Shown piece after piece: positions 1 to 64,000 of a stretch of DNA of 64,000 nucleotides (the stretch's first letter is position 1; every line of letters starts with the position of its first letter). Origin of the DNA: Escallonia rubra (taxonomy: Eukaryota; Streptophyta; Magnoliopsida; Escalloniales; Escalloniaceae); NCBI GenBank assembly GCA_033065855.1, contig JAVXUO010003231.1, positions 186,001 through 250,000 on the forward strand. Reading direction: 5' to 3'. Position numbers and translations under genes: made by a program. The notes beneath the pieces are model-generated. The model was not told the DNA's origin, did not search any database, and saw only the letters and a list, made by a program, of their open reading frames with translations.

Positions 1-2400
1 AGGAAATGTCTAAGAATTCAGGAGTCGTCATCAGATTTTATTAAACAAAAGGAAAATAAGAAAAAGCATAAAAATGACCCTAAAATGTCCAAAGACTAAC
101 TAGTCTATTGAAAACAGAAAAATGGGCTCGGGAACTGAGTTATACAGCATGAAGGTGTTAGGCATCCGCCATATCCTTTATGTCGCTACTTTATTTTTAT
201 TGCTTTTTGGCCTTAAACACATATATTTGAAATGAAACTCACCCTAGTTCTAAGTCTAAATTATTTGTTTGAATTCTACACCAGGGTCAAAAAGTCTACG
301 AATTTGGTCGGAGAAACCATAATAAAAAGCATTGTTGCTCGAGCGGGCCCTACGGGTCGCAACCTACATTTTGATCTTATACTCGAACTAAGAAATAAAA
401 TGTAAGACTCTTTTTGATAGTTTATACAATGGAAATGTGATCACGGGAATGAGAAAACACTCTAGACTACTATAATCTAAACTAGCCTAGAAAGCAATAA
501 ACATACCTCTCGGATGCGCTTGCTTAGAAGAATAAAAAATGATCTACGACGAATCAATGATGCAAGGGACTTAAGAATATACAGAAATGAAGTATGAAGT
601 GTTAAATTCTTATAATTGATGATCTATCAATTCTACAAGAGAAATAGTGTAGAAGCTCTAAAGAGAAAAAATGCCCCTAAAAATGTAGCCCGAATACCTT
701 ATTTATAGAGGTCTGGGGCGCTAGAAATGATAAAGATGACCATCTCAATCTATGATCAGGAGATAAATTAGAATATTTGATAAGAATTGCAAATTAAGAA
801 AAGTCAAATAACCTATCGGTTTGTCAAAAATTGGCAGGTCCATTACATAATTTGTTAATATATATATATTTGAATATGGTGACATGATCTGCACCTAATT
901 CCGTAATCATCTTTGACGGGATGTACCAAATTCAGGAATTATCTTCATATTTAATATAAATCAAGGATTAACCACATGAATCAAAGATAAATCACAAAAA
1001 ATAACCTGAAATCTTTTAAATAAATCACAATCTTCTACAGACTGAACCCTCTTAATTGGATTGGACCAGGCCCAATTATTGGACTGGACTGGCTATTGAA
1101 TTGGACTGGATAAAGTGAACTAGGTTGTTGGGCTGGACTAATTAGGGGACTAATTAATGGATTGAATTAATCAAATTTAATGTATTATTAAGCCTTCACC
1201 CATAATAAACTGTAATTGTTAATAAACCCAATAATTGTAAGTAAATAAAAAGACTATAAAAATGGGGTGTCTATAATAATTCTAATGCATAAACTACAGA
1301 CAGAAAGGATCTCTACATAATTCTTACATATAGGTCGTGCAAAGCCGAACAGTTAAAACACTAAGCAAACGTTCACAAAGTAGTGACACAATTAAACTAT
1401 GGAAGCAATTGATATTAACAAAGGCTAAACGAAAACAAGCGGTAAAAGGATAATCAAATTCAGTGGCTCAGAAAGATAAGAAGCATATCAACCATGTGTC
1501 GTTAAGGACCTAGTACAAAGCAACACGGAAAAACAGCTTAAGTATGAGACTTCGGTGAAGTATAGGAGAGTAATGATCAATATTCCTACTCTAAAAAGCA
1601 TGGTCGGCAATGATGGTTGTAATCATTGTGAAGAACATGAGCATCATATTGGTTTCCAAGAAGCAAGACGACGGTTAACCGGCTTAAAAATCCAAGATGA
1701 CCTAGCATAAACTTTAACAATTAAAGGGGTTTTGAGGGTAGTCTTCAAGTTAAGTATCAATTCAGCCGATTGTTAATAAAAGAAAGAATCACGTCCGGGA
1801 CTGTCATTCACATACACAAAAATGAATTTCGTGCACATTGGATTGATCGGTCCAATGCTGATTCAGATTAAAAAACAATCACCCTTACCTCTAATTGCAT
1901 AATTATATCCAAAGCTTTAATCTCCCCAATCCAATGATATCAAAAGCCCTAAAAATCAATATATCCAAGTGTTCCAATTGGGGTTCTAACAATAACGAAC
2001 ATTGTTATGTGTCTTACTACCAAACCTCAATTCCATAGTCAAAATTTAGCTCTTACCTCAAAACCATGTGCAAAAGTCCAAGATGTTTCTTCTTAGAGAT
2101 TCTAAGGAGGCTCTTCTGATGTTAGTTGTGCTCCTAGGTAATATATATTGTATGTAAAGTATAAGAATTCTAAAAGAAATATTATTATATTCCTAAAACA
2201 TTTAGAATTGTAAAACACCCATTACGTCCCAAAATTTTATAACTTTACAATGTGTCAAAGTAAAGCCCAAATTTGATTTTTATAATCTAATCCCAACAGT
2301 ATAAGCCATCTTTCGAGAATATGTTGAATTTTTCCTTAGGCCCAACTCCAAAGGACAAAAATTACAAAACCCTAAAGGCAAGATTTTTTTTTTGGCGGGG
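1..2400. other. AT-rich intergenic DNA with a possible minus-strand LTR
   Basis: I see no gene here. Around 660-720 the minus strand reads CTATAAATAAGG followed by a transcript-leader-like stretch, the layout of a plant LTR U3/R region in minus orientation. I could not find LTR ends, a primer-binding site or coding remnants, so the LTR reading is weak. The rest is AT-rich with no recognisable domain. Confidence 0.3.
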
Positions 2401-2416
2401 GGGGGGGGGGGGGGGA
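2393..2416. repeat. Poly-G tract
   Basis: A run of about 20 G follows a T-rich tract. Similar G runs occur near 10487, 19545 and 56076. It has no coding value, and its length is prone to polymerase slippage or assembly error. Confidence 0.85.
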
Positions 2417-2507
2417 TTTAACGTATTTAAATATTCGGGGTATAACAATTACTGTATGATCAACTCATCAATGTGTAGAGGTGTAAACCTCTCACAACTT
2501 AGTTATA

Positions 2508-2877
2508 CTCCCTTTGTTCCACATAAATCAACCTTTTACTTTTTGTGCATGTAGATTAAAGATTTAGGTCATGTTGTGTGTTTTTCATTCTACCCTTTAG
2601 GGAGAGGAGGGGGAGAAAGTGGGCCAGGAGAGAGAAAATGAGTTAGTGAAGTGTTCAATGTGGAGAGAAAAATAGAAGAAAAAAGTGTAAGAAAATGGGC
2701 CAGGAGAGAGAAAATGAGTTGGTGGAGAGTTAATGTGGAGAGAGAAATATAATATAAAAGTGTAAAAAGGGTAAATATGCAAAAATAGCTACATAATCTT
2801 TCTTAATTTAGAAATGAACAATTTTTGTGGGATGGCCCAAAAAGAAAATATGATCAACTTATGTGGGATGGAGGGAG
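2508..2877. mobile_element. Stowaway-type MITE (Tc1/mariner), 370 bp
   Basis: The left end CTCCCTTTGTTCCACATAA pairs with the right end, whose reverse complement begins CTCCCTCCATCCCACATAA. These are the classic Stowaway termini of plants. The element is bordered by TA on both sides (2506-2507 and 2878-2879), the expected target duplication. A block of about 27 bp containing GGCCAGGAGAGAGAAAATGA occurs twice inside (near 2620 and 2697), an internal duplication. It has no coding capacity and would need a mariner transposase supplied in trans. Confidence 0.9.
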
Positions 2878-2879
2878 TA

Positions 2880-4922
2880 TAAAATAGAGGTCAACGTACG
2901 ACCAAGGAATATCACAAATAAGCATGTAACGTCGAGCAGGCAAGGGCTTCATTTGAAGCCACATGCATAACAAAAGTCACGGAGGCTGTGAACCTATTTT
3001 TCGCTTATGAAGTTGTTTATATTCCGTTATGAAAGCTCATGGGTGCAATATAGCCTTTGCAACAAAAAAGCACATGACAGGAAAATGTTCTTTATATCAA
3101 GAAAGATATGAGCTGACAAGTGGCAACTATGTTTTTAGCACCATTCTAAGACAAATGGTCCAACTCAATGGCCCCATTAGGTCCTTGTCGCCTAGACATT
3201 ATAGGTGTGCCAAATTGCATGGCGCAAATGGAGTCTAATCCAAAATCATTAGCACTCAATAGACCCGAAATGTAACCTACAGGTAAATATTGGTGGCGCC
3301 TAAAATCATAGCCCCTGTTTTTAGGTCAAGGACAAACATATTATTTATGCAAGTTTTTAGGGACGAGTATGGGATACAGAAAGATGCGGCTCCATATTTA
3401 TATGTCAAGTAAACAAGACTTTCTACGTCTCAAGTCTCAATATGTTCATAGGGTTAAAAGCTAATACTTCATAAAGGAAAGATATAACTTGATAAGAAGA
3501 CTAAGACTAGCTTCAACTTCCGAACACAAGGGCATAGCCGCCAAATATTGATCTCGTCATGTCCTCCTTGGTGACATTGAGGCAAATGAAGGTTCGGGAA
3601 GAGTCAGAGTGTTCGACCATATCGCTGACCTAGAATTTTACCAAGGTAACAGTGACGATTGGCAACGGTAGCGGCACGTGTGCCGTCTTAAACATCGACA
3701 TGCCACTTGTGCAAAGCCCACTAGCGAGAGCATCGCGGCACGACGCGCCAATAACGTCAGTTGTATATCTAGTGCTTGTAATGGTGCAATGACGCTGCTA
3801 GTTCGACGGCATGTATCTAAACAGAATGGCAGTGACCAGGCTACTGGTAGCGACGTCATGTATCTGGACAGAATGGCAGTGACAGCATTACTAATCGCAA
3901 TGAGAAGTATCTAGCAGGAAATGAAAGAGATGGTTCTACTGGTCGTGATGGTGTGTATCTAGTCATAATGTCAACAACGGTGTGTATATGGAGGGTGTAT
4001 ATGGTCAGGATGGTGGCTGATCGTGTGAGAAAGTGTATAAAGATAGAATGGTCATGACCGCGTTGCTGGTCGAGACTATCTGTATTTGGAAGCAACAATG
4101 CGGCTGCTAGTCTTAATAGCAGTCATCACTAGAGGCAATATTCTTGGTGGCGCCGTCATGAGGACATGATGAAGGATGACAAGAAAAATGGGATGTTTGT
4201 CTTCTTGACACTTTTAAACGAGGGTCGGCAAGGAGACCAGCCCATCGACTAGATCCCCGACCTTACACAGGATTTGCCACATCAGCAACTGAGGAAAAAG
4301 CGAAGGTATCGGTCACAGCCTGTCAGGAGGATTGCTAAACGGGAATGTCACTTAACGTTAGGTGTGCACTCCTCTTCACCCTTGACAAATTTTGACATAT
4401 GTCGATCATGACAGTGGTTGGTTGTTCTCATCGATGTTTTCCCCACTTGCTAATTTATCTGTCGGTGGCTCTGTCATATCCCCCCTGGTGGCCACTAATA
4501 TATCTATCGGTGGTTCTGATGTATTGCCTTAGTGGCCTCCAATTTATAGGTCGTGCTCGTACGTACTGTCCCTATCGGCCACTTGTGCTTCTCCCAACCC
4601 ATATATCGATGATTCCTTAATCGAGTCACGAACTCTTTATTTTTCTTTTTTGCACGATTTGTTTGCCTTAAGCTTTGTTGGCTAGTCGTTACCACGGTTG
4701 GTGCCAGTAAATTGTTAACACTAATTGGACAGGACTAGAGGAGCATGCGAAAAAACTTGCACAGCACAACACAAGCAATGATGACTCACTGGAGGAGGAT
4801 ACAATTTTGAATAGGAACCGAAGGCATCTAAAGAGTAAAAAATAGGCGTACCTTAGATTTGTGAGGGTATTTATAGGGAGCTGAATGAGATTTTCTTCTC
4901 AAGTGGGGGACAATAACGCTAA
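2880..4922. other. Repeat-derived DNA with degenerate minisatellite-like units
   Basis: No gene is recognised. Between about 3780 and 4100 the sequence re-uses variants of GTATCTGGACAGAATGGCAG with related flanks, which suggests an old tandem array that has diverged. Short open frames across 3638-4098 run through these repeats on both strands and show no domain. It is probably an old retroelement LTR or leader, but I cannot name the family. Confidence 0.35.
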
Positions 4923-5568
4923 GGTTGTGTTTGGAATGTAGGGTAAGAGCTCTAAATAAAATAAAAATAATCATATTCGGCGTTCGGCGTTCGGCCACGA
5001 GTTTAAATGGATAATGAATCCGTTGGACTGCTTTCAATCCCCCTGGAGTGGGATAATTCTGTATCCAGAGGGTGGTATTACTTTTATTCCAACCACTTGG
5101 GATAAAAAATTAATGGTCAAAGGTTGGCACCGCACCACCCACCGCGGACGATAAAGACCACTAACACAACACCCATTGCCGTTGCCCTTATTCCCCAAGT
5201 GTTGCCGATAAGATTCCAAGTGCGATTTCATTGACTTTCTCATTGACAGGATGAGATTTGTTCCACCGATACCATTGTCGTCGAAAGGGTGCGATTACAT
5301 TTACATCATCGTCATCGCAGATAAGTGGTTGAGGCGCGATGGGTGGTGGCTGTGGGTTGCGATATCTGGTGTCGCGGTGGTTGTGGGTTACGATGGGTGG
5401 TGTTGTGGGTTGCGTTGCGTGGTTTTTGGTGGCAATTTGGTTGTATAGTATAGCTATTCAGTTTGCAATTCGATGTCCATTTCAAACATATCACTTATAT
5501 AAATGGAACGAAAATCCTCCCTTATCCCATCCTTTTGGCCTATCCTCTCCAGTGCGCCAAACGCAGCC
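4923..5568. mobile_element. Tourist-type (PIF/Harbinger) MITE, 646 bp
   Basis: The left end GGTTGTGTTTGGAATG and the right end GTGCGCCAAACGCAGCC are inverted copies of one another. The element is flanked by TAA on both sides (4920-4922 and 5569-5571). A 3-bp duplication and this terminus fit PIF/Harbinger-derived MITEs. A stretch beginning ATCCCCCTGGAGTGGGATAA resembles the MITE that hosts the large nest starting at 10348, so both belong to one family. No transposase is encoded. Confidence 0.8.
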
Positions 5569-6900
5569 TAAAGGTGCAATGGATTGTATTCCTCATTGTC
5601 TAGGGATTATAGTTTTACTAAATTGATGATTCTAGAGTCAATGAAAGACAAAAAAACATATCAGGGCGATCCAAATCTAACACTGGAAAAAAAATTCATT
5701 TTTTCCGACTGATCTAAAACGTCCACGTCACAAAATGGACGGTCCAGAAGAAAATCATGCCTACCCCATTATTCTTTGCAGCTGTTAATATTAATTTCGA
5801 AAAATCCCCTCATGCTTTGAGTTTTTCTTTCCTCTTCTTCTTTCAGCTGCCTCTGCCTGACAGATGGATGAAGAAACTACAGAGCTCTCATCGCCTCACC
5901 TGCCATCATGGAATCCTTCCTTCTAACTCCATAACCAACAGCAATACCATCCTTTGCCATTGTCTGTCACCTTGCCAGGTTACAGTTGCCCCTCACCAAA
6001 GCCGTTGTTGTTTGCAACCTTCCTAAGTCATAGTCAACGATGCAATTCCACCTCACCATCACTAGACCGATTTGCTTACCTTTACTGAATAGAGAATCAT
6101 CTATGATAAAAAGGTTTCAGATATTATGCCAAATCTATAATCAATTAAGTGATCTCATTTTTATTTCAACTTCAATTCAATTTTTATGCTGTTTTAACTT
6201 TCCATTAGATCCATTTCAGATGGATTAACATTAATGCTTCTTTGTTCAACATTTCAAGTTCTTCAAATTTCCTTTACTCATCTTCACGAATCTAAGGTCA
6301 TGTTAGAAGTGGAGTTCTCATCAATTAGTTAATGAAGACTTTAGATCTAGATGAGAATGAAGCGAGAGTTACTGATACTTATAAAATCATGTTGGTTAAT
6401 CTAACATTTTCTCTTGGTGATTTTGGAATGGCAGTCAAAAGAGATTTTCTTAGGTCGCCTTACATTAATTGTGGCCTGATTTTATGAAATAATGAATCTC
6501 TTAACTTGCGGAAGTTCATAACTCATAGCGAAACCTTAAGAACACAAAGAAAAAGAAGCAGGGAATGGATACACACCAATCTCCCTATTAACCTCTTATG
6601 TTTACAGCCTTTGTTTTTAGGCGTTTGTTTGCTTTGGGTTCTGTAATCTTTTGTCTCGGAGAAATGGCACTTTTGGTATAAGCTCTAACTGTAACAAGAT
6701 TAGAGGTTTGACGCGATAAATTTATTTTAAAAAAGATATGGACTGTCCATTTTGTAGCGTGGACAATCACTGAGAAAGGGGACTTCTTCAGAGCTAGATA
6801 TGTATCAGCCCCATAAAAATGAAATGCATGCCTTTAGTCAATGTTTCACCGTAAAAAGAGCATATACCACTCGTTTAGTGTTGGTGTGTTTTTTCTTATA
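5569..6900. other. Non-coding DNA with a pair of imperfect inverted repeats
   Basis: No gene is recognised. A segment near 5727-5753 (ACGTCACAAAATGGACGGTCC) is found inverted near 6738-6765 (GGACTGTCCATTTTGTAGCG). This suggests a non-autonomous DNA transposon of about 1 kb between them. I could not define termini or a target duplication. Confidence 0.35.
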
Positions 6901-8460
6901 GTAAAAAAAAAAGAGTTGTTTGTGCTGGATGGCAAACTCTAATTAAACTCATGATGTAGTTGTATTCCCATTCTTAACCATGTCATGTCTCTATCCTCAA
7001 AGCCATTTGGCCTCGTTATTCCGCCAACCTCTTTGAATGTAGGATTATTAAATCGAGATAACCCCTCTGCTCTTCTTTTATGAGGGGGAATATAGGCATT
7101 CTCAACTCCCTGACTGGGATCCCTTTGGCCAGTCCCACTCCTTGATACTCTTATGTTGTTAGGCTAAGTTATAGGCCTCTTCGACCTATTTTTCTTTCAC
7201 AGAATTCCTTATACTCAGCCCAGGGTCACTGCTATTGTTTAGATTGAGAATGAACTAGCCCGACTCATTTGAGTGATTTGAACTTAAACTGTTTGGTTGC
7301 CTTACCATAGTTTCTAATCTCATCGGGAGACGCCTGACTCCATCATTTTATCTTGAAGAGGAGTTTTTCCTTTTTGTAGTTTTACGTCCACTATTTTGTC
7401 AATAGACGAAGTTTGACTTTGGATCTCTTCTGGTAAATCCTTAATCAATTCACTCCTAGAGATATTCCATTTCTCTGTTATTTTTCTCATTTTTCCCATT
7501 AATTTGGAACTTGATTGTTCCTGACTACTGGCCACTTTACTAAAACACATCGCTTGGCTTTGCAAAATAGTCACTAATTGAAATACCATGGTAATAAGGA
7601 TTTGAGTCGAAGAACTAACCTGGCCCGTCAACTGGCTCATTGTCTGGCCATTCCTGTCGATTGACTCGGTGTTACCAACTGTCGTTGCCGTGTTAGTATC
7701 AACACTGTCAGTGGTATTCCCGCCACTAGAATTTTTCGCACTGGGAATGTTAGTAACATTGGAACCAGTAGTGATAGGAGCAATCCTTACTTCTCCACCG
7801 TTACCTCCATTATCAGCAACATCGTTTTCGGTGCCATTGTTGGCTCCATTGATCCTAACATGATTCCTCGTACTAGGCATGCTTCCCTTTTAGATTAAAG
7901 GATCCCATTGGGGGTGCCAATATTTGCACTGATGGGCAAACTCCAACTGATGTGAGTTCTTTTGGACGTCTAGTCTGAGGAATTCTCTAAACGAGAAACA
8001 TTAATGGCGCCCATGACAAAGGCAACTTGTGCAAATGAATTGATGGTTGTAATGGACACATGGACTTCTATCAATAGGAGGCAACCAAAGCATTCACAAA
8101 ATATTGAAAGAAAGGAGAAAAGAAAAATAATAAGACTTGAAGTCAAGTCATGTTGTTGAGTTGTATGTCGATGCTCTTCGATAATCCCTCTTCCTCTTTT
8201 TATTTTACTTCCTCATAACCGTTTGCCCCAATTCGCCCACCTCGATTTCTTTCAAAAAGAATTTTTTCGTCTATATTTTTTACATCATTATTTAATGTTG
8301 TATTACCCTCTGACTGTCTTTACTTTAACAACATTTATCTCTTAGCCTTCTCATGCACATGTGTACATAACTCATTGGCCACAACTAAGCTATACTTTTA
8401 CACGTGAACATGAGCAACGAATCATTTATTTAGATTAGCACCCCATGATTAGGGGACACG
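6900..8460 (-). mobile_element. Gypsy-like gag and leader remnant
   Basis: On the minus strand an open frame of 186 residues (7880-7320) is rich in N, T, G and S at its start and has a mixed-charge tail. It is followed by further out-of-frame matter down to about 7000. Upstream (7900-8460) lies a leader-like stretch with TATTTGCACTGATGGG on the plus strand. The arrangement resembles the 5' part of a plant LTR retrotransposon (leader plus gag start). No zinc knuckle, protease or reverse transcriptase is visible, so the family is inferred from overall character only and this could be an unrelated low-complexity frame. Confidence 0.35.
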
Positions 8461-8576
8461 AGCAGGGCGTGGAACCACGTGAGAACTAGGACTTTTGAAT
8501 TTTTTTTTTCAATTGCACCCCACCTCTCAGTTCTTTCTCCTCGAGACCCCATCCATGACTTTTACCTCTGTGGCTT

Positions 8577-8579
<3 letters not shown>

Positions 8580-8634
<55 letters not shown>
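8580..8634. repeat. TA dinucleotide microsatellite
   Basis: About 27 uninterrupted TA units. It gives rise to spurious Ile-Tyr frames on both strands. It is the same kind of sequence that has received three MULEs about 3 kb downstream, but this tract is empty. Confidence 0.95.
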
Positions 8635-8638
<4 letters not shown>

Positions 8639-8639
8639 A

Positions 8640-9870
8640 CTCACGCAGACGGCCGTGAGCCTGTGACTCGTCGGTCGTGACTCGTGAGCCCGTGACGGCC
8701 ACTGGCCAAGCACGAGTAGATTCAGATCTAGACTGGAGACAACCTCACCAAATGATCGAGCTCCGAGGTACCGACAATGGCAATAACCAACAGACACCCA
8801 GCCTGACATCGACGGCAACCACGATCTGTGACTCTCTTTCTCTCTCTTTGATCGCAACAGCCATGATCTGGGTTCTGAGGAGTGATGACGGTGGAGTGGA
8901 GTGGAGCCTAACGACCATGATCTAGGGTTTTTGACAACCACCGACCAGTCGACCACGTTTCTCTCTCTCTCTCTCAGCACCAGCTGCCCGACTGACAGCG
9001 ATGATCTTCTGATAGCCCTAGAACTGGAAGGAGACAACAATTGTTGCTTTGAGATTGTTGATTGAGCATTTGAGATTTACAATCACAGGCCTAGATTGTT
9101 CAAATCTGACCGGCGATTAATTGAGCATTTGAGATTGTTGATTGATTGAGGATTTTAGGTTGTTAATCGAGCATTTCAGATTGTTAGATTGAACATTTGA
9201 GATTGTTGATTGAGATATGTGACCTAATTGTATTGAGATATGTGATCTAATTTGATTTTCATAGCTAATTGCCTATCAAATTAGGTAACTAAACATTCAT
9301 TTCCATTTAGGAAACACCATTATATTTAGTGTTCTGCTTGCTTGGAAATTCATTAAATGAGGATTGTTTACGGTCTATTTAGACTCATTTTGGTTTACTT
9401 AATTGTTTATAGTGAATCTACGAAGAAAAAAAAAAGGAAAGAAAGAAGATTAAAAATGGATAATTTTACTTCAAAACTGAACTAAAAACTCTATTAAAAC
9501 CAATCAATTTTAGAGTAAATTAATTTTTGAATAAAACAAAGAAAAAAAATGAAGAAGGCGCGTTAGGGCCTTACTAATAAGTAATAAGAAAAGTAACTAT
9601 GTCTTGCAAATATTAAACAACCTTATAATAAAAGAAAAAAAGTGCAAATAAGCAGTAACTTTAAACATCAATATGGCCCGTAATGTGCATCTTTCTCAAG
9701 TAAACCAAAATTAACTAATTGCACATCACATTAGGTAATTAAAAATTCAATATGGTGCTTACGAGTTAGGTTACTGTTCAAACTTGCCATTAGAATTCTC
9801 TATATACTTGAGTTTGAGCTTGTTTGGTCATTTAGTTTTAAAATCAGGAAGTTGAAAATGTTTTTTAGTT
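8640..9870. other. Non-coding DNA with degenerate GAGATTGTTGATTGAGCATT repeats
   Basis: No gene is recognised. Between 9045 and 9210 variants of TTGAGCATTTGAGATTGTTG recur four or more times at irregular spacing, a decayed minisatellite. The remainder is AT-rich. Confidence 0.4.
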
Positions 9871-9878
9871 GCTTATGA

Positions 9879-10151
9879 ATGAAATGTTTTTTTTTTCTTT
9901 TCATAATGGAAAAGGTTTTTAAAAAGAAAGCAAAGTTGGAAGAATCCTCGTACTCTAATAAGAATGAGTGTAGAAATCAAAATAGTATTCAACACTCTCC
10001 AGTTCCAACGGTAATGGACAAGACTCCTATTGTGCATCGTGATGTTACTTCTGGGCATTTAAGCAGAGTTAGCGATAATTCCGACGAGCTTATTGCGGCT
10101 CATGGGTTGCGTCCGAATATTTTGGATTATGGTCATAATATTCGTTTGTAA
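9879..10151 (+). pseudogene. N-terminal fragment of a hAT-family (zinc finger MYM-type-like) transposase
   Basis: The open frame gives 90 residues. From the internal Met at 9906 it reads MEKVFKKKAKLEESS, and near its end GLRPNILDYGHNIR, then stops. A short basic-hydrophobic start followed later by a GLR-P-I-DY-N-R motif is typical of the N-terminus of plant hAT-derived proteins annotated as zinc finger MYM-type 1-like. In full members this precedes a TTF-type zinc finger, an RNase H-like core and a C-terminal dimer domain, none of which follow here. It is therefore a truncated fragment with no catalytic part. The family call rests on recognition of the motif, not an alignment. Confidence 0.45.
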
Positions 10152-10579
10152 ACACTGAATTATCTATTTTATATTTGTTTCTTTTGTGCTGTAAAGAGTC
10201 TTTAGTGGCTCTCATGAAACTTAATAAAATATTTTGTATGTTTTTTAGTATGTTTTTTTGTGTGTTATTGAAAAATGCACTTTATTTTTGTGTACTATTT
10301 TACTTATAAAAATTTTTAGTGAGTTTGATATGTTTTTAGTACCCCTAGGCTGTGTTTGGCGCGCGGGATAAGACCCCGGATAGGATAAAAATAATTCTAT
10401 CCGGCGTTTGGACACGCACTTAGTCCCCGGATAAGGTATCATTTGGACTTGTTTTATCCCCCTTGAGTAGGATAAAATAATACCTGGGGGGGGGGGGGTG
10501 GTATTAAATTAGTCCAGATGAGGTCGGACTAAAATGAATGGAACCCACCTCACTTTTCTTCCTCTTTCCCTTCAACGCC

Positions 10580-10819
10580 ATATATACATATACATTGCGC
10601 GTGTGTGTATATATATATATATACACACACACACCGTATATATATATATATATATATATACCTATATACTTATATACACATAAATATATACAGCATATAT
10701 ACTGTATATATACATATATATATACTGTATATACGTATATATATATATACCTATATGCTGTATATATATATATGTATATATACATACTGTATATATACAT
10801 ATACATATACTGTATATAC

Positions 10820-10868
<49 letters not shown>

Positions 10869-10906
10869 CCTATATGCTGTATATATATATATATATATAT
10901 ATATAC

Positions 10907-10939
<33 letters not shown>

Positions 10940-10950
10940 TATATATAATT

Positions 10951-10985
<35 letters not shown>

Positions 10986-10996
10986 TGTATATATGC

Positions 10997-11027
<31 letters not shown>

Positions 11028-11183
11028 TGTATATATGATGTATATATACATACATATATATATATACCTATATGCTGTATATATATGTGTATATAAGTAT
11101 ATAGGTATATATATGTGTATATAAGTATATATATAGATATATACATACCTATATATTGTGTATATATATATATATATATATAC

Positions 11184-11222
<39 letters not shown>

Positions 11223-11505
11223 GCTGTATATATATATGTGTATATAAGTATATAGGAATATATATGTGTATATATATATACACATATACACAGATATATA
11301 CCTATATACTTATATACACATATATATACAGCATATATACAATATATATATATGTATATATACAGTATAGATATATATATACACAATATATAGGTATATA
11401 TATATATATACTTATATACACATATATATACCTATATACTTATATACACATATATATACAGCATATAGGTATACATATATATATGTATATATAGGTACAG
11501 TATAT

Positions 11506-11536
<31 letters not shown>

Positions 11537-11558
11537 CTTATATACACATATATATACC

Positions 11559-11589
<31 letters not shown>

Positions 11590-11615
11590 ATATATATATA
11601 TATATATATATATAT
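10580..11615. repeat. Compound TA-rich microsatellite, about 1 kb
   Basis: Long TA runs are interrupted by ATATACCTATATACTTATAT, ATATGCTGTATATA and ACTGTATATATACAT modules that recur on both strands. All long frames here (runs of Ile and Tyr) are artefacts. The right end of this tract abuts the first of three MULEs. Confidence 0.95.
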
Positions 11616-11768
11616 GGGTCGTGATCCATTGCCAGCGCTGGCAGGCTTGCCAGCGCTGTTTTGTCGTCCGCTACATAATGTAGCGGACGATAGTTGACGT
11701 CCGCTACATTATGTAGCGGACGGCAAAACAGCGCTGGCAAGCCTGCCAGCGATAGCAACGGATCAGCT

Positions 11769-11771
<3 letters not shown>
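11616..11771. mobile_element. 156-bp foldback MULE-derived MITE in a TA microsatellite
   Basis: The element begins GGGTCGTGATCC and ends GGATCAGCTCCC. It is a near-perfect inverted repeat over its whole length: the left arm CAGCGCTGGCAGGCTTGCCA is matched in reverse on the right. The centre holds two GTCCGCTA-N7-TAGCGGAC palindromes (near 11668 and 11699). TA repeats border both sides, so the exact target duplication is hidden in the microsatellite. Terminus and palindromes are shared with the elements at 11816 and 13631. It is the smallest member of that family and fully non-autonomous. Confidence 0.85.
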
Positions 11772-11815
<44 letters not shown>

Positions 11816-11818
<3 letters not shown>

Positions 11819-13595
11819 AGCTGATCCGTTGAGAGCGCTAGCAACTTGGGTTAAGTTGCTAGCGCAATCTGGCCGTCCACGCGCGATCTGTGGACGGTCT
11901 AGATCTTTTTTTTACATTTTTTTAAGTACGTCCGCTACATTATGTAGTGGACGATTTTTTGACAAAAATACCCTCCACCTCCGTCCGCTACATTATGTAG
12001 CGGACGATTTTTTGACAAAAATACCCTCCACCTCCGTCCGCTACATTATGTAACGGACGAGTGAGCAGTACTTTTTTTTTCTCTTTCTCTCGTTAATTGT
12101 CTGACATGTTTATTTCTCTCTCCCCTTTCTCTCTCTTTTCAGTCACCACTTTATGACTCTTTCTCTCACCACATTCTCGTTTTCTCTCTCACCTACCTCT
12201 CTCTCTCTCTCTCCAGACCTTTGATCTATTCTTTCTATTTTCCTATTTCGTGTTTGGTTTGTTGATTCTTCAGTTCTGTGATCCATTTCAGTTCTGTGAT
12301 CCATGCTCATGAACATATACACCCCACTGAAATTAAGGGCCGAAAGAAGGGGGGAAAAAAGAACTGAAGAAATGGAGAACTATCATAATCTTCAACCTTA
12401 GAACTAAATGAATCACGGTGAGACTCCGAACATTTATAGAACAAGGACTCCCAAAGCTCTGTCAACTCCAGAATGATAACTCCATCATCATTTTCACATT
12501 CTTGTTCAAACATGCCAAAAAGTTACAGAAAGTGGTTCTTCTTCCCTTGGACTCAGCAATCTGCCACCTCTTGTATCCATCATGTTAATCTTCAATTCAC
12601 CATAGTAGATGACATGGCCCTCACCATTAAGCTCTCTCCAAATAGACCCACCCCATATTCGACCCTTCTTTTCTCTATTGCGGCTCCACCATGAAGAAGA
12701 AGAAGAAAACTAGAGCCACAGCCCATTCATAGATACAGTCTCCACCAAAGAGGGAAAAAAAACTTGATTTCAGATATGATTCTAGGATACCCACCATTAA
12801 AAACACGATTTCAACCACCATTAAATTGACCAAGACAAGATCTGATTCTACACATAAACAAATAGATACCCACCACCGCAACAGCCACCGTCGCCGCCTT
12901 CAATCGGTGTCACCACCGACCGTCTACCTTCAGTCACTAATTCTGCAAATATCGCTACGAAAATGTCGTTCTCTGCAATTTTCGACACCAGGATCGCCGT
13001 CGTACCACATCCTACCTCCCTTCCGCCGTCGAGAATAGGGGCGGTGCGATGAAAGCAGCGGCTCTAGCGGTTTCGGGCTTGTGATGACCTCCTTTACAAA
13101 TCTGCCATCTTCATAATATGACGAAGACAATGGGTACAAGGGAGAGGGAGAAGATGAGAGGATGAGAGATGAGGAAGAGAGAGAAAATAAAAGGGTTGTC
13201 TCTCTTTTTCAGGTCTGACATATGGGTTGTCACTTTTCCAGAGAATAAAAGTAGTTGTCCCTTCTTCTCGTCCGCGCGGACATATATAATTGAAGATTGA
13301 GGGCTATTTTTATTAAAAATATTGTCCGCTACATTATGTAGCGGACATACTTAATGTCTTTTCCAGAGAATAAAAGCAGTTGTCCTTTTTTTTCGTCCGC
13401 TACATTATGTACCGGACATATATAATTAAAGATTGAGGGGTATTTTTGTCAAAAATATTGTCCGCTACATAATGTAGCGAACGTATTTAAAAAAAAGGCA
13501 AAAAAAAGATCTGGACCGTCCACAGATCGCGCGTGGACGGCCAGATCGCGCTAGCAACTTAACCCAAATTGCTAGCGCTCTCAACGGATCAGCTC

Positions 13596-13597
<2 letters not shown>
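11816..13597. mobile_element. 1.8-kb MULE of the TA-microsatellite family
   Basis: The termini are GGGAGCTGATCCGTTGAGAG at the left and its inverse (ending GGATCAGCTCCC) at the right. The repeats extend about 100 bp with internal stems: GCTAGCAACTT pairs with AAGTTGCTAGC, and CCGTCCAC with GTGGACGG. Palindromes of the GTCCGCTA...TAGCGGAC type occur near 11930, 11982, 12036, 13324, 13396 and 13461. TA repeats flank both ends (11772-11815 and from 13598). The interior (about 12060-13270) is pyrimidine-rich and then AT/GC-mixed. It has no transposase, so it depends on another member. Confidence 0.85.
12307..12700 (-). other. Possible captured host-gene fragment inside the 1.8-kb MULE
   Basis: On the minus strand from about 12700 to 12307 there are two overlapping protein-like stretches. 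One frame reads RIWGGSIWRELNGEGHVIYY and the next (12513-12307) reads MFEQECENDDGVIILELTEL. The amino-acid mix looks like real protein rather than repeat translation, which would fit transduction of gene pieces by a Pack-MULE. I cannot name the source gene, and the frames are not joined by an obvious intron. Confidence 0.35.

Positions 13598-13630
<33 letters not shown>
13598..13630. repeat. TA microsatellite between two MULEs
   Basis: About 16 TA units separate the right end of the 1.8-kb MULE from the left end of the 12.3-kb MULE. It is part of the original TA core of the host MITE and masks the target duplications. Confidence 0.95.
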
Positions 13631-13633
<3 letters not shown>

Positions 13634-13887
13634 AGCTGATCCCTTGACAGCGCTGGCAAAATAGGACATCTTGCCAGCGCGATCTGGCCGTCCATCCCGA
13701 AGGGATGGACGGCCCAGATCACTTTTTTTTGCGGCGCTGTCAGTCGTCCGCTACACTATGTAGCGGACGGACCTTTTTACCATCTTGCCCTCGTTCACCC
13801 GTCCGCTAGACTGTGTAGCGGACGACATTCTTGGGCCCACATCGTCCGACAAAAAGTAGTCCGCTACACAGTCTAGCGGACGACTGT
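13631..13887 (+). repeat. Left terminal inverted repeat of the 12.3-kb MULE
   Basis: It contains, in order, the 12-bp tip, a stem-loop with arms CGCTGGCA and TTGCCAGCG, a second stem-loop (13687-13711) with arms GCCGTCCATCCC and GGGATGGACGGC, then GTCCGCTA palindromes near 13745, 13801 and 13858. In MULEs such subterminal motifs are where the transposase binds; that role is inferred here. Confidence 0.85.
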
Positions 13888-14501
13888 CACAACTGCACAA
13901 TTCTGACACAATAGTGACTTGTGTGTACTTTTATTTCTGAACATCATAACGTTGTCGGCAATGCTGTCCGCTACACAGTATAGCGGACAGTATTGCCCAT
14001 CCCCAAAACCTGCTCAATTTTCTTTTAGCACAATTTTCTTCTCCTTCGGACTCGCTTCCATTTTCAGCTGCCTTCAAGCTTCGAGTAACACTTGCTTCAA
14101 GCTTCGCTCAAGCAAGGTAAGTTTGCTTCAAGTTTTCTTGATGTTCTAGAAATTTGTCACTGTATTCATCAATTTGTGATTTTATACTCTAGATTTTTTG
14201 TGATGTTCTAGACATGATGTTCATCAAAAAGGTATAATTTGTTAACTTTATATTTAATTCATTATAGTTTAATTCAATTTTTTGGCATGATGAATTCGTC
14301 TATTTATCTTACTAATTTAAATTTGTTATGTTCAATAAATTAATAATTGTTAATTTGGAGACACTTTTGAGATTATGCATACGGTATGTTTGTCATCCTA
14401 AATTGGTCTATTCGCCAAGGTAATTTTTAGGTAATATTTTCAGTTAGAAATGCCATTTGATTGTTAAGCGTAGTCTATTTCTACACAGCTTTTGTTTCAC
14501 A

Positions 14502-15763
14502 ATGTCTGATTTCGTGTCAAGCTCCAACGTCCCCGTAGATGCTAGTGATCCGTATCTAGGACAAACATTTGCTACGTTGGAAGAAGCTGAAGAATGTTTT
14601 CGAGCGTATTCATTGAGGGTTGGTTTTGGCATTAGAATAAAGACTTCAAGAACGAGCACCATAACGAGAAAGATATGCTCTCGCTTATACGAGTGCCATA
14701 GGAGCAAAAACCCAGTGCAAAATGAGACACGCGTAGGCAATGATGACAGTGATGACGAAATAGGATATCCGCGTAGAAGACGGGACTGCTTTGAGCGCGC
14801 AAATTGCCAGGTCAAGATGTTCGTAAGCTACAAACCCAAACAAGACCATTGGCTTATTACCAGCCTGGAACTGGCACACAATCACCCGTTAGTAACCCCT
14901 TCTAAGGTGAGTCAGATGCATCAACACAAGAAGATGGGTAAGGTCGCAAGGAGCCTGATTCAGACAATGAGCAATGCGCGACTAGGACCTACCGACATGA
15001 TTAATGTTCTTGCTGAACAGGCTGGGGGAATTCAAAATTTGACCTTTAACACGACAGACGTTCGTAACGCGGTCCGAACCCATAGACGAGCCGCGTATGA
15101 CCTCAATGATGCTCGGTGACATGTGTTTGCAAGAAGTTTGAGTTCCATGGCATCCTGTGTAGACACGTTCTGCGGTTTTTCACCCAGAAGAATATCAGGA
15201 CAATCCCCGATAAATACGTCTTGCCACAGTGGACGAAAGGTGCAAACAGGTTGCACGGTACCATTTCCTTTCCGGAGCACCCGTATACTGACTTTGAAGA
15301 ATCAGAGACGTTGCGGTATAATCATCTGGTGACGATGTTCACCCGTTTGTTCGTAAAGGGTGCTGCTACAATGGTCGGTTATAAACATCTCCTCGAGGTA
15401 GCTCAGCAACAAGAGCCCATCGTCGACCAGTTGGAAGCAGCTTCAGTCACCAACGCGGTTGACACCGAGCCAACGACGAGATCAGAAGACGACGAGCCGG
15501 GGGAGGAAGACGACAATGATATCCGGCCGTTGGATCCAATTATATCGCAAACGAAAGGCCGCAAGAGATCTACGCGGATGAAAAGCTCAATTGAAACGGC
15601 AACTCAACCTAAAAAGCTGCGAAGGTGTGCATTGTGCAACAAAATGATTGACCACGACAAGCGGAACCATTACAAGGCACTGGGGATAAGTCCAGGGGGT
15701 TTGCAAGACGGGGAAGAAGATGACGCCGAAGATGAGGACGGACAAGCTGTAGTGGACCTTTAA
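14502..15763 (+). pseudogene. FAR1/MuDRA-type MULE transposase with its DDE core deleted
   Basis: The start ATG at 14502 follows a 5' leader with a likely intron (donor near 14117, GTAAGT; acceptor near 14441). The first frame (205 residues to the TGA at 15117) has a FAR1-type DNA-binding zinc finger: C59, C65 and C102, then H126-N-H128 within LELAHNHPL. It ends just past the point where the MULE DDE domain should begin. At 15116 the frame shifts and continues as a SWIM finger (TCVCKKFEFHGILCRH, pattern CxC..CxH) plus an acidic C-terminal tail (to 15763) that ends with a CxxC/H-like CALCNKMIDHDKRNHYK segment. The roughly 1.2-1.4 kb encoding the catalytic DDE core is therefore missing and the junction is out of frame. 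Family members bind element ends and cut DNA; this copy can at most bind. Confidence 0.8.
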
Positions 15764-15769
15764 TTTTTT

Positions 15770-15945
15770 GTATAAGTTTGACATTTGTAATAATTTTTAT
15801 GGCATGATAGACATTTGTATAAGTTTGACATTTGTAATAATTTTTATGGCAAGATAGACATTTGTATAAGTTTGACATTTGTAATAATTTTTATGGCAAG
15901 ATAGACATTTGTATAAGTTTGACATTTGTAATAATTTTTTACCTA
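15770..15945 (+). repeat. 47-bp tandem repeat, about four copies
   Basis: Units starting at 15770, 15817, 15864 and 15911 share GTATAAGTTTGACATTTGTA followed by ATAATTTTTATGGCAAGATA. They lie immediately downstream of the transposase stop codon, in its presumed 3' UTR. Confidence 0.9.
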
Positions 15946-16034
15946 ATAATTTTTCGACCGAATACTGGAATGTTTTTACCATCTGATGTATAGCGGACGG
16001 ATATACAGGGACCTAATTTTTTGGTCTTCATTTA

Positions 16035-16870
16035 TGTCCGCTATACTATATAGCGGACGGCGCAGCAGAAAGCTCCACCCATCTAAACTTAGAAAAATTT
16101 GGTCTTCATTTTACGTCCGCCATACAATGTAGCGGACAGCATAGCAGAAACTTTGGTCTTCATTTTACGTCCGCTATATAATGTAGCGGACGGCATAGTA
16201 GAAACTTTGGTCTTCATTTTACGTCCGCTATACAATGTAGCGGACGGCATAGCAGAAACTTTGGTCTTCATTTTACGTCCGCTATACTATATAGCGGACG
16301 GTGCAGCAGAAAGCTTCACCTATCTAAACTTAGAAAAATTTGGTCTTCATTTTACGTCCGCCATACAATGTAGCGGACGGCATAGCAGAAACTTTGGTCT
16401 TCATTTTACGTCCGCTATACAATGTAGCGGACGGCATAGCAGAAACTTTGGTCTTCATTTTACGTCCGCTATACAATGTAGCGAACGGCATAGCAGAAAC
16501 TTTAGTCTTCATTTTACGTCCGCTATACTATATAGCGGACGGCGCAGCAGAAAGCTCCACCTATCTAAACTTAGAAAAATTTGGTCTTCATTTTACGTCC
16601 GCCATACAATGTAGCGGACAGCATAGCAGAAACTTTGATCTTTATTTTACGTCCGCTATACAATGTAGCGGACGGCATAGCAGAAACTTTTGGTCTTTAT
16701 TTATGTCCGCTATACTATATAGCGGATGGCGCAGCAGAAAGCTCCACCCATCTAAACTTAGAAAAATTCTCTACCTACATTTGTCCGCTACATTGTATCG
16801 CGAACGGAGCATGAGATTTAAAAAAATTGTCTACCTTGTCCGCTACATTGTATAGCGGACGGCACAGCAG
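16035..16870. repeat. Array of GTCCGCTA...TAGCGGAC palindromes with a 241-bp higher-order period
   Basis: Monomers of about 53 bp carry a GTCCGCTATACAATGTAGCG-type palindrome followed by CATAGCAGAAACTTTGGTCT. Palindromes occur near 16035, 16115, 16170, 16223, 16276, 16357, 16410, 16463, 16516, 16598, 16651, 16706, 16782 and 16838. Every fourth unit carries a variant spacer (AGCTCCACCTATCTAAACTT), which produces a 241-bp higher-order repeat (16115, 16357, 16598). The array lies between the 3' ends of two convergent genes. The same palindrome fills the element termini. The array yields spurious 171-residue frames. Confidence 0.95.
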
Positions 16871-17044
16871 AAAGACTAAACTTCACTACTTAGAAAATTT
16901 TTGCACCATTTCGTTTTCCACATTTCAATCATTCCCAATGAGGCCAAAAAACAAACAACTGAAATCAATCAATCAGTAATCGACAACAGAAATCAACACA
17001 AATCAAATCACACCAATGAATCACGGTTTATGTAAAAAATACTA

Positions 17045-18485
17045 GGGATAATATCAGTTATATCCCTCACTTTAGGGGTAAATTACAGCCGAGGACACAG
17101 GTTTGCGTTTATATCACTTATGTCCGTTGACCAGACAGAATACGAACGGTGTTAAAATTTTGCATGAAATGACATGATTGCCCTTGAGACCAAATCCCTC
17201 CCCCCTCTCTCTCTCTCTCTCTCTCTCTTCCCTTTCTCTTCTATTTCTCTCTTCTTCCATCACCCTCAACCTCTCTCCTTCCTCTCTTTCTTTTCCCATC
17301 CTCTCTCTCTTTTTCCCCTTCTCCCACTCTCCAACCCCCCACCACCTCCATAGAACACACAATCAAAACTCGCACGACACACACCCAAACCCACGAAATT
17401 TGGCATTAAACCCCAATTAGGCATCACAACCAGAATCTCATTTGAACCATTGCCCGTGGGTACACGATTCGCAATGACCAGTCCCGACAACGAGCGATTT
17501 GAGGATACGGACGAATCGATCGACGATCATGGGACCAACGAGTCGTCGTCGTCTCGTGAGATCTCCGAGAATTCGGGAGATTCGAGGCAGGGCGGTGAGG
17601 CTGGGCTAACGGGGCGTTTGACGGACATACTTGTGGATGACGGTGACGGGGATCTGTTGTTCGAAAGGGAGGATGGGGTTCTGCAGTGGCTGCAGGCCCT
17701 AGATATGCAGGTTATGGGGGCCTGCCGCACGGCTGAGCGGCTCAAGCCGTTGCTGAAGTTGAACCAGACGAGCGGCGCGGCGGAGGATCGGTTTCTAGCT
17801 CATCTGACCCAGGTGCGTTTTCTCGAAATACTGTGGAACGTCACCCATCTCACAGAGTCGTTGCACACCAGCCCTGAGCCCATCATCAGCTCCACGAACT
17901 CTACCGAGTCCACCCCGTGACTCAGGTTCTTCTCAATGTGCCGTGGTGGTGGTGGTGGATCGAATCTGTGATGGGTTTGTGGTGGGTTTGGTGACTTGTG
18001 ATTCCCCGTTGACTGGCTGGTTTATGACTGAAACGACGGTGGTGGTGCGTATGGCTGGACTGATGGTGGTGGTGTGGGTGGGTATGGTGGTGGTTTTGGT
18101 TTTCGTGTTGGAGGTGACGCCGATGGTGGGACGACCGTGGAGGTCGTAGGTGGTGGCATTTTGTTTTGGAATTAGACATTAGAATTAGATAGAGATGGGA
18201 AGACAGAATCAAGATTATGAGAGCAAGAAGAGAAGAAATGGAAAGAGAACAGAGAAAATGGGAAGGAAGAGGATATGTATAAAATATGTATTAGGGGTAA
18301 TATTGTCATTTTCAAAATATGATATTACCACATCAGCAAAAACCGTTAGTTAGGGTCACAGAACCCTAACGGTGGTCATATATGATACACAATTTTAACT
18401 TTTTGGATAAGAGTGCAAATTTTTAAAACTTGTGTCTTTGACTGTAATTTACCCCTAAACTCAGGGATATAAGTGATATTATCCC
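17045..18485. mobile_element. Pack-MULE (1.44 kb) inserted in the larger MULE
   Basis: The termini are GGGATAATATCAGTTATATC at the left and, in reverse complement, GGGATAATATCACTTATATC at the right, with the inverted repeat running on through GGGGTAAATTACAG. The flanking 9-bp duplication AAAATACTA is perfect (17036-17044 and 18486-18494), the Mutator hallmark. The interior carries a GC-rich, gene-like segment (17450-17920) downstream of a CT-rich leader, the usual make-up of a Pack-MULE. Related elements are at 53193-55493 and 54148-55282. Confidence 0.9.
17450..17920 (+). pseudogene. Captured 5' fragment of a conserved plant gene of unknown function
   Basis: The 156-residue frame starts with an acidic, Ser-rich N-terminus and then reads LFEREDGVLQWLQALDMQVM, GACRTAERLKPLLKL and [12 protein letters not shown] recognise this as the conserved start of an uncharacterised single-copy plant protein family. 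At CTGACCCAG/GTGCGT (about 17812) there is a splice-donor-like junction where homology to that family appears to stop, so the last 30-odd residues are probably intron or other captured sequence. It sits wholly inside the 9-bp-flanked MULE, so it is transduplicated rather than the native locus. There is no evidence that it is expressed. Confidence 0.6.
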
Positions 18486-18524
18486 AAAATACTATTATGA
18501 TACAAATCAAATCACACCAATGAA

Positions 18525-21500
18525 TCACGGATTCTCGTCATTAGCCGGATTTTCTCTAAACCTAACCGCTCTAGGCCGGCGTTTCATAATTTGCCAAGCT
18601 ATTCTATATCTATAGGTTTCAACTTCTGCTTGGCTCCAGACGGTCGCCTTGAGGCTCTCAGAGCGACAAATGAAATCCATGTACATGCAAAGGAAGACGC
18701 CGCAGTCCGAAGTGTTACGTTGCTTGGGCCTCCTCTTCTTCAATCGCCTATCGAAATTTGGCCGCGCCAGTACGGGGTCACCACGGACACGATTGACCAT
18801 TGCACAAAAAATATTCTGCGAGAAACAGAAAATGGCGTAAGACACGAGTTAAAATTTATGGCAAGATAGAATCAGAGCATTATACAACGATCGTGATATT
18901 ACCAATGAGTCCAACTGGGCTCTGTACATCTGCAGCACAGGCATACCGAGAGTATCGTCGTGGAGACTGTCGATCACCGATACGACTTTACTTGTTGGGG
19001 CGTAGCAAACCAAGTACCAGTGGCTTTCCCCTAGAAATGGGATTAGAAACACATCGGCAACACTTGCGCTCACCGGACTATCCCTATTAAGATACGCTCG
19101 TAGGTTAGCGGACGGTCTCCACTGGGCCAACTTTTTCTTCCCCCTATGTTCGACCCACTCCCGCCATTCAGACACTAGGATGCTATGAAAAAAGGCATCC
19201 AACAAAAAAACGGCCGGATAGGTCGGCTGCTGCCGACACCTTTCCTTCAGAATCTCCACGTTGGTGGAGACGACACCGTTGTCTAACCAACTCCCCGGAG
19301 CCAGGGAGGCCAGTTCTCCCCACGAGCAACTGTAATCCATGCCCTCCGGATGATCCACACTATACGACGCGTTGTCATGCCGGTAGCCGCTAAAATAACG
19401 CTTTCTGATTATCTGGCATTTATGCGGCTTTAGGGGCTTCAACGGATGCCCTTTGCGATATTGCCCTCGGGGGTCGACCGGGGGATATTGCACTCCTTCG
19501 GGGGGGTCGACCGGGGGATATTGCACTCCTTCGGGGGGGTCAACGGGGGGGGGGGGTGTATTGCCCGCCTTCGGCAATAGATGGTCCTGCCCACAGGACA
19601 ATGGGCAGTGTCTCGGACAGACTGATGTTTCCGAAACCCCAGTCTTGCGTGACTTGACTCTGAGAGAGGGGTTGGGGTTCCGAATCCAATAGCAAAGAGA
19701 AGGAGGGTGCACTGTAATCTTCCCACGGCGCTTGAGCCTGGCCCATGGTGCTTGGCGGTCCCCAATCACCACCCATTTCCGGTACAGAGGGAAAACCATA
19801 TCCCTGGCTCACTCCCGAAGTCTGTCCCGAGGGATCGGTGCATCCCTCGGGAACAAACGGCCGCTGCCACCCCGGATAACCCATTCCCGGGGTGACGCCC
19901 GAAGGCCGTCCCGATGCTTGCCACAAAAAATTCCCGCAGCCATATGCCAACGCTTCAGCCTGTTGGCAAAGCTCCTCGCCCATGGCATCCACCAAATCAT
20001 TCCGCTCGCTCAACTTATGGAAGAAGGCGAACGAGGCATTAACCTACATCCAGAGTAGGGATGGCAATGGGGCGGGTCGGATGCGGATCTTCTAAAATCC
20101 GAACCCGCCCCACTAGTCATGGAACTTCGCCCCGCCCCGCCCCGCCCCGCCACCGGGTTATTTATGTGAAATACCATAACCGATCCTATGAGAATGTGGA
20201 AATCCCGCACCCGCCCCGCCCCGCCCCGCCCCGCTCTCGTTGAATCGATTGTACCCCTCACCCCTGAAACACGAGCCTTCGGCAGAGAAGAAGGCAGCGA
20301 AGCCGGCGTAACCTTCGACAGAGAAGAAGGCAGCGGCGCCGGCGTAGCCTTCGGTGGAGCCGTCGCAAGCTCGACGGCAGCGGCGCCGGCGTAGCCTTCG
20401 GTGGAGCCGTCGCAAGCTTGACGGCAGAGGCGCCGGCGTAGCCATCGGCAGAGAAGAAGGCAGCGGCGCAGGCGTAGCCTTCGGCAGAGCCTTCGGTGGA
20501 GCCGTCGCAAGCTCGTCGCCGTGCGGTGGAGAGTGGGCTGAGTCGGTGGCTGAGTGAGAGAGCCAGAGAGAAGGTCGTGAGAGTGAGAGAGCCAGAGAGA
20601 AGGTGAGTGAGAGAGCCAGATCGTGAGAGTGAGAGAGCCAGAGAGAAGTTGGGACAGATTTAGGGTTTGGGAGGAAAAGAACATATATATAGTACAGGAT
20701 GGATGGCTAAGATCAAATGATATATTAGGGTAAGTATACCGGGGCGGGGCGGGGCGGGTCGCGGGGCGGTTGGGCAAAATACCATACCCGGTCCTAACCC
20801 GCTACGGGTTTTTTTTTTAAATACCATACCCGCCCCGTAGTCCGATCAAAGTCAAAAAAACCCGCTCCTAACGGGGCGGATATCCGCCGGATCGGACTTA
20901 AATTGCCATCCCTAATCCAGAGAGATAATAAATAAGTAACTTCGTACACACTTAGAATGATCAAGTTCAATTAGAAGCACTGGTTGGGCAACTTACCAGA
21001 TTGTATGCCATGTGCTCATCGATCTGACCCCTAGGGTGGTACTTCTCCCCGCGTTCAAACCTTACTGGAGCTACTATCCTCCGGGTGATGCTGTAGTACC
21101 ACTCATTGTACTGTTCGATGCTGATGACGGAGTCAGGCTCCGACACAATGGTCGCCAGCGTGTCCTGCCAGGAATTCCAGACCTCAATTTCACGCGTGCA
21201 CAAGTCGTGCGTATTCGCCCTGCCAAACCGTCCGACACCCGGTGGGTTCCTGTTAAGCCTCATATCTGGCGCGCCGGCTGGCAACCCCTGCAGGCAGTCA
21301 AAATGGCGCATAGCGCGATCTGGCAGCTGCCACTCTGCGACCTCGAAGTGGATCAGGGGTGTGCGTTGCAACTCGGAGAGCGTGAAGACGAACGACTCTC
21401 CCACCCGTCGTGCCAAACGTTTGTACGGTGCCCATCGCATCTGGCCAGGAGATAACGAGTTGAGCTCCCCCCGATAGTATGAAATGTTGTGATGGGGATC

Positions 21501-24500
21501 GTCTCTCCTCTCGTAGTGGGTTTCCTTCTGGCTGTACTCCCAGGCGCACAACCGAGGCCACACATTATCTGTTCCGTCCCTACGCCTGGGTGCGCCGGTA
21601 GCAAGGTGTTCATAAGACCACACTTGAGAGCAAAGACATTAAATAAAGTATCGTCAACATTTATTGTCCATTCAACAAAAAAAAAAAAAAAAAACAATAA
21701 AGAGCACGTAATGAAGAATTGTATGATATACCTGCAATAGCGAGAGACATGCACATATCGCTTTGGAGTCGGGCCTCGTTGCCTTGTGCAATGCTCGGTA
21801 CAGGTATGCAAGAGTTGCTGCACCCCAGGCATAATCCCCAACCTCAGTCAGGTTACGCAAAAACGGTAAATATTTGACGCTGACCGTGTTCTTCGACGTC
21901 GTTGGGAATAATATTGCCCTCATCACCCACCAGAGGAAGGCTTGTGTGTACAGCACAAGGTCATGGCCCGTATAGTTTTCTGGCAAAACCCCGTAGGTAT
22001 CTACCAACCACTTCAACTTGATACCACCACTGCTAAATTGATCCTGGGGTATCGAAGTAAAGAAGTCCCTAGCGGTCCTCTTATTCGTTGCTTCGGACGG
22101 ATGAGCTATTACCGGCCGCCCCGTCACCGGTAACCCTAAGATGAACCCTACATCTTCTAGGGTAATTGTCATCTCTCCGAGAGGGAAGTGAAACGTATTC
22201 GTTTCACTTCTCCACCTTTCAACAAGGGCACCTATTAAGTGCCGGTCAAGTTGTTGAAAGATCTGCCCATGCGTGAAAATCCCAAACCCAATCCCACGCA
22301 GTAATCTTTTCTGGGTTCTGTTCAATTTCCAGGCGTTGAAATTATCGCTTACTTCTACCGTGTTGACAAGTGCTCTTTCCTACGAATTAATAAATATTAT
22401 TTAAGCAAAATAAACGATATACAACGTTCGCAACTGAAAAACGTAAGCAAAATAAACGATATAATCTTGTTCCCAACCCATTCTGGTCGCACCCAAAGGC
22501 CCACTACGGTCCCACTTTGCATGACACGTCCGCACAAGCAACATACATTTTCAACGCTCACAACCGGTCAAAGCATGCACGCTCAAGTAACGTGACCAAG
22601 CCTCATGACGCTTCGACCGTCGCACTTCGCACGTTGTCCATCGACGCGCCATGACACTTGCCCAAGGAAGTTGGCCTTGGCCTCCCCCTTGGGGTCGGCC
22701 TCGGCCTCGGCCTCCCCCTTGGGGTCGGCCTCGGCCTCGGCCTCCCCCTTGTGGCTTAGCACCTTCACTTTTCTTCAAGAGGCCTTGCATCCTTCGCGAC
22801 GCCCTTCGCCCATCATCCGGACATCAACCTCGCGACGTCCGTCGTGCATCACCTTACGGACGTTCGTACATCAACCTCGCGACGTCCGTCGTGCATCACC
22901 TTACGGACGTTCGTACATCAACCTCGCGACGTCCGTCCTGCAACAACCTCTCGTCGCCCGGACACAACTCCGCGACCCCCGTCGCCCGGACACAACTCCG
23001 CGACCACGTCGCCCGGACACAACTCCGCGACCCCGTCGCCCGGACACAACTCCGCGACCCCCGTCGCCCGGACAGAACTCCGCGACCCCGTCGCCCGGAC
23101 ACAACTCCGCGACCCCCGTCGCCCGGACACAACTCCGCGACCACGTCGCCCGGACACAACTCCGCGACCCCCGTCGCCCGGACACAACTCCGCGACCCCG
23201 TCGCCCGGACACAACTCCGCGACCCCCGTCGCCCGGACACAACTCCGCGACCCCGTCGCCCAGATACAACTCCACGACGCTCATCATCCGTCGCCCGGAC
23301 GTCGTCTTCATGACCCCCGTCACCGACGTCTGGGCGTCACACTCCAACACTTCGCCGCGCCCGTGCGCCGCGCCGCTGATACAGCCGTGCCCCCAGGCTC
23401 TCTGTCACACTACCGTGCCCCCGGCCCCATAAGCACTTTGTCGCGCCCATGCGCCACCATTGACACCAACGTGCCCCCGGCACCTTACGCACTCTGTCGC
23501 GCCCATGCGCCACCATTGACACAAACATGCCCTCGGCACCTTACGCACTTCATCGCGCCCATGCGCCACAATCATGTCATCATGCCCCCGGGCACCTTAC
23601 TCACTTCATCGCGCCCATGCGCCACAATCATGTCATCATGCCCCCGGGCACCACACTCATTCATCACACCATGCGCACCTTGCCTTGGTCATGGAACATG
23701 CTTCAACCCACTCTCCGGAGTGTACATCATCCGCGGGGATAGGCGACTCCTCCGGGACACTATCTCTGCCAGGGAGCTCTTCAACTCCCCTTCCGCCAGG
23801 TAGACGGCTCCTCCGGGATGCTACCTCGGCCAGTCGGGTAGACGGCTCCTCCGGGATGCTACCTTGACATGCTCCGAGTGCTCCGGCACAAGGACTCACC
23901 CGCGGGGATAGGCGACTCCTCCGGGACACTATCTCTGCCAGGGAGCTCTTCAACTCCCCTTCCGCCAGGTAGACGGCTCCTCCGGGATGCTACCTCGGCC
24001 AGTCGGGTAGACGGCTCCTCCGGGATGCTACCTTGACATGCTCCGAGTGCTCCGGCATAAGGACTCACCCGCGGGGATAGGCGACTCCTCCGGGACACTA
24101 TCTCTGCCAGGGAGCTCTTCAACTCCCCTTCCGCCAGGTAGACGGCTCCTCCGGGATGCTACCTCAGCCAGTCGGGTAGACGGCTCCTCCGGGATGCTAC
24201 CTTGACATGCTCCGAGTGCTCCGGCATAAGGACTCACCCGCGGGGATAGGCGACTCCTCCGGGACACTATCTCTGCCAGGGAGCTCTTCAACTCCCCTTC
24301 CGCCAGGTAGACGGCTCCTCCGGGATGCTACCTTGGCCGGCCGGGTAGACGGCTCCTCCGGGATGCTACTTTGGCCTGCGGAATAGACGACTCCTCCGGG
24401 ACACTATCTCCGTCAGGGTGCCTGCGTGACTGGCCTACGTGCTCCGGCACTGGGGGCTTGCGTCGGCACCCCTAGGGACTATGACCCCCGGGTCACTTCG

Positions 24501-25308
24501 AGACGGGAGCAGGTCTTCGGAGGGCATCGCGCCTAGTTCACCTGGCAGTTGGGCGTCGGGTCTTCCCCACCGCTGTCAGGCCTGTGGGACTCCGCAAGGG
24601 CTTGGATTGGAGGCTAGATCAAGGGGTTTCTCTGGCCGCAACGACGTTGTGGGAGCCAGTCTTTCCAGACAGACAGAGCGACGCTGTGAAGAGCAGGCCG
24701 GTTGAATATGCGATCCGACAGTCCGTGGAGCACCGGCATCTGTGGACCCCCCGGTGACGTGTCACTCCCGGGGAGCACCACGTGTCGGTTTATGACATCA
24801 TCATCTCAATCTCTATAAATAGAGGTCTTGAGAATTCATTTGAAAGAGAAAAAAAGAGAAGAACATTTTGGACATTTTCACTTTCTCACTCTAGAATTCT
24901 AGAGAGAGAAACATACAGCACCCTGACTCTGGACCTAAGCATCGAACTGTGACTGTCATCGCGTATTCATCTCGCGCTATCGCCCTCGCAGCACTGCCAC
25001 CCTCGAGTTCTGTCTGGGAAGCCCTTGGTCTCTGCCCTTGTTCCACCCTTGCTGTGTCTCACATCAACATACTTGGAAGCTGACGCGGACTGCAGCCTTT
25101 GTGGCACCTCCACGTAAGCTCGAACCCACTTTCCTTGGCATCAACGATAAAATAAGTATCTTACTCCACCATCCCATATGAGCGTACTGATATGGTTTGC
25201 TTGGTCGTATAATACGGACGGATCTTCTGGTCCAGGGTTGAAATCTATTTTTTGTAACTGAAATAATGGAAAGAGGGCAAGGTTCGAAGCGTAAATATTC
25301 CCAAACAT
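18525..25308 (-). CDS. PMD (plant mobile domain) - C48 Ulp1-like protease gene of the MULE
   Basis: I reconstruct five exons on the minus strand: 25308-25165 (48 codons from ATG), 22379-21732, about 21622-20997, 20043-18903 and 18815-18525. Exon 1 ends ...NPGPEDPSVLYDQANH...WDGG and joins in phase to ERALVNTVEV. Exons 1-3 encode a PMD domain with TLEDVGFILGLPVTGRPV and VWSYEHLATGAPRRRD. A Gln/Pro/Gly-rich linker leads into the protease: His in FLGESHWYLV (about 19022), Asp in VVSVIDSL (about 18971), Gln in PKQRN (18722) and Cys in TSDCGVFLCMYMD (18704), the complete C48 set. Defects are visible: the exon 2-exon 3 join is one base out of frame at the only AG available, and a C12 run (19545-19556) shifts the frame. 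Introns 1 and 3 hold an LTR-like element and a hAT. PMD and C48 proteins are known MULE passengers; their function in transposition is unknown. Confidence 0.75.
19455..19560 (-). repeat. Pro-rich coding minisatellite with a C12 homopolymer
   Basis: On the minus strand PPVDPPEGVQY is encoded in two full copies and a third partial one, by a 33-bp unit. The adjacent run of 12 C (G on the plus strand, 19545-19556) is where the reading frame of the PMD-C48 exon shifts by one base. It is either a true mutation or a sequencing/assembly slip. Confidence 0.8.
20056..20914. mobile_element. hAT element (859 bp) in intron 3 of the PMD-C48 gene
   Basis: The termini TAGGGATGGCAAT and ATTGCCATCCCTA are flanked by the perfect 8-bp duplication ATCCAGAG (20048-20055 and 20915-20922). 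Subterminal GGGGCGGGTCGG/CCGCCCCG motifs are repeated at both ends. The interior contains a GC-rich minisatellite (about 20270-20520; GGCGTAGCCTTCGGTGGAGC units). No transposase is encoded. It lies about 12 bp from the splice acceptor of exon 4, so it may disturb the branch point or pyrimidine tract. Confidence 0.9.
22950..23300 (+). repeat. 27-bp GC-rich tandem repeat, about 12 copies
   Basis: The repeated unit is GTCGCCCGGACACAACTCCG followed by CGACCCC, with slight length variation (26-28 bp). It gives long but meaningless frames on both strands. A shorter related repeat (TCAACCTCGCGACGTCCGTC) precedes it at about 22826-22940. Confidence 0.95.
23731..24400 (+). repeat. 169-bp tandem repeat, about four copies
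   Basis: Units begin with CGCGGGGATAGGCGACTCCT at about 23731, 23900, 24069 and 24238 and are almost identical. Each contains two or more copies of GACGGCTCCTCCGGGATGCT. They produce identical 87-residue minus-strand frames that are not genes. Confidence 0.95.
24810..24830 (+). promoter_or_regulatory. TATA-box promoter of the LTR-like element
   Basis: TCTATAAATAGAGG lies about 90 bp upstream of a leader rich in AGAGA/TCTAGAG motifs, the normal arrangement of a plant LTR promoter. The relative at 57.1 kb has CCTATATATAATGG at the matching place. Confidence 0.5.
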
Positions 25309-25730
25309 ACAACGCTAGCATATTCAGCGTTAGCATGTGATCAGATAATACGCAATACACATATATAATATATATGTATATACATTGACAAACGCTAGCA
25401 TAGTGCCGATCTACTTGCCAACGCCGCAAGATGAACTCTAGATTATGAACAAAGAAAGGATTGGTTTGTGAACTTACGTGATTGATGAGACGATTAAAGG
25501 ATTTCTTGCAAAGAAATTACGCCGATCTACTTGCCAACGCCGCTGGTTTGATCGTGAGAAGAAGGAATAGTTTGATTGTGAGAAGAAGGAATGAATAGAA
25601 GTTTAGAAGGATTTCGAATACTTGCCAACGTCCGCTACACTGTGTTGCGGACGCTGGGATAACGACAAAGTAACAATCGTGCATCGACTGATGTGACAAC
25701 TGTTAGGGGGAAGTGGGTGGTTTGACGGAA

Positions 25731-25963
25731 ACAGTCATCCGCTAGACAGTGTAGCAGACTACTTTTTGTCGGACGATGTGGGCCCAAGAATGTCGTCCGC
25801 TACACAGTCTAGCGGACGGGTGAGGGAGGGCAAGATGGTAAAAAGGTCCGTCCGCTACATAGTGTAGCGGACGACTGACAGCGCCGCAAAAAAAAAGTGA
25901 TCTGGGCCAGATCGCGCTGGCAAGATGTCCTATTTTGCCAGCGCTGTCAAGGGATCAGCTCCC
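25731..25963 (-). repeat. Right terminal inverted repeat of the 12.3-kb MULE
   Basis: It is the inverse of 13631-13887, with three palindromes at about 25737, 25794 and 25852. The second stem-loop of the left arm is absent: GATCTGG runs directly into CCCAGATC, a clean loss of the 25-bp hairpin. The other differences are few substitutions and one extra A. Confidence 0.85.
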
Positions 25964-26155
25964 ATATATATATATATATAACTTTATAAATTGCATATCT
26001 GACTTATAATCCGGACTTGGTCCAAACGCTGGATATGATTTCTTGCTTATCCGGTCTTATCCGACGGTATAGCTTGTCCGGCCTTATCCGCTCTTATCTT
26101 GTCCTTATCCTTATCCTTATCCTTATCCTTATCCTTGTCGCCAAACGCAGCCCTA

Positions 26156-26548
26156 AAGTAAAATCCTGATTCTGGCACGCCACGGGATATGAGCTTAATA
26201 CTTGGTGCAGTGCACCGTTAATTGCACATTACCATTGCCGAGGAGCTGGACTGCTTGAATAGTACAAGTGCAATATGGTAATGGGAACCATAAAAAAATT
26301 AAGTGGGTGGTTTTTGTAAGGGCGAAGGAGGCAAAAGACAGAAAAAGGGGTAAGAAAACGAAAAACGAGTGGTGGAGGAGAGGAGCAAGCTGGGGCGACA
26401 TGAAAGCAGGAGTGGGTAAAGGAAGTAGGAAGAGGTTGGTGCGCCTGCATTGAATGCCCCCCGTATTTCGTGCAATCACATTCACATGCGCCACCACTCC
26501 ACTTGAATGTTTGAGCTTCCCTTTTGTCCTTCCTTGGCTTTCTCTCCT
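26156..26548. other. Upstream flank of the UVR8-like gene, cut off from it by a MULE
   Basis: Short frames on both strands here overlap and show no domain. Because the MULE at 26558-35736 has a perfect target duplication, this stretch was originally continuous with 35746-36132, the presumed promoter of the UVR8-like gene. I see no defined promoter element in it. Confidence 0.5.
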
Positions 26549-26557
26549 TTTACTGCC

Positions 26558-27752
26558 GGATCCCGATCCACTGCTGTGGCTAGGGTTACAGCAGTGGTGC
26601 TGTGACCCTGTCACAGCCGTCCGATCTAAGTGGGTGGGAGGGAAGGGTCTAGATCACGCCACGTCACCCCACCCTTTAATTCCCTGCTTTTCCCCTCATT
26701 TACTCTCCCTCCCCTCATTTACTCTGCCGGCCACAACTCTCACTCTCTCTCCAGTTCCTCACGCCGGCGACAGTCCCGGCGAAGACACAGCGATCGGACG
26801 GCTCTCACGCCGGGATCTTCCGGCGACACAGCGACGTCACCGCCACCCATAAGGATCGGACGGCGACCCATCTACCAACACCGGCGTGCCTTCCATCGAC
26901 CAGCGGCTCCTCACGCCGTCCACCGCGACGCCACATCCACCGGTGGAGATCCCGGCAGACGCATCTACCAAGCCTTACGCCGGCGAATCCTCACGGTACA
27001 CCAACGACACCTCGACGACACCGGTGAATCTTCCGGCGTCTTAGCTACCGCCGGCGATTGTTCGAGACTCAATCTCACTGTGCACCGCGTGCCTTCCATC
27101 GACCAGCGGCCACTCACGCCGTCCAATATCCGGTGAAGACACGGCGACCACTTGCACCTTCCGGCGACAGAGCCTTACGCCGGCGACGTTCCCGGCGAAG
27201 CCTCACGGTACACCGACGACACCGGTGAATCTCGACGTTCCCAGCAATCAGTTCACAGTACACCTCGACGACACCGGTTTACTGTAAAAAGCATTATTGG
27301 AAATGGGTTGACTCGGGTTCGGTTTGATCTTGATATCGGGTGGTGAGTTTGAGCTCCCTTTACTAGAATTTAATGTTTTAAGAGTTAGTCATTGTATAGA
27401 TTTTTTTTAAAAAAATTTCTTTTGTGAACATGAGAACTTGAAAGTTATACTACAATTTTTGCTTCGATTGACATGAAATGATAGACCTGCATGCTTGGTT
27501 CAAGTTTTAATTTGTTGTACAATGTACATGTTTTGAATGTTAAGTGAATGAGAATGGATTGTAGAGGATTCAGCTTTTTGAGATTGTTTTCTTGGGAAAT
27601 AATGTTAAATTGAAACAGAAAACACATTCATTATGAGCTTGATGACCCCTGTCGGTGGCTGTAATGCATCCTTCGAACATAATAGTCATGTTATGCAATG
27701 TAATTCTGGCATAAGAAGGTAGTGCTGTTGTCACCTATTGAGGAGAAGATGG
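26558..27752 (+). repeat. Left 1,195-bp terminal inverted repeat
   Basis: The outer 750 bp is GC-rich with many CCGGCGA/TCACGCCGGCGA units; the inner 400 bp is AT-rich. The inner edge is GAGGAGAAGATGG. Compared with the right arm, one substitution is visible near the inner edge (27731, T against C). Confidence 0.95.
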
Positions 27753-30480
27753 GGCAGAATTGCTTGATATGGGTTGGAAATTCTAATGAAGGATTGGGTT
27801 TATGGTTTAGTCAATCCTTCCATAGAATTGAGAAGTTTCTATGTGGTTAGCCACCTTTTCTAGGAGGTTTGCTTAGGGCTTCAGTACTCCCATCATTAAA
27901 GCTTGAAAAGTCTGGACTGTTGCAGCAATTAAGGCATATCACTTGAAAAAAGACGTGTTGTCGCAAGCCCAAGCCCAAGTCCTAGGGTTCCTTATTTAAC
28001 CAAGGCTTTTGAGGTGGCATGTGATTCCTCAGGTGTTGGCATGAACGAATGTTGAGCTAGGATGGCCATTTCATTGCATTCTTAGTGGGTTTCGTAATGC
28101 TAGTCCACTTATTGTCATGATCATAGTGCAGTTGTCCATATTCGTGGGTACTGGCACCACTATTAATGCCTAGGAGCTCATATGTAGTATGAGTTACTTT
28201 AGCTAACAGAAAAAGTTGAATTCTCCACTATTACTGCATTATGAGCCGATGTACGCCGTTGCACTTGAACATAGTATCCGGCACCACTATTAATGGCTAG
28301 GAGCTCATGTGTAGTATGAGTTATGTCAGCTAACATAAAAAGTTGTGTTCTGCACTATTACTGCATTATGAGCCATTGTACGCCGTTGCACTTGAACATA
28401 GTATCGGATAGAGTAAACTTGTCGATGCACTTAAAGTTGTTTCCACTTTGTTGTGATCTGTGAATACTGACATGTTGAGGCTTCACATCCATTTCAAATT
28501 TGTTATTTGTGATGGATACTTTCTTGAGGCAGCAGACTCGCACCTATATCTACTTACAAACATAAAGAGTGCACAATCTTTCTATCTCCTTGCGTGGGTT
28601 TCTAAGTATGTCTAAGGTCTTCAAAAATCTTCATGGTCCTGAGCTTAATCTGTATTATTGCTTTCAATGATCTTTCTGCATTCAGATTTTGCTGCTGCTT
28701 CGGCATCTCGATTATGGCATAAAAGCTGTCCTGTCTAGTACCTTAATTTTTTTTTTCTGGCAATGCTATAGCGCACCCTACCTTTCTTTTGAGGCAGTAT
28801 TTTATTTTGGATCATCTTTCACGCATCATGTTTGTGGACTTTTTAGAGCTTTTTAGAGCTTTTTAGCTGATTCACAACTAAATTATTTCACTACATGCTA
28901 TAAGGATGCCAGGACAGCGTTAAGATTATGAGTTGGGATGATTTTTTTTGCTATTTTACCTTCATCATATCTTTGCACTGCTAGGCTCTTTTGTTGTGGC
29001 ACATTATTGTTAGAGTATGACCAAGTTCTGAGAGTATGTTGCACTGAGATTTATCTGGCTTCAGGCAAGGTTCGGCCTCTACAATGGATAAACCCTATGA
29101 GGATTTATTGAAGTTGGTATATGGTGCCTATACATCTATATTAAAACCTTCAAAGCATCATCTGGTCTTTATGGTTCTAGTGCTCACAGAAGCGCTAGTT
29201 GACTTTACTCTCTCTTGTCTCTAAAACATACGTTGATGTATACTTTTCCTAATGCTAATTTCTTCATTGCATTGTTTCTTGAAACCTTCAAACCTCATCT
29301 GATTGCTGTTTCTGATCGCCAGTTGAAGGACAAACTAGCACACTTGTCCTGCCTTTTAGAATAATAAATCCTACCACTGTGGAGACCAGTACAGTTGATG
29401 TAGGTCTGAAACTCAGGCATCATCGACTTGAGAGTGAAACACAAATAATGGGAATGTGGTGGTGATGTCTCTGTGAAGATAATGAAAAGGATTTAGCAGC
29501 ATACATCATACCTTTGTAGTGGACATTCAAGATATTTGTCATCTCCTTCAATAGGAAATCACTATTGAACTTTGCATTCTTTTAGATAACAAAACTGCAA
29601 GAGCAAGCCAGTTGCTAATAAAACTCATTCTTATACTGGAGTTCAAGCTCCTACTTGGAAGTCAGCCTATTGGTTGTTTCGAAGCTTAGTAGCTAAAGCG
29701 TACTTTCTTGCAACCAAGGTGGCAGCCTCTGTCCCATTTTGTGGTGCATACAACATTGGTATTGAACCCATAAAGACCTTGGTGCATACAACGTTTGCTA
29801 CTTTCCTGTTTGTGCGACCTATATGCTTTAATTAGTCCTTCAGGTTTTCACTTGTTATATCTGCAGCACATTTTCTGCGCTATATAAATAGATTAGCTTG
29901 CACCTTGCGTTTCTACGTATACATTGATGCCTTGCTGCTCAATTAGCTAAGTATGAAAAGAGAAACCCCATGAAAATCAAAACTGCTGGTACTTAACGTT
30001 TGCTACTTTTACCCATTTTTTGATTGAAAATTGAGAACTGATAATGGAATGCTTGCTCAATTACAGTTTTGCAGTAATTGCGTGAAGTCAATTGCGCAAT
30101 GCTTAATCTGGAATCTGTTGCCGACACTCCCTCTCTCTTCTCCGACAGCCTGAAATCGCACCGCTGACCTACCTTCTGTCGGCGCCAATCTACACCTTCC
30201 GGCGACGCCGATTTACAGCTCGTCACTGGAGGAGAAAATCGGTGTACATTGCCATGGAAGACCCATCATCGTCAACTCCTCCGGCCACCCTAAGGTATCC
30301 GGACATTGACGCGTGATGGATTTTATCATGAATGTACCTAAATATGGACTTGATCAATATTTAATTTTTTCATCAAACTGTTGGAACAAAAGGAGATAGA
30401 CTTGTCCAGCAATTGATCTTAACGGATTTGTAAATTGGTTTGATTATGCTAATAGACAACACTTTGATGGTGCACAATGA
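27753..30480. other. 5' internal non-coding region of the 9.18-kb MULE
   Basis: No gene is recognised. A 127-bp tandem duplication lies at 28153-28406 (units starting at 28153 and 28280, each with GGCACCACTATTAATG). At 30254 an ATG opens a short frame, MEDPSSSTPPATLRYPDIDA, which may be the original first exon of the transposase gene. The stretch that should encode the rest of the FAR1 finger (about 30320-30480) is broken by stops. Confidence 0.45.
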
Positions 30481-32805
30481 ACACCACACCTAGAACATAA
30501 CCATGATCTCCATGCTCCAATATGTGTTCATCTTTTGCGATGTCAAAGAAATATAACCGAAAGTCAAGCGGTAGAAGTTGATTTGGCATATGATGCCGGG
30601 CTTACACAAAAGAAATCTTTTGATTTGTTTAGCGTGAAATCCGGAGGAAGGGAACATGTTGGATTTCTTCCGCTAGATCAAAATAATTACCTTCGGACCA
30701 AACGCGAAAGAGGATTGCAATTTGGAGAAGTGGGAAGTTTGTTGATGAGTTTCAAAGATCAAACATCACAAGATCCATCATTCTTTCATGCATTTCAATT
30801 GGATAATGAGGAACAAATTACTAATATCTTTTGGGCGGATGGAAGGATGCGCATGGATTATGAACTTTTTGGTGATATTGTGACATTTGACACTACATTT
30901 GCTACTAATAAAGATCATAGACCTCTTGGAGTGTTTATTGGGTTTAATCACTATAGGGAACAAGTCATCTTCGGAGCTTCTTTATTATACGACGAAACAC
31001 AAGCGTCGTTTAATTGGGTTTTTAGTACATTTTTGGAGGCACATGATTTTAAGAAGCCTACTACCCTTTTCACCGATCAAGATATAGCGATGGGAAATGC
31101 GATAGGTGTTGTTATGCCGGAAGTACGACATGGTTTGTGTACCTTTCATATTATGCAAAATGCTATTAAACATCTTGGTAATTTGATGAAGGATGATTCA
31201 TGTTTTTTGAGTGATTTTAAAGCCCTAATGTTTGAATACGAGGATGTGACAAAATTTGAGAAGGAGTGGGAGGCATTGCTTAAAAAGTATAAAGTACATG
31301 GACATAGTTGGTTGGAGAGAACTTATGCCTTGAAGGAAAAGTGGGCTAAATGTTACATGAAGACGACGGTTACTTTAGGGGTGCGAAGTACACAACTTAG
31401 TGAGAGCATGAATGCCAAACTAAAGAAGTCGTTGAAATCTAAACTTGATATACCTACTTTTTTCAAGTTATTTGCCATGGTTGTAAGTGACAAAAGATAC
31501 CGAGAGGTAGAAGCGGAGTACAATGCAAAGGAAAAAATGCCTAGAGTAAAAGTTTCTTGTTTGCCTTTATTAAAGCAAGCGGGGAAAGTTTATACTCCAA
31601 AGATATTTGAGTTATTTCAACGACAATGGGAGAAAAGTCTACTAGCTCTTGTCGGAAACAAACAAGAAAGGGGTGGGTTGCAAGAATATTTGATTGTTTC
31701 TTGTGACGAGGAGGGAGAGTATGTTGTGACACATGATGAAGAGAATGCAACCTTGTCTTGTAGTTGTAATAAATTTGAAACGGTGGGAATACTTTGTGGA
31801 CATGCATTGAAGGTTCTCGATGTACTTGGCATTAAGTATATTCCCGAGACATATATTCTCAAGAGGTGGACAAGAGGAGCAAGAGATGGTTGTGCATTAG
31901 ATGAAGATGGTCTAGATGTTCATCGGAGTGGAGCTTTGGATGTAAGTGATCGGTATAGGGAGCTTTGGCCCGATGCGGTGAGATTGGCACATAAGGCTTC
32001 CGAATTTAAGGATGGGTACCTCCTCTACAAAACTAAGATGAAAGAATTGGATAAAGAAATTGAAGAGCTTAGGAAGAAGCATTATGAATGTGCGGATCAT
32101 GGTTGTGAACCTAATGGTAATAAAGGTGTAGATAAGAATGTCATTGAAAGTCTTGTTGGGAATGTAAAGGGCATTAAAAAAAGGGATGGTCCACAAAAAG
32201 GAGGAAGTAAACGACATAAAAGTTGGGTAGAGAAGCAACCAAAGAAGAGGAAACAAATGATGACCAACTCATTGGGATGTCCAAATCATGACAAGGAAAA
32301 TCAAGATCCATCACTACCACATGAGGTATTCTAATAGCGTACATATATGCATACTTTTTTATTTTGATAAGAACTTTTAATTTTGTCATTCTAATGCGTG
32401 TTTATATAGTGCTTGGAGCCGCCTCAAGTATCTACTTGGAGTAACTTTGATCATGACCACGTTGAAAAATACATGCGCGGACCAAGATTTACCGAAATGT
32501 TAAGTGTAAGCGTACCATTTTTCACATTATGCTCTATTTGTCTTTGGGTGCCAACTTTTATTTACTTATCTCATCATCATTCTATTTTTTCTATGTAGGC
32601 CGGCTTAGATGACACTTTGTTGTCAAGTTTGTCTCAAGGTTCAAACCGTGCCCAATTCAATGGCAAGAAAGTAATGGGGGAGTTCAACATGCTTGGTTCA
32701 AACCATATCCAATCCGGAGGCGAAAGAGGCGAAAGAGTATTTGGAGACTTGAACGTGCTTTCAAGTCAAACCTCGACGACACTTGGAAGCTATATTTTCA
32801 AATGA
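30481..32805 (+). CDS. FAR1/MuDRA-family MULE transposase, three exons seen
   Basis: Exons as read: 30481-32325, 32410-32505 and 32599-32805 (stop TGA), joined in phase by GT-AG introns of 84 and 93 bp. The frame opens just after a TGA at 30478 with TPHLEHNHDLHAP, the last His-x-His part of a FAR1-type zinc finger, so the N-terminus is truncated or lies in an upstream exon. Numbering from 30535, the catalytic residues of the MULE DDE domain are D119 (IVTFDTTFATN), D181 (LFTDQD) and E290 (QLSESMNAK), with the C202-x2-H205 motif between (LCTFHI). The SWIM finger has C409, C411, C421 and H423. A coiled, basic tail (KKRDGPQKGG, QPKKRKQ) follows and may hold a nuclear signal. The catalytic part looks intact; whether the missing N-terminus prevents activity is open. 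FAR1/FRS transcription factors descend from this family, but the flanking inverted repeats make this a transposase. Confidence 0.85.
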
Positions 32806-34541
32806 AAGTTATTCGTGATAGGGCCTATGTAGCATTTTCTATTTTGGAATTCTCGCATGCCTAGAGTATAGATGATGGTGGTTGTTTTGAATGGATATCC
32901 AAGTTGTTAGCGGTTATATTTTGCCTGTACTCTTGGCCTAAAGCTCTAATCTTCTTATTGCAAGTGCTCATTTGTATTGCCAAATAGGCAGGATGGACAA
33001 AGTTTGGGGTTGCATATCAACTAGTCCTAGCTCATGGGTGGTTCTTTGCGATAAATATGTTGAGTAAAATGTGTGCAGGGCAGCACAGTGGCCAGCAGCA
33101 CAGGTTTGTTGGTCAAGACCAAGGTTTTTATAGAAAAGTACCTAGCATGCTATGCCAATCTTACCCACCCAGTTCCATTGAGGTTCAGACTCCACTGACT
33201 TGGTGGGACGATCATGCCTACTCCACGAGCTTTAAGTTTCTATAGTCTCTAGATGTGCAATGAAGCCTATTGCCTTGCCTCTGAATGTTCCACTAGTCGC
33301 CCCACCCTTAAACAGGGTCAATACTTTAGGTTCCTTGATTCGATTCATGAAAATTCTTTATCTGGACTTCTTGTTGGCTCAATATAATCCTCTTTCTCGT
33401 TAATCTTTATTATTAAGACTGTTTGCTTACTAAATGGTATTTGGTGTGGTTTTCTACATGCAGGAATATACCTGAATCGCTTCTTAGAGAAGATGATGTG
33501 AGTCATAAAACTATTTCAGCCAGAACAAATGCGTAATGAAATCTTTTCTATAAAGGCTGCTTAGCTTGAAACAAGATGCATATAACATTAACGATACAAG
33601 GGTTAATTACACTCGGCAATACTGTGGTTTCCTCTTATTAAATGGTTTACTATCTTCACAGCAATATCATAATTGATACCTTACTGTGAGCGTGATGCTT
33701 GAGTATGGAGGATTCATAGGTGTTAACAATTACAGTCGTATTCATCTTGGAAGAACAAGTCAGGGGAAGAGCTACTGGATTACTGTGAGCGTGATGCTTG
33801 AGTATGGAGGATTGGCCGAGAATAAGGGAGCAGGAGGCTTAAGCCTGAGATGGTAGATTAGTGAAGCAATGTGCCAAAAAGCAGTAGGTGGTGAAAGGAC
33901 ATTCAAGCTTTCTAGGACTCCCATAGATGGCATGGACTCCTTATTCCCAAGGAGATAGATAGGTAGATGTTATGTTATTAAAAGTCAAGAAGAAATTGAG
34001 GTACTGCAGCATAAGAGTCAAGAAAGTTGAAATTGGCATCTCCCTTTCGTTCCATACTCCTTCCCTGTTGCATCCGGTGATTACTGACATCAAATGCAGT
34101 AAGTTCCTACAACCTCAATCTCCACAGTGCCAAACAAACGCCAATATTGATTAACCGCATTTTGAATGAAATGGCGAGTAAACACACCACCCTCTAATCA
34201 ACAAACTTACATGTTAAAGTGTTCTTCCATTGCTCATTTTAGAAGTAATCTGGACTTGATCCACAAGAACTATATTACCACAGCGCTCCAAAATGCGTAC
34301 TTTTCGGTATGTATGCTTTCTTTTAGAGTACTGTATTAGTTCCTTCGTTTGTGCATTGATTTTCATGACAAGAATGCTCATTGAATTACACCACGGAATG
34401 CTCATTGAATTACCTTCTAATGTAAGATTAGACAACTTACCTTCTAATGTAAGTTGTCTAATCTTACATTAGAAGGTAAGAGCAGAGATCTGGCTACTGG
34501 GGCAAACAACATAGAATCTTTTGTATTCCTTTTGGTGTCCT
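32806..34541. other. 3' internal non-coding region of the 9.18-kb MULE
   Basis: No gene is recognised. A phrase (TTACTGTGAGCGTGATGCTTGAGTATGGAGGATT-like) occurs at about 33680 and 33778, a local duplication. Near the inner edge of the right arm (34419-34485) is a large inverted repeat around AATGTAAGATTAGACAACTT. Confidence 0.5.
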
Positions 34542-35736
34542 CCATCTTCTCCTCAATAGGTGGCAACAGCACTACCTTCTTATGCCAGAATTACATTGCA
34601 TAACATGACTATTATGTTCGAAGGATGCATTACAGCCACCGACAGGGGTCATCAAGCTCATAATGAATGTGTTTTCTGTTTCAATTTAACATTATTTCCC
34701 AAGAAAACAATCTCAAAAAGCTGAATCCTCTACAATCCATTCTCATTCACTTAACATTCAAAACATGTACATTGTACAACAAATTAAAACTTGAACCAAG
34801 CATGCAGGTCTATCATTTCATGTCAATCGAAGCAAAAATTGTAGTATAACTTTCAAGTTCTCATGTTCACAAAAGAAATTTTTTTAAAAAAAATCTATAC
34901 AATGACTAACTCTTAAAACATTAAATTCTAGTAAAGGGAGCTCAAACTCACCACCCGATATCAAGATCAAACCGAACCCGAGTCAACCCATTTCCAATAA
35001 TGCTTTTTACAGTAAACCGGTGTCGTCGAGGTGTACTGTGAACTGATTGCTGGGAACGTCGAGATTCACCGGTGTCGTCGGTGTACCGTGAGGCTTCGCC
35101 GGGAACGTCGCCGGCGTAAGGCTCTGTCGCCGGAAGGTGCAAGTGGTCGCCGTGTCTTCACCGGATATTGGACGGCGTGAGTGGCCGCTGGTCGATGGAA
35201 GGCACGCGGTGCACAGTGAGATTGAGTCTCGAACAATCGCCGGCGGTAGCTAAGACGCCGGAAGATTCACCGGTGTCGTCGAGGTGTCGTTGGTGTACCG
35301 TGAGGATTCGCCGGCGTAAGGCTTGGTAGATGCGTCTGCCGGGATCTCCACCGGTGGATGTGGCGTCGCGGTGGACGGCGTGAGGAGCCGCTGGTCGATG
35401 GAAGGCACGCCGGTGTTGGTAGATGGGTCGCCGTCCGATCCTTATGGGTGGCGGTGACGTCGCTGTGTCGCCGGAAGATCCCGGCGTGAGAGCCGTCCGA
35501 TCGCTGTGTCTTCGCCGGGACTGTCGCCGGCGTGAGGAACTGGAGAGAGAGTGAGAGTTGTGGCCGGCAGAGTAAATGAGGGGAGGGAGAGTAAATGAGG
35601 GGAAAAGCAGGGAATTAAAGGGTGGGGTGACGTGGCGTGATCTAGACCCTTCCCTCCCACCCACTTAGATCGGACGGCTGTGACAGGGTCACAGCACCAC
35701 TGCTGTAACCCTAGCCACAGCAGTGGATCGGGATCC
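34542..35736 (-). repeat. Right 1,195-bp terminal inverted repeat
   Basis: Exact inverse counterpart of 26558-27752, including the same open frames in mirror orientation. It brings the GC-rich arm to within about 400 bp of the UVR8-like start codon, in the orientation pointing outward toward that gene. Confidence 0.95.
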
Positions 35737-35745
35737 TTTACTGCC

Positions 35746-35831
35746 TGTGTTGTGGCCCTGGCGTGGCGGGGTTTTTGTAACTTGTACCTCCAATTGCCAG
35801 TTATCTTGGCCTCGTCCCTTTCAGTACTTTT

Positions 35832-35872
<41 letters not shown>

Positions 35873-36132
35873 CGGCTTATGTACTGTGTATATATAATAC
35901 GGATTATTAATTTATTATTATTATGTTAAAAGAGTTGAGGCCGAGAGAAGCACATGTGCTTTCTCTGACTGGCCCTCTCCAATGGAGTAATAAATAATCC
36001 ATGTGTGTGTTGTGTATCTAGAAAATTCGGGGAGATACTTTTCTGTCGCCTTTAAGGTTTAATCCCTCTCTCTCTCTCTCTCTCTAGTATCTTTCGAGAG
36101 CCCGAAAGTCAAAGGCACACGCACAGTGTGAG
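35746..36132 (+). promoter_or_regulatory. Proximal promoter and 5' UTR of the UVR8-like gene
   Basis: It contains a TA16 run (35837-35868), a TATATAATACGG stretch (about 35888) that could serve as TATA box, and a CT-rich tract (36066-36087, TC repeats) of the kind common in plant 5' leaders just before the ATG at 36133. The MULE end is 396 bp upstream of the ATG, so any older distal promoter is displaced by 9.2 kb. No transcription start can be fixed from sequence. Confidence 0.5.
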
Positions 36133-39100
36133 ATGGAAGAGCAAGGAGGAGTAAGTAGTAGCAGTAGTGAAACTGCAGGCAGTGGACCGGCTCCCGTTCG
36201 TCGGGTGCTTCTCATCTCCGCTGGTGCTAGTCACTCTGTTGCTCTCCTCTGTAAGTTACAAACCGTACCTTCTACTGCTATTTGCAAGTCTGTGATATGT
36301 TTGTTTGCTGATCATTTTGTAAATTGGGTATGAATTTTTCGCCATTTAAAGAATGCCCTGTGGCAGGTTTGAGCATTTTCTGACACTGGGATTACCCATG
36401 GTTATGATCTTGTACTCTGTTACGTGAATTCCTGTTTTGTGAAACACTAACTTATAATTAGGTACTCTTATACACACTTCGCACTCAGGATACCTGTCAG
36501 GGCATTTGTGCTAGTTTCCGTATTTTTTTTTCGTTTCTATTGGTTTTAGGGAAATGCATTTTTATGTCAACTTGAAAACCTGGTCATTTGTCATGAAAAG
36601 ATCAGTTGAATTTTCATTGGGTTCTCTGTTTCCAATCAGACACGCTCTGATAACTACCAAGGTGGATTGGTTATTGTCATTGGGCTTGGAATGATACCCA
36701 TGAATAGTGGTAAGGCTATTTTTGTTCCAAAAGGTTGTCAATTTGATCCTTTAATGTGAAAGACTTGGCGTTAATTAAATTTCTTAGGAGGTGTGTATCG
36801 CAGGGGTCACTTGGCAAAGCACATGGCACCACACTTGAACATCCCGCACAAGACTGGCCATGATGGCCAGTCTTTTTCCGGTATTCAAAGTAGTATTTAG
36901 CTCAGGCATCTGACTACCACTGTTGAACTGCTTATCAAAGCTTTGATTGGAATTAGAGGCTGGACTGAGTATTCTCAATGGTGAATGTCATTTCTAAAGG
37001 AAGAGAAACATCTAGGCTCCATCCACTCGGGCATGACACGAACGCTTGGAAGTAGGCCTTAACCTATGTTACATGGACTCGGTACGAGTGTCAGGATCGG
37101 ATACGTGTCTAAGTGTCGGACTCGTCTAATTTTGAAAACTCAAGACACGGCGACACGGCAAAATGTTCATATTTGTTATTTCTTTTTAGTTATTTCGAAG
37201 GTAAAAAGGTGTTTTGTGTGATGCACTTGGTTTTAATTGACAACTAGCTATGAAGCACCCGGTGCGGCAATTGGGGTGAAGCACCGGCACCGGATACGCT
37301 TCGGGTGCGGCATGGGTGCGTGTTCGATTTTATTGATTTATTTTTTTAATTTCTTAAATTCCGTGTGCGGCTCGGGTGCGTATCCGACATGTGACCACCA
37401 GCGATCTGTGACCACCGTGGAGATTTGTGACCACCGGCGACTCAAGCGACCACCGACAAGGAATCAGAGAGGAGGAGAAGAAGAAGAAGACGAAGGAGGA
37501 GGAGGAGGAAGAGGAAGAGGAAGAGGAGGAGGAGGAGGAGGAGGAGAAGGAGAAGAAGAAGAAGACGAAGGAGGAGGAGGAGGAGGAGAAGGAGAAGGAG
37601 AAGGAGAAGAAGAAGAAGGAGAAGATCTCACCGGCGAACCAAGTGCGGCGCTGCGCTGTGGCTGGAAGAAAGGAGAAACCTTGTACATCGATGTTATCGA
37701 GGTGGCTGGGAGTTATTAGATAATAAAGACTTTTGACTTTTGCTATTTCATTTGTGTACCCACTTATTAACTTATTAATTAAATCAGCCCCAATACTTCA
37801 AAGAAATAATAGTACTACATATACAAACTTCATTGTGTTCAGTTATACAATTTCAATATTTACAAAACAGCCTAAACTTAACAAACTATCACTAATTTAG
37901 TTGAAAACTTCAAAATTCAAGAAGTAACCCATTAAACTTAACAAAATCTCACTATTTTAGTTGGAAATATTTATGCTTTTTTACATATATCTAACACATT
38001 TTAAGATTCAAATTGTTTACAAATTTAATAATAAATGTATATAGTTAAAAAAAATATTTATAAAATCTGCCGTATCCCGCCGCACCCGTATCCTAAATTT
38101 TTTAAAAATGCCTTATCCGCGTATCCACACCCGTGTCGTATCCGCACCCGCACCCGCACCCGTGTCGTATCCGCACCCGCACCCGTGTCGTATCCGCACC
38201 CGCACCCGTGTCTGTGCTTCATAGACAACTAGTCTCCTATCAAAGCAATAACTAATTAAACAAAAAACTATATATAGTATTGATAATGTCATATCCTATG
38301 AGATGTGTCGGACACATATCACATACTCATGTCCAAGTGTCGAGTGTCCAACACGGGTACTTCATGCAAACCGAAAAGTCCATGTTACATAGGCCTTAAT
38401 TAACCATTGAGCATTTAGGCTTCTATGCCTGTAAAGGCTCACATGCTTCACCTACCTCACTGTCCTTTTGCAGTAGGTTGCCGGTCGGTGATCTCAATCA
38501 TGCAATGTCATCGTGACTTACCCTTGACTTTGCATGACTCTTGACGTGGCCCCCAGCATAAATAAGGCTGCCAATGTCACTTGTTATAGATGTTAATTTT
38601 ATCTACTTGAGAGTTCTGCTAATAGATATATGGCCACTCTCTTTCCATCCATTGCCTCCGCCCTTTTATCACAACCGAAATATCAAAGAAGTCTAGGCAT
38701 CACATCTAGGATATAGGTTGCATCACACTCCATTCCACTTCAAAGCCCTGATTGCTTCTTTACAAAGTTGCTCGTCCGGCAAAGAGTGTAGGTGCTTGCT
38801 AAAGTTGGAATTAAGGTTGAAGGAGATGAAGAAGAAATGAAAGAGATTAGAGGACAGGTTTGACATTAGATGCCCTAATCTCCCTCAAATTGCTATTTAT
38901 GTAACCAACATGTCACATGACAATTATACCCTTAAACATAAAAATAAGTACATGCCCTGCTTGTCTTGGACACTATGAGCATAGTACTTGGTACCCCTTT
39001 AGTTAGAACATCTGCTAGTTGATCTCCGGCTCGCCTAAAAGTACAAATTAGACCATTATCCAGCTTTTCTTTGGTAAAATGTCTCTCCACTTCAACGCGT

Positions 39101-42100
39101 TTAGTTTTGTCGTGTTGGGCAGGATTGTGAGCAATGTTAATTACAGCTTGTCACGATACAACCTCGTACGACTGTCAAGCTGCACACTCTAAGCTCCTAT
39201 AACAAAGCTAGCAACCAAAGCAAATCACAAACATCATTAGCCTTAGCTCTAGATTCTGCTTCAGAACTTGATTAGCCAATGCTTCTTACTCCTGAAAGTT
39301 ACCAAATTCCCTCCAACTAAAGTAAGGTACCAGAGGTGGATCGACAGCAAATCCAGCCCAGCTGTATCTGCATATGCCTCCACTCTTGAGTGACCGTGCC
39401 TAGAAACCAAAGTACTCTTTCCGGGGCAGCCTTAAGGTATCAGAGCACATGGTGAACAGCTTCCATGTGAGAGTCCTTTAGAGCATTCATAAATTGGTTC
39501 ATGACTCCTACTGCATATGCAATATCAGGAGCGTATTAGACAAAGAAATCAACTTCTCAACTATGCTTTGATATCTTCCTTTACCAACCGAATTTACATC
39601 TCCGTCTTCCCCAAATAATACATATGGTTCTATCGGCATGTCAACTGATCTGCAACCAAGCATTCTTGTTTCCTTGAGTAGATCCAAGGTACAGTCTCGT
39701 TGGGAGATAAAAATGCCTCTCTTCAATCGGTTAACTTAAATTCCGAGAAAGTATTTCAGAGCTCCTAGATCCTTTATTTGGAACTCCTTAGCCAGATAGG
39801 CTCCAAGTTCCGCTATCTCCACATGATCTTCATGGGTCATTGCCATATCATCAACCTAAACAATGAAGGTGGTTACCCTTCCCTGTGGTGAGTGCTTGAT
39901 GAACAAGGCGTGATCACTTTAACTTTGTAGATTGCCATATCCCAATTGCTCTGGAGAACAGCTTGAACCAAGCCATAGGAGGTTGCTTCTCCCCGTACCA
40001 AGATTTCTTGAGTCGGCGCACCTTCCCCGAATCTGAAGGAGATGAAAAACCGTATGTATATAGACTTCTTCCTCTAAGTCTCCATGTAAAAGGCTTTTTT
40101 CATGTCAAGTGGGAATAGTGGCCATTCCCGATTCTGCAGTTGCTACCAAGGAAGTAGAACTCTGATGGAATTCATCTTAGCTACTGGAGCAAACCTTTCT
40201 TGATAATTGATCTCACATCTCTGAGTGAATCCTTTAGCTAACAATCTAGCTTTGTACCATTCCACCGACTCATTCACCTTGTGTTTCACTGTGAACACCC
40301 ATTTGCGTCAACTATCTTCTTGCCCTTACGTAGTTCAACTAACTCCCAGTATTGTTTTTCTGAGGAGTTCTCATCTCATTAGATATGGCATCTTTCCACT
40401 CTGTCCAAGGCATCCTGCAGATTCTTAGGAATAGAAACATAATGCAAGTGGGATACAAAAAGGTACGATAAAATGGTCAAAGGTGACAATATGAAACAGA
40501 ATTGGATATGCAATGTGGAGTACATGACCTAACACCCTTGTGAAGTGCAATAGGAACTTCAAGGTCACCAGAAGATTGCCTCGTCTCAAGGACTTTGATT
40601 GGCAGGGAAGAGGAACGACTTTATCCTTATTCCTCGTGGAGTAAACTTGTAGATATTTTCTAGTTGTGTTGTTTTCACCACCAGACTCTGACAAAGATAG
40701 TTGTTCTCTATGTTACACGGACCCTTCACTTTGGGGTGAAGGGGCGGTGTCGACCCGACCGGATACAGACACCGGTACGGGATTTATGTCAGACTCGTTA
40801 GTTGCCGGATTGATATGCCATGTCGATAATTCCGGTGGAAGAAAATGAAAGAAAGAAGAAAGGGCTGCAAATCTGGTCCGTAGTTGGAAGCAATATTTAA
40901 TAATCAATTGCAATATGTTGGTAAGCTTATAAAAGAAATAAAGAAAAAAACATACGCGAACATGTACCTCCTTTCTTTACGAGCATGAAAAACACAGTTA
41001 CCTCAATGCTCTTCAATTATATAACATTATCCTTACCAATTGTGGTGCGATAAGGGTTCAACGAATATGTCTTGAACACCTTAAAAAAACAAGTTATGTT
41101 GACACTGGGTTGAGGCGCGGACTAGGTCGCTCTCTTTAAGACGGTTCGCTCCCTTACGGAATGTTCCGATGCAATAGGTTATAGCACGCTGCCTCCAGGA
41201 TACAACAGCCCAGCGATTTTGCTGTAGTTTCTCTTAGCTTGCACAACTAGAGAAGCAAAAGCTCCACACAACACCCTTCTTTGCCCAAAAAATGCATTAC
41301 TTAGATAATAGATTAAAACTAAATATTCCTAACCAACAGTGTTAACCGAGACAAGCTTTGGCTCTGGCAAAACTAGGTTAGTGCTTCTTCAACACTTCCT
41401 TGGTCGCTTCCGGGTGGAAATGACTCTGCCAGAAAACTTTACCCAAACTTAAGGTGCAAGATAGGTCCATGCTTTTGGACCGGTCTCTTAAGGCACCATG
41501 CTGTAATCCCCCCGTTGCCAGCTTGTCATTGCAATTTGCATGCGAACAGTAAGCATGGATGGAGCTCTTTGTCACTGGATTTGTTGTGTACAAGTTTAAA
41601 AAAAACAGACTTGTGGAGTAGAGATAGACTAGGTTCCATGCCCCGGAGGTGATTGCATTTTACAATCAGCATGTAGAAAAACCATTTAAACATGCAGAGC
41701 ATAGACCATGTAGACACTTAGCAGTTTTCCTTACTTCTGTTATTCTATTGAAAAAATATGCCATCTAAAACAAAGATGCTTACCTTTTTATGTGTGTATA
41801 TATATGTATGCAAATGCAAACTAAAGACCTAGAACAATCTCTTTGGTCTTTTGACCGTTGGCTACCACCCACAATTTCTAACGGCTAATTTAGTTAATGA
41901 GGGAATAATTATTCTCTTAATGTTAGTTTATGAGGGAAATAAATTATTGTAACACCCACAATTATTCTTAATGAATATTTTTATTAAAATACTCCAACAA
42001 TCCCCAACTTATATTTTAATAAAAATAGTAATAATAGTAATGCAAAATAGGGCAAAGATAGAATATCATGCATCATGAAGGTGGCTCTGCCTTGAAACCT

Positions 42101-45100
42101 TCACTTAGCGTTTCGGCAATTCTCGTACTAGAGTCAAAGTGGCTCAGCCTTGAAACGATGACTACTTGAGGGCACGTGGAATTGCGTTAGACACATGACA
42201 TTCCAGGTGTTCAAAACCAAGCTTCTCAAGCCAGCACGTTACAGCTTTGTGCTTTATCCCAGCTTTCGTGAGTGCTCTAGAGAATTAGCCCAATTTTCAT
42301 ACAAAGCGGCCCCACTTCCACACTCATATAGGTGAGTCTATCAATGATGCTCTCGTAACTAACACATCCCACCCGTATGGGCTATAGAACTCACTAAGAG
42401 ATTAAAAACAATCTCAACCTCTAATATCGTTACGAGAAACATGTACTTACACCATAGGGAGGGACATTATGTCATAAGACAAGAATTAGTACATGTTTAA
42501 AAACCAGTCACTCTATAGTTCGTTGGTCCCCTTACCTAGTTCTTGGGATCTCCGGTCCCTAGGAGGTTGTATATTATAGGTGACTTATACAATTTTGGGC
42601 TAACGTCCTTATCCCCCTCGATGTAAATCAGACCTTTGCCTCTAGCTAGAGTTTTATTATCACATAATTCTCAACAAAGGTCTGATTAACAGGCGGTATG
42701 CATACATTAACCAACACAGGCAATAACCAACCTGTTCCATTCCCAAGGCAACACATGCCTTACCTCGATTCCATCATGTTCGATGGCCAACAATTTGTCC
42801 AGCCAAACAGTATATACCATCCCATGTTACACCATGACATTTTCAATTTGGGACATAGCTTGAGGTAATACATGACAAGATAAGTGTCAATCAATGCCCT
42901 TACTTTCACCAAAAGAGCAATAGTTTTATCAATGATCGTGCTAACAGTCAGTAGTCTTGCTATTAGAAATCACAAACATGTGACTAATAGTCTACTACTA
43001 GGAGCTACTCTACCTTTTGAGGCCAATAGCATGTTGCTGATAAGAGATTCTTACGTCTCTTGATTCCACAAATCTCACAACTTATTCTTACCTGCATAAA
43101 ATCTCTTATTTTTGTTTTCTCTCTTTAAGAGTAAAACAACATTGTTTTATCTTTGACATATTCGATCAAATTTTTTAAAATCCTTCAAAGCAAATAATAT
43201 ACTGCAAAATTCCAAAATTAACTCCATAGAATGACCGTGTCTCAAATTACTTTCACGCAGCTTCAAAAATTAAATATAAAACAATTTCGTTTCAATAATG
43301 CTACTGCGTATGATCTCAAAAAACTTTCCAAGGCTCCTCCTTGTAGAGACTCGTGGAATCTTCTTTAGCATTCAACGAGGTTATTTCTAGAATTTAAATA
43401 AACCCTGGCCTAGATTTCCATGAACTCTTAGATTTATGAAATGAAACTTTGCATAAGACTGAAATTTGCACAGACTTTAACTTAAAGTAAAAGACCATGT
43501 ATCAGAGGTAAATCCAACCACATTCATATCCATTTATCACCACAAAACATGTTCAACATCAATCCAGAAAAGCTTAGTGTGTTGGAAACCTCATTAAAAA
43601 AAAAAGACCCATTCATATGATCATATGGTTTGATGATATAATAACTTATTAGGTCGTAAACACGTCTAGGAAATCCATGAAATCTAACATTATAAATGCA
43701 AGCTTATTTTAGCACACGCTTGAAACAATGTACCTAATAGTTGATCAGGTACTTTAATGTGGCCTAAGAGTTTTACCTCAACATGCATGTCAAGTTTACG
43801 GTGTCCAAAAACCCTTTTTATTATTAGTGTTTTTTCTTTAAAATCACGATATAACCTCGAATGGCTAGATACTAAATTCCTTCATTCATGTAGAAAACGT
43901 ACATTTGGCTCTATGCACAGCCTAAAAGCTTTCTTTTATGCTCTGCCAAACATCGATGATTACCACTAGGTTATCATTAGTTATACGTGTACATCTAGTT
44001 GACTTCTTGTCATACTTTTTGTACTTCGCTCCTAGAAGTCTAGTAAAGGATGGCACTTACTTGTATATGAAGCTAGTACAGAGAGTTTCAAACCATGTTT
44101 AATATGGCATTGATAAACTCCTTATTTTGCCAACACAACCTACACATGTATATCCGTCAAACATAACCAAATCTACTTATATGCCAATTCTAGCATTCAC
44201 TCATTTAAGTCTAAGCAGCAATTGCCATTTACATGCCTCATTCAACCAAAGGATGATAACTTTCACAAGATACTAGTGAAATAAGCAATTGCCATTTACT
44301 TGCCTCATTCAACCAAAGGATGATAACTTTCACAAGATACTAGTGAAATAATCTAAAGATGATGGCCAGTTATACACATGAGACTAACCCAATCAGGGAA
44401 GGCATTTCCATCAAAACTAAGGTTCTACCAAAGTGAACATAAATTGCAAATAAGTTTGGCATGTCATTTTATAACCATCGGGCTTATTACTTTCCTTCCT
44501 CGACATCACATGGAGCTAAAACACAAGAACATCATTAATAGCTCACAATTTCAAACATGGGAACACAATTTTTTTAAAAAAAAAAATCCCATCATTAATA
44601 GCTTACCACGAGAAACACCCACGAACATGGACAAAACAAGTGCACCCAAAGGCACGTTGTGTAACAACAAAGGAAGAAGCCGATGGCAGACGAGACAAGA
44701 CTCCAGTTGGTCTTTTGAAGTGAAAATCCTAGAACGTACGCGACTGGAGTTGAGAACGGCAGTGGTTAACACTGCATCTCCCCAATATGGCTTGGGTACA
44801 TGCATTTGATACAAAATCGTGCTACCTCTAGAAGATGACAATTTTTGCGCTCGAAATCCCAGTTGAGAATTATCTATTGATGGATAATACCATTGTCGTT
44901 CAAATACCACTATAGAAATAAGTTGAGTTTGAATCATTTGGTGAAAAGTCTTGAAGCGCAACATATTGCTCTTGAGTTTTGAAAAATAGACCCAAGTTGT
45001 TTGAGAGAAATCATCAATGCCAGTTATAGACAATCGAAAACCACAAAGAGATATAGATGGAGATGGACCGAAAATGAGTTTGTTTATAGAAAATGGCATA

Positions 45101-48100
45101 TAACTTTATTGAAGCATAAAAGGAATGACACACTGGTATTTAGCATGTTCACAAGTTCCAATTCACATTGAAACTGAGAAACATCATTATTTGCAGACAC
45201 AAAAAGGAAAAAGAATGTTTGAATAAGCGACAAGTTAAATGTCCTAAGTGTCTATGCCAAAGCCCAGCTTGATCTGAGAGAGCTTGATGACTGGTCAAAT
45301 GATGAGCCTGATCAACCTTTGACAACTCCGTGAAACAAGGATCCAGAAAGTAGACACCATTCCTTTCATCCCCACCGGCAATCTTCCTCCCATATCCCGA
45401 ATCCGAAAAGATACAATGAGAAGGGAAGAAGGTTATAGTACAATTAAGGGAGTTGATAACACTACTAACAGACAACGGGTTTGTGGAGAAATTCGGAACA
45501 TGTAGCATAAACGATAAGGATGTAACAACAGATATAGATATGAAAACTTTCCCTGACATATATGAAAGAGAATTATCCACGAGCCTAACTTTATCCCGGC
45601 CTGAACAAGTGTCATAAGAGGATTATAAAGTAGACAAACCAGTCAGTCATATGTTCTGAAGCCCTTGAGTTAATGACCAAAGAAGGGGAGGGATCAGAGC
45701 TTACGTTAAGAGCTATGGCTGAGCTACCTGTGTGGGCAAAGAAAGACGAGACAGCAAATGGTGTCTCCAAATTTAGACACAAGACCTCTAATAGACTGTA
45801 TCTACTCCAGCCTTAAAGTTCCCAAAATCACTGTCAATAGTAAAAGGGACTCCTGTAGGATACAAAGTGTCGATAGTGTCATGTGATGAGCATGAGCTGG
45901 TTACGAGAGCTATTACTGGAAGTCTTGGAAGGATTTCCTGTGTGACTCAGGGCCTTTTCCTTTGCTAGAGTCTCCGATACGCCTCACGTGTATGCCTATT
46001 CTCGTCGCGATAATGATAGTGTAGTTTGTTTTTTCTCATTTCCTAACCGTGACTGCTTTTGGTTATGACAAGACTTTCTCTCAATTATCACGATGGGGAG
46101 AGGAGACTAGAGCAGAGGTCTCATACGGTCTTGAGTGAAGCATAACACTCTGACGGCTCTCTTCTGTCTGAAGATAGGCAAAAGCAGTCTGAAGGGAAGG
46201 AAGAGGTTCCTTTCCTAATATCTGGACTCTAAAATGATTCATTTCGATCTTGAGATCAGCCGAAAGCTATATTCTCACTGGTATTCTAGTAACTGTCGCA
46301 ACTTCTGAGTATCCTCTACACATGTCATATGAACATCTTGGTAAAGATCAAGCTCCTGACACAATCTTCTTTGTTTGAGTATTAGATTGTCATGCTGCAA
46401 TCCTTTTGCGATGTTTCATGTAATTGTCATTTCAGCTCAAATATTTGAGCTGCTTTTCCATCCTTAGAATACATTTGCGAGGCTGACTCCAAAATTTCTT
46501 GGGATGTGTCCGTAAGTAAAACTTGCTACTAAATGTTAATATGAACTCGGTGGGGGTGTGTCCGTAAGTAAAACTTGCTTTTGGTTATGACAAGACTTTC
46601 TTTCTCTCAATTATCACGATGGGGAGAGGAGACTAGAGCAGATGTCTCATACGGTCTTGAGTGAAGCATAACACTCTGTCGGCTCTCTTCTGTCTGAAGA
46701 TAGGCAAAAGCAGTCTGAAGGGAAGGAAGAGGTTCCTTTCCTAATATCTGGACTCTAAAATGATTGATTTCGATCTTGAGATCAGCCTAAAGCTATATTC
46801 TCACTGGTATTCTAGTAACTGTCGCAACTTCTGAGTATCCTCTGCACATGTCATATGAACATCTTGGTAAAGATCAAGCTTCTGACACAATCTTCTTTGT
46901 TTGAGCATTAGATTGTCACGCTGCAATCCTTTTGCGATGTTTCATGTAATTGTCGTTTCAGCTCAAATATTTGAGCTGCTTTTCCATCCTTAGAATACAT
47001 TTGTGAGGCTGACTCCAAAATTTCTTGGGATGTGTCCGTAAGTAAAACTTGCTACTAAATGTTAAATGGACTCGGTACGAGTGTTCCATTCGGATACATG
47101 TCCAAGTGTCGGAGTCGTCTAATTTTCAAAACAAAGATACGGGACACTGCAAAATATTTCTATCTGTTACTGTTTTTCAGTTACTCCTTAGGTAACATGG
47201 TGTTTTCTTTGATGCACATTTTTTTGATTGAAATCTTATCTCATCTCAAAGCAATAACGAATCAAAAGAAACACTTTAAGATAGTGTTCTGGCATCTCCT
47301 ATGGGATGTGTCGGACGCATATCCCATACCCATGTCCAAGTGCCAAGTGTCCAATACGGTTACTTCGCGCATTTTGAGAATTCATGTAATATATTACATG
47401 AATCGTGGAGTTATGTAATATATTACAGATATTAGTAGTATATATTACATGTAATATATTCTACTAATATCTGGCTCTAGGGAATTTTGTAACCAATTCA
47501 GGATCGTGGAGTTCTCTACGTCCTACTATACAAAAGAAATATCCTCTGAAATCTTGAAATTAGTATCAAAGAAATGAAAAAAAAGCAAAAAAAAAGAAAT
47601 CAGTAATGCGGTAGAAGACACTGACAAAGGATATCAATCAGTGCAGAAATAGGTCAAGCACATCACCATAGAAGAGCCAAAATTACTGTAGCATGAAAAA
47701 ATGATTGAACAGGTTCATTCCTCCGTTTTCCATGCAAGCCAGCGACAAGAAATGCGAAATTGGACACCCAAATGAAGGACTATTGAGACGAAATTTAAGG
47801 CGGCTTATCCTTTACCTCAAGCGTAGCCCATGCAACTGGAATCCAGGAAACTTGGATCAAATCCAGGGAAATTCAGATCTACAAAACTGGGTAAGGAAAC
47901 ATCAACCGGAAGAAAACAGCAAATTTGAGGGCCAAACAGACGGTTTTTGGAGGGGTTTTGGTTGCACAACTAGGTCCACCTTTTGGTGGTGGTTTCGTCC
48001 CCTATAACCGTGATGACATCAGCATAATGAACCCTGCTGGCATCAGCAACAGGTTGCTCTTTGCTTCTTCAATGACACTAGGAAAAAAGGACTGATATGG

Positions 48101-51100
48101 GAATTAAGGTAGTTTTCAGAGTAGATGCCCTAATCTCTTCCCATACTGTTATTTATATGACCAACATGTTACATGACAATAAAAGCCCTCAAACAAAAAA
48201 GTGGATAACTCCAATAGCTAAGAACCAAGGGCTTTAATTATCCAAAGTAGTGGCCACCGTATCTTCATTTGTTCTTACGTTTTTCTTAAAGAGTTCGACC
48301 TCATTAGTTCTTGCATTCTTGTTGCCTCCTTTAACGATTGAATTTGATACGAGTAAGTTACGCTATTTCTTCCGTTCTTCTGAAATATATTTTAACTGAG
48401 ATACAAAAGTGATATTGTTAATATTTCACAGCTGGAAATGTTGTTTGCTCGTGGGGACGGGGAGAGGATGGGCAGCTAGGCCTTGGAGATGCGGAAGATA
48501 GACCTTCTCCAACTCAATTGAGGGCCTTGGATGGCCAGGATATAGTATCAGTTACTTCTGGGGCTGATCACACGACTGCATTCTCAGAGTCACGTATGCA
48601 AGTGTATAGCTGGGGATGGTATGTGAATTGCAATATCAAACTGAACTGTTGAACCTGTCTTATGCTATAGCTTTTCCTACTGCTAGAAATCATACTTCTT
48701 ACGTCTTGAAAGCGAGGCTTAGTCTGGACTTGGTGGGAAAAGATTCACAAGTATATGTAATTACTTGAGGATTTGAATTATCTGGGTTTCCAATGACAGT
48801 AATCTTCTAATTAACACTATTTGTAAAACTGAAATTTTCTTAGCGGTAAGTATTTTACTTTCTCTTTGTATACTTCTTTATTTGGTACTTTGACAGGGAC
48901 CCACCGGTGGGGTGGCCCACATGGGACCCTAGAGTGTTTCATAGAAGGAAAAGAAAGGAGAAACTGAATTGATTCTCCATTGCATAATACTGAATAAGTT
49001 ACACAGCCTTCATAGGAAATCATATCACCAAATAAGGTATGAAATCCCTCTAAACTAGGCCTAACCGAATCCCTTATTTCAAGGGATCTCCTTTATTTGA
49101 AATCAAAGAACTTACACAATAATAACAAATCTACTTTCCAAATAAAACCGTAACCGAATCATTGACTTGACAGGATTTTGTAAATCATCTGGGTCAATGG
49201 TCTGATCTTCCTCACAATTCGACCGACCCATAGGTCGGTTGGCCTTTGAGTTGCTCACTGCGGTGGGATGGCCAAGGCATGGGGCCTGCTGAGGGGGAGA
49301 TTGAATGGGAAGCCCCGGAAATAGGTTACCTTTATGAGGATTATTTGTGCCTTTCCTAACCCTATAGCAACCCTTAGGTTTTGGGAGATTTGGTTCCGCT
49401 GTCCTGCATCAAGTCATACAAGAGCAAAAGGTCCTGGGTTTGGGTCTCCTTCTCGTCGGGGGAGAATAATGTAGAGCATTATTGCTACTGGACAGGATGG
49501 CCCTTGGTGGGACAAAGTCAGGTGGGGCGGCCTAGACGGGGTGTGTTCAAGGCACACCTGATTGGAAAAATGATAGTTGAATTCGTACTTCTTAGAGTCA
49601 GTCTTGTATTTGTGAAGTGGTTAATCCTAATTGGCCAGGTTTGGTTAGCTTTTCCTTGTGTTTTATTATCCTTAGGGTATTTTTTGTGATCTTTTCACAT
49701 AGGTATACTGGCCTTGTTGCAAGCTGCTGGTAACCAGCTTGTCACCTGCTTGCTAGTCACCTCGTTGCTTGGCAGCTCCTTTAGGTTCCTTCACCCTAGG
49801 GCTGTAATGTTTCAGTTTAAAGCAAATTTGATGTATTAGAGTTTCGATCTTTTGTGCTGCTTGGGATGTGTGATGCATCTTGCTCGCATGTGATGCTCAA
49901 GAACCCTATGTGAGATGCCCATGGGTCTCTAGGAGTGATTCGTAGATTTGTATGCTGTTCCTTTCCTCCACTTAAATACTAAAATGCCATCTGAAGTCCG
50001 TTTCACCACGCTGTCCTGCGTCAAATGGTATTACTAGTAAGGCTGGTGGTGATTACCGACAATCAGCAGGACGAGATTCTTGTTCAAGCTGACACGCGTT
50101 GGAGTAGCAGTAGTGGTGAGAACAATGAGATCCAAGAGGTTCTACGAGTAGAAGAGCATGCAAATTTTCCTCCAAGGTTCTATGAGCAGAAGAGCATGAA
50201 AGGCCTATGCTTGATTGGGCAGAGGATCTTGCAGAGAGGGACCTACTTGAGCGACAAAATATGGCTGGAGACAAGAAAAGTCAGGATAGAAGTTCAGGAA
50301 TTCTGAGGGAAGGGTGAATCCTATTGCATTCTCTGTTTGAAGAGCACTTTGATTGGTATAGTTTGACTGATGATAGGAGCGTAAGATTTGCCAATGTAAA
50401 ACTTGCACGCTCGGCAAAATTGTGGTGGAAAGGTCTTGAAGGAGATGGGACAACCACATAAAGGCACATGACAAGAGATGAAGTTTGAGACAAACATATG
50501 ACCTCCAGTGATGAGGATAAGTTGTGTGAGCAACTTATAAATCTGAAACAGCGCAGCATGTTCATAGGAGAGTATATACAAAAGTTTGATGATCTCAAGA
50601 CTCGATGTCAGATAGTGGAGGATCCTTTTCAAACACTCGCACAATTTAAAGCTGGTTTGTGGGCAGATATGAGGCGTGAACTACCTCAACAGCCCCCGTA
50701 CATCGTAGAAAATGCTTTCCGTGTGGCACTTGACACTGAAGAATACTTAAAATTATCAGAGTACGAGAAGAGTTGGATTCCAAGCTGGAAAGGCAACAGG
50801 TCAAAGACTTACTGAAGCAAGGACAGCAACTATGTAACTTATCAACCGGTCCGATTGGCCAAAGCCCTCTTCATCTATGGCAGCTAACCTAAAGGCAGAG
50901 GTATTGTGCCTTACAAAGCAGGTGGAAAATTTGATGGCTTTTTTAACTGTGGAGAACCTGGAAATGTGGCCTATAAGTGTCCAAAGGAGAGCGTAATCCA
51001 TGTTGGTACGGAAGGTGAGCAAGAAGAGAGTCACAAGATGCTGCCCATGAAGACAATACCTTTGAGTACAATCATTTGTAGCTGATGATTTCGAAGCAGC

Positions 51101-54100
51101 AGGCGAGGACACCTCCTATCTTTCCTGGCCCTAAAGTGGAGCAAAATGACTGGCATCGTACATCTATTTCCAGATGCTGACAGGAGTTGTATAAGTGTTG
51201 TTTCAGCCTACGGTGGAGCGAATCAAGCTTCCGATGGAACTGCATCCTCGACCATATAAAGTGGCTTAAATAAATAACACGTATAATTTTGATAACTGAA
51301 CGTTATCATGTTTCTTTCTCACGTGGAACTTATCATGATTCTATTCAAGGTAATGTGTTTCCAATGGTGTTACACATATTTTGCAGAAAGAGAATACATT
51401 CACTTCCGGTCTTGGAAAGAAAACGGTTACCTTGTAGGCTTTGACCAAAGCTGAGACGATAAAGTACGAATAGTAGCCACCAAAAGATTTCGGAGAAAGC
51501 AAGAAATCTCAACAACCTCAACATGTTGTTCAAGAAGAGGCCAACCTCAAGGCAGAAGAGGCCATGTTAGAGATAGAGGTCAAAATTGATAAAGAGGTTA
51601 AGAAGATGGACATCGACAATTCTTCTGCAACAGGGAGTGTTGAAGAATACATCCTTGAAGAAAAGGAGACCAATACTGTTCAGGGAAGTGTTATTAATGT
51701 TCCAAACAGATTCGGCGGCAAACTTACACCACCGCCGCTCCTAAAATGCTCGATTGATCAAGTTTCAACCTTGCACCACCTGATCATACCCACATCGACG
51801 TCACTGGGCTGGCAACGTTACCATTCCCATTTGCTAGATGTTTGGAGCATTTCAGATCAAATGCTGGCCTCCTTCCTGGTGGGGTTTATAACTATTAACT
51901 GGCGATCTCAGATCTCTTATGTTTGGTGATTTGACACTTTATTTTTTAGCACAGGTTGGAGTTTCCTGTCATGTATTTATGGGTGGTGACGGAGGGTGAA
52001 GAATTGTGGAGGCAGTAGGTGGTTTTGGATTGTGAGGGAGTTGTGGTGGTGGTGGTGGGTTGTGGGGGAAGTTAGCTCACTGGTTTTCCATATTTTTAAG
52101 AGAATATGGTGAGTTCATGGCTGATTGTTGAAACCATGTGCCGTGAACCTTTTACATATTTTGCCAAGGTTAGCAATATATGTTTGCACAGTAGTTAATT
52201 AGATTGTAGGAAGCTTCGACGAACCTAGCTGTGTGTCGAAAGGGCCGAAGGTTTCCCATAATTCTGTTGGGAGCATACTGGTGCTGGCCTAAGTTTGACT
52301 CAGTATTCACGTCCTCTAGAGTTACAGGATGTGCACTCTGCACCTGCCTATTGTACCATTGAAGTTGCAAAGAACTGATACTCTGCGCGAAACTTTGAAG
52401 ATGCACTACTATTACCTATGAAGCACGGGTGCTTAAAAAGGGTGAAGTACAGGGTTCGGGTGCACGTTGGGTGCGAGTGCAGGACGAGTGTGGGGTGGGT
52501 GCGTGTCATGGATTGGGTGCGGATAGGGTGCGGATCGGGTGCAGATAGGATGCTGTTCAGGTGCGGATCCGATACTTGGGGGTGAAAAACATAATTTTCA
52601 AAATAGTTTTTGGGGGTTGAAAGGTGAAAACATAAATGAAATAGTTTGTCTAGCCTAATTTCTCGGACAGATCGAATTGGGAGAGTCTGAGAGAGAGAGA
52701 CCAGCGGCAGCAGTAGCCTCTTCGCAACCACTCGTGACCACCCGCGACCACCAGCGACCACCCACGACCACCAGATAAGACGTCTACTCACCACCGGCAG
52801 CATTTCTCCAAAGGTAAGTCTCTGTCTTCCTCTCTCTTGGCTACCTTTTGTCTTCAAATCCCTCTTTGCTACTTTTGTGACTTGGACATGGATTGTTAAT
52901 TGGAAGTTGGAACCAATTTTGGTAGAAGGTCAACCTCTGTTCTCAGTAAATTGGAACCAATTTATAAACAATGTTTATTGTTTAATGTGTTGAAGGCTTA
53001 TAGTGGAGTATTTCACTTGTTAGATAGTTGGAACTTTGATGCTACATTGCTACTTTTATTATGAATATGATATATTTGGTGGTATTGTACTAGTGTTGAA
53101 TGGTTGAATTAAATTGCGCTATGTCCTTTTATGCACTTATTGTTTAGAAATTTATTGTTACGTGTACATAGTAAAAATATATATATAAAATAGGGATAAT
53201 TACAGCATTGTCCTCGAGGTTAGGGTGAAAATACAGTAAGGACACTAAGTTTCAAAATGTAACATACCGTGACAAAAAACGTTAAAAAGGTAACACTTGT
53301 GTCCATCTGTTAGGGTTCCGTAAAAAAAATGTACTTTTTTATGATATCATTACGTATTTTAAGAATGGCACTACTGCCCTTGTACTATGTATACATAATA
53401 CTTTTTAAAGTTTTCAAATTAGGATTTCAAACGCTAATTTGAAAATTAGGGTTTCAAATTAGGGTTTTAAACACACGCTATTACATACACTCCCCCCACC
53501 CCGGCGCCGCCGCCCCCTCCCCCTCCCCCAACCTGCCGCCGCCTTCACATCGCCTTAACACCACGGCACCACCAATTAATCATCAAATATCTTTCTCTGG
53601 TCTTTTCAATCCAAAGAGAAATGGGGTAGCTGATGAACTCGGAATGCTTCTTGATAAGGTCCTTGAGACGGCGCTCTTCAGTACTCCATCTGATCTTCCT
53701 TAACGTAAAGAGTGATCTTTGTACCCCTGCCAAGGTTCTCCCTTGAGGTGTCCCTTGTGACGGTGAAGGAACCACCAGCATGAGAATCCCAGACACACTG
53801 CTCGTTATCGTTGTGATTTGTGGTTACAATCACTTTCTTAGCAACCTAGTAAGCCGAGTAGAACCCAACTCTGTCCAATCATGCTTACATCAGCACCAAC
53901 AGCCAGAGCTTCCATAAATTCTTTGATTTTTGACCTTGTAATGGTACAAAGATTATTCACCAGATCTGCAAAATTACAGTAGGCAATTAGAATCTTAATA
54001 GTGTGGTCCTGATAAAATAGGAACTTCTGGTGTACATAAATAAAATCAGGGGATGATTTGTCTCTTGAGGCACCTGCATTAATGTTCTCTGGTTAGTTCT

Positions 54101-57100
54101 AGTGCGTGTGCCCCCACCCCCCCCAAAAAAAAAAATAAAAATTAAAAGGGTTAATTACACTCATATCCCTGAGGTTTGGGTGAAATTACAGTCAAGGACA
54201 CTAAGTTTCAAAAGGTAACATACCGTGACCACAAACGTTAAAAAGGTAACACTTGTGTCCATCCGTTAGGTATCCGTCCAAAAAGTATACTATTTTCATG
54301 ATGTCATCAATACGTACTTTTAAAATGGCAATATTACCCTTGTACTTTATATTTTCAATTAGGGTTTTCAAACCCTAATTTTAAAAATTAGTGTTTGAAA
54401 TCCTAATACTCTTGAAACTTAGGGTTTTCAACTTAGGTTTTCACTAAATTTAGAATTAGGGTTTTCAAATTAGGTTTTCAAAGCCTAATTTAGGGTTAGG
54501 ATTTTCAAATTAGGGTTTCAAGGGTTGCCAAAGCCTAATTTAGGATTAGGGTTTCAAACACCCTAATTTATCATTCCCCACCCTGGCGCCGACACCTCCC
54601 TCCCCCACCCCGCCGCCGGCGACCTAAACAACTCACGACAGCGCCGTTTACCCCGCCGCAGCCTCAACCACACAGGGTAGCCCCGTTCACCCGCACCGCC
54701 GCAAAAGCCCCGACTCAATCCTCCCTCAAATCCATCTTCCATAGCTGTGACCCTAATCCTCCAACACCCGCGCCGCGAGCCACTGTCGCGATGCCCCACC
54801 ACGAGCCTCTGCCTCGACAAGCCACCGCGACATGCCGTCGTGACCCCAATCGCACCACCGTCATTCATCAACATCACCTACGCACCATCCCAACACCGCA
54901 TACCACGACAACCCACTGCCGCGATCCACCGCTTTAAGCCACCAGACCCCCATCGCACCATCGTCACACCTCAACACCATCTGCGCACCATCCCAACGCC
55001 ACCTACCCCAACGACCCACCGCCCCAAGTCACTGCTCAACCCACTTTAACAACCCATTTGGTGGCCTGTGGATCCTTAGTGTAATAGGAAGATTCGTTTG
55101 CATTGAGATGGGTGGCATTTCAATAAATTACATTTGGAGTCATGGGCAATACGGTCATTTCTTCCAAACCGTTATGTATTCTTGTATTCCGTTAGGTCAA
55201 AGGATATAAGTGCCTATTTTTCAAACTTATGGACACGCGTGTAATTTCACCTAAACCTCAGGAATATGAGTGTAATTAACCCAAAATAAAAAAAGTCTGA
55301 TTTTCTCTTTTGAATGAAGTAATGCCATTTGAAAAAAAAAACCTTCTAACTTAAGGGTAATAAAGTCATTTTCTTAAAACCATTAGGTTTCTTAAGATTC
55401 TGTTTTGTCACCGGATATAAGTGTAATTTGTCCAAACTAATAGACATGCATGTAATTTCACCCTAATCTCAGGAACATTGCTGTAATTATTCCTATAAAA
55501 TATTTGCTGTATCCCTGCCGTACCCATATTCTAAAATTTACAAAAGTGCCGTATCCGCACCCGCACTCATGCCTGTGATTCATAAACTACTAGCTTTGAC
55601 CCCGTGCGTTTGCACACGGGAGCGTTTTGTAACAACTATCATAAAACATGTTAAGTTGGGTTATTTCAACAACTATCTTTTTCCACCTGGCATATTTCAA
55701 TCTTGCCAAGACACTTACGCAGATAGATCTAATTTTTCCAAAACGGAAGTAGTAATATCATGGGCTCAATTACACTAAAGCCCTATCTGTAAAGTGAAAT
55801 AGAAATCATAAATTTTAGCGACATTAACATTGAAGTCTAAAGGAATGAATACACATAAAATTTGCAATAACCAATAACCAAGAAGATTAATAATTGAAGC
55901 GATTAAAAAACGATCAAAAGCAAAACTAAAAATTAAATAACAATTGAAACAAATTTTCCCTTGAGAGGCTTACCCCACTACTCTAAGTCCATGACTTTAA
56001 AACTTGTGATTTTGCAGCACCAATTGAAGCATAAAAAAAGATACAGCATCATAAGTGAAATATATCCTTGGGTGGGGGGGGGGGGGGGGTTTTTTGAGAC
56101 GAACGCATTAGTATTCTACAGTGAAGAGAGTTGGAGAAAGAAGAAGAGAGAGGAAAAGATAAGAATAAAGAAAGAAAAATGGTTGCTCTAAGTAAACTGT
56201 TGCAATGGGCAAGTAATTGAGCAGTTTCCTAAAGTACATCCTTTGAGGAATTGCTTAGTTTTTTTGAATTTTGAATAATTTGAATTTCGAAAAAGCCAAA
56301 GAATTGGAGAAAAAATTAAAGAGAATGTCTACATGGACAAATAGAGAAATGGCAAGATTTTAGGGGTAGATAGTGGAGTTGGATTCAGAAATGGCAAGAT
56401 TCAAGGGGTAAATAGAGGAGCTGGATTGAGAAGTGGCAAAATGAAGGGGTTAATACAGGATTTTAGGGATTTCTGCCTATCTGTGAGAGAGAGGAGGGAG
56501 GAAGAAGAGCATGTTAGAAAGGAAGTTATAAACATGTGTGAACATGAGAGAGAAAGAGAAGGAAAAAGATAAAAGATGTGACAAAAAAAGGTGAAATAAT
56601 TAATATCGAATTAATGTTTTTTATCCACATGGCAAAAAGGTGATAGTGTCGATGTAGGCGGTGATGTGGATACATTCTTTCAGCTTCGGTTTTCATGTAT
56701 ATATAATTAGATAATTATATTACCTTTGGCTATTGTATGCATCCTATTTTTAGACTCTTGACACTAGTCAGTGGTAAAAGATGATACTGCAGAGGCAGAA
56801 ATGCAAATGCAAAGTCCAAGCTTTTACCGAAGTCCAAGCTTCTCAAATTACCAAAGGAGTACTTCCATTTTTTTTTTCCTTTTCTTTTTGGGACTCGATA
56901 GTACCTTGAGTTTGATTGTATCTAAATGAAGATACTGGTAAAAAACTAAACTCTTCAATTTGTGGAAACTCATGAAACTCATTTTTTTTTTACAATCTCA
57001 ATATTACAATTGTCTTGCAAAATGTTTTATTGCGTTTAACAGTATAGGAAATAAAGTTGATTGCAACCGCCTTCGCAAAATCATTCAATGTTATTGAGAT

Positions 57101-60100
57101 ACTGCAAGTGCAAAGTCCGTGCACGTAAGCGGTGTTCCCAACCTATCTTGGCTGCACCCATTCACTACTCATTGGGTCCCACTTTCATGTCAACGTTTTT
57201 AACAGTCAATTTTCAACGCTCCTAAGCCAGCCAAAAAGAAATGCATGCTCAAGTCACGTGTGCTCTCTTTATTCCTTTTTTTCCTCGCCAAGTTACGAAC
57301 CCAACACACTCGCCCTTTGGGTTGGAATCGGCCTTAGCCTTCCCCTCGCAGGGTCGACCTTGGCCTTCCCCGTGAGGGGTTGGCCTCGGCCTCCCCCAAA
57401 GGGAAAGCACTGTCGGCTTTGTTATGGAACCTGCCGTCATGCAGCTACAATCTTCATGGGGGCTCCCGTCTCCGCAACACTAGTCGCCACGCCTGAGCGT
57501 CGTCTCCACGTCGCATGTCCCCTGCACGACACCCGTTTTCGCAACACCTGTCACCGCGCCCATGCGCCTTTGTTGTGTCACGTGCGCCCCGCAAGACACT
57601 CATTCATCACTCCCCCTCGTTCTCACAATTGGGCGTGCCCCCCACACCGCATACATTCCGCTGCGCCCATGCATCGTGCTGCTTATACAATCGCACCTCT
57701 CGTGCTCTGACACATTACCGCGCCACTAGCGGTGGTCCATCTATTCACAACACAATGCGCGCTCCGCCGTGGATGTGAAACATGTTTCCACCCATTCAGG
57801 TTTGCAGCATTCCGAGTGGTTTTGATCGTAGTGCTTGAGCATAAGGACCCTTTGCAGTGGGATAGGTTCGTTCGCTAAGACACTATCTCTGCCTGGGACG
57901 ACTCGCATGACACTAGGCACGCCTGAGCTGTGACCCCGTCGCACTCGCGTTACCGGTGATCGGCAACGCCCCTTGGATGATGAACCCCTGGTCACTCTGA
58001 GATAGGAGGAGGTCTCTGGAGGGCATCACGCCTAGTCTGCCTGACAATCGAGCGTAGGGACCCTCCCCCACCACCGTCAGATTCTGCGTGTCTCTTGACG
58101 CCCTCCTGTGGGACTTAATAAGGGCTTTGGACAGGTGGCTAGAGTAAGGGCGTTCTCTGATCATGCCGACGCTACGTGGTCAATCTTCTCAGAAAGGTAG
58201 AGTGAAGTTGTGTGGGGAAGGCGGGGCGAGTATGCTATCCGATAGTCCGAGGAGCACTGCCTTTTTTTGGCCCCCTTGGTGATGTGGCACTCCCAAGGGA
58301 CGCCACATGTCGACTGATGACACATGCGTACTTTTCCCTATATATAATGGACTTTGGACTTCATTTTGTCGACTAGTATTTCATTTCCTGAAAAACCACT
58401 TTCTCACTCTCTAATTCCAGAGCTAGAGAATTCTAGAGAGAGAAACATGACCTTGACATCTTGGACCTCCGCTTGGACCGTCGACTGTCGGCTATATTCG
58501 CCTTAGTCCTCGCCCACGCAGTACTGCCCCTCCTCAGACCCTGTCTGGGAAGCCTTGCTCTTTGCCCTTACTCCACCCTCACTCACTGTGTCCCACTACT
58601 GAACACATGGCAGCTGACTTGGACTGTATCATTTGTGGCACCTCCACATAGTCTATTCACCCACTTCCTTGGCATCAACCAGTTATGTATGTTTAGAGGG
58701 AGGTATAGGGGGGGAGAGAGACGTAGCCTACAAGGGGGACTCCTCTAAATGTTCACGATTTCTTGAATTAGAAGAAATGCTGCTCACAATTTTGACGGCA
58801 GGGCAACACGATATGCAACAGGCCACTTTTTCCAAAGTCTCAAAAGGGCCAAGATAGATGGGACTGAACTTTCCTTTCTTTCCAGACCTCATCCAGCCCT
58901 TCAGCGATGAAAGTCGGAAAACGACATGATCACCTACCTCGAACTCTAATTCATGACAGAGGATGAGTATAGCTTCTCTGGCAACTCTATGCGGCATGCA
59001 TAATGGTCCTGAATTAATTGAATCTTATATGAAGTATCCTGAACGAGCTCGGGTTCTAATGACCTTCTCTCACCAAACAGCATGTAGATGATTGACATCT
59101 GGGCAGAAAAAAGCGTCAACTGGAGTCATCTCAATACTTGCCTGATTATCGTCGTTATTGGCAAACTAATCACAGGAAAATGCTCACCCTAGTCACCAAG
59201 AAGGTCCAAAGAACAAGCATGTAAAATATCTTTTAAAGTGGTATAGTGTGCTCTGACTTCCCACCTGTTTTGAGGAGGAAAGCAGTAATGAAACCCAATC
59301 GAGTACCTAAAGCCTTCTGAAGACCGACCCATTACGAGACGTGAAATGCCGAATGCGGGTCCCGGTCGGATACAATAAAAACTGGAACACCGTGTGGGGT
59401 GATGATTTTCTTGAGACCGTTGACTACCTTCTTTATTTGAAAGTGGCGAGAATGTTGGAGTTTGGTGTTTAACCTGTGTAGTATCTCTGGTGATGTGCCT
59501 CAGCAGTGGGTTTTCCATGCAAAAGCGAACAAAGGGAGGCTTATGGAAACAAATCTGCTAAGTACTTTTGTGTTTGTCTCCACTATGAACTAAGTATACT
59601 TCTACTATCTCAAGTGTACATGGAGTGTGTCAAACCTCCGTTCTTGGACTTGTTTATTACAGATAGAGGTGGATGAAGAGAATAACTTCAATTTCTCTTT
59701 GCTCATACATATGGGCTGGCCTAGTTTTAGCTGGCGTTTAGACTCTCATTTGCACATGGGGTCATTCATCTCATGTATATTTTCTCACCAAAAAGAAGGA
59801 GGATAGCGAAGATCCTTAAATATACTAACACAACCTTTACACGCTGACGCTTGACTAAAGAGCTGGCCAGTCGGCCCAAAAAGTAAGATTGTGTCTATTA
59901 GAATAGCCCTTTGAGTGTACGCACTAGCTGAGAAACTGGTCGATGTTCATGGAAATTAAGTTGGAATGAACGACTATGAATACTATACTGTGTCAGATAA
60001 AAGGTTTATTCCCCAGAATTTGTCTGAGTTGAAGTTTTACTTCAAGTGTGCTAAAGGGTTTGCGGTCCATTGCTTTTTGCCGTATTTACTGATCTGAGAT

Positions 60101-60451
60101 ATAATGCATGTTCATTTTCATGCAAAGTATACCTCTGAATCAGTCTTGTCAGCTCTCAAGCAAGCTAGCATTTTATTTTCAACCATTTTATAGAAATAAA
60201 ATGCTTACTTGACGCACATTGTATTTCGCTGAATCACATATTTATATTTCCATTTCTGCGATTCTCAAGTATCTCTGCCTTTTTGTTTCTTGCCCAATTT
60301 GTAGGGGCGATTTTGGGAGGCTGGGTCATGGAAACTCCAGTGACTTGTTTATCCCTCAGCCAATCAAAGCATTAGATGGTCTACGTATCAGACAAATCGC
60401 TTGTGGGGACAGCCATTGTCTGGCGGTGACCATGGAAGGCGCGGTGCAGAG
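36133..60451 (+). CDS. UVR8: UVR8-type UV-B photoreceptor (RCC1-repeat protein), first three exons
   Basis: Exons are 36133-36250, 48432-48618 and 60305-60451; all junctions are GT-AG and join in frame ([38 protein letters not shown]). The roughly 150 residues cover a short Ser/Glu-rich leader and the first RCC1 repeats: [30 protein letters not shown] and [16 protein letters not shown]. The order and motifs match UVR8, a seven-bladed propeller whose Trp cluster senses UV-B and which then binds COP1. The tryptophans that absorb UV-B and the C-terminal COP1-binding part are encoded by later exons outside this window, so photoreceptor function cannot be checked here. UVR8 rather than another RCC1 protein is favoured by the near-continuous match. 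No stop or frameshift is seen in these exons. The introns are greatly enlarged by transposons. Confidence 0.9.
37248..38224. mobile_element. hAT element with GGGTGCGG/CCGCACCC subterminal repeats, 977 bp
   Basis: The ends are CTATGAAGCACCCGGTGCGG and GTGCTTCATAG; the 8-bp duplication ACAACTAG is perfect (37240-37247 and 38225-38232). Subterminal GGTGCGGATACG-type words recur in direct and inverted form, typical of hAT transposase-binding sites. The interior has a purine tract (37465-37625, GGA/GAA) that yields a poly-Glu frame of no significance. No transposase is encoded. The same family is at 52416-55585 and 61433-62297. Confidence 0.9.
37465..37625 (+). repeat. GAA/GGA purine microsatellite
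   Basis: About 160 bases with almost no pyrimidines on the plus strand. A long polypurine-polypyrimidine tract like this can adopt triplex structure and may slow transcription through the intron; that effect is inferred, not shown. Confidence 0.9.
39000..40450 (-). pseudogene. Copia reverse transcriptase / RNase H remnant
   Basis: Minus-strand frame 39726-39508 reads [19 protein letters not shown], then [19 protein letters not shown]. These match the conserved end of the Copia reverse transcriptase domain (the stretch before LTRPDI). Lower coordinates continue with broken RNase H-like matter (a VMNQFM-like motif, then [11 protein letters not shown]). It has many stops and shifts and is not functional. 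Confidence 0.75.
41090..42000 (-). mobile_element. Copia-type 3' LTR with polypurine tract
   Basis: Read on the minus strand, AAGTTGGGGAT (42011-42001) is a polypurine tract immediately followed by TGTTGGAGTATTTTAATAAA (from 42000), a standard Copia LTR start. The sequence continues to about 41090 without coding. The far end and target duplication were not resolved. Its internal region, if kept, would lie at higher coordinates (42012 on), where I recognise no protein until 44.5 kb. Confidence 0.55.
42012..44217. other. Repeat-derived intron sequence without recognisable genes
   Basis: AT-rich, probably the 3' non-coding part of a Copia element in minus orientation. No conserved motif is seen in the short frames. 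Confidence 0.35.
44218..44350 (+). repeat. 67-bp tandem duplication
   Basis: Two units start at 44218 and 44285; each has GCAATTGCCATTTAC and AACCAAAGGATGATAACTTT. One substitution (ATG versus TTG) separates them, so the duplication is recent. Confidence 0.9.
44551..45580 (-). pseudogene. Copia GAG-pre-integrase and integrase remnant
   Basis: The minus-strand frame 45580-45149 has the zinc-binding pre-integrase signature (LWHRHLGHL, with His-x3-His). The next frame (45099-44551) has [20 protein letters not shown], the first Asp region of the integrase catalytic core, followed by [20 protein letters not shown]. Gaps and shifts remove the second Asp/Glu region. It is a fossil of an enzyme that inserts retroelement DNA. 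Confidence 0.8.
46055..47065 (+). repeat. 522-bp tandem duplication within the Copia gag remnant
   Basis: The unit starting GCTTTTGGTTATGACAAGAC at 46055 is repeated from 46577 with few differences. Both copies run to CTTGCTACTAAATGTTAA. The right copy is followed by the hAT-like sequence at 47065, the left copy by only its first about 20 bases. The duplication therefore took place after that insertion or carried part of it. Confidence 0.85.
47066..47395. mobile_element. Degenerate copy of the CATGGACTCGGT hAT-MITE family
   Basis: ATGGACTCGGTACGAGTGT, CAAGTGTCGGAGTCGTCTAA and GATGTGTCGGACGCATATCC match the family member at 37063-38391. The termini are worn and no clean 8-bp duplication is seen. 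Confidence 0.6.
50025..51600 (+). pseudogene. Gypsy gag remnant
   Basis: Plus-strand frame 50498-50815 reads [33 protein letters not shown], then [15 protein letters not shown], the C-terminal part of the Retrotrans_gag domain. At about 50940 [14 protein letters not shown] is a CCHC knuckle whose first Cys is changed to Phe and its His to Asn. Upstream frames (50025-50306) look like the front of gag in other phases. Pol is not recognisable, and it cannot be active. Confidence 0.75.
53570..53968 (-). pseudogene. Captured HSP90 N-terminal-domain fragment
   Basis: The minus strand, starting at an intron acceptor (TTTTGCAG, about 53966), reads ADLVNNL, then [63 protein letters not shown] and [20 protein letters not shown], in order but in shifting frames. 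This is the ATP-lid part of the cytosolic HSP90 N-terminal domain up to the ISYPI(S)LW motif. A stop (TAC TAG in the GFYSAY-L position) and at least two small deletions break it. It is a gene piece acquired by the MULE, probably with its intron border, and it cannot make an HSP90. Confidence 0.8.
54148..55282. mobile_element. MULE (1.14 kb) nested in the HSP90 Pack-MULE
   Basis: The ends are GGGTTAATTACACTCATATC and, in reverse complement at the right, GGGTTAATTACACTCATATT. The flanks AAATTAAAA and AAAATAAAA differ at one position, consistent with a 9-bp duplication in an A-rich target. The interior includes TTAGGGTTTTCAAA-type repeats (54355-54560) and a GC-rich part (54570-55040) with Pro/His-rich frames that I cannot identify; a captured gene fragment is possible. 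Confidence 0.8.
55594..57130. other. Intron 2 sequence without genes; poly-G run at 56076
   Basis: No protein domain is recognised. It starts near a hairpin-forming CCCGTGCGTTTGCACACGGG and is AT-rich later. The G18 run at about 56076-56090 precedes a T run. Possibly a decayed DNA element of unknown family. Confidence 0.4.
57133..58680 (+). mobile_element. LTR-like element related to the one at 22.5-25.1 kb
   Basis: It begins TGTTCCCAACCTATCTTGGC and ends near CCACTTCCTTGGCATCAACC. It shares blocks with 22468-25147 along its length: TCCCACTTTCATG, GGCCTCGGCCTCCCCC, the CGCGCCCATGCGCC motif, TATATATAATGG and TTCTAGAGAGAGAAACAT. It lacks the 27-bp and 169-bp tandem repeats of that relative. 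No coding. It is probably a solo LTR; the target duplication was not found. Confidence 0.6.
58690..59520 (-). pseudogene. Gypsy integrase remnant
   Basis: Minus-strand frame 58997-58728 reads [20 protein letters not shown] and [18 protein letters not shown], the C-terminal region of the Gypsy integrase (F-VGD-V-L-SP-KG, then KL-PR-IGPF). The next frame up (59518-59189) holds broken catalytic-core matter including [10 protein letters not shown]-like and FITAFPPQNR-like motifs in shifting phase. Stops and shifts throughout; not functional. Confidence 0.7.
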
Positions 60452-63400
60452 GTTGGCTTCTTCTTCACTTCTTATAGTTATGTTATGCCTAGATATTTCA
60501 TTATTTTCTATCGACATAGGAAACAGGCCATATTAGAATGAGAACTACTCGGTTCTGTACCTGTTAAATGAGAATCAAGAAAGAAGGGAATAAGAAATGA
60601 TGAGCTTAAAAGTGCACAGACAATTAAAGTAGCAATTGACTGAGAAATATATGTATGGGGCCAAATGCAGGCGGGAAGAATTGAACCGAGATCTTGAACA
60701 ACAGTGAGCTCTGGTACCATATTAACTTTAAAGCAAAGTGTCTGAATAATGGTACAGAGAAACCCTAATGGGTTTTTATAAAACCCTACACCAAAGTACA
60801 CTACCATAATGCCCTTATACTGACAGAAGTTCTAGAATATTCTGTTTAACAATACCCATAAGAAATCTCTCTATTTTTGTTTTTGAGGTGATAGATAACT
60901 AACCTTGCATTGGAGGGTTGAGATCAGAATTACAATGGATCATTGCAAAAGGAAGCTCGACGAGATATTAGTGATTACTTGATCTCAGGCAATACGAGTT
61001 TCCGACTGTAATTCAGTCACTTCACGAGAATGCTATGTGCAAAGATGATCTTTCGTCCTTAAATGAACTCTTTGAGTTGGGACCTGCAGGATTGTTAATA
61101 TGAATAATGATTGGGATGGTGTCCAATTATCTGAGTTTCTCAATACCAGATTGTGTCGATTGTTTTTCACCTTATGCAGTTCTCTTATTCAGTTTGTAAC
61201 TCTTTAGCATCGGTGAGAGTTCTAATGCCTAACGGAGATATTCTTTTATTGGATAATGGAACATGTGAGAATCCCTTATGATGTGTGGTATTAACTTTCT
61301 TGGATTCACATAATACATGAACCTTCCTGATGTCTGTATGTATGTTTCTTCAGCACGACAAATTCCTAGAAGCTCCTAAGATGTGGAGTTGGGAGATGTT
61401 GGATGCATGCTACCTTGCCCATAGATTGGCACCTAAGAAGCACGGATTCGGGTGCGGGTGCGGATACGACACGGGTGCGGATACGCGGATACGGCATTTT
61501 TGAAAATTTTAGGATACGGGTGCGGCGGGGATACGGCATATTTTATAAATATTTTTTTAATTATATATACTTAGTATTTAATTTTTAAACAATTTAAATC
61601 TTAATAATCATAATATATATGTTTGATATATGTGAAAATATATTAACATTCCAACCAAAGTAGTGATTTTTGAAGTTTAATGGGTTCTTTTGTAAATTTT
61701 AAAGCTTTCAATCAAATTAGTTAAGTTTAATGGGTTGTTCTATAAATATTAAAATTATAAAACTGAACATAATAAAGCTTTTATGTGGTATCGGTTTATG
61801 TAATAACTTAACATTGGGGTCCTTACATAATATAACAAAACTAATGTCCTTAAAATAATATGTAAATAATATAACATAACAAGTCAAATGTCAGAAGAAG
61901 AGAAGAAGACACATCGACGCAGTACACCGACTCTCTGGAAGCAGGCGCACGGCGCTGGCCGCAGTGGGTCGCCGGGACTCGGCGCACGGGGACGCCGCAG
62001 TGGGTCGCCGGTAAGTCCCCTCCTCCTTCTCCTTCTCCTTCCTTCTTCTTCTTCTTCTTCTTCTTCTTCTCTCCAGTGTCTCCTCTCAGATTTCCGGTAG
62101 CCGCCGGAGTTCCCGATGGTCGCCGGTGGTGACAGATCTGAGCCGATACGCACCCGGGATTTAAGAAATTAAAAAAATAAAAAAAAATTGGTGGACACGC
62201 ACCTGACACGCACCGGTGCCGCACCCGAGGCGCACCCGCACCCGACGCGTATCCGGTGCCGGTGCTTCACCCTAAGTGCCGCACCGGTGCTTCATAGATT
62301 GGCACTTTACGAGAATTTCGTTCAAGCTTACATGCCGCTTCGAGAAATATAAGAAATTACTCTTTGCCGTACCTTGGTGAAGAGCTCACTATCTAACTTA
62401 CCCATTCATTTTAGGAAGCAATTGGACACGATTTGGAACTACTTTTGTGTGAGTGACTAGTTTAAGTTTGCGGGCTGTTGTAACTTGTGCACGTCAATGG
62501 CATTAGCTGGCTTTTAAACCTGCACTTGTGGGAGGGTGGTGGATGCAGGTCTGGGCTATGATCACTTTGGATCAAATAAGAGGCCAGGACCAGTTTGAGA
62601 CCAATTTGCCTTTGAAATTGTTTCGCCTTGCCTGTTTAGACTTGATCATTAATTCCATGATGATCTGCTATAAGACCGTCATTAATCACTTTTATAAAAT
62701 GTCCTATTTTCTGGCAAATCTGTGCAGTCAGTGATTGTTAAGATATCTATTTAACGCAGGGGCATTTTTCCTGCTGGATAGCTGGCTCATGGTGGGACCC
62801 ACTTAGGTTAGTGGCCCACATGGGACCTGTTGGTGGAGTGGTCTGTGGGCTGCGACCTGCTGTATCGGGGGTGGCCCAGGCACGGGGCCCACAAAACGGG
62901 ATGTGTGGGAAAAAAATTAACTCATATCAGACTTAGTTACGCTTTTCCTAACGGGAGTACATACGCAATTTGGCTTGGGATTGCTTTTTTTAGTACATGA
63001 GTAAAGTTCACGTGCATTGCACATGAAATCGTGATTGTTGGGAACATGAAAGATTTCCACGTTGTTATTTTCCCGTATGTGAACTATCTACGATTAATTA
63101 GCATTAATAAATTACTTTTGGTCAATTTTACATGGGACTACAAATTATTTATAATAAGCTACACGATCCAGAATAAAGATTCACTGTTTTTCCTTTCATC
63201 TAATCTTCTCGTAGAACCAACACACTGATGTGCATTTGGTTTAAAAAAAGTATTTGGATGTTTCACCGTGTACACATAATTTCATATAACTATTCAGTGT
63301 TTAAGTTGGTTCACGTAATTAATTGATATTCATGAAAGGGATTTGGTTTATGAAGCTAATTAGTAGATGTTCGTTATAGAAAATAAGATCTAATAAAACA

Positions 63401-64000
63401 AACACTACATAGATATACACTATACGCATGGCTTGAAAGCCCTTTGACCGCACCAAGGAAGCTACCTATGGATCAAAGATACGAAACTGATCATTGACGT
63501 GTTAAGTACTATTAGGGCTGTAATCACATAGGCAGTAAGAAAGTACTTCATTTTTTTTTAATAACACGGTTGATGGTCATTGGATCTAAGGTCGTAAATG
63601 TCGTATTTCAGGAGAAGAGGCTTAACATCATACTTTAAAGTCCAAAATACCCTTCGTGTAAAACAAAATTTGACTTTAAAAAGGGTTTTTAAGGAACAAA
63701 AAGTTTAGCCGATTAAGACCATCCATGCTTTTATATATAGTATATATGATGTAGCCGGAAAATGTTCCCCACCGGTAGACAGCATAATCTTGTTTGTGTC
63801 TTTTCAACCAAGTGATGATGATTGTAGTCTATTGCAAACTAGATCACTGAGAATGCTCAGGATTCCTAGAAGTACTCAACTACAGCTCCGCAGTTTGTAT
63901 CTACTGTATCTATTACAAAAGATATCCGAAGCTTTCAATGTTACCTGCCACTTATGCATGTGTAAAAATCATATTGTTGTTTTTTCGGATGCGTACTAAC
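60452..64000 (+). other. Start of intron 3 of the UVR8-like gene (open at the window edge)
   Basis: The donor is CAGAG/GTTGGC. The next expected exon (WGRNQNGQLGLG-like) is not found in the remaining 3.5 kb, so the intron runs past the window. It contains a hAT (61433-62297). Outside that I see only AT-rich sequence without genes. Confidence 0.7.
61433..62297. mobile_element. hAT element of the GGGTGCGG family, 865 bp
   Basis: The ends are CTAAGAAGCACGG and GTGCTTCATAG; the perfect 8-bp duplication ATTGGCAC flanks it (61425-61432 and 62298-62305). GGTGCGGATACG words are dense at the left, and CGCACCCG/GTGCCGGTGCTTCACC at the right. A TTC microsatellite (62025-62070) mirrors the GAA tract of the relative at 37248, which indicates opposite orientation. 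No transposase. Confidence 0.9.

Follow-up and report, generated by a model that had tools for sequence, protein, structure and literature searches.

What does a second gene do in a Mutator-like element (MULE) when it fuses a plant mobile domain (PMD) to an Ulp1-like protease (C48) and lies convergent with a FAR1-type transposase gene? This question is raised by the window analysed here, a stretch of 64,000 nucleotides from Escallonia rubra (GCA_033065855.1, contig JAVXUO010003231.1, positions 186,001 to 250,000).

The element and its defective copy in the window

Inspection of the ends revealed an element at 13631-25966, set in TA repeats and larger than the 14502-25308 proposed by an earlier sequence-only reading. 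The inverted repeats of that reading were borne out by an ungapped alignment of 165 nt at 97% (13723-13887 / 25731-25895), or about 250 bp when one indel is allowed. The left terminal inverted repeat (TIR; 13631-13887, plus strand), with the tip GGGAGCTGATCCCTTGACAGCGC, adjoins a (TA)n run at 13598-13630, and the right TIR (25731-25966, minus strand) adjoins one at 25964-25979. The same abutment at both ends was found in L034, L035, L036, C2390 and C1436, some tips of the latter two being truncated; the ends of C1822 abut no (TA)n. In the window and the siblings inspected, the flanking TA repeats mask any target duplication of 8-11 bp. The left TIR has at least 40 other genome matches at 95-98% (best 40 of 2372 candidates scored), and the family is young and high-copy, with at least 100 near-identical transposase copies. 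Rfam at gathering cut-offs gave no match within the window.

In its complete form, about 8.4 kb long, the element codes for a FAR1-MULE-SWIM transposase and, in convergent orientation, for a PMD-Ulp1 (C48) protein. For the plus-strand gene, both domains described earlier are present, namely the FAR1 DNA-binding part (14502-15119; PF03101, 5.9e-14) and the SWIM and C-terminal part (15110-15763; PF04434, 8.5e-5), but the deletion of the MULE catalytic domain between them had gone unseen. Alignment to L034-L036 revealed that about 1.03 kb including this domain is missing, the two parts abutting in different frames at 15110-15119 with a 3-bp microhomology at the junction and a stop just beyond it. 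The intact homologue in L035 carries the MULE domain (6.7e-33), and FAR1, MULE and SWIM were all present in both copies scanned (L035, L026).

The minus-strand gene is indeed composed of five exons. Exon 1 (25165-25308; start codon by inspection) comprises 48 codons, ...NPGPEDPSVLYDQANHISTLIWDGG, with the donor GTAAG at its end, and is followed by exon 2 (21732-22379) and exon 3 (20997-21623), which encode the first and second halves of the PMD (PF10536, 6.4e-49 and 7e-19). The repeat-rich linker and the His/Asp segment of C48 lie in exon 4 (18903-20043, 1141 bp), which scores 0.018 against PF02902 (15.3 bits, under the 20.7-bit cut-off; sibling L035, 21.5 bits), while exon 5 (18525-18815) encodes the catalytic Gln/Cys segment QRNTSDCG (PF02902, 1.2e-6) and was joined through a checked, in-frame intron 4 junction. 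A search of the window intron 2 yielded no canonical junction giving the expected join, by which the lost acceptor was recognised; its AG is kept in L034, L035, L036 and L039. In addition, exon 4 is shifted in frame at a C12 run (19545-19556), past which it reads open in L035, L037 and L038. Sibling alignment, the lost acceptor and this frameshift together rule out an intact window copy. A sequence search for a solved structure of the first PMD half found none at E up to 1.

Alignment to L034, L035 and L036 further exposed three insertions absent from all of these siblings. The first (17045-18485), an element outside the two-gene system, has 60-bp inverted ends and a 9-bp target duplication, AAAATACTA; the second (20056-20914), in intron 3, is hAT-like with an 8-bp duplication, ATCCAGAG; and the third (22465-25139, about 2.67 kb), in intron 1, is rich in tandem repeats, with an LTR identity suggested by its layout only and termini that are unproven. 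With its transposase devoid of the MULE domain, its PMD-C48 gene broken and three foreign insertions, the window copy is dead. As read from its sequence, it is a defective FAR1/Jittery-type MULE targeting TA microsatellites.

Pairing, conservation and constraint of the two genes

The siblings L034-L036 (about 8.4 kb) hold both genes, convergent and between the same termini as the window element, a co-occurrence for which the sequence-only reading had proposed a check. The transposase is open in two of these three, and the PMD-C48 gene is unbroken in none of them, each carrying lesions; elsewhere, C668 and C2268 keep both genes better. Both genes within one TIR pair were also observed in the more distant elements C2390, C1436, C1822, C783, C2268 and C270. 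Genome searches scored the best 40 of 2372, 119 of 3434 and 150 of 3634 candidates, so that absence from a list is not true absence: C601, C982 and C1503 showed no PMD among the matches listed, yet their contig DNA contains PMD-C48. For at least 65 of the best 119 transposases (3434 candidates), a PMD exon follows 3.9-6.0 kb downstream in convergent orientation; other layouts within 12 kb amounted to one same-strand and three divergent cases. PMD-C48 was likewise present in all three copies picked by hand, rather than at random, from the commonest transposase score class. A blind search with C48 recovered FAR1 and SWIM convergent with PMD-C48 at 8 of 11 loci, falling into two deeply diverged subfamilies, A and B, between which dS is nearly saturated. 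The sequence-only reading named copies without the second gene, or a separate nested origin of that gene, as grounds for refutation, and its core idea withstands both, although the pair is incomplete in some copies: in C1957, PMD-C48 is present while FAR1 and SWIM gave no match, C2714 and C1063 retain only a FAR1 remnant, C1822 has lost most of the PMD, and a partial element in C270 has, by eye, seemingly lost the PMD-C48 body. We conclude that the pairing of transposase and PMD-C48 is a family trait.

The His, Asp, Gln and Cys noted earlier in the window protein were confirmed, and the same catalytic residues are present in L034-L036, L037, L038 and the subfamily-B copies C1385, C2714 and C1957. 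In C2268 they are read across two frames, C270 has Tyr at the expected Cys position, and C48 is truncated in L039. The four residues of a subfamily-B relative align with those of SENP2, the His/Asp stretch of this alignment being weak. The predicted protease residues are conserved in nearly every copy inspected.

Between subfamily-A lineages, dN/dS was 0.20-0.27 for MULE, 0.25-0.50 for PMD and 0.40-0.50 for C48, all with upper bootstrap limits below 1, and both genes are, by this measure, constrained at that depth. This constraint on PMD and C48 did not extend to near-identical siblings, among which C48 gave 1.04, 1.13 and 3.13. In subfamily B the C48 ratio lies near 0.7-0.8, and intervals reach or cross 1 in five of five pairs for C48a and three of three for MULE.

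Possible roles of the PMD-C48 protein

Outside the genes, the intergenic region (15764-17044) contains tandem repeats with a TCCGCTA/TAGCGGA palindrome, counting 24 half-sites in 1320 bp when 18486-18524 is included. Half-site density is 18 per kb between the genes, 7.7-7.9 per kb in the element ends and 0.33 per kb in PMD-C48, with none in 8147 bp of transposase. The motif GTCCGCTA is concentrated at the ends and in the gap between the genes rather than in coding DNA, and when 8-mers were ranked across seven subfamily-A elements by their occurrence at both ends and in the gap, it came out on top; the same ranking in subfamily B gave no equally clear motif, just weak shared words. The palindrome may simply be a transposase binding site.

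The PMD offers a second clue. In all three subfamily-B copies scanned it matches DUF1985 at 3e-7 to 8e-7 (29.5-30.8 bits, under the Pfam cut-off of 35.1), the same exons also matching DUF7745 at 1.8e-4 to 5e-3; the DUF1985 score is only 0.022 in the window copy, and the Pfam scan of L036 returned no DUF1985 match. DUF1985 is a domain of VANC proteins, and this weak resemblance points to VANC. The linker between PMD and C48 holds peptide repeats that vary in number between copies, and repeats of this type and variability are described for VANC in the available part of PMC5735166.

By analogy, we favour, at a probability of roughly 55%, a two-gene defective MULE whose PMD-C48 protein would be a VANC-like anti-silencing accessory. 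Much as VANC does for VANDAL elements, this second protein would enable the family to evade host silencing or to live with it. Its PMD half would guide it to DNA of its own family, in the simplest case to the terminal and intergenic GTCCGCTA palindromes, and there the Ulp1 half could remove SUMO, or a modifier akin to it, from proteins of chromatin or of silencing; cutting at the TIRs is presumably done by the transposase and not by the product of the second gene. The recurrent pairing, the constraint in subfamily A, the placement of GTCCGCTA, the DUF1985 matches and the linker repeats speak for this reading; the low DUF1985 scores, the weaker motif and dN/dS picture in subfamily B, the C48 ratios and PMD-C48 lesions of the siblings, and the deviant copies C1957, C270 and L039 speak against it. 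A less likely, more far-reaching version holds that this would be a second plant anti-silencing system, built on a different transposase, in which the TA-targeting family spreads because PMD-Ulp1 reads GTCCGCTA of its own family and frees silencing factors there of SUMO or a related modifier, PMD and DUF1985 being branches of one transposon-borne, sequence-reading family of anti-silencing domains.

A possible but rather doubtful alternative is that PMD-C48, like mudrB, aids the transposase itself, for instance in stability, insertion or de-modification processing, without any part in anti-silencing. In its favour, the partner gene lies convergent within one and the same element and is constrained between subfamily-A lineages, and the GTCCGCTA motif is located at the TIRs, where a transposase should bind. 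However, the resemblance of the PMD to DUF1985 favours VANC, the single-ORF Jittery is described as autonomous in the available text of PMC4486113, and, as weaker evidence, the window copy and C1957 keep PMD-C48 sequence without a working transposase.

It is improbable that PMD-C48 is a captured host gene, a transduplicated passenger without a role for the element. MULEs often capture genes. Repeated Ulp1 capture is documented in what is available of PMC2528002 and PMC13317346, a PMD-protease fusion is mentioned for host genes in PMC7156037 (likewise in part), and the lesions in the siblings' PMD-C48 genes fit a passenger, as do the C48 ratios, which are at least 1 for near-identical siblings and about 0.7-0.8 for subfamily B. 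Yet one layout shared by two subfamilies between which dS is close to saturation, together with PMD and C48 ratios below 1 between subfamily-A lineages, fits a neutral passenger poorly, and at least 65 of the 119 young copies scored keep PMD-C48. A distinct element carrying PMD-C48 and inserted into the MULE, conceivable in a copy that does hold three other insertions, is ruled out by L034-L036, which have none of these and carry both genes within one TIR pair; the gene spacing also recurs, and a search for termini specific to PMD-C48 found none.

The family matters beyond this locus: detailed knowledge of plant transposon anti-silencing so far concerns the VANC proteins of one MULE group, and the family offers a second place in which to test the recurrence of such systems, the role of the PMD and SUMO removal as the chemical step. 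As the PMD also occurs in the host silencing proteins MAIN/MAIL1 (PMC5418596, available part), the result would bear on both sides of the conflict.

Comparison with known systems

The arrangement recalls several known MULEs. The mudrA and mudrB genes of MuDR are also convergent, but mudrA is not known to carry a FAR1 domain and mudrB differs in kind from PMD-C48, Pfam scans of the window's second gene having returned PMD and C48. Two genes in one MULE are likewise reported for maize MuDR in the introduction of PMC4486113.

Among the closest are the KAONASHI MULEs and KIU, VANC genes with an Ulp1 domain from the VANDAL elements of Arabidopsis, in which the Ulp1 gene is antisense to the transposase, as here, and VANC carries DUF1985, to which the subfamily-B PMD is weakly similar (PMC13317346, PMC5735166, PMC2528002). 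Noncoding motifs in variable tandem repeats and variable peptide repeats are common to both. In contrast, the present transposase is FAR1/Jittery-type, the element has long TIRs and targets TA, and the N-terminal domain of its second protein is scored as a PMD in the strict sense; anti-silencing, proposed for the present family, is demonstrated for VANC. VANDALs are non-TIR according to PMC13317346 and PMC2528002 and have TIRs of 46-174 bp according to PMC6446971, whose table gives PMD and/or DUF for half of the VANDAL members; the non-TIR trait of KI-MULE/KIU differs from the long TIRs here.

Melon and grapevine Jittery-like MULEs carry a ULP coding sequence downstream of the transposase, as here, which PMC2528002 terms transduplicated, the word PMD being absent from its available text. 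PMD lies antisense to the transposase, as here, in the MUDR, MUDRAVI2 and Solanaceae MULE groups (PMC6446971, PMC5418596), whose transposase groups in PMC6446971 differ from the present one; its table lists the dicot/monocot Jittery group with one ORF, FAR1 and no PMD, and the words peptidase and protease are absent from the available text. MuTAnT, SaTar, Micron and TAFT share TIRs adjoining (TA)n (PMC4486113, PMC5907723), SaTar also its non-nested arrays (PMC5907723) and AutoMuTAnT a Jittery-like transposase, although AutoMuTAnT, which has a single ORF in 4.9 kb, is presented in the available part of PMC4486113 without PMD-C48, against two genes in about 8.4 kb here. Since the literature already describes Ulp1 antisense to a MULE transposase, Jittery-like MULEs with Ulp1, and other MULE clades with PMD in antisense, the "system of its own" of the sequence-only reading was too strong a claim; PMD in MULEs, Ulp1 in MULEs and TA-targeting MULEs are each known, and it is their combination that is new.

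Structure of the element and damage in the window copy

The two terminal inverted repeats (TIRs) of ~250 bp, which begin GGGAGCTGATCC, share 97% identity across their ungapped portion and both adjoin TA repeats, place the element at 13631-25966. On the plus strand, the FAR1 domain of the transposase gene (14502-15119) is directly followed by the SWIM domain in a different frame (15110-15763), while the five-exon gene on the minus strand encodes a plant mobile domain (PMD) and an Ulp1/C48 protease; the genes lie tail to tail with a tandem-repeat region between them. This confirmed the convergent FAR1/SWIM and PMD/Ulp1-like pair proposed in the sequence-only reading, including the inverted repeats enclosing both genes, although the proposed span of 14502..25308 had to be extended to the TIRs. 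Left of the main element, two shorter elements (~11617-11771 and ~11816-13597, ends partly set by eye) carry ends related to those of the main element, and the TCCGCTA/TAGCGGA palindrome is common to all. As only TA repeats separate the three across 11617-13630, they form a non-nested array resembling SaTar.

The window copy is dead. Comparison with three sibling copies (L034, L035 and L036, at C601, C23 and C982), whose TIRs are 96-97% identical and 8.4 kb apart, revealed that ~1.03 kb of its transposase gene, including the MULE domain, is missing, with a 3-bp microhomology at the deletion junction. The L035 transposase is open over 764 aa with FAR1, MULE (6.7e-33) and SWIM, L034 is open across the same length, and the longest frame in L036 spans 608 aa. 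Three insertions absent from all three siblings were located at 17045-18485 (9-bp duplication), 20056-20914 (intron 3 of PMD-C48, 8-bp duplication) and 22465-25139 (intron 1 of PMD-C48); subtracting these ~5 kb and adding the missing 1 kb yields the sibling length. In PMD-C48, the intron-2 acceptor retained in L034, L035, L036 and the further copy L039 is gone, and a C12 run shifts the frame of exon 4, which is open there in L035 and two further copies, L037 and L038. The first insertion is bounded by inverted ends of 60 bp, and a Pfam scan gave no match for its 148-codon open frame (17474-17917); the third is GC-rich, with several tandem-repeat arrays (27-, 56- and 169-bp units) and a TATA-like stretch close to its right end.

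Association of the two genes across the genome

The transposase and PMD-C48 belong to a single element. Both genes lie within one TIR pair in L034-L036, as well as between the inverted ends of C2390 (236 bp, 77% identity), C1436 (228 bp, 80%), C1822 (204 bp, 82%), one C783 copy (300 bp, 91%), C2268 (936 bp, 90%, three units of ~312 bp) and C270. When the 566-Mb assembly was searched using only the C48 family, eight of the 11 leading loci showed FAR1 and SWIM convergent with PMD-C48 (C2390, C1436, C1822, which has lost most of its PMD, C783, C272, C2268, C1385 and C270). The co-occurrence was not universal: C1063 and C2714 retain only a FAR1 remnant and C1957 has neither FAR1 nor SWIM beside PMD-C48. 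The 11 loci split into subfamily A, to which the window copy also belongs, and subfamily B. The two share 56-67% identity in the MULE core, 34-59% in PMD, and 23-27% and 43-48% in the first part and Cys segment of C48, respectively; nearly every comparison between them is saturated at synonymous sites. In C2714 and C1957 (L022-L023, L027-L028), subfamily-B PMD-C48 genes form large inverted pairs with scant or absent transposase, possibly derivatives carrying the second gene alone.

The best 119 of 3434 candidates from a transposase-core search were all 98-100% identical to the query; 100 had an open frame of >=780 aa without internal stop (manual table count), and 41 held one common score. Among these 119, at least 65 had a PMD among the best 150 of 3634 PMD-exon candidates (97-100% identity) lying 3.9-6.0 kb downstream in opposite orientation, one had a listed PMD upstream only and 53 had none; same-strand and divergent neighbours within 12 kb numbered one and three among the matches listed. 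Likewise, at least 65 of the 150 PMD exons had a listed transposase partner. Both counts are lower bounds, since C601, C982 and C1503 fall among the 53, yet their fetched DNA carries PMD-C48. Three of three copies chosen by hand from the commonest transposase score class contained PMD-C48, with C48 truncated in one. Among the 41 strong TIR matches listed, the window's own included, at least 21 had a listed transposase <=12.5 kb inward, at least 19 a listed PMD and at least 8 both. The C48 search also returned many more matches with open frames of ~410-490 aa and near-identical scores, which suggests another high-copy C48-bearing repeat family.

Preservation and selection

Better-kept copies were found elsewhere, but none that was fully read was lesion-free in both genes. 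PMD-C48 carries an exon 3 frame break and stops in the C48 part in L034, and an exon 2 stop in L035, while L036 has stop codons in both exon 2 and exon 4. In C668, the transposase is open (783 aa), as is all of PMD-C48 that was read: exon 2, exon 3 beyond its beginning, and exons 4 and 5. In C2268 (subfamily B), the transposase, PMD and C48 frames are all open, the first of them with a single unknown base.

Pairwise NG86 dN/dS values with bootstrap intervals were obtained for subfamily A against C2390, C1436, C1822 and C783 where present. Such values, here and below, combine the effects of constraint while elements spread and of decay once they have inserted. Between these lineages, ratios were 0.20-0.27 for MULE, 0.22-0.35 for FAR1, 0.25-0.50 and 0.33-0.44 for the PMD halves and 0.40-0.50 for C48, all with upper limits <1, and 0.36-0.61 for the linker, with one limit slightly >1. 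Constraint on PMD and C48 was evident between these lineages, but not among near-identical siblings (0.22 to 3.13, wide intervals), where C48 ratios of 1.04, 1.13 and 3.13 reveal no recent protease constraint. Subfamily B gave 0.40-0.74 for PMD (limits <1 in 8/10 pairs), 0.66-0.81 for C48a (interval crossing 1 in 5/5), 0.24-0.93 for C48b (limits <1 in 2/5) and 0.49-0.66 for MULE (interval reaching 1 in 3/3).

Possible role and relation to published systems

The window copy and its siblings retain the catalytic His, Asp, Gln and Cys of C48, as do most of the subfamily-B copies that were read, with Tyr replacing Cys in C270; a subfamily-B relative matched SENP2 (3.3e-7), chiefly across the Cys segment. 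A sequence search of the first PMD half against solved structures found no relative. In 3/3 copies scanned, the subfamily-B PMD exon matched both DUF1985 (3.3e-7 to 8.2e-7, which falls short of the curated cut-off) and DUF7745 (1.8e-4 to 5.1e-3), while the window-copy PMD reached 0.022 against DUF1985 and the L036 PMD gave no DUF1985 match. A DUF1985 domain is marked in the VANC anti-silencing proteins of VANDAL MULEs; these proteins contain variable peptide repeats and bind short motifs within variable tandem repeats of their own elements (PMC5735166). The PMD-C48 linker holds an 11-residue repeat whose copy number varies between element copies.

TCCGCTA half-sites were counted on both strands in the window and L034-L036. 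Intergenic DNA held 94 in 5180 bp, and the two ends held 28 (3642 bp) and 24 (3037 bp). The transposase (8147 bp) and the window's nested insertions (4968 bp) had none, PMD-C48 had 4 over 12063 bp that include part of the introns, and the remaining 49617 bp of the window had 2. When 8-mers other than simple repeats were ranked on whether they occur in the two ends as well as in the gap, using seven of nine listed subfamily-A elements, GTCCGCTA took first place; it occurred in both compartments in 7/7, within repeat units that vary from element to element. Across five subfamily-B elements, CCGCTAC occurred once and the ranking returned just weak shared words. The parallels with VANC support the possibility of a VANC-like role for PMD-C48, the main rival being a transposition accessory. 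The sibling lesions and sibling C48 ratios leave the odds of both readings unchanged, as they fit decay after insertion.

The combination of PMD-C48 with a FAR1-type MULE is new within the literature searched, since none of the titles and abstracts listed for PMD with Ulp1/C48/SUMO protease concerned a MULE-borne PMD-C48 gene. Its component parts are already known. VANDAL elements hold Ulp1-bearing KIU genes with a hypomethylating effect, the Ulp1 part being described there as of unknown role (PMC13317346), and the plant Jittery group is assigned one ORF (PMC6446971). Melon and grapevine Jittery-like MULEs contain ULP sequences, which occur in either orientation across MULEs (PMC2528002), and TA-targeting MULEs are described (PMC4486113, PMC5907723). 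Also on record are antisense PMD for several MULE groups, half of the VANDAL members having PMD and/or DUF (PMC6446971), host PMD fusions with protease, kinase or phosphatase (PMC7156037), and two captures of PMD-C by MULEs, for which anti-silencing was suggested (PMC5418596).
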